From positions 1 through 64,000 of the forward strand of contig NKIM01000021.1 of NCBI GenBank assembly GCA_002255955.1: 64,000 bases of DNA, given 5' to 3'. Shown here one piece after another: positions 1 through 64,000 of the stretch. This DNA comes from Burkholderiales bacterium PBB2 (lineage in GTDB: Bacteria; Pseudomonadota; Gammaproteobacteria; Burkholderiales; Burkholderiaceae_C). A model generated the notes under the pieces. The model was not told the DNA's origin, did not search any database, and saw only the letters and a list, made by a program, of their open reading frames with translations. Numbering within the stretch: position 1 is the first letter of the stretch; every line of letters starts with the position of its first letter. The position numbers and the translations under genes were made by a program.

Positions 1-280
1 GCGGGCGATGTGCGCCATCAACGGTGGAGCGCGCCACATCCGAAGGTGGCTCGGCCTGCCGACGGGCGATTTGTGCGCGGCCGAGGGCGCAGCGGAGCGG
101 CTCAGGCGCGCGTACTCGCGCGCTTCAAGCGCTGACTCGGCGCCACTGTTTGACCACAGTGAGCGCAGCGAACGGAGGGAGTTTGGCGCCGCTGAGCCGC
201 GCAGTGAGCACCGAGGGGAGTCGGCTCGCCGAGCCGACCCGCGAACCATGAGCCCGGCGGCGGGGCGAGCCACCGCAGCG
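1..280 (+). repeat. Multi-hairpin intergenic repeat, copy A
   Basis: This copy aligns without gaps to 6393-6672, with a constant offset of 6392, and in inverted form to about 6160-6364. It contains three clear hairpins: GCGCGCG/CGCGCGC at 106-123, CACTGT/ACAGTG at 144-161 and GTCGGCTCG/CGAGCCGAC at 220-238. The stem sequences differ in the other copies but stay complementary. The element may begin upstream of the window edge. Short ORFs called across it (8-283 and others) are not conserved as proteins and I do not believe them. It could be a MITE/BIME-like element or a structured RNA. No transposase is nearby. Confidence 0.85.
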
Positions 281-330
281 TGAGTGATCGGCTCAACGAA
301 GGTCCGCAATGAGCTGAATCTTGCCCATCA

Positions 331-377
331 TGAATTTGATTTGCGTTTGCTGAATTTGTTAAATATAGACAAATTCA
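331..377 (+). promoter_or_regulatory. Promoter and operator of the homogentisate operon
   Basis: This AT-rich island contains a perfect 9-bp inverted repeat, TGAATTTGT at 351-359 and ACAAATTCA at 369-377, plus a third half-site TGAATTTGA at 331-339. A possible promoter overlaps it: -35 TTGCGT at 341-346 and -10 TATAGA at 364-369, spaced 17 bp, so a bound repressor would cover the -10. The start codon of the first operon gene is about 80 bp downstream. The regulator is not in the window. IclR- and MarR-type regulators control such operons in other bacteria, but which family acts here is unknown. Nothing else is visible between 281 and 455. Confidence 0.6.
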
Positions 378-455
378 TTTGACTTTGGTTAAATCGAGGC
401 CTGCCGCTTTGTGCTGTTCCGGCGCCTGCGATGGCCCCTCAACGAGAGCTTTGTC

Positions 456-1442
456 ATGAGCCACCCGAACCCGACGAGCCCCAAGACTTTCGCTTCGCAA
501 GCCGATCTGGAGGTCAAGAAGGTCAGTTTTGACCAACTGTCGCCGCACGCGTACGCCTACACGGCGGAGGGCGACCCGAACACCGGCATCGTGATCGGCG
601 ATGACGCGGTCATGGTGATCGACACCCAGGCCACGCCGGTGATGGCGCAGGACGTGATCCGCCGCATCCGTGAAGTGACGGACAAGCCCATCAAGTACGT
701 GCTGCTCAGCCACTACCACGCAGTGAGGGTGCTCGGCGCTAGCGCCTACCGGGCCGAGGGCTGCGAGCAGATCATTGCCAGCCAGGACACCTACGACCTC
801 ATCGTCGAGCGCGGCGAGCAAGACAAGGCCAGCGAGATCGGCCGCTTTCCTCGTCTCTTCAATGCGGTGGAATCGGTGCCGCCGGGCCTGACCTGGCCGA
901 CCCTGACCTTCACCGGCAAGATGACGCTCTGGCTGGGCAAGCTGGAAGTGCAGATCCTGCAGCTGGGCCGTGGCCACACCAAGGGCGACACGGTGGTCTG
1001 GCTGCCGCAGGACCGGGTGCTGTTCTCGGGCGATCTGGTCGAGTTCGACGCCACGCCCTACGCCGGCGACGCCTACTTCCAGGACTGGCCCGCCACCCTC
1101 GACCGCCTGGCTGCGCTCAACCCGGCCAAGCTGGTGCCGGGCCGTGGCGCCGCGCTGCAAACGCCCGAGCAAGTGCAGGCCGGCCTGAACGGCACACGCG
1201 CCTTTGTCAGCGAGCTCTACGAGAGCGTCAAGGCTGGCGCCGCAGCGGGCCTGGATCTCAACGCCGTCTACCGCGAGACCTATGCCCGCTTGGCTGAGCG
1301 TTATGGCCACTGGGTGATCTTTGCCCATTGCATGCCCTTCGATGTGACCCGGGCGTTTGATGAGGCCAGCGGCCACGCCGACCCGCGCATCTGGACGGCC
1401 GAGCGCGATGTGGCCATGTGGAAGGCGCTGGAAGGCGTCTGA
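456..1442 (+). CDS. Metallo-beta-lactamase-fold hydrolase of the homogentisate operon
   Basis: This 328-residue protein has the metallo-beta-lactamase fold. The first metal motif, at about residues 86-91, reads HYHAVR instead of the classical HxHxDH, so it lacks the Asp and the last His of that motif. A later GRGHTKGD segment and the SGDLVEF segment match the second His and the bridging Asp regions. I chose ATG 456, preceded by GAGAG, over the upstream GTG at 411. The gene is first in an operon with an FAD monooxygenase, hmgA and fahA; only 11 bp separate it from the next gene. The substrate is unknown. Context suggests hydrolysis or detoxification of an aromatic-pathway intermediate, which is inference. 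Confidence 0.8.
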   Translation: MSHPNPTSPKTFASQADLEVKKVSFDQLSPHAYAYTAEGDPNTGIVIGDDAVMVIDTQATPVMAQDVIRRIREVTDKPIKYVLLSHYHAVRVLGASAYRAEGCEQIIASQDTYDLIVERGEQDKASEIGRFPRLFNAVESVPPGLTWPTLTFTGKMTLWLGKLEVQILQLGRGHTKGDTVVWLPQDRVLFSGDLVEFDATPYAGDAYFQDWPATLDRLAALNPAKLVPGRGAALQTPEQVQAGLNGTRAFVSELYESVKAGAAAGLDLNAVYRETYARLAERYGHWVIFAHCMPFDVTRAFDEASGHADPRIWTAERDVAMWKALEGV

Positions 1443-1453
1443 GGCTCAAGCCC

Positions 1454-3361
1454 ATGCGCGATCCCTACGTCTACCCGCAGTACGAGGCGCGCATCAGCGC
1501 CGAAGAACTGCACTGGCGAGCCACCGGCGAGGCGCTGCGCCGCCCGGTAGTGATCGTCGGCGCCGGGCCGGTGGGCCTGAGCCTGGCGCTCGATTGCGCT
1601 GCGCGTGGCTTGGCCGTCGTGCTGCTGGACGACAACAACAGCGTCAGCGTCGGTTCGCGTGCGGTCTGCTATGCCAAGCGCACGCTGGAGATCTGGTCGC
1701 GCCTGGGCCTGGCGCAGGATCTGGTGGCGCAGGGTGTGAGCTGGCGCCTGGGCCGGGTCTTCCATGGCGAGGGTCTGGCTTACGAGTTTGACTTGCTGCC
1801 TCAGGCCGGCCATGAGCAGCCGGCCATGATCAATCTGCAGCAGTACCACCTGGAAGAGCGATTGGTGGCCGCTTGCATGGCCGAGCCGCTGATCGATCTG
1901 CGCTGGAAGCACAAGCTGCTGGCGCTGACCGACGATGCCAGCGAGGAGGGTGGCCCGCTGCGCCTGCGCATCGAGTCGCCTGAGGGGGAAGAGTTCGAGC
2001 TGCTCGCTGATTGGCTGCTCGCCTGCGACGGCGCCAGCAGCGACGTCCGCCGCATGGTGGGCGCGGAGTTCAGCGGCAAGGCCTTCCAGGACCGCTTCCT
2101 GATCGCCGATGTGCACATCCCCGAGGCGCTAGGCTTCCCGACCGAGCGGCGCTTCTGGTTCGACCCACCGTTCCACCCCGGCCAGTCGGTGCTGCTGCAC
2201 CGTCAGAGCCGCAACATCTGGCGCATCGATTTCCAGCTTGGCTGGCAAGCCGACCCCGAGCAGGCACGCCAGCCCGAGAACGTGCAGCGCCTGGTGCGCG
2301 CCATGCTGGGCCCGGAGGTGCCGTTCGAACTGGAGTGGGTCTCGGTTTACCAGTTCGCCTGCCGCCGCATCGACCGCTTCCGCCATGGCCGAGTGCTCTT
2401 CGCCGGCGATGCAGCGCACCAGGTCTCGCCCTTTGGCGCACGCGGCGCCAACAGCGGCGTGCAGGACGCCGACAACCTGGCCTGGAAGCTGGCCGCCGTG
2501 TTGCAAGGCCGTGCGCCCGAAGCCCTGCTGGACAGCTACCACGCGGAGCGCGCCGCCGCCGCCGACGACAACCTGCGCCAGTCCACCCGCTCGACCGATT
2601 TCATCACCCCCAAGACCGCCACCTCGCTGCAGCTTCGCAATGCCGTGCTGGAGCTGGCCCGGCGCGAGCCCTTGGCCCGCCCTCTGGTCAACAGTGGTCG
2701 GCTGTCCATGCCCACGGTTTATCGCGATTCGCCGCTGAACACGGCCGATGCGCCGGGTGCGTTCGAGGCCGGCCCGGCGCCGGGTGAGCCTGTGCCTGAT
2801 GCGCCTGTGAACCGCGCCGGCCAGCCGACGTGGCTGTTGCGCGAGCTGCACCGGGCGGGGGCGGGCTTTGTGCTCCTGAGCTTCGGTGCGGTGGCCGCGA
2901 CAGGGGTGCCGGCTGAGTGTCATGCGCTCGTGGTGGGCGAAGACTTGATCGACGCTGAGGGCCTGCTGGCCGCCCGCTTGAACGCCCGACCCAGCACCGC
3001 TTACCTGATCCGCCCCGACCAAGTGGTGGCGGCACGCTGGCGCAGCTTTGACGCGGCGGCTGTGGCGCAGGCCCTGGACCGCGCCCTGGCGCGCAGCCCG
3101 GCGGCCTCGACCGCGCCCGCAGTTGCCCCCGCGAGCGCCGCCCTGAAGCGCCAACCCAATCTGCAAGACCCCGACGGTTTTTACGAACACCTGATCGCCG
3201 CCCAGAGTGATCTGGACGAGGGCCAGGCCCAGCGCTTTCTGGCCAAGCTGAGCCTGATCCTGGCCAACCAGATCGGCGACAGCGCGCTGCTGCGAGAAGC
3301 GATCGACCTGGCTCGCGAACCCGAATCTCCGACTTTGACTTCCAACGAATCTGCACCATGA
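1454..3361 (+). CDS. FAD-dependent aromatic monooxygenase fused to a DUF2783-like domain
   Basis: This 635-residue flavoprotein resembles the PheA/MhpA class A hydroxylases. The N-terminal dinucleotide-binding motif VGAGPVG lies near residues 35-41, and the second FAD motif [12 protein letters not shown] lies near residue 320. The last 55 residues or so (from [15 protein letters not shown]) look like DUF2783, which is normally a separate small protein beside such oxygenases, so this appears to be a fusion. Between them is a thioredoxin-like C-terminal region and an Ala/Pro linker. The ATG at 1454 follows the previous stop by 11 bp; the stop overlaps the hmgA start as ATGA. A role feeding hydroxylated phenylacetate into homogentisate is likely from context only. 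Confidence 0.85.
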
Positions 3362-4647
3362 GTGAAGCCTTGAACTACCAAGCCGGTTTCGGCAACCAGC
3401 ATGTCACCGAGGCCGTGGCCGGCAGCCTGCCCGTGGGTCGTAACAGCCCGCAGCAGGTGGCCCATGGCCTGTACGCCGAGTTGCTCTCGGGGGCGGCCTT
3501 CACCGCGCCGCGTTCCGAGAACCTGCGCACCTGGATGTACCGCCGCCAGCCCTCCGTCGTGGTGGGCAGTTATCAGCCCCTCAGCCATGACTTTCTGAGA
3601 ACCGGCGCGGCCGAGGGCCAGGCCGCTCCGCCGGACCCGCTGCGCTGGGCGCCGAGCGCCATCCCCGAGGCTCGCAGCGATTTTGTCGCCGGCCTGCGCA
3701 CCCTGGTCGTCAACGGCGACCCCGATGCGCAAGTGGGCATGGCTGCCCACCTCTACCTGGCCAATGCCTCGATGGAGCGCAGCGCCTTCGTCAACGCCGA
3801 CGGCGAGCTGCTGATCGTGCCGCAGCAGGGTGCCCTGCGCATCACCACCGAGCTCGGCCGCCTGGATGTGAAGCCGGGCGAGATTGCGCTGATCCCACGC
3901 GGCCTGGCTTTCAAGGTGGCGGTGGACGGCCCCTCGCGCGGCTATATCTGCGAGAACTACGGCGCGCCCTTCCGCCTGCCTGAGCTGGGCCCGATCGGCT
4001 CCAACGGCCTGGCCAATCCGCGCGACTTCCTGGCCCCGGTGGCGCATTTCGAAGCCGAGGCCGGCGCCTACGAGATCATCAAGAAGTTCGGCGGCAAGCT
4101 CTGGCGCGCCGAGCAGGGGCACACGCCCTTCAATGTGGTGGCCTGGCATGGCAACTTGACGCCTTACAAGTACGACACCGCGCATTTCATGACCATCGGC
4201 TCGATCAGCTTCGACCACCCGGATCCGAGCATCTTCACCGTGCTGACCTCGCCCAGCGACACCGCCGGTTGGGCCAATGTGGACTTTGTGATCTTCCCGC
4301 CGCGCTGGATGGTGGCCGAAGACACCTTCCGCCCGCCCTGGTATCACCGCAACGTGATGAGCGAGTTCATGGGCCTCGTGCTGGGTCAGTACGACGCCAA
4401 GCCCGAGGGCTTCAAGCCCGGGGGCTCCAGCCTGCACAATGCCTACGTGCCGCATGGCCCGGACACCGAAGCCTTCGCCAAGGCCAGCAGCGTGGACCTG
4501 GCGCCGCACAAGCTGGACCACACCCTGGCCTTCATGTTCGAGACCCGCTGGCGCTTGCTGCCCACCGAGTTCGCCATGAACGGTGGCGCGCTGGAAACCA
4601 GTTATGCCCAGTGCTGGAGCGGCTTGCAAGACCGCTTCAGCGCCTGA
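3358..4647 (+). CDS. hmgA: Homogentisate 1,2-dioxygenase
   Basis: This 429-residue protein matches homogentisate dioxygenase over its full usual length. The enzyme opens the ring of homogentisate with molecular oxygen and Fe(II), giving maleylacetoacetate. The N-terminal [13 protein letters not shown] and the [20 protein letters not shown] segment, which holds iron-ligand and active-site histidines, are both intact. Its start overlaps the stop of the monooxygenase by four bases, which suggests translational coupling. The next gene encodes fumarylacetoacetase, two steps later in the same cytoplasmic pathway. The isomerase that acts between them (maleylacetoacetate isomerase) is not in this window. 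Confidence 0.97.
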
Positions 4648-4690
4648 ATCGACTTCAGAAGTATTGACCGATAGTTTGAGAACCTCCCCC

Positions 4691-6022
4691 ATGAGCTTGA
4701 TCGACCACACCCACAGCCCCAGCGCCCAGTCCTGGGTGGACAGCGCCAACGCGGCCGACACCGACTTCCCGATCCAGAACCTGCCCTACGGCCTGTTCCG
4801 TCGTGCCGGCAGCAATGAAAGCGCCCGCGTCGGCGTGGCCATTGGCAGCCAGATCCTCGATCTGCGCCTGGCTGCTGCTGCCGGCAAGTGGAGCAGCAGC
4901 GTGCAGGTGCTGCTGCAGCCCCTGGCCGATGGCAATCTGAACGCCTTTATGGGCCAGCCCTCGGCGGCGCGCCTGGAGCTGCGCCATGCCTTGTTCGATG
5001 CACTGCTGGCGGGATCCAAGCAAGAGGCCGCTCTGCGCGACTGCCTGCTGGCCCAGGCCGAGGCGCAGATGGCCGTGCCTTGCCGCATCGGCGATTACAC
5101 CGACTTCTACACCGGCATCCACCACGCCACCACGGTGGGCAAGCTGTTCCGTCCGGACAACCCGCTGCTGCCCAACTACAAATGGGTGCCCATCGGCTAC
5201 CACGGCCGCAGCTCGTCCATCGGCGTCAGCGGCGGCACGGTGCGCCGCCCGTTGGGCCAGCTGAAAAGCCCCGACGCCGAAGTGCCGGTGCTGGCCGCTT
5301 GCAAGCGCCTGGACTATGAGCTGGAGCTGGGCGTCTTTGTGGCCAGCGGCAATGAGTTGGGCACCCCCATCCCGATGGAGCAGGCCGACGAGCATCTGTT
5401 CGGTGTGACCCTGCTCAACGACTGGTCGGCCCGCGATGTGCAGGCCTGGGAGTACCAGCCGCTGGGCCCCTTCCTGGCCAAGAACTTCGCCACCACCATC
5501 TCGCCCTGGATCGTCACGATGGAAGCGCTGGAGCCCTTCCGCGTGCCCTTCTCGCACCCGGCTGAAGATCCCCAGCCCCTGGCCTACATCGATTCGCCCC
5601 GCAACCGCAGCGAAGGCGGCTATGCAATCGAACTCGAAGTTTGGATCCAAACCGAGAAGATGCGCGCCGCCGGAGAGCCCGCCACGCGCCTGATGCGCTC
5701 CAACTTCAAGCACGCCTACTGGACCCTGGCCCAGATGCTGACCCACCACGCCAGCAATGGCTGCAATCTGCAGCCGGGCGACTTGATGGGCACGGGCACC
5801 CAGTCCGGCCCCGAGGCGGCTGAAGGCGGCTCGCTGCTGGAGCTGTCGCTGGGCGGCAAGCAAGCCCTGACCCTGCCCAATGGCGAGACACGCACCTTCT
5901 TGCAAGACGGCGACACCATCAGCCTGCGCGGCTATGCCGAAACCAGCAGCCTGGCCGGCGGCGCTCGCCGCATCGGCTTCGGTGACTGCAGCGCCACCAT
6001 CGTGCCGGCGCCGCAGCTCTGA
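4691..6022 (+). CDS. fahA: Fumarylacetoacetase
   Basis: This 443-residue protein hydrolyses fumarylacetoacetate to fumarate and acetoacetate, the last step of tyrosine and homogentisate breakdown. It has the small N-terminal SH3-like domain followed by the FAH catalytic domain. Visible signatures are DYTDFYTGIHHATTVGKLFRP, GYHGRSSSIG, LLNDWSARDVQAWEY and GTGTQSGP. I chose ATG 4691 rather than the track start at 4583, because the longer form would run into hmgA. The gene lies 43 bp after hmgA and ends the operon, with a strong terminator 20 bp downstream. Confidence 0.96.
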   Translation: MSLIDHTHSPSAQSWVDSANAADTDFPIQNLPYGLFRRAGSNESARVGVAIGSQILDLRLAAAAGKWSSSVQVLLQPLADGNLNAFMGQPSAARLELRHALFDALLAGSKQEAALRDCLLAQAEAQMAVPCRIGDYTDFYTGIHHATTVGKLFRPDNPLLPNYKWVPIGYHGRSSSIGVSGGTVRRPLGQLKSPDAEVPVLAACKRLDYELELGVFVASGNELGTPIPMEQADEHLFGVTLLNDWSARDVQAWEYQPLGPFLAKNFATTISPWIVTMEALEPFRVPFSHPAEDPQPLAYIDSPRNRSEGGYAIELEVWIQTEKMRAAGEPATRLMRSNFKHAYWTLAQMLTHHASNGCNLQPGDLMGTGTQSGPEAAEGGSLLELSLGGKQALTLPNGETRTFLQDGDTISLRGYAETSSLAGGARRIGFGDCSATIVPAPQL

Positions 6023-6042
6023 TCGATACGGCCTGAACTCAG

Positions 6043-6070
6043 ATGGCGCCGCAAGGCGCCATTTCTTTGC
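6043..6070 (+). terminator. Rho-independent terminator of the homogentisate operon
   Basis: A perfect 8-bp stem, ATGGCGCC/GGCGCCAT, with a GCAA tetraloop is followed by TTTCTTT, 20 bp after the fahA stop codon. Confidence 0.85.
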
Positions 6071-6159
6071 GGGGGCCGCGAGAGCCCGAAACCTGTGTTT
6101 GGTGGTCCGGAGTCGGCACGAAGCCGCCTTTGGTTTTGCTCGTGAGGCCCTGCAGCACG

Positions 6160-6364
6160 CGCCGCTACCGGGCTCATGGTTCCGGGGTCGGCCCTGGCGG
6201 GCCGACTTCCCTGCGCTGCTCGCACCTCGGGGCTGGCGCATAACTCACTCCGCTCCCTGCGTTCGCTTCGTTCAAACAGAAGCGCCAAGTCAGAACTTGA
6301 AGCGCACGGGTACGTGCGCGCCCCGAGGCGCTGCGCTGCTCGGCCCTTCACAAATCGCCCCGCA
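6160..6364 (-). repeat. Multi-hairpin intergenic repeat, inverted copy B
   Basis: The reverse complement of this stretch aligns with positions 59-263 of copy A and with the matching part of copy C. It is more diverged than the other two. All three hairpins survive with different bases: GCGCACG/CGTGCGC at 6302-6319, CGCTTC/GAAGCG at 6264-6284 and GTCGGCCC/GGGCCGAC at 6187-6206. It faces copy C across only about 30 bp, so the pair could fold into a very large cruciform. No gene is credible between 6023 and 6940. Confidence 0.8.
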
Positions 6365-6392
6365 GCGGCACGGGCTGCAGGGCGCTTGCATC

Positions 6393-6672
6393 GCGGGCGA
6401 TCTGCCCCTTCGACAGTGGAGCACGCCACATCCGAAGGTGGCTCGGCCCGCCGACGGGCGATTTGTGCGCGGCCGAGGGCGCAGCGGAGCGGCTCAGGCG
6501 CGTGGTCCCACGCGCTTCAAGCTCTGACTCGGCGCCACTGTTTGACCACAGTGAGCGCAGCGAACGGAGGGAGTTTGGCGCCGCTGAGCCGCGCAGTGAG
6601 CAGCGAGGGGAGTCGGCTCGCAGAGCCGACCCGCGAACCATGAGCCCGGCGGCGGGACGAGACACCGCAGCG
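6393..6672 (+). repeat. Multi-hairpin intergenic repeat, copy C
   Basis: This copy is the same length as copy A (280 bp, ungapped) and is nearly identical outside a few variable blocks. Its hairpins are GCGCGTGG/CCACGCGC at 6498-6515, CACTGT/ACAGTG at 6536-6553 and GTCGGCTC/GAGCCGAC at 6612-6630. Copies A and C lie as direct repeats on either side of the homogentisate operon. About 270 bp of further sequence without a visible gene separates it from the TonB receptor start. Confidence 0.85.
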
Positions 6673-6940
6673 CGGAAACCCGGACACCGAACTTCCGCTA
6701 TGTGTCGCTTCCCGCCCTTCAGACTCCGGGTATCCCCGCGCTTCCGTCTTGCATCAGCCCCTGCTTTGTAAGACCGGTGCAATGAAGTCCTGCAAAACGC
6801 AACGTGCTGATCTGGCGCTGCAGCGGGCCGCTAAATTGCCGAGGTCGAAGCATGGGCCTGCCCGGCTTGCTGCCTGCGCTGTGGCAGCGGACTCATCATC
6901 ACATCAAGCAAGACGCAAAATACTTTCGGAGACCTGTTCC

Positions 6941-9565
6941 ATGAATCAGCCCTTGTCGTTCCAGAAAAAAGTTCTGCCCCAACTGATCAGTGCCCTGATT
7001 GGCTCGCTGGCCTTGCAGGCTGCCCATGCAGCGGATGAGCCGGCCAAGGCCAATGAGCTGGAGAAGGTGGAGGTCCGCGGTATCCGCGCCACGCTGAACA
7101 AGAACCTCGTGGAGAAGCGCGAGAACTCCAGCATCGTCGATTCGATCTCGGCCGAGGATGTGGGCAAGTTCCCCGACAAGAACGTGGCCGATTCGCTGCA
7201 GCGCGTGCCCGGCATCTCGGTGGACCGCAGCTGGGGCGAGGGCAAGGCCATCTTCGTGCGCGGCACCGACAAGAACCTCAACATGACCCAGCTCAACGGC
7301 CAGGCCGTGGCGAGTTCGGAATGGTGGTTGAACGAAGCACAGACCCGCAGCTTCAACTACGACGTGTTGCCGTCTGAAATTGTCGGCAGCCTCGATGTCT
7401 ACAAGAGCCCATCGGCCGATCTGGATGAAGGCAGCATCGGCGGTCTGGTCATCGTCAAGACCCGCAAGCCTTTGGCCTTCAAGGACCCGTTGACCCTACA
7501 GGCTTCGGCCGAGGCCATCTACAGCCAGCTACCCGGCAAGACCGACCCGCAGGTTTCCGGCCTCTTGAACTGGAAGAGCGCCGACAAGACCTTCGGTGTG
7601 ATGCTGGCTCTGAGCAAGCAAACCCGCACCATGCGCCGCGATGGCCTGGAGATGTTCGACGACGGCAAGTACGACGTCCAGCCGGTCGACAAGAACAATG
7701 TGCCCACCGGCGCAGCCTCGACCAAGGCCTATGCCGCCTGGGGTGGTGGTTCAGCCATTTTCCGCCAGGACCGTGATCGCACCACCGGCAACCTGGCCCT
7801 GCAGTTCCAGCCCAACCAGCAGACCGACATCGTCCTGAATTACATGAATTCGGACATGAAGATGGACAACAGCAACCAGAACTACCTCTGGCAGGCCAGC
7901 GGTCAGGCGGTGGATGGTGTCATCAAGGTCCAGAACCCGAGCTTCATCACCACCTCGGACGGCACCAAGGCCCTGGTCGGCGGCTCGATCGGACCGACCA
8001 ATGTGTCCTTCGAGCCCATCTACCGCGACTCCTACATCAAGACCAAGGTGCTGGATCTGGATGGCAGCTACAAGTCCGATCGCTGGACGGTGCACGGCCA
8101 GGCTGGCACCACTTCTTCCGAAGGCGGCAGCCGCCATGACCGCCATTTCTGGATGGAAGGCAATGCCACCGCCACCATCGACATGGGCCTGGACAAGTAC
8201 GGCGTCAAGTACGACATGGACCCGCTGAGCTACAAGGGCCTGGTGCTCAAGCCCGGTGGCGGCACCAGCGACCGCGTGCGCCGCATGGAGAGCAAGGAGA
8301 ACTACCTGCAGGGCGATGTGACCCTGGACGTGGACAACGGTTTCATCAGCACCGTCAAGTTCGGTGCCAAGCACCGCGACAGCACGCAGCAGAACTTCCG
8401 CAGCCAGGGCACGGCCAATGGCGCCGCCGCCAGCTGGCAAAACCTGACCCTGGGCGATCTCTCCACCGGCCCTTCGCCGCTGCTGAGCCAGGCCGCTGCG
8501 TCGCCCGGCGCGCTGACCCAGTACCTGTGGTTTGACGATGCGCTGGTGGCCAGCAAGGCCATTCCCATGTTCGACAAGAACATGACGTACGCCGATGTGC
8601 TGAACGAGCACTACAAGATCCAGGAAAAGATCACGGCCGGCTATGTCAAGGCCGACTTCTCCACGGGCAAGTGGCGCGGTGATTTTGGTGTGCGCTTCGT
8701 CAAGACCCAGCAGACCTCGAACGGTTTTGCCCAGGCGGCCGACAAGACCTTCAAGCCGATCAGTCAGGACAACAACTACACCGACACCTTGCCCAGCCTG
8801 AACGTCGCGTACTCGCTGCAGAAGGACCTGATCCTGCGCGGCGCCGTCTCCAAGGCCATGGCACGCCAGACCTTCGACGTGCTCAACCCGGGCCTGACCC
8901 GCGACGGCACCGTGCTGACCAAGGCCAAGGCCGGCAACCCGCTGCTCAAGCCCATCCACTCCAACCAGGCCGAGCTGGGCGCCGAGTGGTACTTCGAGGA
9001 AGGCTCGCTGCTCTCGGGCACGGTCTTCATCAAGAAGCTGGATACCTTCAACTACACCGACACCAAGCAGGAAACCATCAACGGCGAGGTGCTCAATGTC
9101 TCGCGCCCCTTGAATGCCGACAATGGCGCCGATATCAAGGGCTTCGAGCTGCAGTGGCAACAGGCCTTCGGCCGCAGCGGCTTCGGCGCCACAGCCAACT
9201 ACACCTTCACCGATGCGAAGGCGGGTGCTGTGGCCGGCCAGCCGCGCCTGCAGGTGGTGGGCAATTCGCGTGACCAGTACAACGCCAGCGTGTACTACGA
9301 GCGCGACGGCATCAGCGCCCGCGTGTCCTACAACTACCGCTCCAAGTCCTACGGTGGCATGACCATGGGCGGCCAAGTGGTCAACAGCGCCTACGGTCAG
9401 TGGGATGCTTCGGCCAGCTGGGACATCACGCCCAAGGTGGCGCTGTTCGCCTCGGCCGTGAACATCGGCAATGAGCTGGTGCGCAGCAACACCACGGACG
9501 GTCTGCCGCTGGGCATCTACGAAAACGGCCGCCGCTTCGGCATCGGCCTGCGCGCCAAGTTCTGA
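6941..9565 (+). CDS. TonB-dependent outer-membrane receptor (Xanthomonas/Caulobacter type)
   Basis: This 874-residue protein starts at ATG 6941, preceded by CGGAGA, with a signal peptide ending near AAHAADE. The track start at 6749 adds an implausible leader. The plug domain follows (VEVRGIRATLNKNLVEKRE, DKNVADSLQRVPGISV, NMTQLNGQ). The rest is a beta-barrel ending in an aromatic residue (GIGLRAKF), as needed for outer-membrane insertion. The plug style fits the TIGR01782-like group that often imports carbohydrates or other organic substrates in xanthomonads and caulobacters. The FucP-type sugar transporter downstream supports a sugar role. The exact ligand cannot be read from the sequence. 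Confidence 0.9.
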   Translation: MNQPLSFQKKVLPQLISALIGSLALQAAHAADEPAKANELEKVEVRGIRATLNKNLVEKRENSSIVDSISAEDVGKFPDKNVADSLQRVPGISVDRSWGEGKAIFVRGTDKNLNMTQLNGQAVASSEWWLNEAQTRSFNYDVLPSEIVGSLDVYKSPSADLDEGSIGGLVIVKTRKPLAFKDPLTLQASAEAIYSQLPGKTDPQVSGLLNWKSADKTFGVMLALSKQTRTMRRDGLEMFDDGKYDVQPVDKNNVPTGAASTKAYAAWGGGSAIFRQDRDRTTGNLALQFQPNQQTDIVLNYMNSDMKMDNSNQNYLWQASGQAVDGVIKVQNPSFITTSDGTKALVGGSIGPTNVSFEPIYRDSYIKTKVLDLDGSYKSDRWTVHGQAGTTSSEGGSRHDRHFWMEGNATATIDMGLDKYGVKYDMDPLSYKGLVLKPGGGTSDRVRRMESKENYLQGDVTLDVDNGFISTVKFGAKHRDSTQQNFRSQGTANGAAASWQNLTLGDLSTGPSPLLSQAAASPGALTQYLWFDDALVASKAIPMFDKNMTYADVLNEHYKIQEKITAGYVKADFSTGKWRGDFGVRFVKTQQTSNGFAQAADKTFKPISQDNNYTDTLPSLNVAYSLQKDLILRGAVSKAMARQTFDVLNPGLTRDGTVLTKAKAGNPLLKPIHSNQAELGAEWYFEEGSLLSGTVFIKKLDTFNYTDTKQETINGEVLNVSRPLNADNGADIKGFELQWQQAFGRSGFGATANYTFTDAKAGAVAGQPRLQVVGNSRDQYNASVYYERDGISARVSYNYRSKSYGGMTMGGQVVNSAYGQWDASASWDITPKVALFASAVNIGNELVRSNTTDGLPLGIYENGRRFGIGLRAKF

Positions 9566-9577
9566 CGAGCGCGTGCG

Positions 9578-9615
9578 GCCCGGGTGTCTGCCGACCGCGG
9601 CCGGCAAACCCGGGC
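9578..9615 (+). terminator. Strong hairpin after the TonB receptor gene
   Basis: The arms GCCCGGGT (9578-9585) and ACCCGGGC (9608-9615) pair perfectly, with a further GCCG/CGGC pairing inside. It begins 12 bp after the stop codon. There is no T tract, so it may stabilise the mRNA end or attenuate rather than terminate. Confidence 0.5.
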
Positions 9616-9622
9616 GCCGCAG

Positions 9623-9659
9623 CAGGCCTCCAGCCTCGGACTCCTGAGGCGGAGGCCTG
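9623..9659 (+). terminator. Second hairpin between receptor and transporter genes
   Basis: The arms CAGGCCTCC (9623-9631) and GGAGGCCTG (9651-9659) pair perfectly over 9 bp, with a further CCTC/GAGG inside, and are followed by a moderately T-rich stretch. Together with the previous hairpin it could reduce transcription from the receptor into the transporter. Confidence 0.5.
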
Positions 9660-9746
9660 TGTGATGGTTGTTTGCAGCCCTGTGCAGGCGACACGGCGCG
9701 AGGCAAGGCATGGCTCGCGCCTTTTTGTGATTTTTTGGATCTCCTC

Positions 9747-11111
9747 ATGAACCAGCAGCAGACCTCATCCGCCACCCGCGCCGGCGCCACCGCCAGCAGC
9801 GTGGTCCTGGCCATGATCTTCATCGGCCTGATGTTCTTCATCCTCGGCTTCGTCACCTGGCTCAATGGCTCGCTGATCCCCTTCCTCAAGATTGTTTGCG
9901 AGCTCAACAATTTCCAGGCGCTCTGGGTCACCTTTGCCTTTTACATCGCCTACACCGTGATGGCGCTGCCCTCGGCCGCCATCCTGGCGCGCACCGGCTA
10001 CAAGCGTGGCATGACGCTGAGCCTGGCGGTCATGGCCGTGGGCGCCTTGCTCTTCATTCCGGCCGCCAAAGTCGGCCACTACGGTCTCTTCCTGCTGGCG
10101 CTGTTCACGCTGGCCTCGGGCATGACGCTGATGCAGACGGCTATCAACCCCTACATCGTCTGCATCGGTGCGCGCGAGAGCGCAGCCATGCGCATCAGCA
10201 TCATGGGCTTGTTCAACAAGGGTGCGGGCATCGTCGTGCCCCTGGTGTTCTCGGCCCTGATCCTCTCCGGCTTCGACCAGAAGGCGGCCGTTGACCTGGC
10301 TGCGCTGGAGCCTGCGGCGCGCGCCCTGGCCCGTGCCGAGCTGGCCTCGCGCCTGATCACGCCCTATCTGGTGATGGCCGGTGTGCTGCTGGTGTTCACC
10401 GCTGTCATCCATTTCTCCTCCATGGCCGAACCCGATCTGGACGACGCGGGCGACAGCGCGCCGGTGCGCCTGGGCGAGGTGTTCCGTTTCCCGCAGGTGG
10501 TGCTGGGTGCCTTGAGCCTGTTTGTCTACGTGGGTGTCGAGGTGATCGCTGGTGACACCATCGGCCTGTACGGCCAGCAGCTGGGTGTGGCGAACTATGC
10601 GGTGCTGACCAGCTACACCATGGGCGGCATGGTGCTGGGCTATCTGGCCGGTGTGCTCTTGATTCCGCGCTACGTTTCGCAGAAGACCGCTCTGCAGGCC
10701 TCGGCCGTGCTCGGTGTGCTGCTGTCGGCGGCTGTGGCTTTGAGTTCCAGCCAGGACAGCGGCATCTCGCAGCTGCTGCTGGGCTGGGCCGGTGTGCCGG
10801 CCGTGCCCAACACCGTGTTCTGCCTGGCGGCCCTGGGCCTGGCCAATGCCTTGGTGTGGCCGGCCGTATGGCCCCTGGCTCTGCAAGACCTGGGCCGCCA
10901 CACGGCCAGCGGTTCGGCCTTGCTGATCATGGGCATCGCCGGCGGCGCCCTGTTGCCCATGGCCTACGGCCATTTTGCGGACGCCAGTGGCCCGCAAAGT
11001 GCCTATTGGGTGATGCTGCCGTGCTATGTGTTCATCTTGTTCTACGCCACCCTCGGCCACAAGCTGCGGCACTGGGGGGATGGGTCAGAGCGCGCGCTCA
11101 AGCGCGCCTGA
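9747..11111 (+). CDS. FucP/GluP-type sugar:proton symporter (MFS)
   Basis: This 454-residue inner-membrane protein has about 12 hydrophobic segments. The N-terminal signature FFILGFVTWLNGSLIPFLK and the later ALPSAAILARTGYKRGM loop are typical of the fucose/glucose/galactose/GlcNAc symporter group of the major facilitator superfamily. The inner AINPYIVCIG and GAGIVVPLVF segments also fit. The start is ATG 9747. It probably carries into the cytoplasm a sugar delivered to the periplasm by the TonB receptor just upstream. The substrate within the FucP group is not determinable here. Confidence 0.85.
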   Translation: MNQQQTSSATRAGATASSVVLAMIFIGLMFFILGFVTWLNGSLIPFLKIVCELNNFQALWVTFAFYIAYTVMALPSAAILARTGYKRGMTLSLAVMAVGALLFIPAAKVGHYGLFLLALFTLASGMTLMQTAINPYIVCIGARESAAMRISIMGLFNKGAGIVVPLVFSALILSGFDQKAAVDLAALEPAARALARAELASRLITPYLVMAGVLLVFTAVIHFSSMAEPDLDDAGDSAPVRLGEVFRFPQVVLGALSLFVYVGVEVIAGDTIGLYGQQLGVANYAVLTSYTMGGMVLGYLAGVLLIPRYVSQKTALQASAVLGVLLSAAVALSSSQDSGISQLLLGWAGVPAVPNTVFCLAALGLANALVWPAVWPLALQDLGRHTASGSALLIMGIAGGALLPMAYGHFADASGPQSAYWVMLPCYVFILFYATLGHKLRHWGDGSERALKRA

Positions 11112-11245
11112 TCGAGCGGGGCGGAGCGCATTTCAGCCGGATCGTGGGGCGGGTCGCATCGACATCGCCCCTTTTCATTGGCCCGGGCGCGTCCCTCCGC
11201 GGACTCCTGCGGGTTCCATGGTCTGGAGCCGAGTTGTACTTAAGT

Positions 11246-11304
11246 ACTAAAGAATTAGTTGTCAGGATGACGTCTTTGAGCCAGAATGAAACTAATTAAT
11301 TAGT
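11246..11304 (+). promoter_or_regulatory. Promoter flanked by two BlaI-type operators
   Basis: Two 14-bp operators of form ACTAAnnnnTTAGT occur at 11246-11259 and 11291-11304; the second is a perfect palindrome. Between them is a good promoter: -35 TTGTCA at 11259-11264 and -10 CAGAAT at 11282-11287, with a 17-bp spacer. A further 12-bp palindrome GTACTTAAGTAC sits at 11236-11247. The second operator abuts the TAGGAG ribosome-binding site of the repressor gene. This layout predicts autorepression by the BlaI-like protein. Confidence 0.75.
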
Positions 11305-11315
11305 AGGAGCGCTTC

Positions 11316-11768
11316 ATGGCCCGCCCCAAGTCCATCGAACTGACCCCCGCAGAGCAGCGCATCATGCAGGTCCTCTGGCGCGGGCGTGCCATGACGGTGC
11401 GCGAGATTGCGGCGGAGCTGTCGACTGAGCATGAGCTTGCCTACACCACGGTTCAGACCCTGTGCCGCATCCTGCTGGACAAGGGGCATGTCAGCTGCGA
11501 GAAGCAGGGCAAGGCCTTTGTCTACCAGGCGCTCACGGTGCAGCAAGAAGCCCGAAGCCAGGCCTTGCTGGGCTTGTTGAAGAAATTCTTTGGCGGCTCG
11601 CCGACCTTGCTGGCCCAGCATCTGCTGAACCAGGAGGCCTTGTCACCTGAGGTGGCCAGTCAGTTGCAGGCCCAGATCGATCGGGCTGCAGCGCAAGCCG
11701 CGGCGCCGGGTCCCTCTGCAGCCACCGCGGCCCAGCCTCAGCTCCACGCCAAACGCCCCCGCGGCTGA
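11316..11768 (+). CDS. BlaI/MecI-family repressor
   Basis: This 150-residue protein begins with the winged-helix domain of the BlaI/MecI family (LTPAEQRIMQVLWRGRAMTVREIAAEL, then YTTVQTLCRILLDKGHV). In this family a dimer binds palindromic operators and is cleaved or released when the partner membrane peptidase is activated. The partner is the M56 protein encoded 32 bp downstream. The last 25 residues or so are an Ala/Pro/Gln-rich extension beyond the usual 120-130 residues. Two matching operators flank its own promoter. Confidence 0.92.
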   Translation: MARPKSIELTPAEQRIMQVLWRGRAMTVREIAAELSTEHELAYTTVQTLCRILLDKGHVSCEKQGKAFVYQALTVQQEARSQALLGLLKKFFGGSPTLLAQHLLNQEALSPEVASQLQAQIDRAAAQAAAPGPSAATAAQPQLHAKRPRG

Positions 11769-11800
11769 GGTCGCAACACAAGGCGGCGAGGAGGCGCGCG

Positions 11801-13336
11801 ATGGATGCCACGGGCTGGGGTCTGTATGTCTTGTTGCACGGCTTGTTGAGCCTGGCGCTGCTGCCCATCTTGGGGTGGAGTCGCGGGCTCCAGGGGCGCG
11901 TGTCGCCGGGCGGCATGCTCGGCCTGTGGTGGCTTTGGGCCGGGGCCCTGTTCCTGCTGCCATTGCTGATGTTGCAGCCTTGGGCCATGGATCGGCAATT
12001 GCTGCCCTGGTTTCATGCCAGTGTGCAGCCTTTGGGCGCTACGTCTTCAGCGCTTCCAGGGCCAGAGGCGGTTCTGGACCCCTTGGCCCCGCTCGCGATC
12101 AGCTGGCCTTTGAGTTCCGAGCTCCTGGCGAGGCTGGCTCCGCCGACCTGGTTGTGGTGGTTGCTGCCGATGGTGAGTGCCTTCAAGGCCGTGCGTCTGG
12201 GGCAAAGCTATCGCCGGACTCGCGCACTGCGCCAGCAGGCCCTGATTTGGAAGGAGGCGCCGGCAGGCTGCCCTGTGCCTGTGCGGGTTCACCCCGGCGT
12301 GGACAGCGCCATGCTGGTGGGGCTGCGTCAGCCGGAAATCCTGCTGCCAAGCGCCTACCTCCAGCATCTGAATGCCGCGCAGCTGGCCCTGATCGTGCAG
12401 CATGAGCTCTGCCATCAGCAGCAGGGTGATCTGCGCCAGCATGTGCTCCAGCAAGCCTTGAGCTGCTTGTTCTGGTGGAGCCCGGCCTGGCGGATCGCGG
12501 CGCAAGAGCTGAGTCGCTGGCGCGAGCTTCGTTGTGATGCCCTGGTCAGCCGCCAGCAGGCGCAGCCGCATCGCTACGCACAAACGCTTCTGGATTGCGC
12601 TTTGCTGCAGCAGAAGCAGCCGGGGGATCGGGGACCGGGGCGCGCGCTGGCTCAGCGCTGGTGGCATGCGCCACTGCTTGCCTTGCGCATTGACGAGGTG
12701 CTGCTGCAGGAACAGCGCCCGCAGCGGCTGTGGCAGGGCGGGCTGCTGGCGCTGCTGCTCTTGGGCAGCAGCCTGTTTTTGACCCAGCACTTGCAGCTGG
12801 CCGACCTGCCGGCTCGCCATGCCCAGGTGAGCGTCAGCGAGCTGGGCCGATTGAGCGTGCTGCTGGAGCGCGTGGCGAGCCAGGATGTGCCGGGAGTGCA
12901 ATCACTGCTGGCCGAGGGCGCGCCCTTGAATCTGGCCCGGCCTGGCGACGGAACGCCGCTGATGATGGCGGTACGCCGCCAGTCCCTCGCGCTGGTGGAA
13001 CTGCTGCTCAAGGCCGGCGCCGACGCCAATATCAGCAGCCGGGGCGACGGCAATGCGCTGATCCTGGCAGCTCAGGGTGGCCAGCTGTCCATCGCCCGGC
13101 ACCTGCTGGACGCCGGTGCCGATGTCAATGCCGCCGTGCTGGGCGATGAAACGCCTTTGATCCAGGCCGCACGGCGGGGCGACCTGGCCATGGCCCAGTT
13201 GCTCCTGGCGCATGGCGCCCTGATCAATCTGCAGGTGCAGACCCCGATGTCCGATGGTCGGGTCTGGCGTTCGGCCCTGAACCAAGCGTCGACGCCCGCC
13301 ATGCGCGAGCTGCTTTTGCAGCGAGGAGCACGCTGA
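11801..13336 (+). CDS. M56 (BlaR1-like) membrane metallopeptidase with C-terminal ankyrin repeats
   Basis: This 511-residue protein has hydrophobic segments near residues 5-25, 40-60 and 110-125, then the zinc peptidase motif HELCH near residue 201. A further membrane segment follows near 311-332 (GGLLALLLLGSSLFL). After it come about four ankyrin repeats (for example DGTPLMMAVRRQSLALVELL, then LLKAGADANISS, LLDAGADVNAAV and LLLAHGALINLQ). In BlaR1 this position holds the penicillin-binding sensor, so ankyrins appear to replace it, probably on the periplasmic side. A GAGGAGG ribosome-binding site precedes ATG 11801. It is likely to cleave or trigger cleavage of the upstream BlaI-like repressor. 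The inducer is unknown. Confidence 0.85.
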   Translation: MDATGWGLYVLLHGLLSLALLPILGWSRGLQGRVSPGGMLGLWWLWAGALFLLPLLMLQPWAMDRQLLPWFHASVQPLGATSSALPGPEAVLDPLAPLAISWPLSSELLARLAPPTWLWWLLPMVSAFKAVRLGQSYRRTRALRQQALIWKEAPAGCPVPVRVHPGVDSAMLVGLRQPEILLPSAYLQHLNAAQLALIVQHELCHQQQGDLRQHVLQQALSCLFWWSPAWRIAAQELSRWRELRCDALVSRQQAQPHRYAQTLLDCALLQQKQPGDRGPGRALAQRWWHAPLLALRIDEVLLQEQRPQRLWQGGLLALLLLGSSLFLTQHLQLADLPARHAQVSVSELGRLSVLLERVASQDVPGVQSLLAEGAPLNLARPGDGTPLMMAVRRQSLALVELLLKAGADANISSRGDGNALILAAQGGQLSIARHLLDAGADVNAAVLGDETPLIQAARRGDLAMAQLLLAHGALINLQVQTPMSDGRVWRSALNQASTPAMRELLLQRGAR

Positions 13337-13580
13337 TGCTGCTGCTACCCCGCGTCCGAGGCCCCTGACTCCGGGCTGTGTCGGGCCGCGCAGGCATGCG
13401 CGGCGCTGCCGACCTTTGCCTTCCCGTCCTGTTCATCACCCTCGCGCAGCTTCGTGAGGGTGCCCATGGTGCCGCCGGCCGCCAGGGAGGTCTGCTGCCC
13501 AGTGTTCCGCCTTGGCGCCGCGCCCTTTGTTGTTCTGTCGACCCGGCCGCTTTTTCCTGAGTTCTCAACGTTCTCCTCAG

Positions 13581-13600
13581 TCTTCTCTTCTCTTCTCTTC
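13581..13600 (+). repeat. TCTTC pentanucleotide repeat (4 units)
   Basis: Four perfect TCTTC units lie 20 bp upstream of the serine hydrolase start codon and just before its AAGGAA ribosome-binding site. Slippage would change the leader spacing but not a reading frame. The rest of the 283-bp gap from 13337 shows no gene. Confidence 0.8.
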
Positions 13601-13619
13601 AACCCTCAAGGAACCCGCG

Positions 13620-14843
13620 ATGCTGAAATACAAACTCCGAAGCCTGGGCCTGCTGCTCTGTGTCGGCCTCAGTGGCTGCCAGCTGTTCCCTCGGGCGCTG
13701 CCTGTCCCTGCCGAGGCACCGCAGCAGTCCGAGGTCTATCAGCCGCAGTTCGCAAGGAGCGCGACCGAGGCCACCCAAGCGCTGGCGCAAGCTCGCACAC
13801 AGCAGCGCTGGCCCGCCTTCACGGCGGCGGTGTCCTGGCGAGGTGATCTGGTCTGGGCGGCGGCGAGCGGCTATGCCGATCTGGAGCGCCAGGCGCCGGC
13901 AACGATTGAAACCCAGTTTCGCGTCGGCAGTACCTCCAAGGCCGTGACCGCCACCGCCATGGCTCGGGCCGTGACTCGATCCGAGCTGACCATGGACACT
14001 CCGATTGGGCAGTACAAGGCCGATCTGCCCAACCCTGCATGGCAAGCGATGACCCTGCGTCAGCTCATGTCTCATACCGCGGGGATGCCGGCTTATGCCG
14101 AGAACACGGATTGGTCAGGCAAGCTGCAAAGCTGGCTCAAGTGGCGGCGCTACACCGATGTGAATGAGGCCTTGGGCTTGTTTGACGACGCCCAGCTGCT
14201 CTCCGCCCCCGGGCAACGCTTCCACTACAGCTCCTTCGGCACGGTCCTGGCCAGTGCCGTCTTGCAGAGCGCCACCGCTCAGCCCTTTCTGTCGTATCTT
14301 CATGCCCAGGTCAGCGAGCCCTTGGGCCTGAGCTCGCTCGCAGCGGCAGAGCAGCCGCATGAACAGCAAGCGCGTTTCTATGAGACCCGCGGCGGCGTGG
14401 CGCGCCTGCACCGGCCGGTCGATCTGAGCCAGAAATGGGCCGGAGGCGGCCTGGCGGCCAGTTCGGTGGATCTGGCGAAGCTGGGCGCTGCCTGGTTGCG
14501 CCCGTCCTTCATTGCAACGCCGGTTCGACAGGACTTCTGGACGCCCCAGCGACTGGCCGATGGGCGCGAGAACGAGCAGTCCTACGCCTTGGGTTGGCGC
14601 CACTCCAACTTGCAGCACCTGTACTGCGACCGAGCCCATCCGCTCCAATCCGCCGTCAGTTATGTGCATCATGGCGGTGTGTCCGATGGCGCGCAAAGCC
14701 TGCTGATCATCTATCCGCAGTGGGACCTGGTCGTGGCCGCCAATATCAACACCCAAACGGCGGACTGGTGCGACTTCGCCCGCGAGGTCAGTCAGCTGAC
14801 CAAGCCCTTCCTGCGTCAGCTCGCACCTGATTTGCTGAACTGA
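13620..14843 (+). CDS. Lipoprotein serine hydrolase (class C beta-lactamase / PBP-like)
   Basis: This 407-residue protein starts at ATG 13620 after AAGGAA; the track start at 13512 is too long. A lipoprotein signal (LGLLLCVGLSGC) anchors it to the envelope. The beta-lactamase/esterase fold shows SxxK as STSKAVTA, a YSS in place of the Tyr-x-Asn motif, and HHGG in the position of KTG. Family members include class C beta-lactamases, D-alanyl-D-alanine peptidases and esterases. Its position behind the BlaI/M56 pair suggests it is the regulated effector, although the 283-bp gap could hold a separate promoter. Real beta-lactamase activity cannot be assumed, because YSS differs from the usual YxN. 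Confidence 0.85.
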   Translation: MLKYKLRSLGLLLCVGLSGCQLFPRALPVPAEAPQQSEVYQPQFARSATEATQALAQARTQQRWPAFTAAVSWRGDLVWAAASGYADLERQAPATIETQFRVGSTSKAVTATAMARAVTRSELTMDTPIGQYKADLPNPAWQAMTLRQLMSHTAGMPAYAENTDWSGKLQSWLKWRRYTDVNEALGLFDDAQLLSAPGQRFHYSSFGTVLASAVLQSATAQPFLSYLHAQVSEPLGLSSLAAAEQPHEQQARFYETRGGVARLHRPVDLSQKWAGGGLAASSVDLAKLGAAWLRPSFIATPVRQDFWTPQRLADGRENEQSYALGWRHSNLQHLYCDRAHPLQSAVSYVHHGGVSDGAQSLLIIYPQWDLVVAANINTQTADWCDFAREVSQLTKPFLRQLAPDLLN

Positions 14844-14925
14844 AGGCCCGGGGCTGCTCCTGATCTGCTGCCCCGCACGGTGTTTGGCCAAGGCGCCGCT
14901 GTCGGGCGAGACGCGGCAAGCGGGC

Positions 14926-15267
14926 TCAGGACTCCGGGTCGAACATGAAGACCCGCAGCTCCTGCTCGCAGCGGCAGGCGGCGGCCAGGCGCGCCGCCCA
15001 GGTCAGCGCGGCCTCACGCGAGGGCAGCTCCAGCACTGTAAAGCCACCGTCCAGCGTCGGGTTCGTGGTGCCCGCGCCTTCTCGAACCGAGCCATCTCCC
15101 GCCACCCGCAGCGGCGTCACGGCCGCGTCAATCCCACCTGCGAACACATACACCCCTGCTGCCTTGGCCTCGCGAATCACGGCATGGGCGGCCTCGGCCA
15201 CCGCCGGCAACTCTTCGGCGGGCACAAGCATGGCTGCGGCAGGGAAGGAGATCAGGTACTTGCTCAT
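14926..15267 (-). CDS. YCII-related protein
   Basis: This 113-residue protein has the YCII/DGPF ferredoxin-like fold (MSKYLISFPAAAM at the start, then VREGAGTTNPTLDGGFTVLEL and the WAARLAAACRCEQELRVF tail). Members are small dimeric proteins, some used as sigma-factor-linked or chlorinating/dechlorinating accessory domains, but most have no known role. It lies 20 bp after the halogenase stop and ends the five-gene minus-strand operon. Confidence 0.8.
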   Translation of the reverse strand: MSKYLISFPAAAMLVPAEELPAVAEAAHAVIREAKAAGVYVFAGGIDAAVTPLRVAGDGSVREGAGTTNPTLDGGFTVLELPSREAALTWAARLAAACRCEQELRVFMFDPES

Positions 15268-15287
15268 GGGGCGCTTTCCTTGCGTGG

Positions 15288-16835
15288 TCAGGCGCTGGTG
15301 ACCAGCCGCCGCAAAGCCTCGCGGTGCGGGAGGAAGTGTTTTCGGGCCTGATCCACCAGGGAGGCCCGCGCCTGCAGGCCGCTGAGTGCCATGGCCTGCG
15401 AGGGCGCCGCCTTGTGGCCAGGCGCGTTCGAGGGGAAGCGGCCCATGCCGGCCAGCAGGCAGTACCAGGAGGGCCGCTGGTACATCAGCGCGGCTTCATG
15501 CCGGCCCAGGGCCGCATCGAAGTCAGTGCCGGCGTCCCAGCTGGCCAGCAGCTCCGCCAGGCGATCCGAGCCGGGCTTCTTCGCGCGGTTGGCGCGCCAG
15601 TATTCGGTGTCCTCGCGGGTGTTGAGCAGGTAGTGGGTTTGCACGTAATCGCACACACCGTCGAACATGCGGTTGATCTCGGCGTTGTAGCGCTCACGCA
15701 AGGTCGCCGGGTCGTCGCCACCGGTTTGCAGCGCTTCGATCAAGTGCTGCACCGAGAACTGGATCAGCATCAGCGCGGTCGCTTCCAGCGGCTCGATGAA
15801 ACCCTGGGACAGGCCGATGGCCACGCAGTTGTGGCGCCAGTGGCGCGCCACGCGGCCCACGCGCATCTCCAGGCGCCGGGCACTGGCGCCCTCGGCCGCC
15901 GGGCCGAGGTGGGCGCGCAGCGCGGCTTCGGCTGTGTCATCGCTGATGAACTGAGAGCTGTAGACATAGCCATTGCCGTAGCGATGCGTCAGCGGAATCT
16001 GCCAGGCCCAGCCGTGGCCCAGGGCGGTGGAGGTGGTTTCTGACGCAATGTCCTGATCCGGCTCCAGCGCTGTGGGGATGGCGATGGCGCGGTCGTTGAA
16101 GAGCCGGTCGACCCAGGGGATGAAGGGTTCGCCCAGAGCCTCGTTGATCAGCAGCCCGCGAAAGCCGCTGCAGTCGATGAAGAAATCGCCCTCCAGGCGC
16201 TGGCCGCTGCTCTGCAGGCGCAGGGCGGTGATGTCGCCGCTCTCGGCGTGGCGCTCCACCGCCGCCACGGTGTCCACGCAGTGCTGCAGGCCCAGTTGCT
16301 CCTGCGCATGGCGCTTCAGGAAGCTGCCCAGCAGGCCCGAGTCGAAGTGGTAGGCGTAGTCGGTGGCCGGGTGCTGCGCCGGATGGATGTAGTGGGGTGC
16401 GCGGCGCTGACGCGCCAGTTCAGCGGCAAGAAAGAAGTCTGCCGGGTTGGCGTCCACATCCTCACCGCGCCGGCGCTGATTCGCTTGCTGGATGAAGGCC
16501 TGGCCCAGCGGGCGGTCGGCCTCGTTGAAGAAGGGGTGGACGTAGCTCTCGTAGCCCGGCACCGTGGACCAGCCGGGGAAGCGGATGCCGGCCTTGTAAG
16601 TGGCGTGGCAGGCCGGCATCCAGTCGCGCTCCTCCAGGCCGAGCTGGCGGAAGAAATCGCGCAAATAGGGTGTGGAGCCTTCGCCCACGCCGATGATGCC
16701 GATGTCGCTGGACTCGACCAAGGTGTAGCGGCAGGCCGGCCCCAGCTGGCGCGCCAGGAGGCAGGCGCTCATCCAGCCGGCCGTGCCGCCGCCGACGATG
16801 ATGAAGTGAGGGGAGGCAGTGGGCGCGGAAGTCAT
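15288..16835 (-). CDS. Tryptophan-halogenase-family flavoprotein
   Basis: This 515-residue protein matches flavin-dependent tryptophan halogenases. The FAD motif GGGTAGW is near residue 15, the GEGSTP segment near 50, the lysine of the ATYKAG segment matches the catalytic Lys region, and the diagnostic WxWxIP motif appears as GWAWQIPL. The enzymes use reduced FAD, oxygen and halide to make hypohalous acid. Many members in xanthomonads and caulobacters sit beside TonB receptors and have unknown natural substrates. Its start overlaps the stop of the histidine kinase as ATGA, so it is translationally coupled to a sugar-sensing two-component system. Confidence 0.9.
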   Translation of the reverse strand: MTSAPTASPHFIIVGGGTAGWMSACLLARQLGPACRYTLVESSDIGIIGVGEGSTPYLRDFFRQLGLEERDWMPACHATYKAGIRFPGWSTVPGYESYVHPFFNEADRPLGQAFIQQANQRRRGEDVDANPADFFLAAELARQRRAPHYIHPAQHPATDYAYHFDSGLLGSFLKRHAQEQLGLQHCVDTVAAVERHAESGDITALRLQSSGQRLEGDFFIDCSGFRGLLINEALGEPFIPWVDRLFNDRAIAIPTALEPDQDIASETTSTALGHGWAWQIPLTHRYGNGYVYSSQFISDDTAEAALRAHLGPAAEGASARRLEMRVGRVARHWRHNCVAIGLSQGFIEPLEATALMLIQFSVQHLIEALQTGGDDPATLRERYNAEINRMFDGVCDYVQTHYLLNTREDTEYWRANRAKKPGSDRLAELLASWDAGTDFDAALGRHEAALMYQRPSWYCLLAGMGRFPSNAPGHKAAPSQAMALSGLQARASLVDQARKHFLPHREALRRLVTSA

Positions 16836-18469
16836 GAAGCAGAGGATGCGGAAGAAGCAGCTGCCGCCGAATCGGCGCTGTCAGGCGGATTCGCCAACAC
16901 CGGCGGCGCCGCAGCGGCATGGCCGGGCAGGGCCAGCCTCACCTCAAAGCCGCCCTGCGGATGGTTGCGAAAGCGCAGGCTGCCGCCGTGGTCGGCCACG
17001 ATGTCGCGCACGATGGACAGGCCCAGGCCCAGGCCTTCGCCGCGCAGCTTGGAGCCATGGTCCAGCCGTGTGTAGGGCTGGCCCAGCTTGGCCAGGGCGC
17101 TTTCGGGCACGCCGGGGCCGTGGTCGCGCACGGTCAGCAAGACCTGACCCTCTTCTGCGCTGCCGGGCTCGCCCGAGGCCATCTCCAGCTCGGTGCGGTG
17201 CTGCTGGGCGCCGGCGCCGTAGAACATGGCGTTGTCCAGCAGATTGCCGAGTGCGCGCTTGAGGGCCAGCGGCTTGCCGAACACCGTCAGGGGCAGCTCT
17301 TTCAGCTCGATTTGTTGGCCGGTCATGCGGGCGTCGCGCACCATCTTCTGCAGCACCAGGTCGATGCGCACGGGCGCGCGGTTCTCGTGGATGTCGGTGT
17401 CCTTGACGATCTGCAGGGCGGTTTTGACCATCATGTCCAGCTCGTCCAGGTCTTCGTGGAACTCGTCCTGCACGGCCGGGTCGTCCAGCAGCTCGCTGCG
17501 CAGGCGCAAGCGGGTGATGGGGGTGCGCAGATCGTGCGAGATGGAGGCGAACAGACGCTCGCGGTCGCTGAGGTAGCGGCGGATGCGTTCCTGCATGTCG
17601 TTGAAGGCCTGGATGGCGCGGCGCACCTCCGAGGTGCCGCTCAGGCGCAGCGGCTGCGGCGTGGTGCGGTGGCCCACCAGGGCGGCGGCCCGGCTCAGGC
17701 CGCGCAGCGGGCGGGTCAGCGCGCGCGCGGCGATCACGGTCAGGATCAGGGCCAGGCACAGGGTCAGCAGCTGCGGGGCCAGGCGTTGCCAGGTGAAAAA
17801 GTCCAGCTGCTCCAGAAAGTAGGGGTCGGGCATGGCGCTGGTCAGGTAGAGCCACTGGCCCGGTTCCGTCTCCACCTGGATCACCAAGAACGGCGCCGGC
17901 CGTTCACTGGCCAGCAGCGAGGGGTCGACCCAGCTGTCGGGCAGGTCGGCCAGCAAGGCGCCGCTGGGCGCCACCTTGAGCCCTTGCGGTGAAGCCAGGG
18001 CGACCCGGATGGGCGTGCCGGGTGCCAGCTGGGCGCCGATCTCCTGGCGCACGATGGCTTCCACCGAGCGCGCCAATGGCAGATCGGGAAGAGCCCGGGT
18101 CGGCACCTCGCCCTTGTTGAGAAAGACCAGAAAGCGCGTGCCGCCCATGGTGCGCAGCTGCTCGATCACCAGCGGCCGGTAGGGCGCCGGCAGCTCGCGC
18201 AGGGCGCGCAACGCGCCCAGCACGCCGCTGGCCACATGGTGGGCGGCCAGCTCGGCCTGGCGGCGCGTGCGCTGCTCGACCTGGCGGTACCAGAGCAGAT
18301 TGACCAGCAGCTGCACGATCAAGAGGCCGGCCAGCATGGCCAGGGTGAAGCGGCCCTGCAGGCTGTCGAACCAGAAGCCCAGGCTGCGCCGCGGCCAGCT
18401 CTGGGTTTCTCCGCTCAGGCCCTGGGCCTCAAAGCGCATGCGAGGCGCTGACGGTGGTGGCAAAGACAT
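16832..18469 (-). CDS. Sensor histidine kinase (GtrS/EnvZ-like)
   Basis: This 545-residue kinase has a first membrane segment near residues 40-60 (RFTLAMLAGLLIVQLLVNLLW), a periplasmic sensor region to about 230, a second membrane segment near 235-255, then a HAMP domain. The phosphoacceptor box is SISHDLRTPITRL; the N box is GNLLDNAMFYG; the G boxes are DHGPGVP and GEGLGLGLS. The C-terminal 30 residues are an Ala/Ser-rich tail. The gene overlaps the response regulator by about 40 bp if started at 18469, or less from ATG 18439. The association with a sugar-binding protein resembles the glucose-sensing GtrS/GltR systems of Pseudomonas. The ligand is inferred, not seen. Confidence 0.9.
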   Translation of the reverse strand: MSLPPPSAPRMRFEAQGLSGETQSWPRRSLGFWFDSLQGRFTLAMLAGLLIVQLLVNLLWYRQVEQRTRRQAELAAHHVASGVLGALRALRELPAPYRPLVIEQLRTMGGTRFLVFLNKGEVPTRALPDLPLARSVEAIVRQEIGAQLAPGTPIRVALASPQGLKVAPSGALLADLPDSWVDPSLLASERPAPFLVIQVETEPGQWLYLTSAMPDPYFLEQLDFFTWQRLAPQLLTLCLALILTVIAARALTRPLRGLSRAAALVGHRTTPQPLRLSGTSEVRRAIQAFNDMQERIRRYLSDRERLFASISHDLRTPITRLRLRSELLDDPAVQDEFHEDLDELDMMVKTALQIVKDTDIHENRAPVRIDLVLQKMVRDARMTGQQIELKELPLTVFGKPLALKRALGNLLDNAMFYGAGAQQHRTELEMASGEPGSAEEGQVLLTVRDHGPGVPESALAKLGQPYTRLDHGSKLRGEGLGLGLSIVRDIVADHGGSLRFRNHPQGGFEVRLALPGHAAAAPPVLANPPDSADSAAAASSASSAS

Positions 18470-19145
18470 AACCAGAACCCCGCACGGTCTTGATCAGGGC
18501 CGGTTGCTTGCCGTCGTCGTGCAGGCGCTGACGCAGGCGGCTGACCTGCACATCGAGCGAACGGTCCAGAGGGCCGAGGTCGCGGCCGCGCGTCACCTCG
18601 GCCAGGCGGCTGCGGTCCAGCACCTCGCCGGGGTGCTCCACCAGCAACTTGAGCAGCTGGAAGTCCATGCCAGAGAGGGCCGAGGTCGCGCCCTCGGGGT
18701 CGATCAGGCTGCGCTCCAGCACATCGAGGGTGAAGCCGTTGAAGCGGAAGTAGCGCGGCGTCTGGTTGCGTTCTTGGCCGCTGCGGCGGTGGATGGCCTT
18801 GATGCGGGCCAGCAGCTCGCGCGGGTTGAAGGGCTTGCCGATGTAGTCGTCGGCGCCCAGTTCCAGGCCGACGATGCGGTCGGTCTCCTCGGCGCTGGCG
18901 GTCAGCATGATGACGGGCACGTCGGAGCGGCGGCGCACCGCCTGGCACAAGGCGAAGCCCTCGGTGTCGGGCAGCATGACGTCCAGAATGCACAGGCTGA
19001 TTTCGTCACGGAAGCGCTCGAACTCGGCCATGAAGCTGGCACCGTCGTGGGCCAGGCGCACCTCGTACTGGTTTTTCTCGAGGTAGGTTTTGAGCAGGGT
19101 GCGGATCTTCTGGTCGTCGTCGACGAGCAGGATGGTGCGGGTCAT
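18429..19145 (-). CDS. OmpR-family response regulator
   Basis: This 238-residue regulator has a receiver domain (LLVDDDQKIR, phosphoacceptor Asp in LDVMLPD near residue 55, conserved IGKPF lysine) and a C-terminal winged-helix DNA-binding domain ending RGSGYVFATTVS. Its ATG overlaps the stop of the sugar-binding-protein gene as ATGA, and its end overlaps the histidine kinase. It is the cognate partner of that kinase. A palindrome at 20700-20713 upstream of the operon is a candidate binding site. Confidence 0.93.
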   Translation of the reverse strand: MTRTILLVDDDQKIRTLLKTYLEKNQYEVRLAHDGASFMAEFERFRDEISLCILDVMLPDTEGFALCQAVRRRSDVPVIMLTASAEETDRIVGLELGADDYIGKPFNPRELLARIKAIHRRSGQERNQTPRYFRFNGFTLDVLERSLIDPEGATSALSGMDFQLLKLLVEHPGEVLDRSRLAEVTRGRDLGPLDRSLDVQVSRLRQRLHDDGKQPALIKTVRGSGYVFATTVSASHAL

Positions 19146-20521
19146 GGCAAGGCTTTCGGGGGGCGCGGGCCGAGCGCGCGCAGCAGGGCCTGCAGGCGGC
19201 GCTGCGCGGCGGCGGGGGTCTGGTTGGGGTCGAGGGCAAAGCGGTGCACGGTCTCAATGAAGGCGTTCTTGCCGACTTCATCAAACGCCATGCGGTGCAC
19301 CAGGCTGGGCACGCGCGGCGTGCCAGGGTTGGCGAACAGACGGTAGGAGCGCTGGGCGCAGACATCGAGCTCATCCACCGGCACATCGCGGCGCACCGGC
19401 ACCGAGCCCTTGATGCGGTTGTAGCTGATCTGCAGCGTGGCATTGCCCAGCAGCTCGGCCATGCGCTCCTGCGCGGCCTGCTTGGCGTTGTCGCCGGCCA
19501 GCATGGCCAGGGTGTCGATGCTGAAGAGATGGGCTTGCGCCGTGCCAGGCACGGCCTTGCATTCGAAATCGCGCCCGCCTTCCTGGCCGAGCGCGCCCAG
19601 CTCGCCGCGCACCCAGTCGCCGCTGATCAGCATGGCCGTGCGGCCTGCGGCAAAGTCGGCGACCAGCTCGGTCCAGCGGCGCTCGCCGGGGTTGGCGTTG
19701 CCGGGCTGGCTGCCGCCGCCTCCGGTGGCGCTGACCGGTGCGGCCAGATTGCGCCATTCGCGCAGGCGTTTGAAGCTGCGCTCCAGGGCCGGGTCGTCAA
19801 AGGCCTGGAGGTCGCGCTGCACCACCATGCGTTGGTAGAGGGCCGGGCCGGCCTCGCCCAGCAGCATGGCTTCGAACACCGTGGCCACCTGCCAGGGCTC
19901 GTCGCTGAAACCCACGGGCGTGATGCCGGCGGCGCGCAGGGCGCTGGCCGCCCGCATCACGCCGGCCCAGTCGCTGGGCGGCTCGATCTTGAGCTGGCGG
20001 AACAGGGCCAGGTTGAGGTAGAGGTTGTTGATGCGATGGATGCCCAGGGGCGCGGCCACCACATGGTCGCGCACATTGAGCTGGCTCATCACCTGGGGGA
20101 AAAGGGTGCCGCGCCAGTCGCGCCGCTGCGCCACACCGTCCAGGCGCAGCAGCAGGCCCAGCTCGGCCCATTCGCGCAAGGCCTGGCCGTTGAGTTGGGC
20201 CACCTGCGGCGCCTGGCCGCGCAGGGTGCGCTCGTTCAGCACCTTGATGGCACCGCCGCCGCCGCCGCCTGCCACGGCGCCGTCGATCCAGCGCAGGCCT
20301 TGCTCGGCCATGCGAGCGGCCACATGGTCGGCTGCGGCGCGCTCGCCGGCCGAGGTCCACCAGTGCAGCACATTGAGCTCCTGGTTGAGCGCCGCATTGC
20401 TGCTGTTGCCGGCGCTGCCGCTGCTCGTGCCTGTGCTGCTGGATGCCGCGGGCGGCGCCGCCGGCACCGACACCGGCTGCAGCAGGGCGAGTGAGGTGAC
20501 CAATGCAAGCATGGCCGGCAT
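19142..20521 (-). CDS. ABC-type sugar-binding protein linked to a two-component system
   Basis: This periplasmic solute-binding protein (459 residues from ATG 20521) resembles the carbohydrate-uptake 1 family, as in glucose-binding GtsA. Visible are ELNVLHWWTSAGE, IHRINNLYLNLALFRQL and FAAGRTAMLISGDW. A hydrophobic signal ending near VSVPAAPPA is present. An alternative GTG start at 20587 would give a longer, positively charged N-terminus and a better signal peptide. A Ser/Gly-rich linker follows. No ABC permease or ATPase gene is present, and the gene is coupled to a response regulator and kinase, so it may act as the sensor's sugar receptor. Confidence 0.82.
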   Translation of the reverse strand: MPAMLALVTSLALLQPVSVPAAPPAASSSTGTSSGSAGNSSNAALNQELNVLHWWTSAGERAAADHVAARMAEQGLRWIDGAVAGGGGGGAIKVLNERTLRGQAPQVAQLNGQALREWAELGLLLRLDGVAQRRDWRGTLFPQVMSQLNVRDHVVAAPLGIHRINNLYLNLALFRQLKIEPPSDWAGVMRAASALRAAGITPVGFSDEPWQVATVFEAMLLGEAGPALYQRMVVQRDLQAFDDPALERSFKRLREWRNLAAPVSATGGGGSQPGNANPGERRWTELVADFAAGRTAMLISGDWVRGELGALGQEGGRDFECKAVPGTAQAHLFSIDTLAMLAGDNAKQAAQERMAELLGNATLQISYNRIKGSVPVRRDVPVDELDVCAQRSYRLFANPGTPRVPSLVHRMAFDEVGKNAFIETVHRFALDPNQTPAAAQRRLQALLRALGPRPPKALP

Positions 20522-20699
20522 CTTGCCTCGCAGGGGCAGGCGCGGGGCCAAGGATTTGTTGGACTTCGGTGAGCTTGTGTAAGGCACGGGCAGACAGCAC
20601 GGAGAGGCTTGTGACAATTGTTCAGACCCGCGGCGCACTTGGCGATTGGGGCTTTCGCGGCATCGGCCGCAGAGCGCCCGTGTTCCGGGGCTTGTGGCC

Positions 20700-20713
20700 A
20701 CGTTAAATAACGT
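20700..20713. promoter_or_regulatory. Palindromic candidate operator of the sensor/halogenase operon
   Basis: The perfect inverted repeat ACGTTA/TAACGT with a 2-bp spacer lies in an AT-richer patch upstream of the minus-strand operon. A related CGTAACACG follows directly and CGTTACACG occurs about 115 bp further on. A second near-palindrome centred on ACAATTG sits at 20613-20624. No coding gene is supported between 20588 and 21144. Confidence 0.5.
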
Positions 20714-21004
20714 AACACGCGAAATCGGCGCCACCGTCCGGGGCTTGCCCGCGCAAGCCTATGACGCCAGGGGAAACAGCGGCCGGGCCCACCCATGCGC
20801 CGCCGCGCAGACGCTGCCGCTGGGGAATTGCGTTACACGGGATCAGGCTCTATCGTCAGGCCTGTGTCGTGGGGCAGGGCGGGCGCTGGGGTGCCGCGGC
20901 TGCGCCCCATGCAGCGACAAGGCATGCACCGTGCGTGCCAGGACCCGGGCCAGGGTGCGCTGGATGAGTCGCGCCGAGCCCGTGCTTCACAGGACTGCTC
21001 CTTG

Positions 21005-21045
21005 CCTGCGAGCGCCTCCCCCGCCAATGCGGAGGCGCTCGCAGG
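21005..21045 (-). terminator. Large 15-bp stem-loop after the His/Ala-rich gene
   Basis: The arms CCTGCGAGCGCCTCC (21005-21019) and GGAGGCGCTCGCAGG (21031-21045) are perfectly complementary with an 11-nt loop. It lies 100 bp downstream of the minus-strand gene 21145-21477. There is no clear T tract, so termination is plausible but unproven. Confidence 0.5.
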
Positions 21046-21144
21046 ATCTTCTTGGCCGCCGTGCCAGGCCCGGCGGGTGCGAGCTGAGGCCAGGGGCCCG
21101 CAGAACAGCCCGGCCGCGCAGGCCCGCGGCTGCAAACGCAAGTC

Positions 21145-21477
21145 TTATTGGGCGTGGTCTTGCCTTTCATCCCCTTCGCCATCGACCTCATCATCGGGCT
21201 CCAGGTATTCATCCTCCAGCTCGTCGTTGTCCAGCGTGGCCACTTCCGCGTACTGCACGCCATGCAGTTGGTGGCGGTAGGCCAGATGAGCGTGGCGGGC
21301 GGTGGCTTCGTGCTCGCCGTCTTCGGCGGCAGCGGCGGCGGCCAGGTGGTGGTCGGCCGCGGCGGAGAAGTGGCGGGCGGCCAGGCGGTGGTAGTCGGCC
21401 ACGGTTTCGAAGTCGTCGTCCAGCAGCTCCTGCGTGGCGTCTTCGGGCAGGTCTTGGCGGTCTTGGGCTTGGCTCAT
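21145..21477 (-). CDS. Small His/Ala-rich acidic protein, unknown function
   Basis: This 110-residue protein starts at ATG 21477, preceded by GGAAGAG; the track start at 21882 runs into unrelated sequence. The centre is a helical, His- and Ala-rich stretch (RHFSAAADHHLAAAAAAEDGEH, then RHAHLAYRHQLHGVQY), and the end is very acidic (DNDELEDEYLEPDDEVDGEGDE). It has no signal peptide. I recognise the style from small hypothetical proteins of betaproteobacteria with spaced histidines, but not a named function. Metal binding is a guess. Confidence 0.65.
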   Translation of the reverse strand: MSQAQDRQDLPEDATQELLDDDFETVADYHRLAARHFSAAADHHLAAAAAAEDGEHEATARHAHLAYRHQLHGVQYAEVATLDNDELEDEYLEPDDEVDGEGDERQDHAQ

Positions 21478-21748
21478 GGGAATCGTCTCTTCCTTCGTTC
21501 GTGCGCCTGCTTGGGGCGCGGTGGATGGATGGAACTGCAATCGCCGGGAGGCGCGAGCGCGTGGCGGGATCTGAAGGATCAGATCCGCCTGCGCGCACGT
21601 GCATGCACGGTGGTTTTGCCGAGGGGCGCGACGGTGGTGCAGATCCAGCATCACCGCGCGCCGTGAAGCCTTGGTGACAAAGGCTGGGGGCTGTTCGGGG
21701 CGCACGCTGCCTGGCAGGCGCGCACCCCGTGTCACCTGGAGCCGCCCT

Positions 21749-24700
21749 TCAAGCGGTGTCGGCGAGAAAGTCCAGCGCCGCCAGGCGCGCGGCCTCGAAG
21801 GCCTGGCGGAAGCGCTGCAAGGCCTGCTCGTAGGGCTGCTCGCCCTCGCTGCAGCGCTGTTCCAGGATTTGCGCAGCCTCACTCAGGGCCTGCATGCCCA
21901 GATAGCCGGCCGGCGTGCCGGTGGCATGACCGAGCTGGGCCCAGCCGGCGCGGTCCTGCTCGTCGAGTGCGTGCATGCGCACCTGGGTGTCGCTGAGGAA
22001 GCGTTGCAGCAGGCCCTGGAGCTGACCGGGCTGGCGAAACGCCGCCTGGCCGCGCGTGTGATCGAAGGGAGGTGGCACGTCACCCGGGCTGGTGGGGGCG
22101 GCGGTGGGAGGCGTGGTTGTTGGTGTGGCGGGCGGTGTGGTGGGATTGGGCGCCGCGGCCTCGCCGGTCGCGGCGGCCACCTCGGCCTTGTTCTCCGCGA
22201 TGAGCGGACCGGGCTTGCCCGCGGCGCCGGCTTCGTCGCGACCGAGCAGGCGGTTGATGGTGCCCACCAACTCATCCACATTGAAAGGCTTGGCGACAAA
22301 GGCGTCCATGCCGGCGGCCAGCGCGGCCTGGCGCTGCTGCTGGAAAGCGCCGGCGGTCAGGGCCACCACTTTCAGCGCTTGGAGCTGGGGCGTGGCCCGG
22401 ATCTTCTCGGTGGCGGCATAGCCGTCCATCACCGGCATCTGCACATCCATCAGCACCAGGTCGATGGCGTCGCCCTCGCCGAGCAGGCGATTCAGTGCGT
22501 CCAGGCCATCGACGGCCTGCAGCACCTCGGCACCCTCGCCGCGCAGGATGTCCTGCGCCACATCGCGGTTGATCTCGCTGTCATCGGCCACCAGCAGGCG
22601 CAGGCCGCGCAAGCGCTGCTGCTGCAGGGGCGGCTGCAGGGCGTTGCCAAGCAGGGCGCCGCGGCGGCTCTTGGCTTCCAGCACCACGTTGTAGAGCGCC
22701 GAGGCGGTGACGGGCTTGGTCAGCACCGCATCCATGGCCTGGGCGCCGGGTTCGTCGCGCAGGTGGTCGCGGTCGTAGGCGGTGACCATGACGATGATGG
22801 GCGCGTCGGGGCGATCGCTGCCATCAGCGTCTTGGTGCTGCTGCTCGCGGATCAGCACCGCCGCCGCCAGGCCGTCCACCACCGGCATGCGCCAGTCGAG
22901 CAGGATGACGTCGTAGGGCAGTTGGGTGGCGCGCTCGTGCACCAGCTTCAGGGCTTGGTCGGCCGAGTCGGCCGCATCGGCATGCCAGCCCAGGCTCTTG
23001 GCCGTGCTGCACAGCACCTGGCGGGCGATGGCGTGGTCGTCGGCGATCAACACGCGCTGGTGGACCATGGCGGGCAGGGAGTTTTCAGCCGGCTCGCTGA
23101 GCTGGAAGGGCAGGCGCACGGTGAAGGTGCTGCCTTGGCCCAGCCGGCTTTGCACGGCGATGCTGCCGCCCATCAGCTCGGCCAGCTGGCGGCTGATGGT
23201 CAGGCCCAGGCCGGTGCCGCCGAAGCGGCGGGTGGTCGAGCTGTCGGCCTGGCTGAAGGCGTGGAAGATGCTGGCCAGCTTGTCTTCGGCGATGCCGATG
23301 CCGCTGTCCTGCACGCTGAACTCCAGGGTGATGAAGTCGGGGCCGCGCGGGTCGGGCAGGTCGAGCTTGCGCACCGCCACCACCACCTCGCCCTTGGGCG
23401 TGAACTTGATGGCGTTGCTGGCCAGATTGGTCAGCACCTGGCCCAGGCGCAGCGGGTCGCCCTTGAGGAAGAGCGCGCCGGCCGGCGCCGCACCGACCAG
23501 CACCTCGACCGGCTTGTTGCCCACGGCCGTGGCCATCAGCGAGGCCAATTGGTCCAGCACATCCTCGAGCCGGAAGGGCATGTTCTCGATGTCCAGCCGG
23601 TGCGCCTCGATCTTGGAGAAGTCCAGGATGTCGTTGATGATGGTCAGCAGGCTGCTGCCCGACTGCTCGATCTTGCGCACCATCTGCAGCGTACCCGCCT
23701 CCAGCGGCTGGCGTTGCAGCAGGTAGCACATGCCCAGGATGGCGTTCATGGGCGTGCGGATCTCATGGCTCATATTGGCCAGGAATTCGCTCTTGGCCTG
23801 GTTGGCCGATTGCGCCTGTTCGCTGCGTTCCAGCAGCACGAGGTTGAGCTCTTGCAAGCGCAGCTGGGCCTGCTTGAGGGCGCTGACATCAGTCACCAGC
23901 ACGAAGAAGCCGCGCACCTTGGGCGGCTGATGCGACGTGCTTTCCTGCGGCTCGGCGTCTTGCTCCAGATCGGGGATGAAGTGGATCCAGGCCTCGCTGC
24001 AGTGGCCATCGGCGTGCTCGATGCGCCGCTCCATCTGCTGGCTCTCGCCGCGCAGCGCGCCTTCGACAAAGGGGCGGAACCAGGCCGAGCGCTCTTCGCC
24101 CAGCAGCTCGACCATGGGCCGGCCTTTGAGCTCGATGTCGCCCAGGCCCAGCCAGTTCTTGAAAGCGGCGTTGGCAAAGGCGCAGAGCCGGTCGGGCGTG
24201 CAATACAGCATCATGCCGGGCACGATGTCCAGCAGCGAGTGCAGGAAGCGTTCGTTCTGCTGCAGCTGCCGGCGCTGCAGGGTCAGCTCGGTGATGTCGT
24301 TGACGACGACGTAAAAGCCTTGCACCTCGCCCTCGACCCAGTCGGGCAGGTACTGCGTCAGCGAGTGCCGCACCCGGCCATCGGGGCGGCTGATGCTGCG
24401 CTCAAAGGTCTGCGGCACGCCCTGCAGAGCCCCTTCGATGTGGTGGCGATTGGCCTCGAACAGTTCCGGCCCGAGCAAGGTTTGCAAGCTGCGGCCGGGC
24501 AGCTGCAGCGGGTCGATGCCGAACCAACTGGAGTAGGCATGGTTGGCCACCTGGTTGATCAGCTGCTTGTCCCAGTAGCCGATCATCGAGGGCACGCCGT
24601 CCAGCACGCTGCGCAGGCGCCGGCGCGCGGTTTCCAGCTCTTGCGTGCGCTCCTGCACCTGGCCTTCCAGGCTGGCGTTGAGTTGGAGGATGCGGGCCTC

Positions 24701-26080
24701 GGCTTGCTTTTGCTCGGTGATGTCGCGCACGATCTTGGCCGCGCCCATGACCTGGCCTTGGGCGTCGTGGATGGGCGAAACGGTCACCGACACATCGACC
24801 CGGCTGCCATCGGCGCGCTGGCGCACGGTGATGAAATGCGGCACCCGCTCGCCGCGGGCGATGCGGCTGAGGATGCTGACCTCCTCGTCTTGCAACTCGG
24901 GCGGCACGATCAGCTCGCCCAGCGGCCGGCCCAGCGCCTGCTCGGCACGGTAGCCGAAGATGTTCTCGGCGGCCGGGTTCCAACTGGTGATGCGGCCTTG
25001 CAGGTCTTTGCTGACGATGGCGTCGCTGGAACCCGCCACGATGGTGGCCATATGCGCCGCATCGGCGGCAGCCTGGCGGCGGCGCTGGCGGTTGCTGGCC
25101 AGCAGATGCACGAGCAAGGCCAGCAAGGCCGACACGCCCGCCAGGCTGGCGCCCACCAGCGATGGCTTGAGCTGCGGCTGCAGGGCCAGGAAGCCGGGCT
25201 GCGCGCGCACCTCGACCAGCCATTGGCGCCCGTAGTGCTGCAGCGGCAGGCGCAGGCTGAGCCCGGCCACCGCAGGCGCACCCGGTCGGGAGTCGAAAAA
25301 GGGCAGTGGCTCGGCCTGGCTCTCGGCATCCAGCAGGCGCACGGCGGCGCTGTCCTGGTGCAGGTCGAGGCCGGCCAGCATCTCTTCCACCAGCAGGGGC
25401 GCATAGGCCAGGCCTTGCACCTCGGCCTGTCGCTCAGCCAGGCTGCTCGGCGTGCTGCCGCTGCGGTAGATGGGCAGCATGAAGAGCAGGCCTTGGCCTG
25501 GCTTGCCGCTGGCTTGCAGCAAGGTGATGGGGCGGGTCAGCGTGGCCTGGCCACTGCTCAATGCGGCCAGCATGGCCTCGCGCCGCGAGGCCTCCGAGGC
25601 GATGTCCAGGCCCAGGGCCGCGGCATTGGGTGCCTCGGGTTCGATGAACTGAATCACCCAGCGTTCATCACGGTTGGGGCTCAGGGATTGGATGTGGAAA
25701 TCAGGCCGGATTTCCTGCTTGAGCTTGCGCAGAAAGGCGGCTTCCTGCTGAGGCTGCAGGCGGCGGATCAAGCCGAAGCCTCGGGCGCCCGGGAACTCGC
25801 GCGCCAGATCGCGCGAACGCATGTACTCCCGGAAGCCCTCGCGGCTGAGCTGATCCAGGCCTGCCGCCAGGGCGGCCCCGCGGGCGCCGCGCAGCCCGTA
25901 CTCATAGCTGCGCATGCGCGCCTGCACCTGGCCCAGGGTCTGCTCGGCCAAGTCGGCGAAACGCCGCTCGGTCTGTGCCTCTTGCTGCCGCTGCAAGGTC
26001 AGGGTGGTGGCAAAGGCCAGCACGCAGCCTCCCAGCAGCACTGCCAGAGCCCAGGCTCCGGACTTGCTGCCATGTTTCAT
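21749..26080 (-). CDS. Hybrid sensor histidine kinase: CHASE, PAS repeats, kinase, two receivers, Hpt-like end
   Basis: This 1443-residue inner-membrane protein starts at ATG 26080 after AGGGAG. A membrane segment near 8-28 is followed by a CHASE-type periplasmic sensor ([28 protein letters not shown]), a second membrane segment near 305-325, and three PAS domains. The kinase core has [16 protein letters not shown] near residue 770 and [10 protein letters not shown]. Two receiver domains follow, with Asp in [11 protein letters not shown] (about 1062) and [12 protein letters not shown] (about 1213), then a Pro/Thr-rich linker. The last 100 residues look like a phosphotransfer domain, but its motif reads [11 protein letters not shown], without the usual Lys. 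The gene appears monocistronic and its output is unknown. Confidence 0.9.
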
Positions 26081-26131
26081 GTGCGCTCCCTGCGGTCGAC
26101 CCAGGGGCACGGCGACCGCTTTGGAGCGAGA

Positions 26132-26593
26132 CTAACCCATTTCCCGCGCAGCGGGCGTGCGCTGTGGGTGCCAGAGTACGCGGGCCGCGCGCTGCAGCGC
26201 CCAGGCCAGCAGCAGGCCCAGGGCCAGGCCCGCACTGTCGGCCAGCAGGTCGGCCCACTCGCCGCTGCGCCCGGGCACCTGGCTTTGCAGGACCTCGATC
26301 GCACCGCCGTAGGCCAGCAATCCGATCCACAGCGCCACCCGGCGCCGCGGCCAGGCCAGCAGGCCGACCGTGCACAAGCCCGCAAACGCGCTGGCATGGT
26401 TGAGCTTGTCCCAGCCCAGGGTTGCTTGCTTGGGTGGAGCCGAGCTCAGCGCCAGAAAGGAAATCACCGCAAGCATCAGCAGGAACAAACCCAGCAAGGC
26501 GCGATGGAGCCAGGGCTGTTGCCAAAAATCCGGCTCGCCGAGGGGCGATGCGTGAGAGGCTGAGGCGTGGGCCAAAGGGTCAGGTCGTGTCAC
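26132..26593 (-). CDS. VanZ-like membrane protein
   Basis: This 153-residue protein uses a GTG start at 26593. It has four hydrophobic segments (LLGLFLLMLAVISFLAL, AFAGLCTVGLLAW, VALWIGLLAYGGAIEVLQ and ADSAGLALGLLLAWAL). The conserved DKLNHASAF and EVLQSQVPGRSGEWADLLADS segments fit the VanZ/PF04892 family. In Gram-positives VanZ gives low-level teicoplanin resistance; in proteobacteria the role is unknown. It ends about 50 bp before the hybrid kinase, so the two could be co-transcribed. Confidence 0.8.
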   Translation of the reverse strand: MTRPDPLAHASASHASPLGEPDFWQQPWLHRALLGLFLLMLAVISFLALSSAPPKQATLGWDKLNHASAFAGLCTVGLLAWPRRRVALWIGLLAYGGAIEVLQSQVPGRSGEWADLLADSAGLALGLLLAWALQRAARVLWHPQRTPAAREMG

Positions 26594-26749
26594 GGTGCGG
26601 CGCGAATTCAGTGAAGCCGGGAGTGTCGCCCGGCCGGCATGGCATCGTGGCAGCTTTGTGTGACGCGCTGACAGGGGCCGAGCCGGTTTGCCATGTCAAC
26701 GCAGCCGCCTGCGTGTCCTGGCCGGCTGTGCCTGCAGTCCCGTTTCAGC

Positions 26750-26789
26750 CCAGAAACAACAAAGCCCAGCTCTTGCGAACTGGGCTTTG
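26750..26789 (-). terminator. Terminator of tRNA-Thr
   Basis: The arms CAAAGCCCAG (26760-26769) and CTGGGCTTTG (26780-26789) pair over 10 bp. On the minus strand they are followed by TTGTTTC, just downstream of the tRNA. On the plus strand a T8 run follows at 26794-26801, so it could work both ways. Confidence 0.8.
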
Positions 26790-26803
26790 CGGATTTTTTT
26801 TGA

Positions 26804-26879
26804 TGGTGCCGGAGAGATGAATCGAACACCCGACCTTCTCATTACGAATGAGCTGCTCTACCGACTGAGCTACACCGGC
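26804..26879 (-). tRNA. tRNA-Thr (CGT anticodon)
   Basis: Read on the minus strand it begins GCCGGTGTAGCTCAG and ends CTCCGGCACCA with the CCA encoded. The anticodon stem-loop CTCATTCGTAATGAG holds CGT, and the TPsiC arm is GGTGTTCGATTC. All cloverleaf arms are recognisable. Confidence 0.95.
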
Positions 26880-26904
26880 ATCAAGCCTTAAATTCTAGCA
26901 GGAA

Positions 26905-27918
26905 TTATTTGGCCGAATCAAGAACGTAGGCGGTGACGCGCTCCACCTCGTTCTTGGAGCCCAGCACCACGGCCACGCGCTCGTGCAATTGCGTGGGGGT
27001 CAGGTCCATGATGCGCTGGCGGGCGTTGGTGGCGGCGCCGCCGGCCTGCTCGACCAGGAAAGCCATGGGGTTGGCCTCGTACATCAGGCGCAGCTTGCCG
27101 GCCTTGTTGGGTTCGCGCTGGTCCCAGGGGTACATGAAGACGCCGCCGCGGGTCAGGATGCGGTGCACATCGGCCACCATGGAGGCGATCCAGCGCATAT
27201 TGAAGTTCTTGCCGCGCGGGCCTTCTTCGCCGGCCAGGCATTCGTCGATGTAGCGCTTCACCGGCGCATCCCAGTGGCGCATGTTCGACATATTGATGGC
27301 GAACTCCTTGGTGTCCTCGGGGATCTTCACGCCTTCTTGTGTCAGCACAAAACTGCCTTGCTCGCGGTCCAGGGTGAACATGGCCACGCCGGCGCCGAAG
27401 GTGAGCACCAGGGTGGTTTGCGGGCCGTAGACGCAGTAGCCAGCGGCCACTTGTTGCTTGCCCGGCTGCAGGAAATCGTCTTCCGACACGCCCTTGCTGC
27501 CCTCGGCCTTCTTGAGCACCGAGAAGATGGTGCCGATGGAGACGTTGACGTCGATGTTGGACGAACCATCCAGCGGGTCGAACATCAGCAGGTATTCGCC
27601 CTTGGGGAAGCGGTTGGGCACCAGGTAGATGCCTTCCATTTCCTCGGAGGCCATGGCCGCCAGATGGCCGCCCCATTCATTGGCCTCGATCAGCACCTCG
27701 TTGGCGATGATGTCGAGCTTCTTCTGGATCTCGCCCTGCACGTTCTCGCTGCCGGCCGTGCCCAGCACCTCGCCGAGCGCACCCTTGGTGACGCTGATGG
27801 CGATGCGCTTGCAGGCGCGCGCAACCACCTCGATCAGGAGGCGCAGCTCCTGCGGGATGTGGCCGTGCTGGCGCTGTTGTTCGATCAGGTATTGAGTCAG
27901 GCTGATGCGACGTGTCAT
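26905..27918 (-). CDS. fbp: Fructose-1,6-bisphosphatase class I
   Basis: This 337-residue cytoplasmic enzyme removes the C1 phosphate of fructose 1,6-bisphosphate in gluconeogenesis or the Calvin cycle. The metal-binding [17 protein letters not shown] motif and the ASEEMEGI segment are intact, and the C-terminal [15 protein letters not shown] motif is typical. It starts at ATG 27918 and has normal length. It follows pepN on the same strand, separated by a terminator. Confidence 0.97.
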
Positions 27919-27969
27919 GGTGACGGTCTTTCTCGGGGAAGTAAAAAAACGGATCAGAACGCGGCAGAC

Positions 27970-27995
27970 GAAGAAAAGGGGCCTCGCGGCCCCTT
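27970..27995 (-). terminator. Rho-independent terminator of pepN
   Basis: On the minus strand AAGGGGCC/GGCCCCTT forms an 8-bp stem with a 4-nt loop followed by TTCTTC, about 15 bp after the pepN stop. Confidence 0.85.
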
Positions 27996-28008
27996 GTCAT
28001 CTGCCCGT

Positions 28009-30705
28009 TCAGGCGGCGGCGTCGGCCGACTTGTCGGACTCCAGCGCGCGGTCGATGACCTCGCGCACATCGCTGGACAGGTCGGGCTTGGCAGCCACGC
28101 GGCGGATCGCTTCCAGGGCGGCGCTGCGGTAGGGCTGGGCCAGGGTGGTCCAGCGGTCCATGGCGCGCGCCAGGCGGCTGGCGATCTGCGGGTTGATGGC
28201 GTCCAGGGCCAGCACCTGCTCGGCCCAGAACACATAACCCGCTGCATCGGCGCGGTGGAAGGCGGCCGGGTTGAACATGCACAGCGAGGAGATCAGGCTG
28301 CGCGCGCGGTTCGGGTTCTTGAGCGTGAAGTCCGGGTGCTGGGTCAGCTGCTTGACGCGGGCGAAGCTCTTGCCATCCAGCTCCGGCGTGCGGCCTTGCA
28401 GGGCGAACCACTTGTCGATGACCAGGGCGTCGTCCTTGAACAGCTCGTGGAAGCGGGCCAGGGCCGGCTCGGCCAGCTCGGCATGGGCGTTGACCAGGGC
28501 GCTCAGGGCGCCGAGGCGCTCGGTCATATTGCCGGCGTCCTTGAAGCGCTGGTAGGCGCGGCCGGGCCAGACCGTGTCGCCGCTGCGGGCGGCGTCCAAC
28601 ACCAGCATGCTCAGGGCCAGATTGGCCAAGGCGCGCTTGCCGGAGGACACCGGATCGGGCGTGTAGCCGCCCTGGATCTGGTTGGCCTCGAAGGCTTCGA
28701 TCCAGTCCTCGCGCAGGGCTTGCGCCAGCTGGCCGCGCGCGGCCTCCACGGCGGCGTGGATGGCTTGCGGGTCCACCACCTCCAGCTGCTCGGCGATATA
28801 GCCTTCGCCCGGCAGGGTCAGGGCCAGATCCTTGAAGGCGGCGTCCAGCTCGGGGTGGCGCAGCACGGCGCGCATGGCCTCGATGAAGGCGCTGTCCAGT
28901 TGCAGGGCGCTGCCGCTGCGCACGGCCGCGAGGATGCGGTTCAGGGCCAGTCGCTGGCTGGCTTCCCAGCGGTTGAAAGCATCGGCATCGTGCTGCAGCA
29001 GCACCAGCAAGTCTGCATCGCTGAGGCCGTCGTCCAGCACCACCGGGGCCGAGAAGCCGCGCAGTAGCGAGGGCACGGGCTGGCTGGTCACGTTGGTGAA
29101 GATAAAGCTTTGTTCGGCTTCGTCCAGCACGATCACGCGCTCCAGGCCGGCAGCCTGCGCTTCGCCCTGCAATTGCAGAGGCAAGGCCTGACCCTCAGTG
29201 CTCAGCAGGCCCAGGGCCACCGGGATCACCTGGGGCAGCTTGTGCTCCTGGCCCGGGGTGGCGGGGTTGTGCTGCTTGAGCGTCAGGGTGTAGGTCTGGG
29301 CGGCCGCGTCGTACACGCCGCGGGCTTGCAGGCGCGGCGTGCCGGCTTGCGAGTACCAGCGCTTGAAGTTGTCCAGGCGTGTACTCAGAGCCGAGCCGGG
29401 GTTGGCGTCGGCGATGGCGGCGGCGAAGTCGTCGCAGGTCACGGCCTGGCCGTCATGGCGCTCGAAGTAGAGCTTCATGCCCTTCTCGAAGCCGGCGCGG
29501 CCGACCAGGGTCTGGTACATGCGCACCACTTCCGAGCCCTTTTCGTAGACGGTGGGGGTGTAGAAGTTGTTGATCTCGACAAAGGTGTCGGGGCGCACCG
29601 GGTGGGCCATGGCGCCCGAGTCTTCGGGGAACTGGCTGGCGCGCAGGGCGCGCACGTCCTGGATGCGGCAGACCGCGCGGGCGCTGGCGCCGCCGGCCAT
29701 GTCCATGCTGAATTCCTGGTCGCGGAAAACGGTCAGGCCTTCCTTGAGCGAGAGCTGGAACCAGTCGCGGCAGGTGACGCGGTTGCCGGTCCAGTTGTGG
29801 AAGTACTCGTGCGCGACGATGGATTCGATGCGGCCGAAGTCAGCGTCGGTGGCGGTTGCCGGCGAGGCCAGCAGGGCGCTGGTGTTGAAGATGTTCAGGC
29901 CCTTGTTCTCCATCGCGCCCATATTGAAGTCGGACACGCCGACGACCATGAAGCGTTCCAGATCCAGGGGCAGGCCGAAGCGGGCTTCGTCCCAGACGAT
30001 GGAGGCGATCAGCGAGTTCATCGCATGCTCGGTCTTCTCCAGGTCACCGCGGCGCACGAAGACTTGCAGCAGATGGTCCTTGCCTGCACGGGTGCGCACG
30101 CGCTGTTCGCGCGCCACCAGATCACCCGCCACCAGGGCGAAGAGATAGCTGGGCTTGGGGAAGGGGTCGTGCCATTTGGCGAAATGGCGGCCGTTGTCCA
30201 GGTCGCCCGAGTCCAGCAGATTGCCGTTGGACAGCAGCACCGGGAACTTGGCCTTGTCGGCGCGCAGCAGCACGGTGTAGACCGCCATCACATCGGGGCG
30301 ATCCAGGAAGTAGGTGATGCGGCGGAAGCCCTCGGCCTCGCACTGCGTGAAGAAGCTGCCACCCGAGGTGTAGAGGCCGCTGAGTGCGGTGTTCTTGTCG
30401 GGCGCGCAGGTGTTGCGGATCTCGAGCGCGAAATCGGCATCGGGCACGTTGTCGATGATCAGCTCATGACCTTCCTGGCGGAAGGACACGCTCTCGCCAT
30501 TGATCAGCACGCGCAGCACATTGAGCTCTTCGCCATGCAGGCGCAGGGCGCCGTGGGCGACGGCAGCATTGCGCTCCAGCTGCATCTTGGAGGTGACCAG
30601 GGTCTTGGCCGGGTCCAGATCGAAAGTCAGGTCGACGGTACGGATCCAGAACGCGGGCGCGCAGTAGTCTTCGCGGCGGATCAGGGTGGCAGTGCCTTCA
30701 CGCAT
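28009..30705 (-). CDS. pepN: Aminopeptidase N
   Basis: This 898-residue M1 metallopeptidase removes N-terminal residues from cytoplasmic peptides. The exopeptidase motif GAMENKGLNIF and the zinc motif HEYFHNWTGNR with the downstream catalytic Glu segment (LKEGLTVFRDQEF) are intact, and the C-terminal alpha-helical domain is full length. I chose the second ATG (30705), because AAGGA lies 8 bp before it but directly abuts the first. It follows prfB. Confidence 0.96.
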   Translation of the reverse strand: MREGTATLIRREDYCAPAFWIRTVDLTFDLDPAKTLVTSKMQLERNAAVAHGALRLHGEELNVLRVLINGESVSFRQEGHELIIDNVPDADFALEIRNTCAPDKNTALSGLYTSGGSFFTQCEAEGFRRITYFLDRPDVMAVYTVLLRADKAKFPVLLSNGNLLDSGDLDNGRHFAKWHDPFPKPSYLFALVAGDLVAREQRVRTRAGKDHLLQVFVRRGDLEKTEHAMNSLIASIVWDEARFGLPLDLERFMVVGVSDFNMGAMENKGLNIFNTSALLASPATATDADFGRIESIVAHEYFHNWTGNRVTCRDWFQLSLKEGLTVFRDQEFSMDMAGGASARAVCRIQDVRALRASQFPEDSGAMAHPVRPDTFVEINNFYTPTVYEKGSEVVRMYQTLVGRAGFEKGMKLYFERHDGQAVTCDDFAAAIADANPGSALSTRLDNFKRWYSQAGTPRLQARGVYDAAAQTYTLTLKQHNPATPGQEHKLPQVIPVALGLLSTEGQALPLQLQGEAQAAGLERVIVLDEAEQSFIFTNVTSQPVPSLLRGFSAPVVLDDGLSDADLLVLLQHDADAFNRWEASQRLALNRILAAVRSGSALQLDSAFIEAMRAVLRHPELDAAFKDLALTLPGEGYIAEQLEVVDPQAIHAAVEAARGQLAQALREDWIEAFEANQIQGGYTPDPVSSGKRALANLALSMLVLDAARSGDTVWPGRAYQRFKDAGNMTERLGALSALVNAHAELAEPALARFHELFKDDALVIDKWFALQGRTPELDGKSFARVKQLTQHPDFTLKNPNRARSLISSLCMFNPAAFHRADAAGYVFWAEQVLALDAINPQIASRLARAMDRWTTLAQPYRSAALEAIRRVAAKPDLSSDVREVIDRALESDKSADAAA

Positions 30706-30738
30706 GGCGGGCATCCTTGGGTGGCAAGAGGTTTCAAG

Positions 30739-30759
30739 CCCCGCGCGGGTGGCGCGGGG
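30739..30759 (-). terminator. Hairpin between prfB and pepN
   Basis: The arms CCCCGCGC (30739-30746) and GCGCGGGG (30752-30759) form an 8-bp stem 53 bp after the prfB stop. It lacks a T tract, so it may be a weak terminator or processing site. Confidence 0.4.
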
Positions 30760-30812
30760 TCAGAGGCAAGGCAGGGAACGGTCAGGGAAAGAGCCGGGCG
30801 GGCATCTGGGTC

Positions 30813-31917
30813 TCAGACGCCTTGCTTCAGGCTCTCGGTGATGAAGGGATCGAGGTCGCCGTCCAGCACCTTCTGGGTGGCCGAGGTTTCGTAGTTGGTG
30901 CGCAGGTCCTTGATGCGGCTCTGGTCCAGCACATAACTGCGAATCTGGTGGCCCCAGCCCACATCGGTCTTGGTGTCTTCCAGCTTCTGCTGTTCTTCCA
31001 TGCGCTTGCGCATTTCATGGTCGTACAGGCGCGAGCGCAAGCGTTTCCAGGCCACGTCGCGGTTGGAATGCTGGCTGCGGCCGTCCTGGCACTGGACCAC
31101 GATGCCGGTCGGGATATGGGTCAGGCGCACGGCCGAGTCGGTCTTGTTGATGTGCTGGCCGCCGGCGCCGGAGGCGCGGAAGGTGTCGGTGCGCACATCG
31201 GCCGGGTTGATGTCGATCTCGATCGAGTCATCGACTTCCGGGTAGACGAACAGCGAGGCAAAGCTGGTGTGGCGGCCGCCCGAGCTGTCGAATGGGCTCT
31301 TGCGCACCAGGCGGTGCACACCGGTCTCGGTGCGCAGCAGGCCGAAGGCGTATTCGCCCTCCACCTTGATGGTGGCGCTCTTGATGCCGGCCACGTCGCC
31401 GTCGGTCTGGTCTTCTAGCGTCGCCTTGAAGCCCTTGCGCTCGGCGTACTTCAGGTACTGGCGCAGCAGCATACTGGCCCAGTCGCAGGCTTCGGTGCCG
31501 CCGGCGCCGGCCTGGATGTCGACGAAGCAGTTCAGCGGATCGGCCGGGTTGTTGAACATGCGGCGGAATTCCATCTGCTCGACGATCTCCGTCAGCTTGG
31601 CCGCATCGGCCTCGATGGCTTCCAGGCCCGCGAAATCATCCTCGGCCTTGCTCATCTCGTAGAGCTCGGCGTTGTCGGCCAGATTGCTCTCGAGGTGGTC
31701 GACGGTGTTGACCACGTTTTCCAGCGTGCGCTTTTCCTTGCCCAGTTCCTGGGCGCGCTTGGGCTCGTTCCAGACGCTGGGGTTCTCCAGCGCGGCATTG
31801 ACTTCGTTCAGTCGCAGTGCTTTGCGATCGTAGTCAAAGATACCCCCTTAGCGCGGCAGTCCGCGCTGTCAGGTCGGCCAGGGTGCTACCGATGGTGTTG
31901 ATGCGTTCGATGTCCAT
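30813..31917 (-). CDS. prfB: Peptide chain release factor 2 (programmed +1 frameshift)
   Basis: The complete 367-residue protein starts at ATG 31917 ([11 protein letters not shown]). Ribosomes read 27 codons to an in-frame TGA at 31834-31836 and must shift +1 to continue into the main ORF ([18 protein letters not shown]). The track lists only the two halves. RF2 recognises UGA and UAA; the GGQ loop is seen as [19 protein letters not shown], and the anticodon-like tripeptide region contains [11 protein letters not shown]. The frameshift makes synthesis fall when RF2 is abundant. Confidence 0.97.
31833..31848 (-). promoter_or_regulatory. prfB programmed frameshift site
   Basis: On the minus strand the sequence is AGGGGGTATCTTTGAC. 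It combines the internal Shine-Dalgarno-like AGGGGG, the slippery CTT and the TGA stop followed by C. This is the canonical autoregulatory RF2 site. Confidence 0.97.
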
Positions 31918-32128
31918 GTTCTTGGTTCCCAAGGAGTACTTGCGGTGGGATGCGTGCGGTCTGGGGCGCGCCGTGCGGGGCGCCTGGCGGGCCCCACCGG
32001 GTTCAGGACGCGGCCAAGCCCGGGTGCTCGCGCATCCGAACCTGCTATTTTCACACGCCGGCGCGCGCTGGTAGCAAAGCGCTTGCCCCAGGCCGCCTTC
32101 CGGGGGAAATGCTGCACACTGCCCAGCC

Positions 32129-32434
32129 ATGAATCTGCATGATTTCGACCGCCCTGCGCCCCTGCCGGGATCGCTGCCGACCGCGCCGCCCAGCGCGCAG
32201 CAGCTGCGCTACTGGCAGCGCACCCGCCGCCTCACCGGTGTTTTGCTGCTGATCTGGTCGGGCGTGGCTTTCGGACTGAGCTACTTTGCCCGCGAGCTGA
32301 GCTTCGATTTCTTTGGCTGGCCCTTCAGCTTCTGGGTGGGCGCCCAAGGGGCGCTGCTGGTGTTCTGCCTGATCGTGGCCGTGTATGCCTGGGCCATGCA
32401 CCGGCTGGACCAACTCCATGCCGGGCCGGGCTGA
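32129..32434 (+). CDS. DUF4212 small membrane protein (orphan symporter subunit)
   Basis: This 101-residue protein has two membrane segments (GVLLLIWSGVAFGLSYF and GAQGALLVFCLIVAVYAW) with the conserved YWQRTRRLTGVLLLIW start, FGWPFSFW middle and AMHRLDQL end of DUF4212. In other genomes DUF4212 proteins are encoded just before an acetate-type sodium:solute symporter. Here no symporter follows, because the next gene is a convergent hydrolase. It is divergent from prfB. Confidence 0.8.
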   Translation: MNLHDFDRPAPLPGSLPTAPPSAQQLRYWQRTRRLTGVLLLIWSGVAFGLSYFARELSFDFFGWPFSFWVGAQGALLVFCLIVAVYAWAMHRLDQLHAGPG

Positions 32435-32452
32435 TCGGCCCCTGAGCTCGCT

Positions 32453-33424
32453 TCAGGCGAGCAAAAAGTCTTCGAGGCAGCGCGCCAGCGCTTCGGGTTG
32501 GTCGTGGTGCAGCATGTGGCCGGCATCGGCAATGCGGTGTTTTGCCAGCTGGGGCACGGCGCCGAGCCGGGCTTCGAAATCGGCGCGCGGGTAGCGGTCG
32601 CCCCAGAACTGGCTCAAATCGCTGGCTTCGCCCTCGACCCAGAGCGTGGGCGCGGTGATCAGCTTCCAGCCGGCCACGATTTCATCTTTGCGGTAGAGGA
32701 TGGGGTTGGCGCGCTTGTGCGCCGGGTCGGCCAGCAACTGCCAGCTGCCGTCGGCCTGCTGGCGCGACCAGTGCGGCGCCAGCCAGGCGGCCTTGTCCGG
32801 GCTCAGGCGCGGGTTGGTCTTCATCAAGCGCTGGGCCACGGCCTCGACGCTGGCGTAGGGGCGCAGCTGCGGTGGTTCCTTCAGTTCTTTCAGCCAGGTG
32901 GCCAGACGGCCCGGGGCCTGCTCGGGCTTGGCTTCCGGCAGGCCGAAACCTTCCAGATTGATCAGCCGCCGCACCCGCTCGGGCCGCACGCCGGCATAGC
33001 TCATGACGATATTGCCGCCCATGCTGTGGCCCAGCAGATCGACCGGAGCCTCGGGGCTGAGTCGGTCCAGCAGGGCGTCGAGATCGGCCAGGTAGTCGGG
33101 GAACCAGTAATTGCTGCCCGGGGCGTTGTCACTGAGGCCGAAACCGCGCCAGTCCAGGGTCACGATGGGGCGGCGGTCGTTCAGCGCACTCAGCGCGTCG
33201 ACCACGAACTGGAAGGACGCGCCCACGTCCATCCAGCCATGGACCATCACCAACAGTGGCTGCGCGCTGGCGGTCGAATGCTCGCTTGCGGCCTCGCTGC
33301 GCCAGTGCATCAGGTGGTGGCGCAGGCCGCGCAGTTCCAGGAACTCGCTGCGGTGTGCGCGCTGCACCGGGTAGGGCTTGCGATCAGCGGCTTCGGTGCG
33401 TGGAGGGGGCGTGGTGGCATTCAT
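32453..33424 (-). CDS. Alpha/beta-fold hydrolase
   Basis: This 323-residue protein has the alpha/beta-hydrolase fold: HGWMDVGASF forms the oxyanion region, GHSMGG holds the nucleophile Ser, and the closing DAGHMLHHDQPEAL holds the catalytic His. I chose ATG 33424; the track start at 33526 is upstream of any sensible N-terminus. It ends 18 bp from the DUF4212 gene in a convergent arrangement. The substrate is unknown; esters or epoxides are possible. Confidence 0.85.
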   Translation of the reverse strand: MNATTPPPRTEAADRKPYPVQRAHRSEFLELRGLRHHLMHWRSEAASEHSTASAQPLLVMVHGWMDVGASFQFVVDALSALNDRRPIVTLDWRGFGLSDNAPGSNYWFPDYLADLDALLDRLSPEAPVDLLGHSMGGNIVMSYAGVRPERVRRLINLEGFGLPEAKPEQAPGRLATWLKELKEPPQLRPYASVEAVAQRLMKTNPRLSPDKAAWLAPHWSRQQADGSWQLLADPAHKRANPILYRKDEIVAGWKLITAPTLWVEGEASDLSQFWGDRYPRADFEARLGAVPQLAKHRIADAGHMLHHDQPEALARCLEDFLLA

Positions 33425-33510
33425 GACACGCACTGTAGGCCGAATGGCGCTGCGCCGATGTAGCTGGCGCGACAGCGAGCGTTCAAGTGCGCGATCAAAC
33501 GGCTGGGCAG

Positions 33511-33524
33511 CAAGACCTGACCCC
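33511..33524 (+). repeat. CAAGACCTGACCCC oligomer (intergenic copy)
   Basis: This is one of five occurrences of CAAGACCTGACCC in the window. The others are at 17138-17150, 42444-42457 (both coding), 55001-55014 (reverse) and 55249-55261. It lies just upstream of the acetyltransferase gene and may be part of a REP-like dispersed motif. Confidence 0.5.
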
Positions 33525-33538
33525 ATTCCCCGGGCAGA

Positions 33539-34027
33539 ATGGGGCGCATGATTTCATACACCTTGCGTTCCGCCGAGCCCCGAGATGTGCCGGCCATTGT
33601 GGGCCTGGTCAAGGAGTTGGCCGAGTTCGAGAACCTCAGCCATCTTCTGGAGCTGACGGCGGACAAGCTGCAACTGCATCTCTTCGGCCCCAAGCCCGTG
33701 GTCGAGGCCCTGGTCGGTGAAATCGGCGGCGAGGTGGTGGGCTATGCCCTGTTCTTCACCAATTTCAGCACCTTCCTCGGCAAGCCGGGCCTGTATCTGG
33801 AAGACTTGTACGTGCGCTCGGCGCACCGCCGCAGCGGCTTGGGCCAGGGCATCCTGACCCGCTTGGCGCAGATTGCCGTCGAGCGCGACTACGGCCGCTT
33901 CGAGTGGACCGTGCTGGATTGGAACGAAGACGCGATCCGCTTCTACGAGCGCATGGGCGCCCATGTGCTGCCCGAGTGGCGCATCTGCCGCCTGGCTGGC
34001 CCCGATCTGCAGCGCTACAAAAAGTAG
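33539..34027 (+). CDS. GNAT acetyltransferase, spermidine/diamine acetyltransferase-like
   Basis: This 162-residue protein matches the SSAT branch of the GNAT fold: FENLSHLLELTADKL, the GYALFFTNFSTFLGKPGLYLEDLYV core and the acetyl-CoA loop RRSGLGQGI, then the typical NEDAIRFYERMGA end. Such enzymes acetylate polyamines or thialysine. The start is ATG 33539 or 33548, and neither has a strong ribosome-binding site. It is convergent with the ArsC-like gene. Confidence 0.85.
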   Translation: MGRMISYTLRSAEPRDVPAIVGLVKELAEFENLSHLLELTADKLQLHLFGPKPVVEALVGEIGGEVVGYALFFTNFSTFLGKPGLYLEDLYVRSAHRRSGLGQGILTRLAQIAVERDYGRFEWTVLDWNEDAIRFYERMGAHVLPEWRICRLAGPDLQRYKK

Positions 34028-34043
34028 GCCGCAGCCTTCTTCT

Positions 34044-34412
34044 TCAGCCGAGCAGGGCCTTCAGCCGCTCAGGCGGCCGGGCGATCAGCGCGCGCTGGCC
34101 ATCGCTGACGATGGGGCGTTGCAGCAGCTTGGGATGAGCGGCCAGTGCCGCCAGCAGTTCGGCCTCGCTCAGTTCGGCCCTGCCCAGCCCCAGAGCTTGG
34201 TATTCGTCTTCACCGCTGCGCAGCAGTTCCCGGGCGTTGAAGCCCGGTTCGGCGGCGCGCAGCTGGCTCAGCAAGACCTGCAGCGCGGGCAGGTCCAGCG
34301 GCGTTTTTTGATAGTCGATGACATCGACTTGGCGGCCGCTGTGTTCCAGCAAGGCCAGGGCTTCGCGCGATTTGGAGCAGCGCGGGTTGTGAAGCAATTG
34401 CAGTGTCGTCAT
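34044..34412 (-). CDS. ArsC-family (glutaredoxin-type arsenate reductase-like) protein
   Basis: This 122-residue protein has the thioredoxin-like ArsC/Spx fold with NPRCSKSREALALLE, which carries the catalytic Cys, DYQKTPLDLPAL, and the RPIVSDGQRALIARPPE end. Homologues reduce arsenate with glutathione and glutaredoxin, but many YfgD-like members without an ars operon have other or unknown roles. No other ars gene is near. Confidence 0.85.
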   Translation of the reverse strand: MTTLQLLHNPRCSKSREALALLEHSGRQVDVIDYQKTPLDLPALQVLLSQLRAAEPGFNARELLRSGEDEYQALGLGRAELSEAELLAALAAHPKLLQRPIVSDGQRALIARPPERLKALLG

Positions 34413-34454
34413 GGCGCCAGTGTAGGAGGCGCGGCCTGGCTCACTTGCACGGGC

Positions 34455-35258
34455 TCACTTGCTGCCCAGGCCCTTGACGCTGAGGCGGCTGCCCGCCGGA
34501 GAGATCAAGCGCGCTTCGTCCGGCCAGCTCTCCTGGCCGGTCAGGCTGGTGCAGCTGCGCGGCGGCTGGCCCTTGACCGCGTCCGGGTCGCGGTCCTGCG
34601 GATCGGCCGTCAGCGGCAGGCCGAGCAGCTGGCCTTTTTCGCGCCATTCCAGCTCCCAGGCCGGCTTGCTGCTGCAGATGCGCACGCCTTCAAACTGAGG
34701 AAACATCGGGCGCAGATACCAGGGCAGCAGCTCGCTGCGTAGCTTGTGTGCCAGGCGTGCAATGCGGCGCACCTGGCCCATGGTCAGCTGTTCAGCCGGC
34801 GTGCTCAGGCGCAGCGTGGCCATCAGCGAGGCCGAGCCGCGCTTCCAGTTGCGCGCCAGATCGGCATCCTTGCCCAGCTCCGCCGGCAGCACGGGCAGCC
34901 GGAACGTGCCGTCCTCGCTCAGCGGAATCGCTACGTTGCCCTCGTTGTGCTGCAAGGCCAGCTTGGGCGTGAAGCCGGCCGGCTTGCCGTCCTTGAAGCT
35001 GATCTTGAATTCCATGAAGAACTGGCCCTCGCCGTGCTTTTGCATCAGGCCGAGGATTTCGTTCATCTTGCCGTAGGGGATCAGCGAGCCGTCGCGCTGC
35101 AGGGTCATGGAGACGGTCTCCAGCTGCACCGGGCTGCTGGCTGTTTCCGAGGGCGGCGGTGTTTGTGTCTGTGCCTGCGCCTGCAGGGCGATTGTGCTGA
35201 GCGCAGTCAGCAAGGCTCCGGAGAGGCGCGCGGACAAGGTGGCGAAAGAGTGGGTCAT
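34455..35258 (-). CDS. Periplasmic protein of unknown function
   Basis: This 267-residue protein starts at ATG 35258; the track start at 35528 is too long. A signal peptide (LSGALLTALSTIALQAQAQ) is present. The mature part includes LIPYGKMNEILGLMQKHGEG, LPWYLRPMFPQFEGVRIC and a C-terminal beta-rich region. I do not recognise the family. It is the fourth gene of a minus-strand series with the DUF2975, XRE and TonB-like genes, 79 bp after the last of these. A run of ten G (C on its mRNA) lies 28 bp before its start codon. Confidence 0.7.
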   Translation of the reverse strand: MTHSFATLSARLSGALLTALSTIALQAQAQTQTPPPSETASSPVQLETVSMTLQRDGSLIPYGKMNEILGLMQKHGEGQFFMEFKISFKDGKPAGFTPKLALQHNEGNVAIPLSEDGTFRLPVLPAELGKDADLARNWKRGSASLMATLRLSTPAEQLTMGQVRRIARLAHKLRSELLPWYLRPMFPQFEGVRICSSKPAWELEWREKGQLLGLPLTADPQDRDPDAVKGQPPRSCTSLTGQESWPDEARLISPAGSRLSVKGLGSK

Positions 35259-35285
35259 GAGCAGCGGGTGGGTGGCCGGTGAATT

Positions 35286-35295
35286 GGGGGGGGGG
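35286..35295 (+). repeat. Poly-G tract (10 G)
   Basis: Ten consecutive G on the plus strand become C10 in the leader of the minus-strand gene 34455-35258, 28 bp upstream of its start codon. Such homopolymers are slippage-prone. A similar tract occurs at 38512-38521. Confidence 0.85.
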
Positions 35296-35337
35296 CAGGT
35301 GCTGCGCCGTGGGTCGTCTTGTCCGGCGCGGCTTGAT

Positions 35338-36021
35338 CTACTTTTTGCACGAAGACACCAGCTTGGGTGCGCCTCGGGCCATGGGGTCGAATGCAAAAAG
35401 CTGGCTGACGCGGGCGTCCTGCACATCGAGGCAGGTACTGCCTTGGCGGATCCGGGTGTGGCCGGGCGCAATCTGCTCCTCGGTCTGTTCGGGCGAGCCC
35501 AGCGCGCTGGCGATGCGCTCGCCCACATCGGGGCGGCGGGTGTTGCTGCGCGGATCGAGGCGCGCCATCTCCGCGGGGCTGATCGCTGCGCCGATCGCCT
35601 GGCGCAGCGGGAGCTTGAGCTTCAAGGGGTCTGGGCTGCTGGCCGCGGGTTCGGGCGGCGGCAGCGCCGGCAACTGCGCTGTGACGCGGGCGGTGGTGGG
35701 CTCGCCGGATGCTGTGATCAGCGCGGCTTCAGGCGTTGTGCTCTGCGCCTGGCGCGGGAGCGGACTGGGCATGCGGGTCTCGGCCTTCATGCGTTCAGCC
35801 CCGTCCCTGTGTCGCGCTTGCGGGCGCAGCGAGGGTCGGCTGAACAGCCGCATCGTCACCCATTGCGCTTGCGGCTCGGCCTTCGGCGTGGCACTGAGGC
35901 TGGCCTGGCGAACATGCAGGAAGAATGCGAGCAGCAGCAGGTGCAGCAGGGCCACACCGAGCCAGGCCCAGCGCCGGGTCGGGCTGCGCGGGTGGAGATA
36001 GTCAGTGCGGCTGCGGTTCAC
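35338..36021 (-). CDS. Membrane-anchored periplasmic protein, TonB-like architecture
   Basis: This 227-residue protein has an N-terminal membrane anchor (AWLGVALLHLLLLAFFLHV), a Pro/Ala/Thr-rich periplasmic linker (SPLPRQAQSTTPEAAL, then LPALPPPEPAASSPDPLK) and a compact C-terminal domain (RIRQGSTCLDVQDARVSQLFAF). The layout is like TonB, but I do not see the TonB C-terminal motif. The GTG start at 36021 overlaps the preceding HTH gene stop as GTGA. Function is unknown. Confidence 0.7.
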   Translation of the reverse strand: MNRSRTDYLHPRSPTRRWAWLGVALLHLLLLAFFLHVRQASLSATPKAEPQAQWVTMRLFSRPSLRPQARHRDGAERMKAETRMPSPLPRQAQSTTPEAALITASGEPTTARVTAQLPALPPPEPAASSPDPLKLKLPLRQAIGAAISPAEMARLDPRSNTRRPDVGERIASALGSPEQTEEQIAPGHTRIRQGSTCLDVQDARVSQLFAFDPMARGAPKLVSSCKK

Positions 36022-36254
36022 GATTCGGCCTCGCTGGCATCAGGCTCGGGGCCGGGCTCATAACGCAGCAAATCACCGGGCTGGCAGTCCAGGATGTTGC
36101 AGATGCGGCTGAGGGTGTCGAAGCGTACGCCGCGTACCTTGCCGGATTTCAGCAGCGAGAGATTGGCCTCGGTGATGCCCACCCGCTCGGCCAGCTCGCG
36201 CGAGCGCATCTTGCGCCGCGCCAGCATCACGTCCAGGGTCAGAACGATGGGCAT
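36018..36254 (-). CDS. XRE-family (YozG-like) small HTH regulator
   Basis: This 78-residue Cro/CI-type protein (LARRKMRSRELAERVGITEANLSLLKSGKVRGVRFDTLSRICNILDCQPGDLLRYEP) is the family that pairs with DUF2975 membrane proteins. Its ATG shares a base with the stop of the DUF2975 gene (TGATG). A palindrome at 36860-36892 before the operon is its likely operator. Confidence 0.9.
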   Translation of the reverse strand: MPIVLTLDVMLARRKMRSRELAERVGITEANLSLLKSGKVRGVRFDTLSRICNILDCQPGDLLRYEPGPEPDASEAES

Positions 36255-36844
36255 CAGATGAACTCCGCGTTCTCTTCGGCCACCGCCTGCGCCTGCTGCA
36301 TGACCTGGGCAATGCCCCAGATCACCAGGCCGATGAACAAGCTGATGAAGTGATCGAAGCCCAGGCCCAGCACCAGCTGGCGCTGGCCGGCCGGGTTGCC
36401 CAGGGTCAGCGCCAGGATGGACAGGGTGTGCGCCAGCGGTTGGGCCACCGCGTGCACCACCAAGGCCAGGGCCAGGCGGCGCAGGCGCCGCACCGGCTCG
36501 GTGGTGAAGACTTGGCCCAGGCGGTAGGCGCCGAACAGGCACCAAACCTGCCAGAGCGCGAACAGCAGCACGGCGCTGGGCAAGCAGCTGGCCGCCCAGC
36601 CCCAGGCGCGCGAGGCGGCGTCCAGTTGCAAAGGGATGTCGGTGTCGGTCACCCAGTAGCTGCGCGCCACTTTTTCCAGCCACTCGGCCCGGCTCCAGAG
36701 CTGGGCGGGCACGATCAGCACGATGGCGGCACCGGCCACGCACAGCAGCTGCACCCACAGGGCCAGTCGGCGCACTCGCTCCAGTGGCCGGGGTGTGACG
36801 GCCGCCCGGCGGGGCAAGGTTTGGGCTTGGGTGTCGCTGCGCAT
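36254..36844 (-). CDS. DUF2975 membrane protein
   Basis: This protein, about 196 residues, has four membrane segments (LWVQLLCVAGAAIVLIVPAQ, SCLPSAVLLFALWQVWCLF, LALALVVHAVAQPLAHTL and FISLFIGLVIWGIAQ) in the DUF2975 layout. Partners are XRE regulators such as the one directly downstream; in known pairs the membrane protein is thought to influence the regulator. I place the start at ATG 36844, with GAGAG 10 bp upstream; ATG 36853 is also possible. It opens a four-gene minus-strand operon. Confidence 0.75.
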   Translation of the reverse strand: MRSDTQAQTLPRRAAVTPRPLERVRRLALWVQLLCVAGAAIVLIVPAQLWSRAEWLEKVARSYWVTDTDIPLQLDAASRAWGWAASCLPSAVLLFALWQVWCLFGAYRLGQVFTTEPVRRLRRLALALVVHAVAQPLAHTLSILALTLGNPAGQRQLVLGLGFDHFISLFIGLVIWGIAQVMQQAQAVAEENAEFI

Positions 36845-36859
36845 GGCCGGCATTCTCTC

Positions 36860-36892
36860 TTGATAAATTTCTGTAAAACAATAATTTATCAA
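36860..36892. promoter_or_regulatory. 10-bp-arm palindromic operator of the DUF2975/XRE operon
   Basis: The arms TTGATAAATT (36860-36869) and AATTTATCAA (36883-36892) are perfectly inverted with a 13-bp spacer in a strongly AT-rich patch. They lie directly upstream of the DUF2975 start and are well placed for autoregulation by the XRE protein. The flanking 36893-36977 contains no gene. Confidence 0.75.
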
Positions 36893-36977
36893 AATAAGCC
36901 AGCAATTCGCGCGGCAGCGCGGTGCGATGCCGAGCGTGGCGTGCCACGCACCTGGGGCGGTGCGCGCAGCAGCGCGA

Positions 36978-37583
36978 TCAGGGCGCCTGGTCTTCGGGCC
37001 AGCTTGGGTTCAGCAGGTCAAAGAGTTCATGGTCGCGCCAGGCGCCGGCGATGAAGAGGTAGCGACGGCTCAGGCCAATCGGGCTGAAGCCCAGGCGCTG
37101 CAGCACCGCGCGGCTGCGCCGGTTTTCGGGCCGCACGGCCGCCTGCAGCCGGTGCAGGCGCACGCGCGGGCCAAACAGCTCGGCGATGACGGCCTGCAAG
37201 GCCTCGTGCATCAGGCCCTGACCCTGGGCTTGGGCATCCAGGCTGTAACCCAGGCTGGCGTTCTGAAAGGGCCCGCGGCTCAGCTGCGAGATGCCGATCT
37301 GGCCGATCAACTCGGTCGGTGCCTCGCGGCGCGCGAACCAATAGCGCAGGGCGCTGCCGGCGGCAAACTCATCGGCGCCTTGCTGCAAGCGGGCCAGCAC
37401 CACCTCGGGCGTCAGAAAGTCTGGCGGCTGGGGTGGGTCCCAGGGGGCGAGGTGTTCGCGGTTGCGCAGCTGGAAATCGCGCACCGCCTCGCACAAGGCG
37501 GGGGAGGGCGCCCGCAAGAGCAGGCGGGGGCTGTGCAGCTCAGGGCTGGCGCCTGCGTTTGTCATCGTCATCGTTGTCGTCAT
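36978..37583 (-). CDS. GNAT acetyltransferase, RimJ/RimL-like
   Basis: This 201-residue protein matches the ribosomal-protein N-acetyltransferase branch (SPRLLLRAPSPALCEAVRDFQLRNREHLAPWDPPQP, then GQGLMHEALQAVIAELFG and LHRLQAAVRPENRRSRAVLQRLGF). It may acetylate ribosomal proteins or small molecules. ATG 37583 overlaps the stop of the hydrolase gene by four bases; downstream ATGs at 37571 and 37565 are alternatives. The track start at 37811 lies inside the preceding gene. Confidence 0.85.
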   Translation of the reverse strand: MTTTMTMTNAGASPELHSPRLLLRAPSPALCEAVRDFQLRNREHLAPWDPPQPPDFLTPEVVLARLQQGADEFAAGSALRYWFARREAPTELIGQIGISQLSRGPFQNASLGYSLDAQAQGQGLMHEALQAVIAELFGPRVRLHRLQAAVRPENRRSRAVLQRLGFSPIGLSRRYLFIAGAWRDHELFDLLNPSWPEDQAP

Positions 37584-38479
37584 TTCAGCTGTTCGCGCAA
37601 AAAGCCCAGCATGGCCTCGCGCGAAGCGGCCCAGGCTTCGGCATTGCCGCCGACATGCACGCCGGCGCCCGGGTTCACCCCGTTGGGCACCTCGCGGCGC
37701 AGGCGCACGGGCGCGGCTGCATCGAAGCCGTGGTACGCGCCGGTGTAGGTCTGGAATTGAACGGCGGCGCCACCGGCCTGACCGCGGCTGTGGGCGCCCA
37801 GGGCTTCGCAAGGCGCTGCGGCCGTCCAGTCGTCAGCGGCGCCCAGCAGCATCAGCAAGGGCGCCTGGGCGCGGTAGCCGCGCTTGAGTTCGGCTTCGCA
37901 GCCCGGGTAGAAGGCGACGGCGGCGCGCGGCTTGACGGGCGCGGCTTTCACTTCCTCATGGTCGGCGGCCGTGCTGGCCAGCACCGTGCTGCCGCCGTTG
38001 GACCAACCCAGCAAGGCGATGCGTGCCGGGTCCACCTCAGGCCGGGCCGCCAGCCATTGCAGGGCGCCCAGGGTGTCGCGGCGGCGTTCGCGCATGGTGA
38101 CTTGGCGGCTGCCGATGCGCTGGGTGCAGAGCTCGCGCTCGCCGCGCGGGCTCAGGGAGTCGAGCACCAGCACATGCCAGCCTTCCTGATTCAGCAGCGT
38201 GCGGTAGCTCTGCATGCGTTCGGACAACCGATCCGCCTGGCGGCCCAGGGCGCCGCCGCAGCCATGCAGCAGCAGCACGGCCGGCCGCGCCCGGGCTTCG
38301 GCGCTGCTGGCGGCCGGAAACCAATAGCCGCTCAAGGCCAGGGGCTGACCGTCCTGCTGCGGCAGGCTGGCGATTTCCACACGGTGCGCGGCGTCGCTGG
38401 CGACAGCGGCTGTCGCGGCGCACAGGGCCAGCAGCCCCTGGAGCAGCAGGGCAAGAAGAAGTCCGGGGCGGCTCGGCAT
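37580..38479 (-). CDS. Secreted dienelactone-hydrolase-like alpha/beta hydrolase
   Basis: This 299-residue protein has a signal peptide (GLLLALLLQGLLALCAATAAVA), then LLLHGCGGALGRQ, a GWSNGG nucleophile region and a YHGFD catalytic His region, all typical of the dienelactone hydrolase family. The start is ATG 38479; the track's TTG at 38506 is less likely. It is coupled to the GNAT gene and divergent from the bd-oxidase regulator. A poly-G10 tract lies 33 bp upstream of the start. Confidence 0.82.
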   Translation of the reverse strand: MPSRPGLLLALLLQGLLALCAATAAVASDAAHRVEIASLPQQDGQPLALSGYWFPAASSAEARARPAVLLLHGCGGALGRQADRLSERMQSYRTLLNQEGWHVLVLDSLSPRGERELCTQRIGSRQVTMRERRRDTLGALQWLAARPEVDPARIALLGWSNGGSTVLASTAADHEEVKAAPVKPRAAVAFYPGCEAELKRGYRAQAPLLMLLGAADDWTAAAPCEALGAHSRGQAGGAAVQFQTYTGAYHGFDAAAPVRLRREVPNGVNPGAGVHVGGNAEAWAASREAMLGFLREQLK

Positions 38480-38511
38480 GGGGATCAGGTGGGTGGAGGC
38501 GGTCAAGGAGC

Positions 38512-38521
38512 GGGGGGGGGG
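38512..38521 (+). repeat. Poly-G tract (10 G)
   Basis: Ten consecutive G lie in the divergent region between the hydrolase (33 bp upstream of its start) and the GbsR/MarR gene. It matches the one at 35286-35295 in length, orientation and distance to a minus-strand start. Confidence 0.85.
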
Positions 38522-38608
38522 CGATGAGCCTGCCCAGCTTTCCTCGCATTATTGGCGCCCCTCATGACGCAGCAACCTCGCTGCTCGCACGGTCAAGGAT
38601 CTGTGGAC

Positions 38609-38644
38609 TTGCTGAATTTTCAGGAATTCTTGAAAATTCAGCAA
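38609..38644. promoter_or_regulatory. 36-bp palindromic operator before the oxidase regulator
   Basis: The arms TTGCTGAATTTTCA (38609-38622) and TGAAAATTCAGCAA (38631-38644) are perfectly inverted over 14 bp with an 8-bp spacer. It lies 73 bp before the regulator start I propose (38717). This is an ideal dimeric repressor site, and the GbsR/MarR protein itself is the obvious ligand. Confidence 0.8.
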
Positions 38645-38716
38645 AATCTTGAAGCAGATCAAATTCCTCCACCCTCAAAAGACGCCGGCTTTGCGCTGGC
38701 GCAAGGACACGCCGCC

Positions 38717-39298
38717 ATGCAAGCCATGAGTCCCCTGGTTCGTAGTTTTGTGGCCCATTTCGGGGAAATGGGCAGCCGTTGGGGCATCAACCGCACCGTC
38801 GGGCAGATTTATGCCCTGATTTTTGTCTCGCCCCAAGCCATCAATGCCGATGAGATCGCCGAGAACCTGGAGTTCAGCCGCTCCAATGTCTCCATGGGCC
38901 TGAAAGAGCTGCAGGCCTGGCGCCTGGTGCGCCTGCGCCACCTGCCGGGCGACCGGCGCGAGTATTTCGAGGCGCCGTCAGATGCCTGGGAAATCTTCCG
39001 CACCCTGGCCGAAGAGCGCCGCCGCCGCGAAATCGAACCGACCTTGTCCATGCTGCGCAATGCCTTGCTGGAGGCGCCAACCTGCGAAGAGGACCGTGTG
39101 GCGCAGGAACGCATGCGCGGCATGCACGACCTGATCGAACTGATGACGACCTGGTTCGACGATGTGCAGAAGATGGATTCGCAGACCCTGGGCCAGCTGA
39201 TGAAGATGGGCTCCAAGGTGCAGAAGATGCTGGAGCTGCCGGGCCGCATCGGCCGCGCCGTCAGCGGTGTTGCGGCTAAGCCGGCTTCGGAGGCTTGA
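38717..39298 (+). CDS. GbsR/MarR-family regulator of the bd oxidase genes
   Basis: This 193-residue winged-helix regulator (FVAHFGEMGSRWGINRTVGQIYALIF, then ADEIAENLEFSRSNVSMGLKELQAWRLVR) belongs to the GbsR branch of the MarR superfamily. I moved the start from the track's TTG at 38552 to ATG 38717, because AAGGA lies 9 bp before it and the earlier start would place the palindromic operator inside the gene. Only 4 bp separate its stop from cydA, so it is co-transcribed with the oxidase and probably controls it. The effector is unknown. Confidence 0.85.
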   Translation: MQAMSPLVRSFVAHFGEMGSRWGINRTVGQIYALIFVSPQAINADEIAENLEFSRSNVSMGLKELQAWRLVRLRHLPGDRREYFEAPSDAWEIFRTLAEERRRREIEPTLSMLRNALLEAPTCEEDRVAQERMRGMHDLIELMTTWFDDVQKMDSQTLGQLMKMGSKVQKMLELPGRIGRAVSGVAAKPASEA

Positions 39299-39302
39299 TG
39301 CC

Positions 39303-40676
39303 ATGGACGCCCTTCATGCCCTCGACCCCGTGGTGCTGGCCCGCATGCAGTTCGCCGCCAACATCACCTTCCACATTCTCTTTCCCACCATCAACATCGC
39401 CCTGGCCTGGGTGCTGCTGTTCTTCCGCTGGCGCTGGCTGAGTACCCAACAGGAGGCCTGGCTCCATGCCTACCGTTTCTGGACCAAGGTGTTTGCGCTG
39501 AGCTTTGCGCTGGGCGTGGTCAGCGGCATCACCATGAGCTTCCAGTTCGGCACCAACTGGCCCGGCTTCATGGCGCGGGCCGGCAATATCGCCGGGCCGC
39601 TGCTCGGCTACGAGGTGCTGACGGCCTTCTTCCTGGAGGCGAGTTTCCTCGGCGTGATGCTGTTCGGCCATGGCCGGGTCAGCGAGCGGGTGCATCTGGC
39701 CGCGACCTTTCTGGTCGCCTTTGGCACCAGCTTGAGCGCCTTCTGGATCTTGAGCCTGAACTCCTGGATGCAGACCCCCCAGGGCTTCGAGATCATCAAC
39801 GGCGAGTTCCATGTGCTGAGCTGGGCCGAGGTGATCTTAAACCCCAGTTTCCCCTACCGCCTGGCCCACAAGCTGCTGGCCTCGGGCCTGACCGTGGCCT
39901 TTCTGCTGGCCGGTTTGAGCGCATGGCAGCTGCTCAAGCGCAAGAGCCAGCCCAGCACCGCCCGCGTGCTGCGGGTGGGGCTGACGCTGGGCGCGGTGCT
40001 GATCCCGCTGCAGATCCTGGTGGGCGATATGCACGGGCTCAACACGCTCAAGCACCAGCCGGCCAAGGTGGCGGCGATGGAAGGCGTCTGGCAGACCGAG
40101 CGTGGCGCGCCCTTGCTGCTCTTCGCCTGGCCAAACGAGAAGACGCGCAGCAATGACTTTGCGCTGGGCATCCCGAAGCTGGCCAGCCTGATCCTGACTC
40201 ATGAAGCCGAGGGCGAGATCCGCGGGCTGGACGAGTTCAAGGGCGCGCATCCGCCGGTGGCGCCGCTGTTCTTCGGCTTCCGCATCATGGTTGGCACAGG
40301 CGTCTTGATGCTGGCCTTCAGCTGGGCGGGCCTGTGGCTGTACCGCCGCCGCGCCTGGGTGGCCGAGCAGCTGCCGCGGCCGCTGCTCTGGGGTCTGAGT
40401 GGCATGGCGTTCTCGGGTTGGCTGGCCACCGTGTCCGGCTGGTATGTCACCGAGATCGGCCGCCAGCCCTTCATCGTCTACGGCCTCTTGCGCACCAGCG
40501 AGGTGGCCTCGACCACGCCGGCGCCCTATATCGCCCTGACCCTGGCCGGCTATGTGACGCTGTACCTGTTCCTGATCGTGGCTTACGTCGGCGTACTCAA
40601 GTACATGGCCGAGAAGCCGCTGGAGCATGGCCCGAGTACGCCCTCGCGCCTGACCCAGAGCCGCACTTTTGCTTGA
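39303..40676 (+). CDS. cydA: Cytochrome bd-type quinol oxidase subunit I (cyanide-insensitive type)
   Basis: This 457-residue membrane protein oxidises quinol and reduces oxygen to water. The N-terminal haem-ligand helix (FAANITFHILFPTINIALAW), the LGYEVLTAFFLEASFLGVMLFG helix and the conserved GWYVTEIGRQPF motif are clear. The Q-loop after GDMHGLNTLKHQPAKVAAMEG is short, as in the CIO/CioA branch. It starts at ATG 39303, 4 bp after the regulator. The track start at 39267 overlaps the regulator needlessly. Confidence 0.93.
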   Translation: MDALHALDPVVLARMQFAANITFHILFPTINIALAWVLLFFRWRWLSTQQEAWLHAYRFWTKVFALSFALGVVSGITMSFQFGTNWPGFMARAGNIAGPLLGYEVLTAFFLEASFLGVMLFGHGRVSERVHLAATFLVAFGTSLSAFWILSLNSWMQTPQGFEIINGEFHVLSWAEVILNPSFPYRLAHKLLASGLTVAFLLAGLSAWQLLKRKSQPSTARVLRVGLTLGAVLIPLQILVGDMHGLNTLKHQPAKVAAMEGVWQTERGAPLLLFAWPNEKTRSNDFALGIPKLASLILTHEAEGEIRGLDEFKGAHPPVAPLFFGFRIMVGTGVLMLAFSWAGLWLYRRRAWVAEQLPRPLLWGLSGMAFSGWLATVSGWYVTEIGRQPFIVYGLLRTSEVASTTPAPYIALTLAGYVTLYLFLIVAYVGVLKYMAEKPLEHGPSTPSRLTQSRTFA

Positions 40677-40691
40677 TAGGAGGGCGTGACC

Positions 40692-41717
40692 ATGAATGCC
40701 AGTTTTTTGACGCCGGACCTCAGCTCAGCCGCAGGCTGGATGCCTTTGGTCTTTCTCGGCCTGATGGGCCTGTCCCTCTTGATTTACGTGGTGCTGGATG
40801 GCTATGACCTGGGCGTCGGCCTGCTGATGATCGGCGCCAGCGATGCCCACAAGGACCAGATGGTGGCCTCGATCGGCCCCTTTTGGGATGCCAATGAAAC
40901 CTGGCTGGTGCTGGGCGTGGGCATCTTGCTGGTGGCATTCCCCAAAGCCCATGGCCTGATCCTGCAGGCGCTCTATTTGCCGGTGGCGCTGATGCTGCTG
41001 GGCCTGATGCTGCGCGGCGTGGCCTTTGACTTCCGCGTCAAGGCGCCGGCCGACTGGAAGCCGTTTTGGAACGGCACCTTCATTTTCGGCTCGGCCCTGG
41101 CGGCCCTGTCCCAGGGCTGGATGCTGGCGCGTTACATCACCGGCTTTGCCGAGGGCCCGGGCTACACCGCCTTTGCCCTGCTGATTGCCCTGGCCCTGGC
41201 GGCCGCCTACGCCATGCTGGGCGCCGGCTGGTTGATCATGAAGATGGATGGCGCCGTGCAGGCCCTGGCCGTGCAGCGGGCCAAGCTGGCCTGGCCGGCC
41301 GTGGTCTTGGGTCTGGCGGGCGTGTCGCTGATGACGCCCTGGGTCAGTGCCACGGTCAGCGAGCGCTGGTTCCGCATGCCCGAGTTGATCGCCCTGCTGC
41401 CCATCCCGCTGATGACGGCGCTGAGCCTGCTGGGCTTGCGCTCCTTGCTGAACTCGCATCGGGTGCTTGGCAAGCTGTGCTGGCTGCCGTTTGCCCTGAT
41501 GGTGGCCGTGATGTTGTTGGGCGCGCTGGGCCTGGCCTACAGCCTCTATCCCTATGTGCTGATCGACCGCCTGACAGTTTGGCAAGCCGCGGCCGCACCC
41601 AAGTCCTTGACCGTCATCCTCTGGGGGGTCTTGGTCACTTTGCCGGCGATTCTGGTCTACACATGGTTTGCTTACCGGGTATTTTGGGGAAAGTCGAGTG
41701 AGCTTCGGTATGCTTGA
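40692..41717 (+). CDS. cydB: Cytochrome bd-type quinol oxidase subunit II
   Basis: This 341-residue membrane subunit (MGLSLLIYVVLDGYDLGVGLLMIG, then GPFWDANETWLVLGVG and RGVAFDFRVK) stabilises the haem groups of the bd oxidase. ATG 40692 follows AGGAGG at 40679-40684. It is coupled to cydA with a 15-bp gap. I see no cydX-like small subunit in the following 170 bp. Confidence 0.93.
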   Translation: MNASFLTPDLSSAAGWMPLVFLGLMGLSLLIYVVLDGYDLGVGLLMIGASDAHKDQMVASIGPFWDANETWLVLGVGILLVAFPKAHGLILQALYLPVALMLLGLMLRGVAFDFRVKAPADWKPFWNGTFIFGSALAALSQGWMLARYITGFAEGPGYTAFALLIALALAAAYAMLGAGWLIMKMDGAVQALAVQRAKLAWPAVVLGLAGVSLMTPWVSATVSERWFRMPELIALLPIPLMTALSLLGLRSLLNSHRVLGKLCWLPFALMVAVMLLGALGLAYSLYPYVLIDRLTVWQAAAAPKSLTVILWGVLVTLPAILVYTWFAYRVFWGKSSELRYA

Positions 41718-41889
41718 TGCCGATCAACCCGGGTTTCACCGGGGGTGGAACGAAATTCAGGCGGCTGCACCGCTGCCTCATCGCCTAAAACTGCAGTTCG
41801 TCGCTTTTTGCTGGAGCTGACCCTGCGCCTTGGTGATACTTCGCTCCATTGATGACAGATCGCCCAAAGCAGGCGGGGGAGTATTGGAA

Positions 41890-42186
41890 ATGCAGCAGCT
41901 TGAAAAGACACGGGCCCAGCACAGCGTCAAGCCCTTCTCTCGTGCCTGGGCCGCGCCCCTGGCCTTGAGCGCCGCTTTTCTGGGGCTAGTGTTTCCGCCC
42001 GCGCCGGCTCAGGCCAGTGAGGTCGTCAAGCTGGCGCGTCTGGTGGTCACCGGCAAGCGCCTGAGCTCGGCCCCGGTCGTTCGCGCCCCGGCCAAGCAAC
42101 TGCCCAAGGTGGTGGTGGAAGGCCAGGCCACGCCGGAAGAGATGCGCATGGCCGATCTGCGCCGCGCTCAGTTCCGACCGATTTGA
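41890..42186 (+). CDS. Small exported protein of unknown function
   Basis: This 98-residue protein has a signal peptide (APLALSAAFLGLVFPPAPAQASE) and a short basic mature part containing LARLVVTGKRLS and KVVVEGQATPEEM. The VVTGK piece resembles the start of TonB plug domains, but the protein is far too short to be a receptor. The start ATG 41890 follows GGGGGAGT. It ends before a strong terminator, which supports its being expressed. No family is recognised. Confidence 0.65.
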   Translation: MQQLEKTRAQHSVKPFSRAWAAPLALSAAFLGLVFPPAPAQASEVVKLARLVVTGKRLSSAPVVRAPAKQLPKVVVEGQATPEEMRMADLRRAQFRPI

Positions 42187-42222
42187 CTGAAGCCGGCGCT
42201 TCTGGCGCGGCACTCACGCCCC

Positions 42223-42259
42223 AAGCAAAAGGCCGCGTTCGCGGCCTTTTGCTTTTTTG
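42223..42259 (+). terminator. Strong rho-independent terminator
   Basis: The stem AGCAAAAGGCCGC/GCGGCCTTTTGCT (13 bp) has a GTTC loop and is followed by a T run. It closes the small exported-protein gene on the plus strand. Confidence 0.95.
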
Positions 42260-42275
42260 AGCGCTTGAACCGTTT

Positions 42276-42800
42276 TCAGTTCCAGCGCGGCGGATTGGGG
42301 TGCAGGCGAGCCATGGCCAGGGTGTCGACATAGACCCCCTTGCGCAGGGCGTAGGCCCGCATCAGGCCTTCACGCTGGAAGCCGAAACTTTCGTAGAGCC
42401 GAATTGCCCGGGCGTTGTCGGCATAGACCGTCAGCTCGGTGCGCAAGACCTGACCCCAGTTGTCGGCATAGTCCATCAAGGCAGCCATCAGGGCTCGGCC
42501 GATGCCTCGGCCCTGCGCTTCGGCGGCGACTGAGATGCCCAGGCTCATGGCGTGTCGCCGGCGCAGTGAGGCGCCCGCCGGATGCAGGCCGGCGCTGCCG
42601 ACCACCTGGCCCTGAACCTCGGCCACCAGCGACAAGTCCGGCTTGCCCGGCACCGCGTTGTCCTGCAGGCGGGCGCGCCAGAGCTCCTCGCTGGGGTAGG
42701 GCAGTTGCAGCAGGCCGGAGAAGACTTCAGGGTGGGACATCAGCTGGGCCATGGCGGCGGCGTCTGAAACCTGGCTGCGTCGGATCGTGATCTTCTCCAT
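42276..42800 (-). CDS. GNAT acetyltransferase, AaaT/YhhY-like
   Basis: This 174-residue protein closely follows the layout of E. coli YhhY/AaaT, an amino-acid N-acyltransferase: HPEVFSGLLQLPYPSEELWRARL, the RGIGRALMAALMDYADNW acetyl-CoA segment, LTVYADNARAIRLYESFGF and the final YVDTLAMAR. ATG 42800 is preceded by AAGGAG. It stands alone on the minus strand between two terminators. The substrate is inferred from the family. Confidence 0.85.
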   Translation of the reverse strand: MEKITIRRSQVSDAAAMAQLMSHPEVFSGLLQLPYPSEELWRARLQDNAVPGKPDLSLVAEVQGQVVGSAGLHPAGASLRRRHAMSLGISVAAEAQGRGIGRALMAALMDYADNWGQVLRTELTVYADNARAIRLYESFGFQREGLMRAYALRKGVYVDTLAMARLHPNPPRWN

Positions 42801-42857
42801 CGGGGGCTCCTTGGGTTGGAAAGCAAGCGCTTGTTGAAATGCGCGGGGCAAGAAAAG

Positions 42858-42888
42858 AAAAAGCCCGCTGGGTTGCAGCGGGCTTTTT
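42858..42888 (-). terminator. Bidirectional 13-bp terminator
   Basis: AAAAAGCCCGCTG/CAGCGGGCTTTTT with a 5-nt loop is followed on the minus strand by TTTTTCTTTTCTT. It lies between the acetyltransferase gene and the small ORF 42924-43121, so it implies that something on the minus strand upstream is transcribed. Confidence 0.9.
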
Positions 42889-42923
42889 CTGTGGGGATCT
42901 GAATTTGGTGTGAGGCTGGGCCT

Positions 42924-43121
42924 TCAGACTGGGTGGGCTGCCCGCTGTTGCAGACCCGCCAAATGCACGTGCAGCGCTGCGTGCAGTTGCACCGCTAGCG
43001 CGGCACGCATGGAGGACGTCATCATGCCCACCACCATCGCCTGCACGTGATGTGCTGGGTGATGCATCACGCGGCTGCGGCCGGCGTTGCGGCGAGCTGG
43101 GGTGGTGGCGGCGGAGTTCAT
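42924..43121 (-). CDS. Possible small protein
   Basis: This 65-residue ORF starts at ATG 43121 and has a His/Met-rich centre (VMHHPAHHVQAMVVGMMTSSM) and no known domain. No good ribosome-binding site is visible. The strong terminator 35 bp downstream on the same strand is the main reason to list it. An unrecognised small RNA would explain the terminator equally well. Confidence 0.35.
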   Translation of the reverse strand: MNSAATTPARRNAGRSRVMHHPAHHVQAMVVGMMTSSMRAALAVQLHAALHVHLAGLQQRAAHPV

Positions 43122-43236
43122 GCGACCCAGTATGTCGGCCCGCCCGGCCCTGGGTCAAGCGCGAGGCGATGGGCGCCGATGCAAAGCGGGCGAACTGCGG
43201 CGCGGCAGCGACAGGGGCTGCGACAATCGCCCCACC

Positions 43237-43737
43237 ATGCCGCGCCTCTCAGCTTTGCCCACCGAACCCCGATCTGTGACCCAGGAGGCGGCGCCCGCCG
43301 ACGCAGCACCGGCGGGCAAGCGCCCGCCCTTGCCGGCCGAGCGTTTCGCCTTGCGCGTGGGCGAGAGCCCCATCGATGGCTTGGGTGTGTTTGCGGCCGA
43401 GCCGATTCCGCATCGGCGCAAGATCGGTGAGCTGCGCGGTGAGGCCATCTCGGTGCGCGAGGCGCGCCGCCGGGCCAAGGGCCGTGAGCGCATCCACATC
43501 GTCGAGGTTTCGGAGACCCGGGCGGTGGATGCCACTTTGTCCACCGACGCGCTGCGTTGCATCAACCACAGCTGTGCCGCGAACGCGGTGCTGCGCATCA
43601 GTCAGGGGCGGGTGGAGTTTTATGCCTTGCGCGATATCGAGGCCGGCGAAGAGCTGACCTGCGATTACGGCGAAAGCCACCACGAGGGGCGGCTGCGCTG
43701 CCGCTGTGGCGCGCCCAACTGCGCTGGGCGTTTGTGA
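43237..43737 (+). CDS. SET-domain protein with post-SET cysteines
   Basis: This 166-residue protein starts at ATG 43237. It carries the SET lysine-methyltransferase core: the SPIDGLGVFAAEPI motif, NHSCAANA, EELTCDYGE and a post-SET CRCGAPNCAG zinc-cluster end. In eukaryotes SET enzymes methylate histones using S-adenosylmethionine; bacterial members modify other proteins or are unassigned. A 35-residue disordered Ala/Pro-rich leader precedes the domain. It stands alone on the plus strand. Confidence 0.88.
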   Translation: MPRLSALPTEPRSVTQEAAPADAAPAGKRPPLPAERFALRVGESPIDGLGVFAAEPIPHRRKIGELRGEAISVREARRRAKGRERIHIVEVSETRAVDATLSTDALRCINHSCAANAVLRISQGRVEFYALRDIEAGEELTCDYGESHHEGRLRCRCGAPNCAGRL

Positions 43738-43825
43738 TCTGAACCCGGCAGCGCCGTCGCCGGCGAGTCTGAGCTCGCCGGGTTCAGGTGCAGAGGCTCA
43801 GGTGTCAGGACTTCGGCGTCAGGAC

Positions 43826-44548
43826 TTAGGCGTCCGGGCCTTCGGCGTCGTTGGCGGCTTCGTCCCGGTCGGCTTGCTGCACCCAGAACAGGCGCAGGTC
43901 CTGGGCCGAGAACAGGGCGTCGTCCAGCAGCACGTCCTGGTCGACTTCTTCGCCTTCGTCGTAGGCTTCGGCGATATAGGCTTCGCGCTGCTCGCCCGGG
44001 GCCATGGCCACGGCGGCCACGGACATCAGCATGGCGTCCAGCATCTGGCCTTCTTCGCTTTCGCTGTCGAAGATGTACCAGGCTTCTTCGAAGTCATCGA
44101 CGGCTTGCATGAAGCCTTCGACCCACATCAGGCCATTGGGCGGCAGCTGTTCCAGCTGCTCGGCCGTCAGCACGCCCTGGCTCAGCAGGTCGGCCTTGGT
44201 GGCCTCGTCGAACTCTGTGATCAGCGGCGTCAGCTGCATGGCTTCCGGGTTGGCGGCCAGGGCTTCGGGATTGAGGCTGTCGGCGATTTCGTTCCAGCGC
44301 TCGTGCAGCACGCCCATGAACTCTTCGGTCGCGTCCTGCTCGTCCAGGGCATCCGCCCAGTCTTCGCCGAACAGCGCGTCCATGGCCTGGATGGGCGTGA
44401 CCACCACCGGGCCGCAGATCAGCGCGGTCAGGTAGCCGTCCAGCATGTCGATGGGCACGGCGGTTTCGTCTTCAGGGGTGGCGGCCACGAGGATCTGCAG
44501 GAGAGCGGCCAGGCGCTCGGCGTTTTGGTGGTCAATGGTGTCGCTCAT
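43826..44548 (-). CDS. UPF0149 (YgfB/YecA-family) protein
   Basis: This 240-residue acidic protein matches the UPF0149 family (DMLDGYLTALICGPVVVTPIQAMDALFG near the start, then WVEGFMQAVDDFEEAWY). The function is unclear; YgfB-like members have been linked to peptidase or regulatory roles. The SEC-C zinc tail of full YecA is absent. It follows the alaS gene only in the sense of sharing the region; an alaS terminator lies upstream of it. Confidence 0.85.
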   Translation of the reverse strand: MSDTIDHQNAERLAALLQILVAATPEDETAVPIDMLDGYLTALICGPVVVTPIQAMDALFGEDWADALDEQDATEEFMGVLHERWNEIADSLNPEALAANPEAMQLTPLITEFDEATKADLLSQGVLTAEQLEQLPPNGLMWVEGFMQAVDDFEEAWYIFDSESEEGQMLDAMLMSVAAVAMAPGEQREAYIAEAYDEGEEVDQDVLLDDALFSAQDLRLFWVQQADRDEAANDAEGPDA

Positions 44549-44573
44549 GCGGACTCCTGGTGGGGTGCAGCTG

Positions 44574-44606
44574 AAAAGAACAAGGGCCCATTCGCTTGGG
44601 CCCTTG
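44574..44606 (-). terminator. Terminator of alaS
   Basis: CAAGGGCCCA/TGGGCCCTTG pairs over 10 bp at 44581-44606 with a 6-nt loop. On the minus strand it is followed by TTCTTTTC, 25 bp after the alaS stop. Confidence 0.9.
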
Positions 44607-44630
44607 CGTGTGGAGAGGATGGTAGGGGGT

Positions 44631-47273
44631 TTACAGGCGTTCTGCCACCCAGGCCTGGACCGAGGCCAGTGCGGCCGGCACGGCGGCCGGCTGCGTGCCG
44701 CCGGCCATGGCCAGATCGGGCTTGCCGCCGCCCTTGCCGCCGCATTGCTGGGCCACGAAGCTGACCAGCTCGCCGGCCTTCAGGCCACGGGCGATGTAGT
44801 CGGCGGTGACGCCCGCCGAAAGGTGCACCTTCTCGCCTTCGACGGCGGCCAGCACGATCACGGCCGAGTGCATCTTGTCGCGCAGCTTGTCGATGGTTTC
44901 GCGCAGGGTCTTGGCATCGGCGCCATCGAGGGTGACGGCCAGGACCTTGGCACCCTTCACATCGATAGCCTGAGTCAACAACTCATTGCTCTGGGCTGCG
45001 GCCAGGCGGCTCTTGGCCGTGGCCAGGTCTTTCTCCAGGGCCTTGACCTGGTCCAGCACGGCATGCAGGCGTGGCTCCAAATCGGCCGGCGCGGTCTTCA
45101 GAGTCTGGGCGGCGCGGCTGACCGTGCCTTCCAGCTGCTGCAGATAGGCCAGAGCGTTGTCGCCGGTGACGGCTTCGATGCGGCGCACGCCGGCGGCCAC
45201 GCCGCCTTCGGACACGATCTTGAACAGGCCGATGTCGCCGGTGGCCTTGACGTGGGTGCCGCCGCAGAGTTCCTTGGACGAGCCGATGCTCAGCACGCGC
45301 ACGGTTTCGCCGTACTTCTCGCCGAACAGCATCATGGCGCCGCTCTTCTGCGCATCATCGAGCGCCATGACCTCGGCCTTGGCACCGGCATTGGCCAGGA
45401 TTTCGGCGTTGACGATGGCCTCGACCTTGGCGATCTGCTCGGCGGTGACCGGGGCGTTGTGGGCAAAGTCGAAGCGGGTGCGTTCGGCGTTGACCAAGGA
45501 ACCCTTTTGCTGCACGTGGGCGCCCAGCACTTCGCGCAAGGCTTTGTGCATCAGGTGGGTGGCGCTGTGGTTGCGCACGGTCTTGGCGCGGGCTTCGGCG
45601 TTGACGCGGGCGACAAAGCTGTCGCCGGCCTTGATGCTGCCTTCCAGCACCCGGCCGTGGTGGCCGAAGACATCAGCCTGGATCTTCAGCGTGTCTTCCA
45701 CGGCGAAGCGGCTGCTGTTGTTGCGCAGCTCACCGGCATCACCGGCCTGGCCGCCGCTTTCGGCGTAGAAGGGCGTGTGGTCTAGCACGACGACGGCGTC
45801 ATCGCCGGCATTCGCCTGCTCGACCAGGGCGCCGTCCACGTAGACGGCCGTAACTTTGCTGCTCTCGCAGACCAGGTGCTCGTAGCCGTGGAAGGCGGTG
45901 GGCTGGCCCTTGTACTCGAGGCCGGCGGCCATCTTGAACTTGCCGGCGGCACGGGCTTGCTCGCGCTGACGCGTCATGGCGGCGTCGAAGCCGGCCTGGT
46001 CGACGGTCACGCCGCGCTCGCGGCAGACGTCGGCGGTCAGGTCAGCGGGGAAGCCGTAGGTGTCATGCAACTTGAAGGCCGTGTCGCCGTCGAACACGGT
46101 GCTGCCGCTCTTGCCCATCTCGAGCAGGGCGGCTTCCAGGATTTCCATGCCGTTGGCGATGGTCTGGAAGAAGCGCTCTTCCTCTTGCTTGAGGACCTCG
46201 GTCACGCGGGCTTGCGCTTGGCGCAGCTCGGGATAGGCCTCGCCCATCTGGTTCACCAGCTCGGCCACGATCTTGTGGAAGAAGGGGGTGCGGGCGCCCA
46301 GCTTGTAGCCGTGACGGATGGCGCGGCGGGCGATGCGGCGCAGCACATAACCGCGACCTTCATTGCCCGGGATCACGCCGTCGACGATGGTGAAGCTGCA
46401 AGCGCGGATGTGGTCGGCGATGACCTTGAGCGAGGCGCTGTCCTTGTCGCAATCCTGAGCGCCGGAGCTGTCCACGGCCGCCTTGGCTGCGGCCAGCAGG
46501 GCCACAAAGGTGTCGATCTCGTAGTTCGAGTGCACATGCTGCAGCACCGCAGCCAAGCGTTCCAGGCCCATGCCGGTGTCGACGCTGGGCTTGGGCAGGC
46601 GGTGCATCACGCCGTCTTCAGTCCGGTTGAACTGCATGAAGACGTTGTTCCAGATCTCGATGTAGCGGTCGCCGTCTTCGTTCGGGCTGCCCGGAGGGCC
46701 GCCGGCCACATCGGGGCCGTGGTCGTAGAAGATTTCGGTGCAGGGGCCGCAGGGGCCGGTGTCGCCCATCATCCAGAAGTTGTCGGACATGTAGCGGCCG
46801 CCCTTGTTGTCACCGATGCGCACGATGCGCTCGGCGGGCACGCCCACCACCTTGTTCCAGATCTCGTAGGCCTCGTCGTCCTCGGCGTAGACGGTGACCC
46901 AGAGCTTCTCGGCCGGCAGCATGAACTTGGTGGTCAGCAACTCCCAGGCGTAGGAGATGGCGTCATGCTTGAAGTAGTCCCCGAAGCTGAAGTTGCCCAG
47001 CATTTCGAAGAAGGTGTGGTGGCGCGCGGTGTAGCCGACGTTGTCCAGGTCGTTGTGCTTGCCGCCGGCGCGGATGCATTTCTGGCTGGTGGTGGCGCGG
47101 GTGTAGGCGCGCTTGTCGAAGCCCAGGAACACGTCCTTGAATTGGTTCATGCCCGCGTTGGTGAACAGCAGCGTCGGGTCGTCGCCAGGAACCACGGGGC
47201 TGGACGCCACGATCTGGTGACCTTTGGATTCAAAAAACTTCAGAAACGTCTGGCGAATTTCAGCTGCTTTCAT
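44631..47273 (-). CDS. alaS: Alanyl-tRNA synthetase
   Basis: This 880-residue enzyme charges tRNA-Ala and edits mischarged products. The class II catalytic core ([21 protein letters not shown]), the editing-domain HxxxH motif ([12 protein letters not shown]) and the matching Cys ([16 protein letters not shown]) are intact, as is the C-terminal DHHA1-like domain ([20 protein letters not shown]). I chose ATG 47273; the track start at 47444 lies in the upstream region. It has its own promoter and terminator. Confidence 0.97.
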
Positions 47274-47294
47274 TCCGTGGCTTTCTGCGGGCAG

Positions 47295-47313
47295 CCCTGT
47301 CTTTCGAACAGGG
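47295..47313 (-). promoter_or_regulatory. Hairpin in the alaS leader
   Basis: CCCTGT/ACAGGG forms a 6-bp stem with a 7-nt loop, 22 bp upstream of the start codon. It could modulate translation but resembles no known leader element such as a T-box. Confidence 0.4.
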
Positions 47314-47340
47314 TAAATGCTTGATTTTTGTGGACTTTTG

Positions 47341-47346
47341 ATTATA
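47341..47346 (-). promoter_or_regulatory. -10 element of the alaS promoter
   Basis: A perfect TATAAT on the minus strand lies about 70 bp upstream of the alaS start. The upstream -35 region is GC-rich and weak, so the promoter call rests mainly on the -10. Confidence 0.5.
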
Positions 47347-47435
47347 GGTCGCGGGCCGCACCGTCCGGGCGAGCGGTGTGGGCGAAGCAGGTAGAGTGTG
47401 GCCCCAAGAAGCCACGAACCTTGGAGACCTCTGCA

Positions 47436-48926
47436 ATGGACCACAGCAAGAATTCACCCCTGGCCGCCCTCGATGACGCCAGCCTTCTGCGCACCCAGGC
47501 CTTGATCAACGGCGAGTGGGTGGCCGGCAGCGAGCGCTTTGCCGTCGTCGACCCGGCCACTGGCGCGCAACTGGCCGAGGTGGCCAATCTGGGCGCCGGC
47601 GATGCGGAGGCGGCGATTGCCGCGGCGCAGAACGCCTTCGGCCCCTGGCGCAGCAAGACGGCCAAGGAGCGCGCCGCCATCCTGATGCGCTGGTCGCAGC
47701 TGCTCCACAAGCATGCTGACGACCTGGCCCGCATCATGACGGCCGAGCAGGGCAAGCCGCTGGCCGAAGCGCGCGGCGAAGTGGCCTACGGTGCCAGCTT
47801 CATCGACTGGTTTGCCGAAGAGGGCAAGCGGGTCTACGGCGAGACCATCCCGACCACCGACAACAACAAGCGCTATCTGGTCGTCAAGCAGGCCATGGGT
47901 GTGTGTGCGGCCATCACGCCCTGGAATTTCCCGATCGCCATGATCACCCGCAAGGTGGCGCCGGCCCTGGCGGCCGGTTGCACGGTGGTGATCAAGCCGG
48001 CCGAAGCGACGCCGTTGTCGGCCCTGGCTGTGGCCGAGCTGGCGCAGCGCGCCGGCATGCCGGCCGGTGTGCTCAATGTGCTGACGGCGGACGCCAGCAA
48101 CTCCATCGCCATCGGCCATGTGCTGTGCGACAGCGATGTGGTGCGCCATCTGTCCTTCACCGGTTCGACCGAGGTCGGCCGCATCCTGATGCGCCAGTGC
48201 GCGCAGACGGTCAAGAAGCTGTCCCTGGAGTTGGGTGGTAATGCGCCCTTCATCGTGTTCGACGACGCCGATCTCGACAGTGCTGTGGAAGGCGCCATCG
48301 CCAGCAAGTACCGCAATGCCGGCCAGACCTGTGTTTGCGCCAACCGCCTGTATGTGCAGGCCGGTGTGTACGAGGCCTTCCTGGACAAGCTCAGCGCCAA
48401 GGTCGCCGCGCTCAAAGTGGGCAATGGTTTCGAGCCGGGCGTGAACGTCGGCCCGCTGATCGACGAGCAAGCCATGGCCAAGGTGGAGTCGCATGTCAAC
48501 GACGCGCTGGCCCTGGGCGCACGCCTGCTGAGCGGCGGCAAGCGCGCCACCGAGTTGGGTGCGCAGTTCTTCGAGCCCACCTTGCTGGCCGACGTCACGC
48601 CGCAGATGTTGTGCTCGCGCGAAGAGACCTTCGGCCCGGTGGCGCCGGTGTTCAAGTTCCAGACCGAGGCCGAGGCCATCGCCCTGGCCAACAACACCGA
48701 GTTCGGCCTGGCCAGTTACTTCTACAGCCGGGACATCGGCCGGATCTTCCGCGTCGGCGAGGCGCTCGAGTACGGCATGGTGGGTGTCAACACCGGCCTG
48801 ATCGCCACCGCCGAAGTGCCCTTCGGCGGCGTCAAGCAATCGGGCCTGGGCCGCGAAGGCGCGCATCACGGCATGGATGATTACGTCGAGATCAAGTACC
48901 TGTGTCTGGGTGACATCCAGAAGTGA
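47436..48926 (+). CDS. gabD: Succinate-semialdehyde dehydrogenase (NADP+)
   Basis: This 496-residue aldehyde dehydrogenase starts at ATG 47436 after TTGGAGA. The GabD-type signatures are clear: [40 protein letters not shown], the catalytic Glu segment [16 protein letters not shown] and the catalytic Cys in [11 protein letters not shown]. It oxidises succinate semialdehyde to succinate in GABA breakdown. No gabT or gabP is adjacent. It is divergent from alaS and ends in a bidirectional terminator. Confidence 0.93.
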
Positions 48927-48988
48927 GCCCGGCTCGCCTGGACTGAAGCGAATGTGGCGCTGAGCTCTTGACGAGTTCAGCGTCCATG

Positions 48989-49025
48989 AAAAAAGGGGCC
49001 GCGTGAGCGGCCCCTTTCGTTTTCT
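48989..49025. terminator. Bidirectional terminator between gabD and the Oar-like receptor
   Basis: AAAGGGGCCGC (48992-49002) and GCGGCCCCTTT (49007-49017) form an 11-bp stem with a GTGA loop. Tails are T-rich in both directions, so it serves both convergent genes. Confidence 0.92.
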
Positions 49026-49075
49026 GGCTGCCTGCCCCGAGGCTTTGCAGTCTCGGGGTGGGCGGTCACGGATGC

Positions 49076-52000
49076 TTAGAACTCGTACTTCAGCGTGACC
49101 TGAGCAGCCCATGCGGATTCGCCGCGGGTTTGCTTGGTCGTGTAGTCCGTCGGGTCGTTGACCGAGTAGATCATCTTGCCGGTGGCGGGGTCGATACCGG
49201 CGAAGTTCACGAAGTTGCGAACGTTGCCGCCGGTGCCGAAGCCGATTTCGTCGATGCGGCCCCAACGCTTGTTCAGCAGGTTGGTGAAGTTCAGGATGTC
49301 CAGCGTGACCACGCCCTTGTTCTTGCCGAACAGGCCCGGCAGTTCCTGGCTGACACGCACGTCCAGGCTGTTGGTGAACTTCGAGAACGAGCTGTTCCGT
49401 CCGGTCACACCGCCCTTGGCATTGCGCAGGCCCGATTCGCTTTCGACGATGGTCCAGAACTTGGCTTCAGCCGCGGCGGCGGTGCTCTTCTGATAAGCGT
49501 CCAGAGCGGCTTGGTTGGCGATGGTCGATCCGCTGACAGGCAGGCGGAACAGCACTTCACCCGAACCCGGAGCCTTGGGGATGTACAGCAGGTCGTTACC
49601 GGCAACACCGTCGCCGTTCATGTCGTTGTTGAAGGTCCAGCTGTAGGGGCGGCCTTCACGACCTTCGTAGACCAGGCCGACGGTGGTCTTGTAGCTGCCG
49701 ATGAAGGCCTTGGACCAGCTGGCTTGCGCGTTGAAGCGGTTGCGAACCAGGGTGGCCGAGTTGGCTGCCACTTCTTCGTTCGGGTTGAACACAGCCCGGT
49801 TGATGAAGTTGGAGTTGGCCGTCGAGGAGGTCAGCGGGCTGACTTCCGTGGCGCTGGTGCGGGTGTAAGCCACGCCCCAGCCGAAGCCCTGGGTGTTGGG
49901 CAGCGACAGGCTCAGGGTCAGGGCATTGCCGCCACCCTTCTTGGTCTTTTCCACCACGGTCACGTTGGTGAACGCGTTGTTGTTCAGGGCGCGGGTCAGG
50001 CGGCCGCAGTTGCTGGGGCTGGAGTCATTGCCGCCGGCGTAGCAAAGAGGCGAACGGCCGGCCGCGTTGTAGTACATCTCGCGACCATCGATCGGCGAGG
50101 TGGACATGACCGGGCCGAAGTTCAGGAACTTGTAGTACAGGCCGTTGTCCACGCGGGTGTTCAGCAGCTCGGCACCTGCCACCAGGCCATGCCAGGGCAG
50201 CTCGGTGTCAAACGCGATATTGCTCTTCCACACCGACGGTTGGCCCACGCCCGGGGCCACGAAATCGACCAATGCGGCCGGCGGGGTGCCGTCCACGGTC
50301 GGTTGCGAGGCGGTGTTCGGCGTGAACTTGATGCTGGAGCAAGGCGTGGCGCCATTGCCGCAGTTGAAGTTGGCCGTGGCCGCACCGTTGTTCTGGAAGG
50401 GGTTGGTCAGCCAGACCGAAGCGGCCGAGCCCATGAACAGGCCAACGCCACCGCGGACTTGCGACTTGCGCTTGTCCACCGGGTCCAGCGCGTAGTTGAA
50501 GCCGAAACGCGGCTGAATCAACTTTTCGCCGTCCAGGGTGTTGGTGTTGTCGTAGCCGAAGCCGCCGGTCTGGCGGGTGTTGGTGGCGACATTGCCAGCC
50601 ACCACCGGGCCCGAGGCCTTGGCGTTGGCTTTAGGACGGTCGTTGGTGCTCATCGTGTCGATGCGCACGCCGCCGGTCAGGGTCAGCTGCTTGCTGACGG
50701 TCCAGGTGTCTTGCAGGAAAAGGCCGACATTGGTCAGCTTCCAGTCCGCCGCGCCGTCTTGCAGCACGCTGCCGGCCAGCGGCAGCTGGACCGTGTAGCC
50801 CGTCACGGTGTTGGCCTTCCACAGGGCGACTGGGTCGTTGCCGCTGTAGGTGTAGGTGCCCTTGGTGTTCTGCAGGAAGGCGTTGAAGATTTCGTTGCGC
50901 TGCAGGTCGGCGCCGGCCTTGATTTCATGCTTGTCCAGCGCCAGGGTGCCGGCGAAGAAGGCATCGAAGGTCTTGGTTTGCAGGCTGTTGAAATGACGGC
51001 TGGCTTCCGTGCCAAAGCGCAGGGTGCGGTTGCCGGTGGCGGTGCCAGCCGGGGCCGGGGTGGTCCAGGTCAGGCTGACCTGAGGCAGATCGCTGGCGTT
51101 GACCGGATCGCTCTTGTAGTCGCGCTGCGACAGCTTCAGTTCGGTCGAGAAGTTGTCGGTCCAGTCGGCGAACCATTGGCCGACCACGGTTTCCAGGGTC
51201 TTGTCTTGCTTGTACCAGTGCGAAGACAGCGACAGGGTCGTGGAGTTCAGGTTCGGGAAAATCGGGTTGCTTTCCTCGGACTTGGTGTAGCGCAGGTTGG
51301 CCTTGTGCTTCTCGCTGATGTTCCAGTCCAGCTTCAGCAGGGTGTCCTTGGCCACCAGCTTGATGCCGCTGGGTACGGCCAAGCTACCGATGTCCATGTT
51401 GTAGACATCCTTGGCGAGAGCTTGCGCAGCGGCGATTTGGTCGGTGGTGATGCCGACGTTGGCCTGGCTGCTGCCGACCGGGCCGAAGCTCGGTGCGGTG
51501 CGGCTGCTCTTCAGCTCTTCGTAGCTGGCGAAGAAGAACAGGGTGTCCTTGATGATCGGGCCACCCAGGGTGAAGCCCTTCAGATCTTCCGTGAACGGAC
51601 CAGGGCGGGCATAGGCCTTGTTGGCCAGGGTGTAGCGGTCGCCGGACGTCTTGTCGTTGCGGAACACGTAGTACACGCTGCCGGCAAACTCGTTGGTACC
51701 CGACTTGGTCACGGCGTTGATGTTGGCGCCGGTGTAACCCTGCTGGGTGACGTCGTAGTTCGAGATGTTGACTTGAACGGCCTGGATCGCGTCGACCGAG
51801 ATCGGCTGCTTCAGGGTGGGCAAGCCATTGGATTCAAGACCGAAGGTGTCGTTGACGCGCACGCCGTCGACGGTGATGGAGTTGAAGCGGGCGTTTTGGC
51901 CGGCGGCGGAGATTTCGCCACTGCCCTTGTCGGTTTGCGACAGGCGCGGGTCGTTGCGGGCGTAGTCCGACAGGCTGCGACTGATGGAGGCGAACGCGTC

Positions 52001-52450
52001 CAGCTCCTTGCGGCTGACGCTGGTGCCCGAGCCCATGGTCGAGTTGCTGAACTTGTTGTTGGCCGCGCTGCTGCCCGACACCACCACCGTGCTCAGCACA
52101 TTGCCGCCCAGGGTGAAGTCGAGGTTCAGGCTTTCAGCCAGTGCCAGGTAGACGCCCTGACGCAGGTCTTTGTCCGAACCCTTGCTGATGCTGATGGTGT
52201 AGGGGCCGCCGACGCGCAGGCCGCGGGCCGAGTAACGGCCCTCGGCATCGGTGATCACGTTGTTGACCGAGCCCGACTCTTCGTGACGGATGCTCACGGC
52301 CACACCGGCCAGGGCCTTGCCGTCAGCGCTGGTGACGCGACCGGCCACCGCCGAGGTCGTGTTCTGTGCCATCGCCGGGGCAGCCGCCACGATGGCGACC
52401 GCGACGCTCAGCGCCGTCCGGGAAAAATCTGACCAATGCCTGCTGCTCAT
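49076..52450 (-). CDS. Oar-like TonB-dependent receptor with carboxypeptidase-regulatory N-domain
   Basis: This 1124-residue outer-membrane protein starts at ATG 52450 after GGAG. It has a signal peptide ending near PAMAQN, then a carboxypeptidase-regulatory-like domain (TSAVAGRVTSADGKALAGVAVSIRHEESGS), a plug domain (RSLSDYARNDPRLSQTDKG, SITVDGVRVNDTFG) and a long beta-barrel ending in KYEF. The order matches the Oar/OmpA-related receptors of Myxococcus and xanthomonads. It probably imports a large ligand, perhaps a peptide or carbohydrate. LacI-type operator motifs upstream hint at sugar control. Confidence 0.88.
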   Translation of the reverse strand: MSSRHWSDFSRTALSVAVAIVAAAPAMAQNTTSAVAGRVTSADGKALAGVAVSIRHEESGSVNNVITDAEGRYSARGLRVGGPYTISISKGSDKDLRQGVYLALAESLNLDFTLGGNVLSTVVVSGSSAANNKFSNSTMGSGTSVSRKELDAFASISRSLSDYARNDPRLSQTDKGSGEISAAGQNARFNSITVDGVRVNDTFGLESNGLPTLKQPISVDAIQAVQVNISNYDVTQQGYTGANINAVTKSGTNEFAGSVYYVFRNDKTSGDRYTLANKAYARPGPFTEDLKGFTLGGPIIKDTLFFFASYEELKSSRTAPSFGPVGSSQANVGITTDQIAAAQALAKDVYNMDIGSLAVPSGIKLVAKDTLLKLDWNISEKHKANLRYTKSEESNPIFPNLNSTTLSLSSHWYKQDKTLETVVGQWFADWTDNFSTELKLSQRDYKSDPVNASDLPQVSLTWTTPAPAGTATGNRTLRFGTEASRHFNSLQTKTFDAFFAGTLALDKHEIKAGADLQRNEIFNAFLQNTKGTYTYSGNDPVALWKANTVTGYTVQLPLAGSVLQDGAADWKLTNVGLFLQDTWTVSKQLTLTGGVRIDTMSTNDRPKANAKASGPVVAGNVATNTRQTGGFGYDNTNTLDGEKLIQPRFGFNYALDPVDKRKSQVRGGVGLFMGSAASVWLTNPFQNNGAATANFNCGNGATPCSSIKFTPNTASQPTVDGTPPAALVDFVAPGVGQPSVWKSNIAFDTELPWHGLVAGAELLNTRVDNGLYYKFLNFGPVMSTSPIDGREMYYNAAGRSPLCYAGGNDSSPSNCGRLTRALNNNAFTNVTVVEKTKKGGGNALTLSLSLPNTQGFGWGVAYTRTSATEVSPLTSSTANSNFINRAVFNPNEEVAANSATLVRNRFNAQASWSKAFIGSYKTTVGLVYEGREGRPYSWTFNNDMNGDGVAGNDLLYIPKAPGSGEVLFRLPVSGSTIANQAALDAYQKSTAAAAEAKFWTIVESESGLRNAKGGVTGRNSSFSKFTNSLDVRVSQELPGLFGKNKGVVTLDILNFTNLLNKRWGRIDEIGFGTGGNVRNFVNFAGIDPATGKMIYSVNDPTDYTTKQTRGESAWAAQVTLKYEF

Positions 52451-52522
52451 CGTGATTACTCCAATAAAAGCGCTGAAATACGCGTAAAAAATTTGTCACA
52501 AAAATGTACATCGAAGGCAGTC

Positions 52523-52668
52523 GCAAACGTTTACTTGCGCCTGCTTTCCGCATCGAAGCCACATCGGCCTCGGCTTGCAGAAAGTCCTTCTTGTCAAAAG
52601 TCGGGCCCTGTGTCTGCGCGCGATTCAATCCGTTCTGAGCGCAAGCGCTTCAGTTCGAAAACGTTTGC
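52523..52668. promoter_or_regulatory. LacI-type operator motifs upstream of the Oar-like receptor
   Basis: GCAAACGTTTAC at 52523-52534 and GAAAACGTTTGC at 52657-52668 are near reverse complements of each other and share the AAACGTTT core used by LacI-family repressors. An AAGCGCTT palindrome sits at 52643-52650. The first is 73 bp upstream of the receptor start. No LacI gene is in the window. Confidence 0.55.
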
Positions 52669-53124
52669 GCGTGGACTCAAAAAAAAGCGGCAGACGGGGC
52701 AGAATGTTCAATTGTCGTTCCAGCTTTGGCCTGGGGCTGTACCGGAACTAGATCGTATGACCCAATTTTCCAGCCCCCGAGCGCCTTGGCGATATCCGGG
52801 TGCACCCGGAAGTCGGGGGTGTTCGGTGCCCAAAACCAGCCAAATCTGACTCCGGGACGGACTGTGCCCAGGGGATGTTGAAGTTCCGTGACAGTTCGTG
52901 ACCTGCGAGGTGTGCGTTGTGAATTAGCGACGAAAGCCAATTCACAGGGCTTTGCGGCGACGTGTAACGCTGTCATCCAGGTTTTTTACGATGACAGCGA
53001 TGTCGAGCAATATGTCGGTCAGGGCCGCCAGAGGCGGGCTGATCACTTGAATAGTGGGGAGTCTGCCTTGTCTTCATTTCTGCACCTCATGGTTCGTGCC
53101 TCCGGCCGGGCGCGCACGCAAACG
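52669..53124. other. Intergenic region with no supported gene
   Basis: This 456-bp stretch before the nucleotidase has several overlapping short ORFs (for example 52677-52976 minus) that share no recognisable domain. It may be a decayed gene remnant. I see no terminal inverted repeats or transposase motif. The nucleotidase promoter must lie in its right part, but no clear -35/-10 pair stands out. Confidence 0.6.
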
Positions 53125-54810
53125 ATGACTGCGCATCGCCTGTCATGCCTCGGTTCGGTGAGCGCGATGGCGGTTTTGCTGGCCGCTTGCGCATCTCCGG
53201 TGCCGCCGGAGGCCACGGCGCCGCGTGAGCTCAGCATTTTTTCGATCAACGATTTCCACGGCCACATTCAGCCCAAGTCACCGACGCCCCTGATGCCGCG
53301 CCTGCCGGACCCGCAGACCGGCGAGATCAAGCCCCAGCCCGCCGGCGGCGTGGCCTATCTGGCCGACGCCTTGCAAAAGCTCCGCGCGCCTCGCCAGCAC
53401 TCGGTGTTTGTGGCCGCGGGAGATTTGATCGGCGCCTCGCCGCAGCTCTCGTCCCTGCTCAAGGATGAGCCGACATTGAGCGCGCTGGGCGAACTCGGCC
53501 TGGTCGCCACTTCGCTGGGCAACCATGAGCTGGATGCCGGCTTGCCCGAGCTGATGCGCAAGGCGCGCGGCGAATGCCCGGCCACGGGTTGTGCCTGGCC
53601 CGAGTTCAAGGGCCCGGGCTTCCCTTATCTGGCGGCCAATTTGCTGGACGCCAACACCGGCCGGGCCTTGCTGCCCAGCCATGTGATCAAGGAGGTGGGC
53701 GGCTACAAGGTCGCCTTTGTGGGCGCGGTGACGCGTGACACGCCTTTGGTCGTCGTGCCACGCGCCATCACTGGCCTGCGCTTTGCCGATGAAGCCGACA
53801 CCCTGAACGCCCTGGTGCCCCAGCTGCGTGCCGAAGGGGCACAGATTCTGGTGGCGGTGATGCACGAGGGTGCCACCCAGCCGGGCGGGGCCAACGACCC
53901 CAGCTATGTCTGCCCTGGCATTCAAGGTCGCGGGGTGGACATCGCCCAGCGCCTGGACCCCGCCTATGCCTTGATCATCAGCGGCCACACCCACCAGGCT
54001 TACACCTGCAAAATCAACGGCCGCCTGCTGGTGCAAGCCGGCAGCTACGGTGGCTGGATCACCGAAAGCCGTTTGACCCTGGATGCCAGCGGCAAGGTGC
54101 TCGATGCGCAGGCGGTCAACCACCCGGTGCTGCAATCGGCCTACCAGCCGAACCCGGCCTTTGTGGCCTTGGTGCAGCGAGCGGCGGCCTTGACGGCTGC
54201 GGTGCGCACCAAGCCGGTGGCCACGCTGAGCCAGGGTGCGCAGCGCAATGCGCGTGCGCCCTTTGGCGATGGCACGCTGGGCAATCTGGTGGCCGATTCT
54301 CAGCTGGCTTACGCCAAGAAGCGCGGCGCTGCCGACATCGCCTTGATGAACCCCGGCGGCATTCGCGCCGACCTCACTGTGGAAGCCGGACGGCCGGTGA
54401 CCATGAGTGATCTGTTCGCCATCCAGCCTTTCGCCAACGAGCTGGTGGTGATGAGCCTCAGCGGCGCCCAGCTGCAGGAACTGCTGCAGCGCCAGTTGCC
54501 CAAAGGGGACGCGCCGCCGCGCTTTCTGCAGGTGTCAAACAGCCTGCGCTACCAGTGGACGCAGGGTGCCGATGGCAGTTCTCGCCTGACCGAGGTCAAG
54601 GTCGATGGTCAGCCCCTGGACCTGCAGCGCAACTACCGCGTGGTGGTCAACAACTTCATGGCCGATGGCGGCGATGGCCTGAGCGTGCTGCGCCAGGGCA
54701 AGGACCGCGTGCCTCTGGGTGTGGACATCGATGCCATGGTCGAGTGGCTGTCTGAGAACCCTGCGGGCGCGATGGCACAGATCGAGCCGGGTCGGATTCG
54801 CAAGCAGTAG
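53125..54810 (+). CDS. Lipoprotein 5'-nucleotidase / metallophosphatase
   Basis: This 561-residue protein has a lipoprotein signal (AMAVLLAACAS). The calcineurin-type metallophosphatase domain follows: INDFHGH, GDLIGASP, GNHELDAG and SGHTHQAY hold the metal ligands. The C-terminal 5'-nucleotidase domain contains LMNPGGIRADL, the FANELVVMSLSG segment and NNFMADGGDGLSV. It would hydrolyse nucleotides or related phosphates in the envelope. I chose ATG 53125; ATG 53089 is also possible. The track start at 52888 lacks a sensible N-terminus. Confidence 0.9.
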   Translation: MTAHRLSCLGSVSAMAVLLAACASPVPPEATAPRELSIFSINDFHGHIQPKSPTPLMPRLPDPQTGEIKPQPAGGVAYLADALQKLRAPRQHSVFVAAGDLIGASPQLSSLLKDEPTLSALGELGLVATSLGNHELDAGLPELMRKARGECPATGCAWPEFKGPGFPYLAANLLDANTGRALLPSHVIKEVGGYKVAFVGAVTRDTPLVVVPRAITGLRFADEADTLNALVPQLRAEGAQILVAVMHEGATQPGGANDPSYVCPGIQGRGVDIAQRLDPAYALIISGHTHQAYTCKINGRLLVQAGSYGGWITESRLTLDASGKVLDAQAVNHPVLQSAYQPNPAFVALVQRAAALTAAVRTKPVATLSQGAQRNARAPFGDGTLGNLVADSQLAYAKKRGAADIALMNPGGIRADLTVEAGRPVTMSDLFAIQPFANELVVMSLSGAQLQELLQRQLPKGDAPPRFLQVSNSLRYQWTQGADGSSRLTEVKVDGQPLDLQRNYRVVVNNFMADGGDGLSVLRQGKDRVPLGVDIDAMVEWLSENPAGAMAQIEPGRIRKQ

Positions 54811-55289
54811 TCAAGCCACCGGCGGACTGGGCCGGTATCGAGGAGCCCTGGCGTAAGCCCGGCTCGCTCGCGCTTTGCCGGCCTCAGCGCTTGGGGCCGC
54901 CCAAGGTCAGCTGCGCAAACGCGGCGGCCCAGACGTCGAAACTGGATTCGCTCACTTCCAGGCCATCCAGCCCGCAATGGCTGAGCTCGGTGCTGATGCC
55001 GGGGTCAGGTCTTGCTGGCTGTGCCGCTGTGGCCTGAGACGGTTGAACACGGTGGGCGGTGGCGAAGTGCTGCATGTCGGGCTTGGGGAGTTCCATGCCG
55101 ACAGCATCGCCCGCCTCGTGGCGTTCAACCATCCTCCTGGAGGGGGTGAGCTCACGGGCTCCTACAAGCCTTGTCCTTCTGATGGGGGAGGGCGCTGGAA
55201 CTGCGCTAGGCAGATAACACGGGGGGATTGAAGCGGGCGCCGATGGGGCAAGACCTGACCCTTGCGTGGATCAGCGCCTAGTGAGGAGA
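54811..55289. other. Intergenic region without a supported gene
   Basis: This 479-bp stretch between the nucleotidase and tRNA-Gly contains two copies of the CAAGACCTGACCC oligomer in opposite orientations (55001-55014 and 55249-55261). The two bracket about 235 bp. Short ORFs on both strands (54875-55231 and 54884-55132) have no recognisable domain. It could be a small decayed or non-autonomous element. Confidence 0.55.
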
Positions 55290-55363
55290 TGGAGCGGGCG
55301 AAGGGAATCGAACCCTCGTCTTAAGCTTGGGAAGCTTCAGCTCTGCCATTGAGCTACGCCCGC
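55290..55363 (-). tRNA. tRNA-Gly (CCC anticodon)
   Basis: Read on the minus strand it begins GCGGGCGTAGCTCAATGG and ends TTCGCCCGCTCCA with the CCA encoded. The anticodon loop TTCCCAA gives CCC. The acceptor stem GCGGGCG/CGCCCGC is perfect and the TPsiC arm is GGGTTCGATTCCC. Confidence 0.95.
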
Positions 55364-55420
55364 GGTGCGTACTTGTAATTGCGGTGAAAGTATAGCGAGC
55401 CCCTGGCTCGCGCCTTGGGG

Positions 55421-56314
55421 TCAGTCCTTGCCCTGGCTCTCTGCCGGTGAAGTTGCGGCCAGTGCCTCGGCCAGGCCTTGTGCCTCGGGCCCGAAGGCGT
55501 AGGCATCCATGCCCAGGCTGCCGTAGGTCAGTGCGCTGTGGATGCGCTGCGGTGCATGCGTGCGCCCGGCGGCGCCAGCGGCGACAAACCAAGGCAGCAG
55601 GTGTTCGTCGCTGGGGTGCATGTCCACGGCGTGCGGGGCTTGCTGGCGGTAGTCCAGCAGGGCCTGCCAGTCGCGTGCCAGGCTGCGGGCTTCCCACCAC
55701 TCTCGGAATTCAGCGGAGGCCGGCAGCTCGGGCGCATCGATGGGCGGCATCTGCCCGCCGGCAAACACGAGACCGAGGTTGTGGGTCAGGCTGCCGCTGC
55801 CAATCACCAGCACACCCTGGGTTTCGGTCAAGGACTGAAGCGCCTCGCCCAATGCGAACTGCTGGCTGGGGCTTTGCGAGGGCACAAAGGCCAGGGGCAG
55901 CACGGGGATGTCGGCGCCCGGGTACATCGCGCGTAAGGGGACCCAGATGCCATGGTCGAGGCCACCCTGTGGCAGTGAATGCACGGTGATGCCAGCTTGA
56001 GCGGCCAGGGCTTGCACTTCAAGCGCCAGCGCGGGGGCGCCGGGTGCGTCGTAGCGCAGGCTGCGCAGCCGCGGGTCGAAGCCGCCAAAGTCGTAGATGG
56101 CCTCATGGCGCGGTCCGGCCAGCAAGACCGGCTGCCGCGCCGCCGTGTGGGCCGAGATGATGAGGATGGCTTTGGGGCGGCCGTGCCGCGCTTCCAGGCT
56201 GCGCCCTAGCTGCTGCCAGAAGGGGCCCGTCTCGTGCGCTTCCAGCGCGGTCATGGGTGAGCCATGCGAGAGGAAAAGGCTGGGGAAGCGGCGGATCAGG
56301 GCGGCGGTGTTCAT
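55421..56314 (-). CDS. ygiD: Class III extradiol dioxygenase, DODA/YgiD-like
   Basis: This 297-residue protein matches the 4,5-DOPA dioxygenase extradiol family (LigB-like). Metal and active-site histidines lie in FLSHGSPMTALE, ISAHT, LDHGIWVPLRAMYP and HPSDEHLLPWF. The natural bacterial substrate is not certain; L-DOPA cleavage is known for E. coli YgiD. The start is ATG 56314; the track start at 56371 is longer. It stands alone on the minus strand. Confidence 0.88.
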   Translation of the reverse strand: MNTAALIRRFPSLFLSHGSPMTALEAHETGPFWQQLGRSLEARHGRPKAILIISAHTAARQPVLLAGPRHEAIYDFGGFDPRLRSLRYDAPGAPALALEVQALAAQAGITVHSLPQGGLDHGIWVPLRAMYPGADIPVLPLAFVPSQSPSQQFALGEALQSLTETQGVLVIGSGSLTHNLGLVFAGGQMPPIDAPELPASAEFREWWEARSLARDWQALLDYRQQAPHAVDMHPSDEHLLPWFVAAGAAGRTHAPQRIHSALTYGSLGMDAYAFGPEAQGLAEALAATSPAESQGKD

Positions 56315-56454
56315 GGCTTGATTGGATGCCCGCTCAGGTTCTTCTGGGGCGCATGGGGCTGAACACAGCATTCAGCCGGCTTGCATGTTCGTTCGCCTGG
56401 CCGATATGTCCTGACGAACAGCAGCGCTTGCGGGGACTCGCTACAGTCCGAGCC

Positions 56455-59064
56455 ATGAATTCAAGCTCTGCCGTGTCCGCCGTGCCGCCCGTGCCCTCGC
56501 TCCAGCCCGCCCGTCCTCCCCATGTGCTGCGCATGGCCTGGCGCCAGCTCTGGCGCGATTGGCGGGCCGGCGAGCTCCGTTTGCTGATGCTGGCGGTGGC
56601 CCTGGCGGTGGCGGCCTTGTGTGCGGTGAGCTTTTTGTCTGACCGGCTCGAGCAGGGTTTGCGCCGGGATGCCGCGCAGTTGATTGGCGGCGATGCCGTG
56701 TTGCTGGCCGACCAGCCGGTGCCGCAAGCCTTGCAAGACTTGGCCCAGGAACTGGGTTTGACCGCCACCCTGAGTGCCAATTTCCCCAGCATGGCGCGCG
56801 CCAGCGAGGCCCAGGGCGGGCGTAATCGCCTGGTGGCGGTGAAGTCGGTCGGGGCTGCGTATCCCCTGCGCGGTCAGCTGCTGTTGGCCGATGGCCGGCG
56901 GGTGGGGGCGCCCAAGCCTGGTGAGGTCTGGGTGGATGCGGCCGTGCTGGATTCGCTGCAAATCCGCCTCGGTGACAGCCTTTTGCTTGGCGATGCCTCG
57001 CTCAAGGTCGGCGGCGTCATCGTCACCGAGCCCGACCGTGGCGCCGGCTTCTTGAATTTTGCGCCTCGCCTGATGCTGGCGGAGGCCGATCTGGCCGCCA
57101 CTGCCCTGATCCAACCCGGCAGCCGGGTGACCTACCGCCTGGCTGTGGCCGCACTGGCCCGCGGCGAGCAGCCCGCGCCGCGGGCCCAGGCGGTGAACCA
57201 GTTCGTGGAGCGGGCCAAGGCTTTGATTGCGTCGTCCGCCTGGCGCGGGGTGCGGCTGGACTCGCTGGACAGCGGCCGCCCCGAGATGCGCCAGACCCTC
57301 GACCGGGCGACCAAGTTCCTCAAGCTGGTGGCCATGCTTTCGGCCCTGCTGGCTGCGGTGGCAGTGGCACTGGCCGCGCGTGACTTTGCGGGCCGCCATC
57401 TGGACGATTGCGCCATGTTGCGGGTGCTGGGCCAGGCCCAGCGCCGCATCGCCTGGGCCTACAGCATCGAGTTCGCCCTGGCGGGCCTGACGGCCAGCCT
57501 GATCGGTGTGCTGCTGGGCCTGGGCTTGCATTTCGCCTTCGTGGGCTTGCTCTCGGGCCTGTTCGAAGTCAGCCTGCCGGCGCCTTCCTTCTGGCCCGCG
57601 GCCTTGGGCCTGGGTCTGGGCCTGAGCCTGTTGATGGGCTTTGGCCTGCCGCCCGTGCTGCAGCTGGCGGCCGTGCCGGCGCTGCGCGTCATCCGGCGCG
57701 ATATGGGCGGGCTCAAGGCTGGTTCCACCCTGGTGCTGGTGGCCGGTGTGTTGGGTTTTGCCGGCATCTTGATGGTGCTGGCCGGTGAGCTCAGCCTGGG
57801 CTTGATCGCGGCCGGTGGCTTTGCGCTGGCGCTGGGTTTGTTCGCCGGCATGGCCTGGTTGGCGGTGCGTGTGCTCAAGCGCTGGGTGCCCTTGAGCGGG
57901 CAGGGCGCCGCCAGCGCTGCCGTGCCGCGCTGGTTGCTGTTGGCCACGCGCCAGGTCGCGGCGCGCCCGGGCTTTGCCGTCGTGCAGGTTTCGTCCTTGG
58001 CGGTGGGCTTGCTGGCTTTGGCGTTGTTGGTGCTGCTGCGCACCGATCTGATTGACAGCTGGCTCAAGGCCACGCCGGCCAATGCCCCTGACCGCTTTGT
58101 GATCAACCTCCAGGGGGATCAGGTGCCGGCCTTCCGCACCCAGATCGAAGGCGCGGGGGTGAAAACCTACGACCTCTTCCCCATGATCCGTGGCCGCCTG
58201 CTCAGCATCAACGATCAAGCCGTCAAACCCGGGCAGTACAAGGACGAACGCGCACAGCGCCTGGTGGAGCGCGAGTTCAACCTCAGCCACAGCGCTGAGC
58301 TGATGTCGCACAACAGCGTGGTTCAGGGCCGGTGGGTGGCGGACGAGGCCGATGGCCTGAGCGTGGAGCAGGGCCTGGCCGAAACCCTGGGGCTCAAGCT
58401 CGGTGACCGCCTTCGCTTTGATGTCGCCGGCCTGCCCGTGGAAGGGCGCATCACCTCCATGCGCAAGGTCGATTGGTCCTCCATGCGGGTGAACTTCTTC
58501 GTGCTGTTTCCGCGCAAGACCATGGCCGATCTGCCCGCCAGCTGGGTGTCGGCCTTCCATGCGCCGGCCGAATCCAGCTTGGACCGCGAGCTCAGTCGTG
58601 CCATGCCCAATCTGACCGTGGTCGATGTGTCGGCCCAGCTCAAGCAGGTGCAGTCGGTGCTGAACCAGGTGATCCAGGCAGTGCAGCTGCTGTTCGGCTT
58701 CACCCTGGCCACCGGTCTGGTCGTGCTGCTGGCCTCGGTGGGCAGCACGCGCGAGGCCCGGACCCGCGAGTTCGCGCTGATGCGGGCGTTGGGTGCCAGC
58801 TCTCAACTGCTGGCGCGGGTGCAGCGTGCCGAGTTGCTGGGCGTGGGCGCTCTGGCCGGCTTCCTGGCCGGCGCGGTGGCGGTCTTGCTGGGCGCCTTGC
58901 TGGCCCGTTTCGCCTTCGGCTTTGACTGGAGTTTGAACTTCTGGGTGCCGCTGTTCAGCATGCTGGCCGGTGCCTTGCTGGCGCAGCTGGCGGGGTGGTG
59001 GAGCTTGCGCGGCGTGCTGCGCCGGCCGGTGATGCAGACCTTGCGTGAGGCCGACACGCAGTAG
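56455..59064 (+). CDS. FtsX/MacB-family ABC transporter permease, YbbP-like
   Basis: This 869-residue inner-membrane protein has an N-terminal membrane segment (LLMLAVALAVAALCAVSFL), a periplasmic MacB-like core domain, then several membrane helices, a second periplasmic domain and a final three-helix FtsX block (GFTLATGLVVLLASVGSTREARTREFALMRALGA). This duplicated layout is that of YbbP, a permease of lipoprotein or lipid-linked substrate export. The usual YbbA-type ATPase is not adjacent in this window. ATG 56455 is chosen over the track start at 56257. Confidence 0.85.
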   Translation: MNSSSAVSAVPPVPSLQPARPPHVLRMAWRQLWRDWRAGELRLLMLAVALAVAALCAVSFLSDRLEQGLRRDAAQLIGGDAVLLADQPVPQALQDLAQELGLTATLSANFPSMARASEAQGGRNRLVAVKSVGAAYPLRGQLLLADGRRVGAPKPGEVWVDAAVLDSLQIRLGDSLLLGDASLKVGGVIVTEPDRGAGFLNFAPRLMLAEADLAATALIQPGSRVTYRLAVAALARGEQPAPRAQAVNQFVERAKALIASSAWRGVRLDSLDSGRPEMRQTLDRATKFLKLVAMLSALLAAVAVALAARDFAGRHLDDCAMLRVLGQAQRRIAWAYSIEFALAGLTASLIGVLLGLGLHFAFVGLLSGLFEVSLPAPSFWPAALGLGLGLSLLMGFGLPPVLQLAAVPALRVIRRDMGGLKAGSTLVLVAGVLGFAGILMVLAGELSLGLIAAGGFALALGLFAGMAWLAVRVLKRWVPLSGQGAASAAVPRWLLLATRQVAARPGFAVVQVSSLAVGLLALALLVLLRTDLIDSWLKATPANAPDRFVINLQGDQVPAFRTQIEGAGVKTYDLFPMIRGRLLSINDQAVKPGQYKDERAQRLVEREFNLSHSAELMSHNSVVQGRWVADEADGLSVEQGLAETLGLKLGDRLRFDVAGLPVEGRITSMRKVDWSSMRVNFFVLFPRKTMADLPASWVSAFHAPAESSLDRELSRAMPNLTVVDVSAQLKQVQSVLNQVIQAVQLLFGFTLATGLVVLLASVGSTREARTREFALMRALGASSQLLARVQRAELLGVGALAGFLAGAVAVLLGALLARFAFGFDWSLNFWVPLFSMLAGALLAQLAGWWSLRGVLRRPVMQTLREADTQ

Positions 59065-59130
59065 CTGCGACAGGGGCAGCTGAGGCATCTGCCTCCAAGT
59101 GCCTTCCCGTTTCTGAGGTGCCGGAAAAGA

Positions 59131-59158
59131 GGGCGGGCCGCATGATGCAGCCCGCTTT
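59131..59158 (+). terminator. Probable terminator after the ABC permease gene
   Basis: GCGGGC/GCCCGC pairs at 59133-59155 with an 11-nt loop and a short T tract, about 70 bp after the stop. Confidence 0.5.
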
Positions 59159-59212
59159 CCTGAGTCTTGTGCTTTGAGTGGCCGCTGCGCTTGCTCAGCC
59201 AGCGGCAGGCAC

Positions 59213-61111
59213 TCAGAAGGATTGCCAGTCGTCGTCGTTGTCCGCCGGTTTGGCAGCAGGCGCCGGAGCCGGTGCGGGCGCGCTGCTGCTGCTACTGCCC
59301 GCTGAAGGTGCCGGACGTGCGGCAGGTTTGGCCGCCGGGCTCTTGGCAGCGGCGGGCTTGTTGGTGAAATGGGCGCTGCCGTTGTGGCTCGTGCCGCTGC
59401 TGGCGCTGCCGGCCGGCTTGCTGGCGGGGCGTGGGGTGCTGGTGGCGGCGCGACTGTGGCCCTCGTCGCTGCCCAGTCGGAACACCGAGACCACTTCGGT
59501 CAGGCGATGTGCCTGGTCCTTCAGGCTCTCGGCGGCAGCGGCCGATTCCTCGACCAGGGCTGCGTTCTGCTGCGTCATCTGGTCGAGCTGCACCACGGCG
59601 CCATTGACCTGGCCGATGCCATCGCTTTGCTCGCTGGCGGCCGCGGTGATCTCGCCGATGATGTCAGTCACACGCTGCACGCTGGAGACGATGTCGTTCA
59701 TCGAGGCGCCAGCCGCTTCCACCAGCTTGGAGCCGACTTCCACACGGTCCACGCTTGCGCCGATCAGGCCCTTGATTTCCTTGGCGGCTTCCGCGCTGCG
59801 CTGAGCCAGGCTGCGCACTTCGCTGGCCACCACGGCGAAGCCGCGGCCTTGTTCGCCGGCTCGCGCTGCTTCCACGGCCGCGTTCAAGGCCAGGATGTTG
59901 GTCTGGAAGGCAATGCCATCGATCACGCCGATGATGTCGCTGATCTTCTTGGAGCTGTTGTTGATCTCGTCCATGGTGGTGACCACCTGGCTGACCACCT
60001 CACCGCCCTTGGCCGCGGCCGAGGAGGCCGAGGAGGCCAACTGATTGGCGGTCTGCGCGGCATCGGCCGTCTGGCGCACGGTGCCGGTCAGCTGTTCCAT
60101 CGACGCGGCGGCCTGCTGCAGATTGGAGGCCGTTTGCTCGGTGCGCTGCGGCGTCAGATCGCCGCCACCGGCACTGATTTCGTCGAGCGCGGCGCGCACG
60201 CGGTCCAGGCCGCTGAGCATGGTGGAGATCACGGTGGTCATCAGCGCACCGGCCAGCACCATCACCACGATCAGCACGATGGCCGCAGTGCGCAGCAGCG
60301 AGCTCAGCGAGGCCAGCGCTTCGCTGCGATCGGCCGCCACCACCAGCACCCAGTCGGTGTTGGGAATGGCCACGCCGCGCAGCAGGAAGTCCTGGTTGCC
60401 GATGGTGGCATCCACCCAGGGCGCGCCGGCTTCCTGCACTTGTTTCAGGGCCTTGGCGTCCAGCTGTGGCGAGAGTTCGCTGACCGGTTTCAGAGCCAGT
60501 TCGGCATTCGGGTGGGCTACCAGGGTGCCCTTGCTGGACATCAGAAACGCAAAACCATTCGGCGTCGGCTTGATCGCCTTGACCGTGGCTGACACCTCGT
60601 TCAGGAACACATCGGTGGCTGCCACTGCCTTGGTGCTGCCGCCTTCCTTGACGGCCACGGCGAAGGTCACCACCAGCAGCTTGCGCGCGGCGTCCATATA
60701 GGGCTCGGTGATCACCGGTCCGCTGGCGTTGGAGGCCAGGGTGTACCAGGGGCGACCGGTCGGGTCATAGCCGGGCGGCAAATCCTGGGGGGTGTTGAAC
60801 AGCATGCGCTTGTCAGCATGGCCGATATAGCTTGCCTCCAGCCGGCCTGACTTGGCCGCCTGCACCAGATAGGGCTTGGGGGCAGCCTCGGCTGCAGCCG
60901 GCACCATGGAGGTGACGATGTCGCGCTGCATGGTCACCCATTGGTTGATGGCCGCCGCGCGACCCGCCGCCAGAGCGTCCAGGCTGGCCAGCTCCGTGGT
61001 GTACGTGTGACCGCGGACGATCACATAGTTGGCAATCGTGGCCAGGCTCAGGGTGAGCACCACCACCACAATACTCAGCGCAGTCAGGCGTGTCTTGATG
61101 GAATCAAACAT
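59213..61111 (-). CDS. Methyl-accepting chemotaxis protein with truncated HAMP region
   Basis: This 632-residue receptor has a membrane segment near 12-32, a periplasmic double-Cache sensor ([28 protein letters not shown]), a second membrane segment near 275-300 and the methyl-accepting domain with the hairpin [20 protein letters not shown]. The HAMP region reads [11 protein letters not shown] and then jumps straight to [12 protein letters not shown], so about 54 residues found in the neighbouring paralogue are missing. It ends DDDWQSF, a CheR-tether-like pentapeptide after an Ala/Pro-rich linker. The start ATG 61111 follows AAGGA. Confidence 0.9.
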
Positions 61112-61165
61112 ACAGAAGAGTCCTTGCTGGAGATGCGGGGGAACAACGACGAAACGGCTGCGAAC

Positions 61166-63349
61166 TCAGAAGCTTTCCCAGTCTCCTTCTTGAGCGGCTG
61201 GGGCTGCAGGGGCACGAGGAGCCGGGGTCGGCGCTGGCCGGGCAGCGGGCGCCGTGGCTTTGGGCGCTTCGCCGTCGCTGGACGCGGCCTGAGCCTTTGT
61301 GGCCCCCGACTTCGCAGCACTGGCTTTGCTGGCCGTGCCGGCGCTCATGGGCTTGACTTTGGCGCCCGAAGACGAGGCGCTGGGCTGGGGCGCCGGGCGG
61401 CGGCTCGGTGCGCTGCTGGCGACATGGCTGCCCTGGGCCAGGCGGAATACTGACACCGCTTCGATCAGGCGTTGGGCCTGGTCGCGCAGGCTCTCGGCGG
61501 CCGCGGCGGATTCTTCCACCAGGGCGGCGTTCTGCTGCGTCATCTGATCGAGCTGCACCACCGATTGGTTGACCTGACCGATGCCATCGCTCTGCTCGCT
61601 GGCGGCGGCGGTGATCTCGCCGATGATGTCCTGCACGCGCTGCACGCTGGAGACGATGTCGGTCATGGAGCTGCCGGCCTCGTTGACCAGGCGCGATCCC
61701 ACTTCGACGCGTTCGACGCTGGCGCCGATCAGGGTCTTGATTTCCTTGGCCGCTTCGGCGCTGCGCTGCGCGAGGCTGCGCACCTCGCTGGCCACCACGG
61801 CGAAGCCGCGGCCTTGCTCACCGGCTCGGGCGGCTTCCACGGCCGCGTTCAGCGCGAGGATGTTGGTCTGGAAGGCGATGCCATCGATGACGCCGATGAT
61901 GTCGTTGATCTTGCGCGAGCTGGTGTTGATCTCGTCCATCGTTGCCACAACCTGGCCCACCACCTGGCCGCCCTTGGCTGCGGCGGTGGCTGCCGAGGAC
62001 ACCAGCTGGTTGGCCGTCATGGCGGAGTCGGCGGTCTGCTTGACCGTGCCGGTCAGCTCGGCCATGGAGGAGGCGGCCAGCTGCAGATTGGACGCGGTCT
62101 GTTCGGTGCGTTGACTCAGATCCTGGTTGCCCGAGGCAATCTCGGCACTGGCGGTGCCGATCGAGTCGGAGGATTGCCGCACGGTGCCGATCGTTTCGGC
62201 CAGTCGCCCGCGCATGGCCTCGGTCTGCTGGATCAGCTGGCCGATTTCGTCATGGCGCTGGCTGCTCACCGAGGCCGACAGGTCACCCTGGGCGATGGAG
62301 CTGATCGCTTCGGTCAAGTCGCCGAGCGGCTTGCTGATCCAGTTGCGCATCATCCAGAACAAGCCGAAGCCCAGGCCGGCCGTGGTCAGGGCCAGCATGA
62401 TCCAGAAGGGCACCATGGTGGCCCAGTGCGATGCCATGGATTCGCTCGGCGATACCTGGGCAATGATCCAGAAGCCGCCCTGCGGGTTGCGCCGCCCGAC
62501 GGCGAAGTAGTTTCCGCCTTTGCCGTTGAGCACATCGGGCGCGTCCTCGACCACACCGTCCTTGGAGGCAACCAGGGCCGCCATGAATTTGTCGAAGTCC
62601 GGGCTCAGCTCGCTGCCCAGCTTGTTCTTGGCCGTGGGGTGGGAGACCAGGCGGGCGTTCTTGCCATCGGCATCGGCGGCCACGGCATAGGTGCCGCCGG
62701 ATTCGAAGAATTTTGCATCGGCGGCCATCTTGTCCATGGCCTTCTGGAAGCCCTCCATGTCGAGGGCGATGGCCAGCAGGCCGATGATTTTGCCGGCCTC
62801 GCTCTTGATCGGGTCGTAGTAGGCCATGAAGACCTTGCCCTCGAGCACCACGCGGCCGGCGTAGGGCTTGCCTTGCATCAGCGTGGCGTAGCCGGGGTGG
62901 CTTTTGCCCAGCGGGGCGGTGTTGCGCTCGCCCGCGGCGTTCTTCAGCGAGGAGGTGATGCGGACGAAGTCGTCGCCCTTGATGGCGAAGATGGAGGCGG
63001 CGCCGCCCGTGGTGCCGGCAAACTTGTCCACTTGCGTGGTGTTGCCATTGAGCTTGGGGCCCCAGTCGCGCAAATCGCCGGTGGTTTCATCGAGCTGGAA
63101 GACCGGGCCGAACTCTTGGCGGAAGGTGCCATAGCTTTGTTGCACCATGGTCTTGGCCACATCGTCCATGGCCGTCATCGAATCGACCAGGGATTGGGTC
63201 TTGTCGCCGACCCAGCTGGTCACCCGGTCATGGGCGACGCGGGTGAGGAGGATGCTGACAGCGCCGCTGACCGTCAGAAGTGATGCGGCCAGGGCAATCA
63301 CGCCCACCAGAGAGACGCGCCGTGCGATCGAGGTCACACCAGATGCCAT
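61166..63349 (-). CDS. Methyl-accepting chemotaxis protein with full-length HAMP
   Basis: This 727-residue receptor has a signal-anchor segment near 12-35, a long periplasmic Cache-type sensor with YYDPIKSEAGKIIGLLAIALDM, a second membrane segment near 310-330 and a complete HAMP domain (KPLGDLTEAISSIAQGDLS, then RHDEIGQLIQQTEAMRGRL). The methyl-accepting domain carries the same signalling hairpin as its neighbour. The C-terminus ends GDWESF after a linker rich in Ala, Pro and Lys. ATG 63349 follows GGAG. It sits between the other receptor and cheW on one strand. Confidence 0.92.
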   Translation of the reverse strand: MASGVTSIARRVSLVGVIALAASLLTVSGAVSILLTRVAHDRVTSWVGDKTQSLVDSMTAMDDVAKTMVQQSYGTFRQEFGPVFQLDETTGDLRDWGPKLNGNTTQVDKFAGTTGGAASIFAIKGDDFVRITSSLKNAAGERNTAPLGKSHPGYATLMQGKPYAGRVVLEGKVFMAYYDPIKSEAGKIIGLLAIALDMEGFQKAMDKMAADAKFFESGGTYAVAADADGKNARLVSHPTAKNKLGSELSPDFDKFMAALVASKDGVVEDAPDVLNGKGGNYFAVGRRNPQGGFWIIAQVSPSESMASHWATMVPFWIMLALTTAGLGFGLFWMMRNWISKPLGDLTEAISSIAQGDLSASVSSQRHDEIGQLIQQTEAMRGRLAETIGTVRQSSDSIGTASAEIASGNQDLSQRTEQTASNLQLAASSMAELTGTVKQTADSAMTANQLVSSAATAAAKGGQVVGQVVATMDEINTSSRKINDIIGVIDGIAFQTNILALNAAVEAARAGEQGRGFAVVASEVRSLAQRSAEAAKEIKTLIGASVERVEVGSRLVNEAGSSMTDIVSSVQRVQDIIGEITAAASEQSDGIGQVNQSVVQLDQMTQQNAALVEESAAAAESLRDQAQRLIEAVSVFRLAQGSHVASSAPSRRPAPQPSASSSGAKVKPMSAGTASKASAAKSGATKAQAASSDGEAPKATAPAARPAPTPAPRAPAAPAAQEGDWESF

Positions 63350-63446
63350 TTTGCTGCTCCAACGAAGTCTTCGAAGAGTGGCGCGCCGCTGCGTGATCCG
63401 GCAGCGGGTCATGGCATCCCGCCCCCTGGTCCGGCGCGGGAAAGGC

Positions 63447-63977
63447 TTACATGGCCAGTGAGTCCATCAAGCCCATGTCGGCGCTGCTCATCAGGCCCTC
63501 GATGTCCATCAAGATCAGCATGCGTTCACTGACGGTGCCGATGCCGGTGATGAAGCTGGTGTCGACCGAGGCCGAGCTCATCTCCGGTGCCGGGCGGATG
63601 GCGTCGCGGCTCAGTTCCAGCACGTCGGAGACCGAATCGACCACTGCGCCGACCACGCGGTTGCGCACATTGAGCACGATCACCACGGTGAAGCTGTTGT
63701 ACTCGGCGCTGGGGCAACCCAGCTTCAGGCGCAGATCGACGATGGGGACGATGACGCCGCGCAGATTGACCACGCCCTTGATGAAATCAGGCGCGTTGGC
63801 AATGCGGGTCGGCGGCTCGTAGGAGCGGATTTCCTGCACCTTCAGGATGTCGATGCCGTATTCCTCGGCACCCAGACGGAAGGTCAGGTATTCGCCGCTG
63901 GCCGGGCCGTGCGCTTTCAGGGCCAGGTTGCCAGTGTCCTGGCGCAGGGCCGGCACGTTGTCTCGGGTGGTTTCCAT
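63447..63977 (-). CDS. cheW: Chemotaxis coupling protein CheW
   Basis: This 176-residue protein (GEYLTFRLGAEEYGIDILKVQEIRSYEPPTRIANAPDFIKGVVNLRGVIVPIVDL) is a normal CheW. It links receptors to the histidine kinase CheA. It starts at ATG 63977, near the window edge. The two receptors follow on the same strand. The rest of the che cluster is probably upstream, outside the window. Confidence 0.96.
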   Translation of the reverse strand: METTRDNVPALRQDTGNLALKAHGPASGEYLTFRLGAEEYGIDILKVQEIRSYEPPTRIANAPDFIKGVVNLRGVIVPIVDLRLKLGCPSAEYNSFTVVIVLNVRNRVVGAVVDSVSDVLELSRDAIRPAPEMSSASVDTSFITGIGTVSERMLILMDIEGLMSSADMGLMDSLAM

Positions 63978-64000
63978 GGCTTACCTCGTGTGGTGTGCGG

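Follow-up and report, generated by a model that had tools for sequence, protein, structure and literature searches.

Palindromic elements with a common end site and different cores at orthologous intergenic positions in Paucibacter-like bacteria

The facing repeats downstream of the fumarylacetoacetase gene in the window, the whole 64,000-nucleotide stretch analysed here, form one dispersed palindromic element, and at most of the orthologous sites compared between two species the element has a different, unrelated core behind the same ends. We consider it probable that these are non-autonomous palindromic elements swapped or flipped at fixed sites by a putative site-specific recombinase or a strictly target-specific transposase. 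The comparison covers three draft genomes: that of the window (G000; 5.48 Mb in 90 contigs, with the window at the start of contig C50), Paucibacter sp. DJ2R-2 (G009) and a metagenome-assembled genome labelled 'Rubrivivax sp.' (G002).

Results

The element in the window and its copies

The initial annotation described back-to-back inverted repeat copies at 6160-6672 that could form a large cruciform. The facing repeats are indeed there, copy B on the minus and copy C on the plus strand, about 24 bp apart and downstream of a terminator-like hairpin; the hairpin lies between the fumarylacetoacetase stop codon (6020-6022) and the element, and does not appear in the output of a simple terminator scan. 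In an alignment of 15 loci with their flanks, however, the repeats resolve into one sharply bounded unit, CGGCAC...GTGCCG. Copies B and C are therefore the two arms of a single dispersed element and not independently placed copies (Table 1). The cruciform or hairpin potential is supported by folding far beyond that of shuffled sequence. As single-stranded DNA the window element reaches -221 kcal/mol, against -155 +/- 5 for the shuffles (z -12.4; none of 100 shuffles as good), and as RNA it has a z of -12.9. No Rfam family matches at gathering score, the sub-threshold matches being microRNA-type hairpins and one of snoRNA type.

Table 1. Coordinates of the element and neighbouring features in the window
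Feature	Position	Strand	Remarks
Complete palindromic element, core family I	6114-6707	+	594 bp, CGGCAC...GTGTCG; bounds from full-copy alignment and onset of locus-specific flanks
Left 24-bp end site, GTCCGGAGT-CGGCAC-GAAGCCGCC	6105-6128	+	fits the consensus from 72 ends of 36 elements
Right end site, inverted, degenerate, minus-strand hexamer CGACAC	6693-6716	-	read from the sequence
Left palindrome arm (copy B)	6162-6368	-	pairs with the right arm at about 75% complementarity
Right half (copy C)	6393-6672	+	94% identical to copy A (window 1-280); stretch complementary to the left arm about 6441-6655
Copy A, what remains (the right part) of another core-I element, on the upstream side of the hmg operon	1-316	+	truncated at the contig start; GAGCTG, a degenerate end, at 311-316
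Hairpin resembling a terminator, after the fumarylacetoacetase gene and before the element	6042-6066	+	direct reading

The right half of the element has at least 58 matches across the window's genome, and most of the full-length ones face a partner arm that is about 75% complementary and lies at the same distance. More than 30 copies of core I, full or truncated at contig ends, are present in this draft; more than 12 of them, in addition to the loci aligned above, end at contig edges. These counts are lower bounds; as so many copies are cut by contig ends, the assembly must have broken inside the elements. Some core-I copies lack about 120 bp of the left arm and others most of the right arm. 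Internal deletions were seen at L011, L015, L016 and L023; those of the left-arm type (L011, L015 and L016) lie between short direct repeats, for example GCGCTGCTCG, and shorten one arm of the palindrome, as would be expected from slippage at a palindrome. The elements are located 3' of genes: by simple ORF calling, 13 of 21 loci lie between convergent and eight between tandem genes, with none between divergent genes, and several elements begin just past a terminator-like hairpin.

Four cores behind one end site

Elements with four unrelated palindromic cores, of about 595 (I), 318 (III), 169 (II) and 130 bp (IV), have a common end site, and all four cores fold strongly (z -9 to -12.4). Core IV was found in DJ2R-2 and G002. 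The end site is 24 bp long, GGCKGC-WWT-CGGCAC-RRA-GCMGYC, and occurs once at each end of an element, in inverted orientation; it consists of a 9-bp arm, a 6-bp asymmetric centre, CGGCAC, and a 9-bp inverted arm. Similarity among the cores is confined to the terminal 15-23 bp or so, where CGGCACNRAGCMGYC is found at both ends as a terminal inverted repeat that is enriched relative to the control. The strict full-site pattern occurs 23 times in the window's genome, 28 times in DJ2R-2 and 12 times in G002, against two to three occurrences of a control pattern, and is near background in other members of the genus.

The outer half-site, GGCNG, is not part of the element but remains at the locus, and the rest of the flank is locus-specific. 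Across 72 ends it is well kept (G-9 in 63, G-8 in 50, C-7 in 67 and G-5 in 65); its conservation was also tallied over 56 ends of the window's genome alone. No target-site duplication was found: direct repeats at the borders of 36 elements (k = 2-6) were no commoner than in shuffled pairs.

In more distant relatives core I persists at about 80% identity with other end sequences, an example being the GTGCCC-type centre found in both G007 and G001; the end site seems to differ by clade. The copies concerned are L048 and L063 (G007) and L047 (G001), with GTGCCC/GGGCAC at the centre; the outer arm in G007 is still GGCGGC-like. Weaker relatives of the core-I arm occur in other genera of the family (L051 and L066 in G023, L050 and L067 in G025, L055 in G032), often as facing pairs in G023. 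One core-I copy in G002 (L045) has the left end GCCGTCGTTCGC, which is typical of core II and is possibly a chimeric end.

Orthologous sites in other species

At the site between the fumarylacetoacetase and TonB-receptor genes, DJ2R-2 has, at the same position, a palindrome of about 170 bp that is unrelated in sequence but shares the ends; in G002 core I lies there the other way round. Comparison of the window's genome with DJ2R-2 at 29 distinct sites gave another core at 22, the same core at four, and three sites that look empty in one species. Fifteen of these sites were chosen in the window's genome (the window site, copy A and 13 further core-I loci, with L037 left out); in DJ2R-2, 12 have core II or III, two have the same core and one has nothing recognisable. 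The site orthologous to copy A, upstream of the hmg operon, holds a complete element in DJ2R-2. In the reciprocal sample, 16 DJ2R-2 elements correspond in the window's genome to 12 different cores, two cases of the same core and two empty sites; L190 and L194 proved to be the right flanks of loci already counted, which leaves 14 new sites, 10 of them differing. One site holds cores II, III and IV in the three species respectively. Between the window's genome and G002, core I is flipped at four of seven sites (the window site, L009, L013 and L195) and unflipped at L010, L012 and L016. Two sites filled in DJ2R-2 appear empty in both other genomes, and no clean empty site with the pre-insertion sequence was found among the genomes compared.

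At three loci of the window's genome, L010 (C13), L014 (C70) and L017 (C23), the left and right flanks are separated in DJ2R-2. At L010 G002 sides with DJ2R-2 against the window's genome, and the expected flank is found at the far end of the contig that carries the window (L026). These breaks may reflect rearrangement or a misassembly at the repeat, and because misassembly explains them equally well we set them aside as evidence.

Discussion

Exchange or re-insertion at fixed sites

We propose that in Paucibacter-like species such sites would lie at fixed places downstream of genes, and that the core between the two end sites may be replaced or flipped over time. The enzyme would act on the CGGCAC-centred ends, either by a cassette exchange like that of tyrosine recombinases or as a transposase with a strict palindromic target. 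Flips could then come from recombination within one element, and replacement of the core from exchange between elements. With a recombinase that works on two inverted sites one would expect flipped cores, core replacement, a retained outer half-site, the lack of a target duplication and a low number of empty sites, and each of these is seen. Most of the pattern would also follow from a strictly target-specific transposase, but that should leave more sites empty. From these expectations we infer exchange rather than loss and re-insertion, recombination as its cause and the kind of enzyme, although loss followed by re-insertion at a strongly preferred target would yield an identical end state. 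The three genomes are drafts, in which repeats of the size of these elements can be joined wrongly, and no recombinase or transposase gene was located between or beside such ends.

In its most specific form the proposal is tentative, and we think it possible rather than probable: a chromosomal cassette exchange in which dozens of intergenic sockets, each with two inverted 24-bp sites, serve a putative site-specific recombinase that swaps and flips non-coding palindromic cores genome-wide. If the sockets are constant while the palindrome changes, these intergenic repeats record turnover at constant sites and not independent insertions. This would point to a new enzyme acting on the 24-bp site, would explain why unrelated hairpins can follow the same genes at their 3' ends, and would provide a ready comparative test of what 3' hairpins do. 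In practice, assemblies made from short reads break at the elements in these species, and may be misjoined there.

One lead to an enzyme is an orthologous tyrosine integrase of 501-504 aa, 94% identical between the window's genome (L271) and DJ2R-2 (L270). No close orthologue was found in G004 or G010, and there is no tRNA gene in the 3.5 kb around the gene. It is only a lead, because no hit came from the 76% complete G002, and an integrase at 59% is present in G001. An enzyme of the IS110/Piv type was also considered and rejected, as the DEDD transposase domain PF01548 is absent from the window's genome.

Alternatively, these may be ordinary MITE families with the same terminal inverted repeats that depend on a single transposase, its palindromic target being very strict (GGCKGCWWT/AWWGCMGCC), and that hit the same sites independently after earlier copies were lost. 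Common ends around unrelated cores and the strong conservation of the flanking half-site would suit a target-specific transposase, as would the two sites occupied in DJ2R-2 that look empty in the window's genome and G002. We nevertheless regard this as rather unlikely: target duplications are missing, no autonomous copy was found, and empty intermediates are rare, about three of 29 sites against 22 with different cores. Between paired exact-match ends there was no ORF at the loci of the window's genome or at those examined in DJ2R-2, a survey that is not exhaustive since both genomes are drafts.

The position of the elements also recalls REPIN or BIME-type elements moved by a RAYT (Y1 HUH) transposase, in which case the 24-bp end site would be the REP. 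Palindromic end units in inverted pairs, located 3' of genes and between convergent genes, are known for REPs (PMC3733652), and every genome of the genus has Y1 transposase genes. Yet at 30 Y1_Tnp loci neither a core nor paired end sites turned up within about 1.5 kb, genomes without the elements carry the same kind of Y1 gene, and the ends have no obvious GTAG tag, so that we find this origin improbable. The number of Y1_Tnp matches is itself uneven: G017 has 31, many of them fragments at contig ends, against one to four in other members of the genus.

It is still less likely that misassembly at repeats produced the differences between species. Many contig ends of the window's genome do fall inside core I, the flanks of L014 and L017 map apart in DJ2R-2, and at L010 both other genomes disagree with that of the window. 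Which core lies beside a unique flank, however, is decided within about one read length of the junction, elements of 130-318 bp are easily bridged, and DJ2R-2 keeps synteny on both flanks of the window site.

The initial annotation further suggested that direct and inverted repeats around the hmg operon could allow its deletion or inversion by recombination. As a description this is literally true, the operon being bounded in the window's genome by two elements in direct orientation, but the arrangement is a by-product of two dispersed elements. The fumarylacetoacetase gene is present in 17 of 18 genomes of the genus, the exception being the 76% complete G002; in the 12 relatives inspected it has the TonB-receptor gene downstream, and DJ2R-2 is collinear with the window across the whole operon (93% identity over bases 6-6022). 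Comparison of relatives for inversion or loss of the operon, as had been recommended, found neither. Nor is the arrangement fixed in all relatives, which was to have counted against the suggestion: junction variants exist, but they are variants of the element itself, namely the other core of DJ2R-2 and the flipped core of G002. The operon is present and in order in relatives, and dozens of unrelated loci carry the same elements. That the element is a fixed repeat serving to delete or invert the operon, as its two direct-oriented flanking elements might suggest, is extremely unlikely.

Comparison with known systems

Searches of plasmid and phage collections by DNA similarity gave no match to the element. 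In the open-access literature we found no relevant paper on the core-IV sequence or on repeats of Roseateles or Paucibacter; an earlier description elsewhere is possible. MITEs and REPs match the elements in location and palindromy, but their defining tests failed here. MITEs such as the Correia elements, which can invert (PMC10969869), are likewise short, non-coding, intergenic and multi-copy with inverted ends. They differ in that here there is no target-site duplication, no parent transposase was found, and unrelated cores swap at the same position behind common ends. REP, BIME and REPIN sequences are also palindromic and lie 3' of genes and between convergent genes, whereas our elements have no RAYT association, no obvious GTAG tag and much longer cores.

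The architecture is closest to that of the Neisseria NIME elements with their dRS3 repeats, ATTCCC(N8)GGGAAT, in which inverted-repeat end units of about 20-24 bp enclose short intergenic cores of several families (PMC3898611). The end site here, GGCKGCWWTCGGCACRRAGCMGYC, is unrelated to dRS3, however, the cores are long, near-complete palindromes, and the elements stand singly and not in arrays. In addition, no phage integrase is linked to the elements here, and the core at a given site differs between sister species. The apparent exchange resembles that of the Xer pdif modules of Acinetobacter plasmids, which are bounded by site-specific recombination sites and have their content reshuffled. 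The pdif site has an 11-6-11 plan in an inverted arrangement. The end site of our elements resembles it in geometry, but is a GC-rich 9-6-9 one that is not obviously dif-like, and the modules it bounds are chromosomal and non-coding.

Follow-up and report, generated by a model that had tools for sequence, protein, structure and literature searches.

A 36-bp palindrome lies ahead of a GbsR-type regulator gene and two cytochrome bd-type oxidase genes in the 64,000-nucleotide stretch of DNA that we analyzed as a whole (the window). Comparison of this region with its relatives leaves us highly confident that the palindrome serves as operator for a GbsR-type repressor, an orthologue of CydE/CioR, and that this protein is translated from the ATG at 38717. 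The features on which the argument depends are these:

38552..38716, + strand: very probably spurious N-terminal extension of the longest ORF, with a TTG start; non-coding in the best-supported reading
38609..38644, no strand assigned: 36-bp palindrome, predicted operator, from palindrome analysis, relatives and the published CydE footprint (PMC6096048)
38642..38647, + strand: putative -10 element CAAAAT, weak (4/6), proposed because relatives carry TAnAnT at the same position
38649..38662, no strand assigned: FNR/Anr-like box TTGAAGCAGATCAA, which agrees with the consensus at 9 of 10 positions and has its centre at the predicted transcription start
38703..38707, + strand: Shine-Dalgarno-like AAGGA, 9 nt before ATG 38717
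38717..39298, + strand: cydE/cioR, GbsR-type MarR-family regulator, 193 aa from the ATG, from domain and structure matches
39303..40676, + strand: cydA (cioA-like), cytochrome bd-type oxidase subunit I with a short Q-loop (PF01654, 529 bits)
40692..41717, + strand: cydB (cioB-like), cytochrome bd-type oxidase subunit II (PF02322, 263 bits)

The palindrome reads TTGCTGAATTTTCAGGAA followed directly by TTCTTGAAAATTCAGCAA, two 18-bp arms with no spacer and 94% complementarity, in which the 14 outer pairs are perfect, one mismatch follows, and the three inner pairs are again perfect. Its core, TTTCAGGAATTCTTGAAA, spans 38618-38635 and is flanked by the outer half-sites CTGAA and TTCAG. The element named in the original prediction is real: its score of 15.5 exceeds those of all 2,000 dinucleotide shuffles of the intergenic sequence 38507-38716 (mean 4.6, standard deviation 1.15, maximum 11.0), and it ranks first among the palindromes of the 64-kb window. 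The second-strongest window palindrome, at 42238 (score 13.5), sits between ORFs 41830-42186 and 42276-42851. The intergenic region also holds ten consecutive G residues at 38512-38521. A search for the motif elsewhere, as the original prediction had proposed, found a single copy of the palindrome sequence at up to three mismatches in the 5.48-Mb genome and no close-match operator other than the cydEAB site. The motif recurs upstream of the regulator in homologous loci.

This recurrence is complete among the loci that we compared, which comprise the best 80 of 238 relatives from a genome scan plus the window and are biased toward close kin. An operator lies upstream of the regulator in 81 of these 81 loci, scoring 19-33 against a position weight matrix trained on the very sites it scores, with its centre 20-111 nt ahead of the regulator start; at 552,243 other positions of the same locus sequences, no site scores 19 or more. 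The operator consensus upstream of the regulator is TTTCAGTAATTACTGAAA, and the conserved pattern extends beyond the core to TTnCTGAAnTTTCAGTAATTACTGAAAnTTCA(g), which amounts to four CTGAA/TTCAG half-sites. cydA is found downstream of the regulator in 75 of the 80 homologous loci (best 80 of 238 relatives). Across genomes of the class, the operator is retained by regulators of 44-66% identity that are linked to cydA, with a weaker variant in one case (L120). In a genus-mate (G145), neither the regulator nor the operator is present. More distant GbsR-type regulators without cydA (L127, L128, L130-L142; 40-47% identity) have an altered form of the palindrome, TTTCTGTAATWACAGAAA; the gene that follows them is often DUF393-like or SDR-like, as judged by eye from translations. 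Together with the resemblance of the core to the footprinted CydE site given in the available text of PMC6096048, the full set of 81 loci strongly supports the earlier proposal that the palindrome is an operator.

Assignment of the regulator to its family rests on a Pfam MarR_2 match of 37 bits (cutoff 27) and on a match to PDB entry 1ku9 (E=2e-14), which is the winged-helix protein MJ223, the modelling template for GbsR. An alternative identity as a CudC/GbsR choline regulator (NCBIfam NF047500) was rejected, because the score of 52.8 bits falls under the equivalog cut-off of 218 bits.

Where this protein begins decides whether the palindrome is coding. In the ORF reading, the palindrome does fall inside the longest frame, which opens at TTG 38552, and the original prediction moved the start to ATG 38717. 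Several observations strongly support that move. First, the ATG is preceded at 9 nt by AAGGA, a sequence (AAGGA or AAGGAG) also seen before the ATG in several Paucibacter relatives, and among the best 80 of 238 relatives most loci have an ATG at the aligned position. Second, the closest relative among the loci listed (L002, Paucibacter DJ2R-2), whose regulator shares 99% amino acid identity, carries an in-frame TAA inside the operator plus a 1-nt deletion further upstream, changes that make the 55-residue extension impossible in that relative. Third, in 58 of the 81 loci (best 80 of 238 relatives and the window) the frame is interrupted by a stop codon inside the operator or downstream of it, whereas the remaining 23 run from the 5' edge of the operator to the ATG without one.

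The contrary view is that translation starts at TTG 38552, or at a second in-frame TTG at 38630 with a possible weak AGGA ahead of it, and that the palindrome is either an operator lying within the coding sequence or incidental. The frame is indeed open in the window and in L003, both of which belong to those 23 loci. We nonetheless regard this view as improbable, given the stops in L002 and most other loci, the aligned and well-spaced ATG, and the position of both TTG codons upstream of the predicted transcription start. The consensus operator contains stops in two of three frames, TAA in one and TGA in another, and the window variant GGAATTC (GTAA changed to GGAA) has lost the stop of the regulator frame; this loss accounts for the excess length of the ORF. 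In L002, TTG 38552 is an artefactual start, and very probably it is one in the window too, where the gene is very probably annotated about 55 codons too long and ATG 38717 is the best start. A misplaced start codon is thereby corrected, and its misplacement is traced to the loss of the usual in-frame stop from the operator.

With the ATG as the start, the palindrome falls in a predicted promoter region. A scan found no consensus sigma-70 promoter, and the -10 element was therefore deduced from the alignment: TANANT begins 15-17 nt past the operator centre in 32 of the 81 loci (best 80 of 238 relatives and the window) and seldom occurs in the rest of the region scanned in those loci. Its recurrence just past the operator suggests that the operator covers the -35 and spacer region and abuts the -10, as expected for a repressor site. 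In the proposed mechanism, a regulator dimer would bind the TTTCAGGAATTCTTGAAA core, which would lie over the -35 region and the spacer and immediately ahead of the -10. The bound protein would block RNA polymerase and so repress the whole cydE-cydA-cydB operon, the regulator's own gene included, until repression is relieved by a stress or respiratory signal. Such autoregulation is suggested by the position of the site and by analogy with two published orthologous systems. Two observations run the other way: the window's own -10, CAAAAT, is weak, which tells against the operator model, and one regulator gene in a related genome (L149) has no operator while two others (L151 and L152) have only a weak one, which argues against universal autoregulation.

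An FNR/Anr-like box, a feature absent from the original prediction, may add a second layer of control. A near match to the TTGATNNNNATCAA consensus lies close to the promoter, and the genome encodes an FNR-type protein (L144) with an N-terminal CxxC...C cysteine cluster and an E-x-x-SR recognition helix. Boxes scoring at least 9/10 occur in 19 of the 81 loci (again the best 80 of 238 relatives and the window) versus 0.4 expected in shuffles; these 19 loci share ancestry and are not independent, and they span several genera. Most of the boxes lie 28-30 nt from the operator centre, that is, on the predicted transcript start, where a bound FNR protein would probably repress the operon under strict anoxia. 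Activation by FNR from -41.5 was considered and is disfavoured, because in several relatives 19-31 nt separate the box from the ATG that follows it, and the implied transcript start would there fall inside coding sequence.

The operator is not confined to regulator genes. At no more than one mismatch it occurs in 22 of 151 genomes of the family, a count that leaves out the window's own site, which is beyond that limit. The best site is beside the regulator gene in 18 of the 22 genomes and ahead of a cydD-like gene in four (loci L089, L090, L106, L107 and L149, L150, L151, L152). Each of the four cydD clusters contains a cydA that belongs to a different subtype and shares about 32-38% identity with the window's. 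In three of them (L149, L151, L152) the regulator gene stands at the far end in the opposite, convergent orientation; in the fourth genome (G023) it is on another contig, and this genome has one more operator site, 74 nt ahead of hemA (L153:7718-7735, 17/18 match; hemA is ORF 7810-9090, named from its translation). A divergent dienelactone-hydrolase-like gene (37580-38506, - strand) shares the intergenic region with the operator in the window; it was rejected as a conserved co-regulated target because the linkage is seen in only a few close relatives.

Sites away from the regulator gene, ahead of cydD or hemA, would also be expected if the palindrome belonged to a different protein, such as a global respiratory regulator, and not to the adjacent GbsR-type protein. 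There is little to recommend this idea, because the motif matches the CydE footprint described in the available text of PMC6096048, the site tracks the regulator family across the 81 loci (best 80 of 238 relatives and the window), the genomes with cydD or hemA sites encode the regulator too, and the distant subfamilies without cydA carry a correspondingly altered palindrome. Least credible, to the point of being negligible, is an RNA hairpin in the leader, a terminator or riboswitch, whose stem could form if the palindrome were transcribed, since we found no Rfam match and no terminator-like site, the arms are A+T-rich and precede the proposed -10, and the half-site sequences are themselves conserved, as expected for protein binding.

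The presence of the same operator at cydDC-containing oxidase operons in some related genomes, and once at hemA, suggests a wider respiratory regulon. Whether CydE/CioR heads a small Burkholderiales regulon of two bd-type oxidases and heme supply, paired with FNR at cydEAB, is a question on which we are evenly divided. Should it prove true, one operator would serve cydEAB, the cydDC-cydA operons of structurally different oxidases, and hemA, and the fixed spacing between operator and FNR/Anr box at cydEAB would allow stress and oxygen signals to be integrated at one promoter.

The original prediction also described the oxidase as cyanide-insensitive. The genes run in the order regulator-cydA-cydB, with cydA starting 4 nt past the regulator stop. 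In subunit I the alignment to the Geobacillus enzyme (5doq) runs from end to end, and the long insertion that the E. coli enzymes carry in the Q-loop is missing; a short Q-loop is thus present, but this feature is not specific to CIO. Our searches of the window's genome found no second cydA and no close homologue of cydDC, the best cydD match having 27% identity. A short-Q-loop bd-type oxidase, together with the failure to find cydDC in the genome, fits a CIO and is suggestive without amounting to proof.

Autorepression of cydE/cioR-cydAB operons is already published, for CydE in 2018 (PMC6096048) and for CioR in 2025 (PMC11837568). In Alishewanella sp. WH16-1, CydE is a GbsR-type protein that represses its own cydAB operon, and as in the window its gene lies within a cydEAB operon. 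By eye, the window core matches the DNase-footprinted CydE site 1, TATTTCAGAAATTTCTGAAAGTTCA, at 15 of 18 positions. The Alishewanella operon differs in having a second, dissimilar footprinted site, GGGATGCGCATATGCAAAT, and in being derepressed by sulfate, and the available text reports no FNR box (PMC6096048). CioR of Chromobacterium violaceum is likewise a GbsR-type autorepressor, which binds and represses the promoter of its own cioRAB operon; CioAB is there regarded as cyanide-insensitive, quorum sensing (CviR) provides an input, and the operator sequence is not defined in the available text (PMC11837568). The Bacillus regulators GbsR, OpuAR, YvaV and OpcR share the family and its MJ223-like winged helix, but they control compatible-solute genes and sense choline or glycine betaine (PMC6207618). 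Within the open-access literature, we found the operator motif in the Alishewanella paper alone (PMC6096048), and the available texts on CydE/CioR mention neither a family-wide consensus nor a paired FNR box nor cydDC and hemA sites. From one footprinted CydE site, the present comparison arrives at a consensus for the whole family, TTTCAGTAATTACTGAAA, with which CydE/CioR targets can be sought, and it adds two testable features, namely an FNR/Anr box of conserved position and operator copies ahead of cydDC and hemA.
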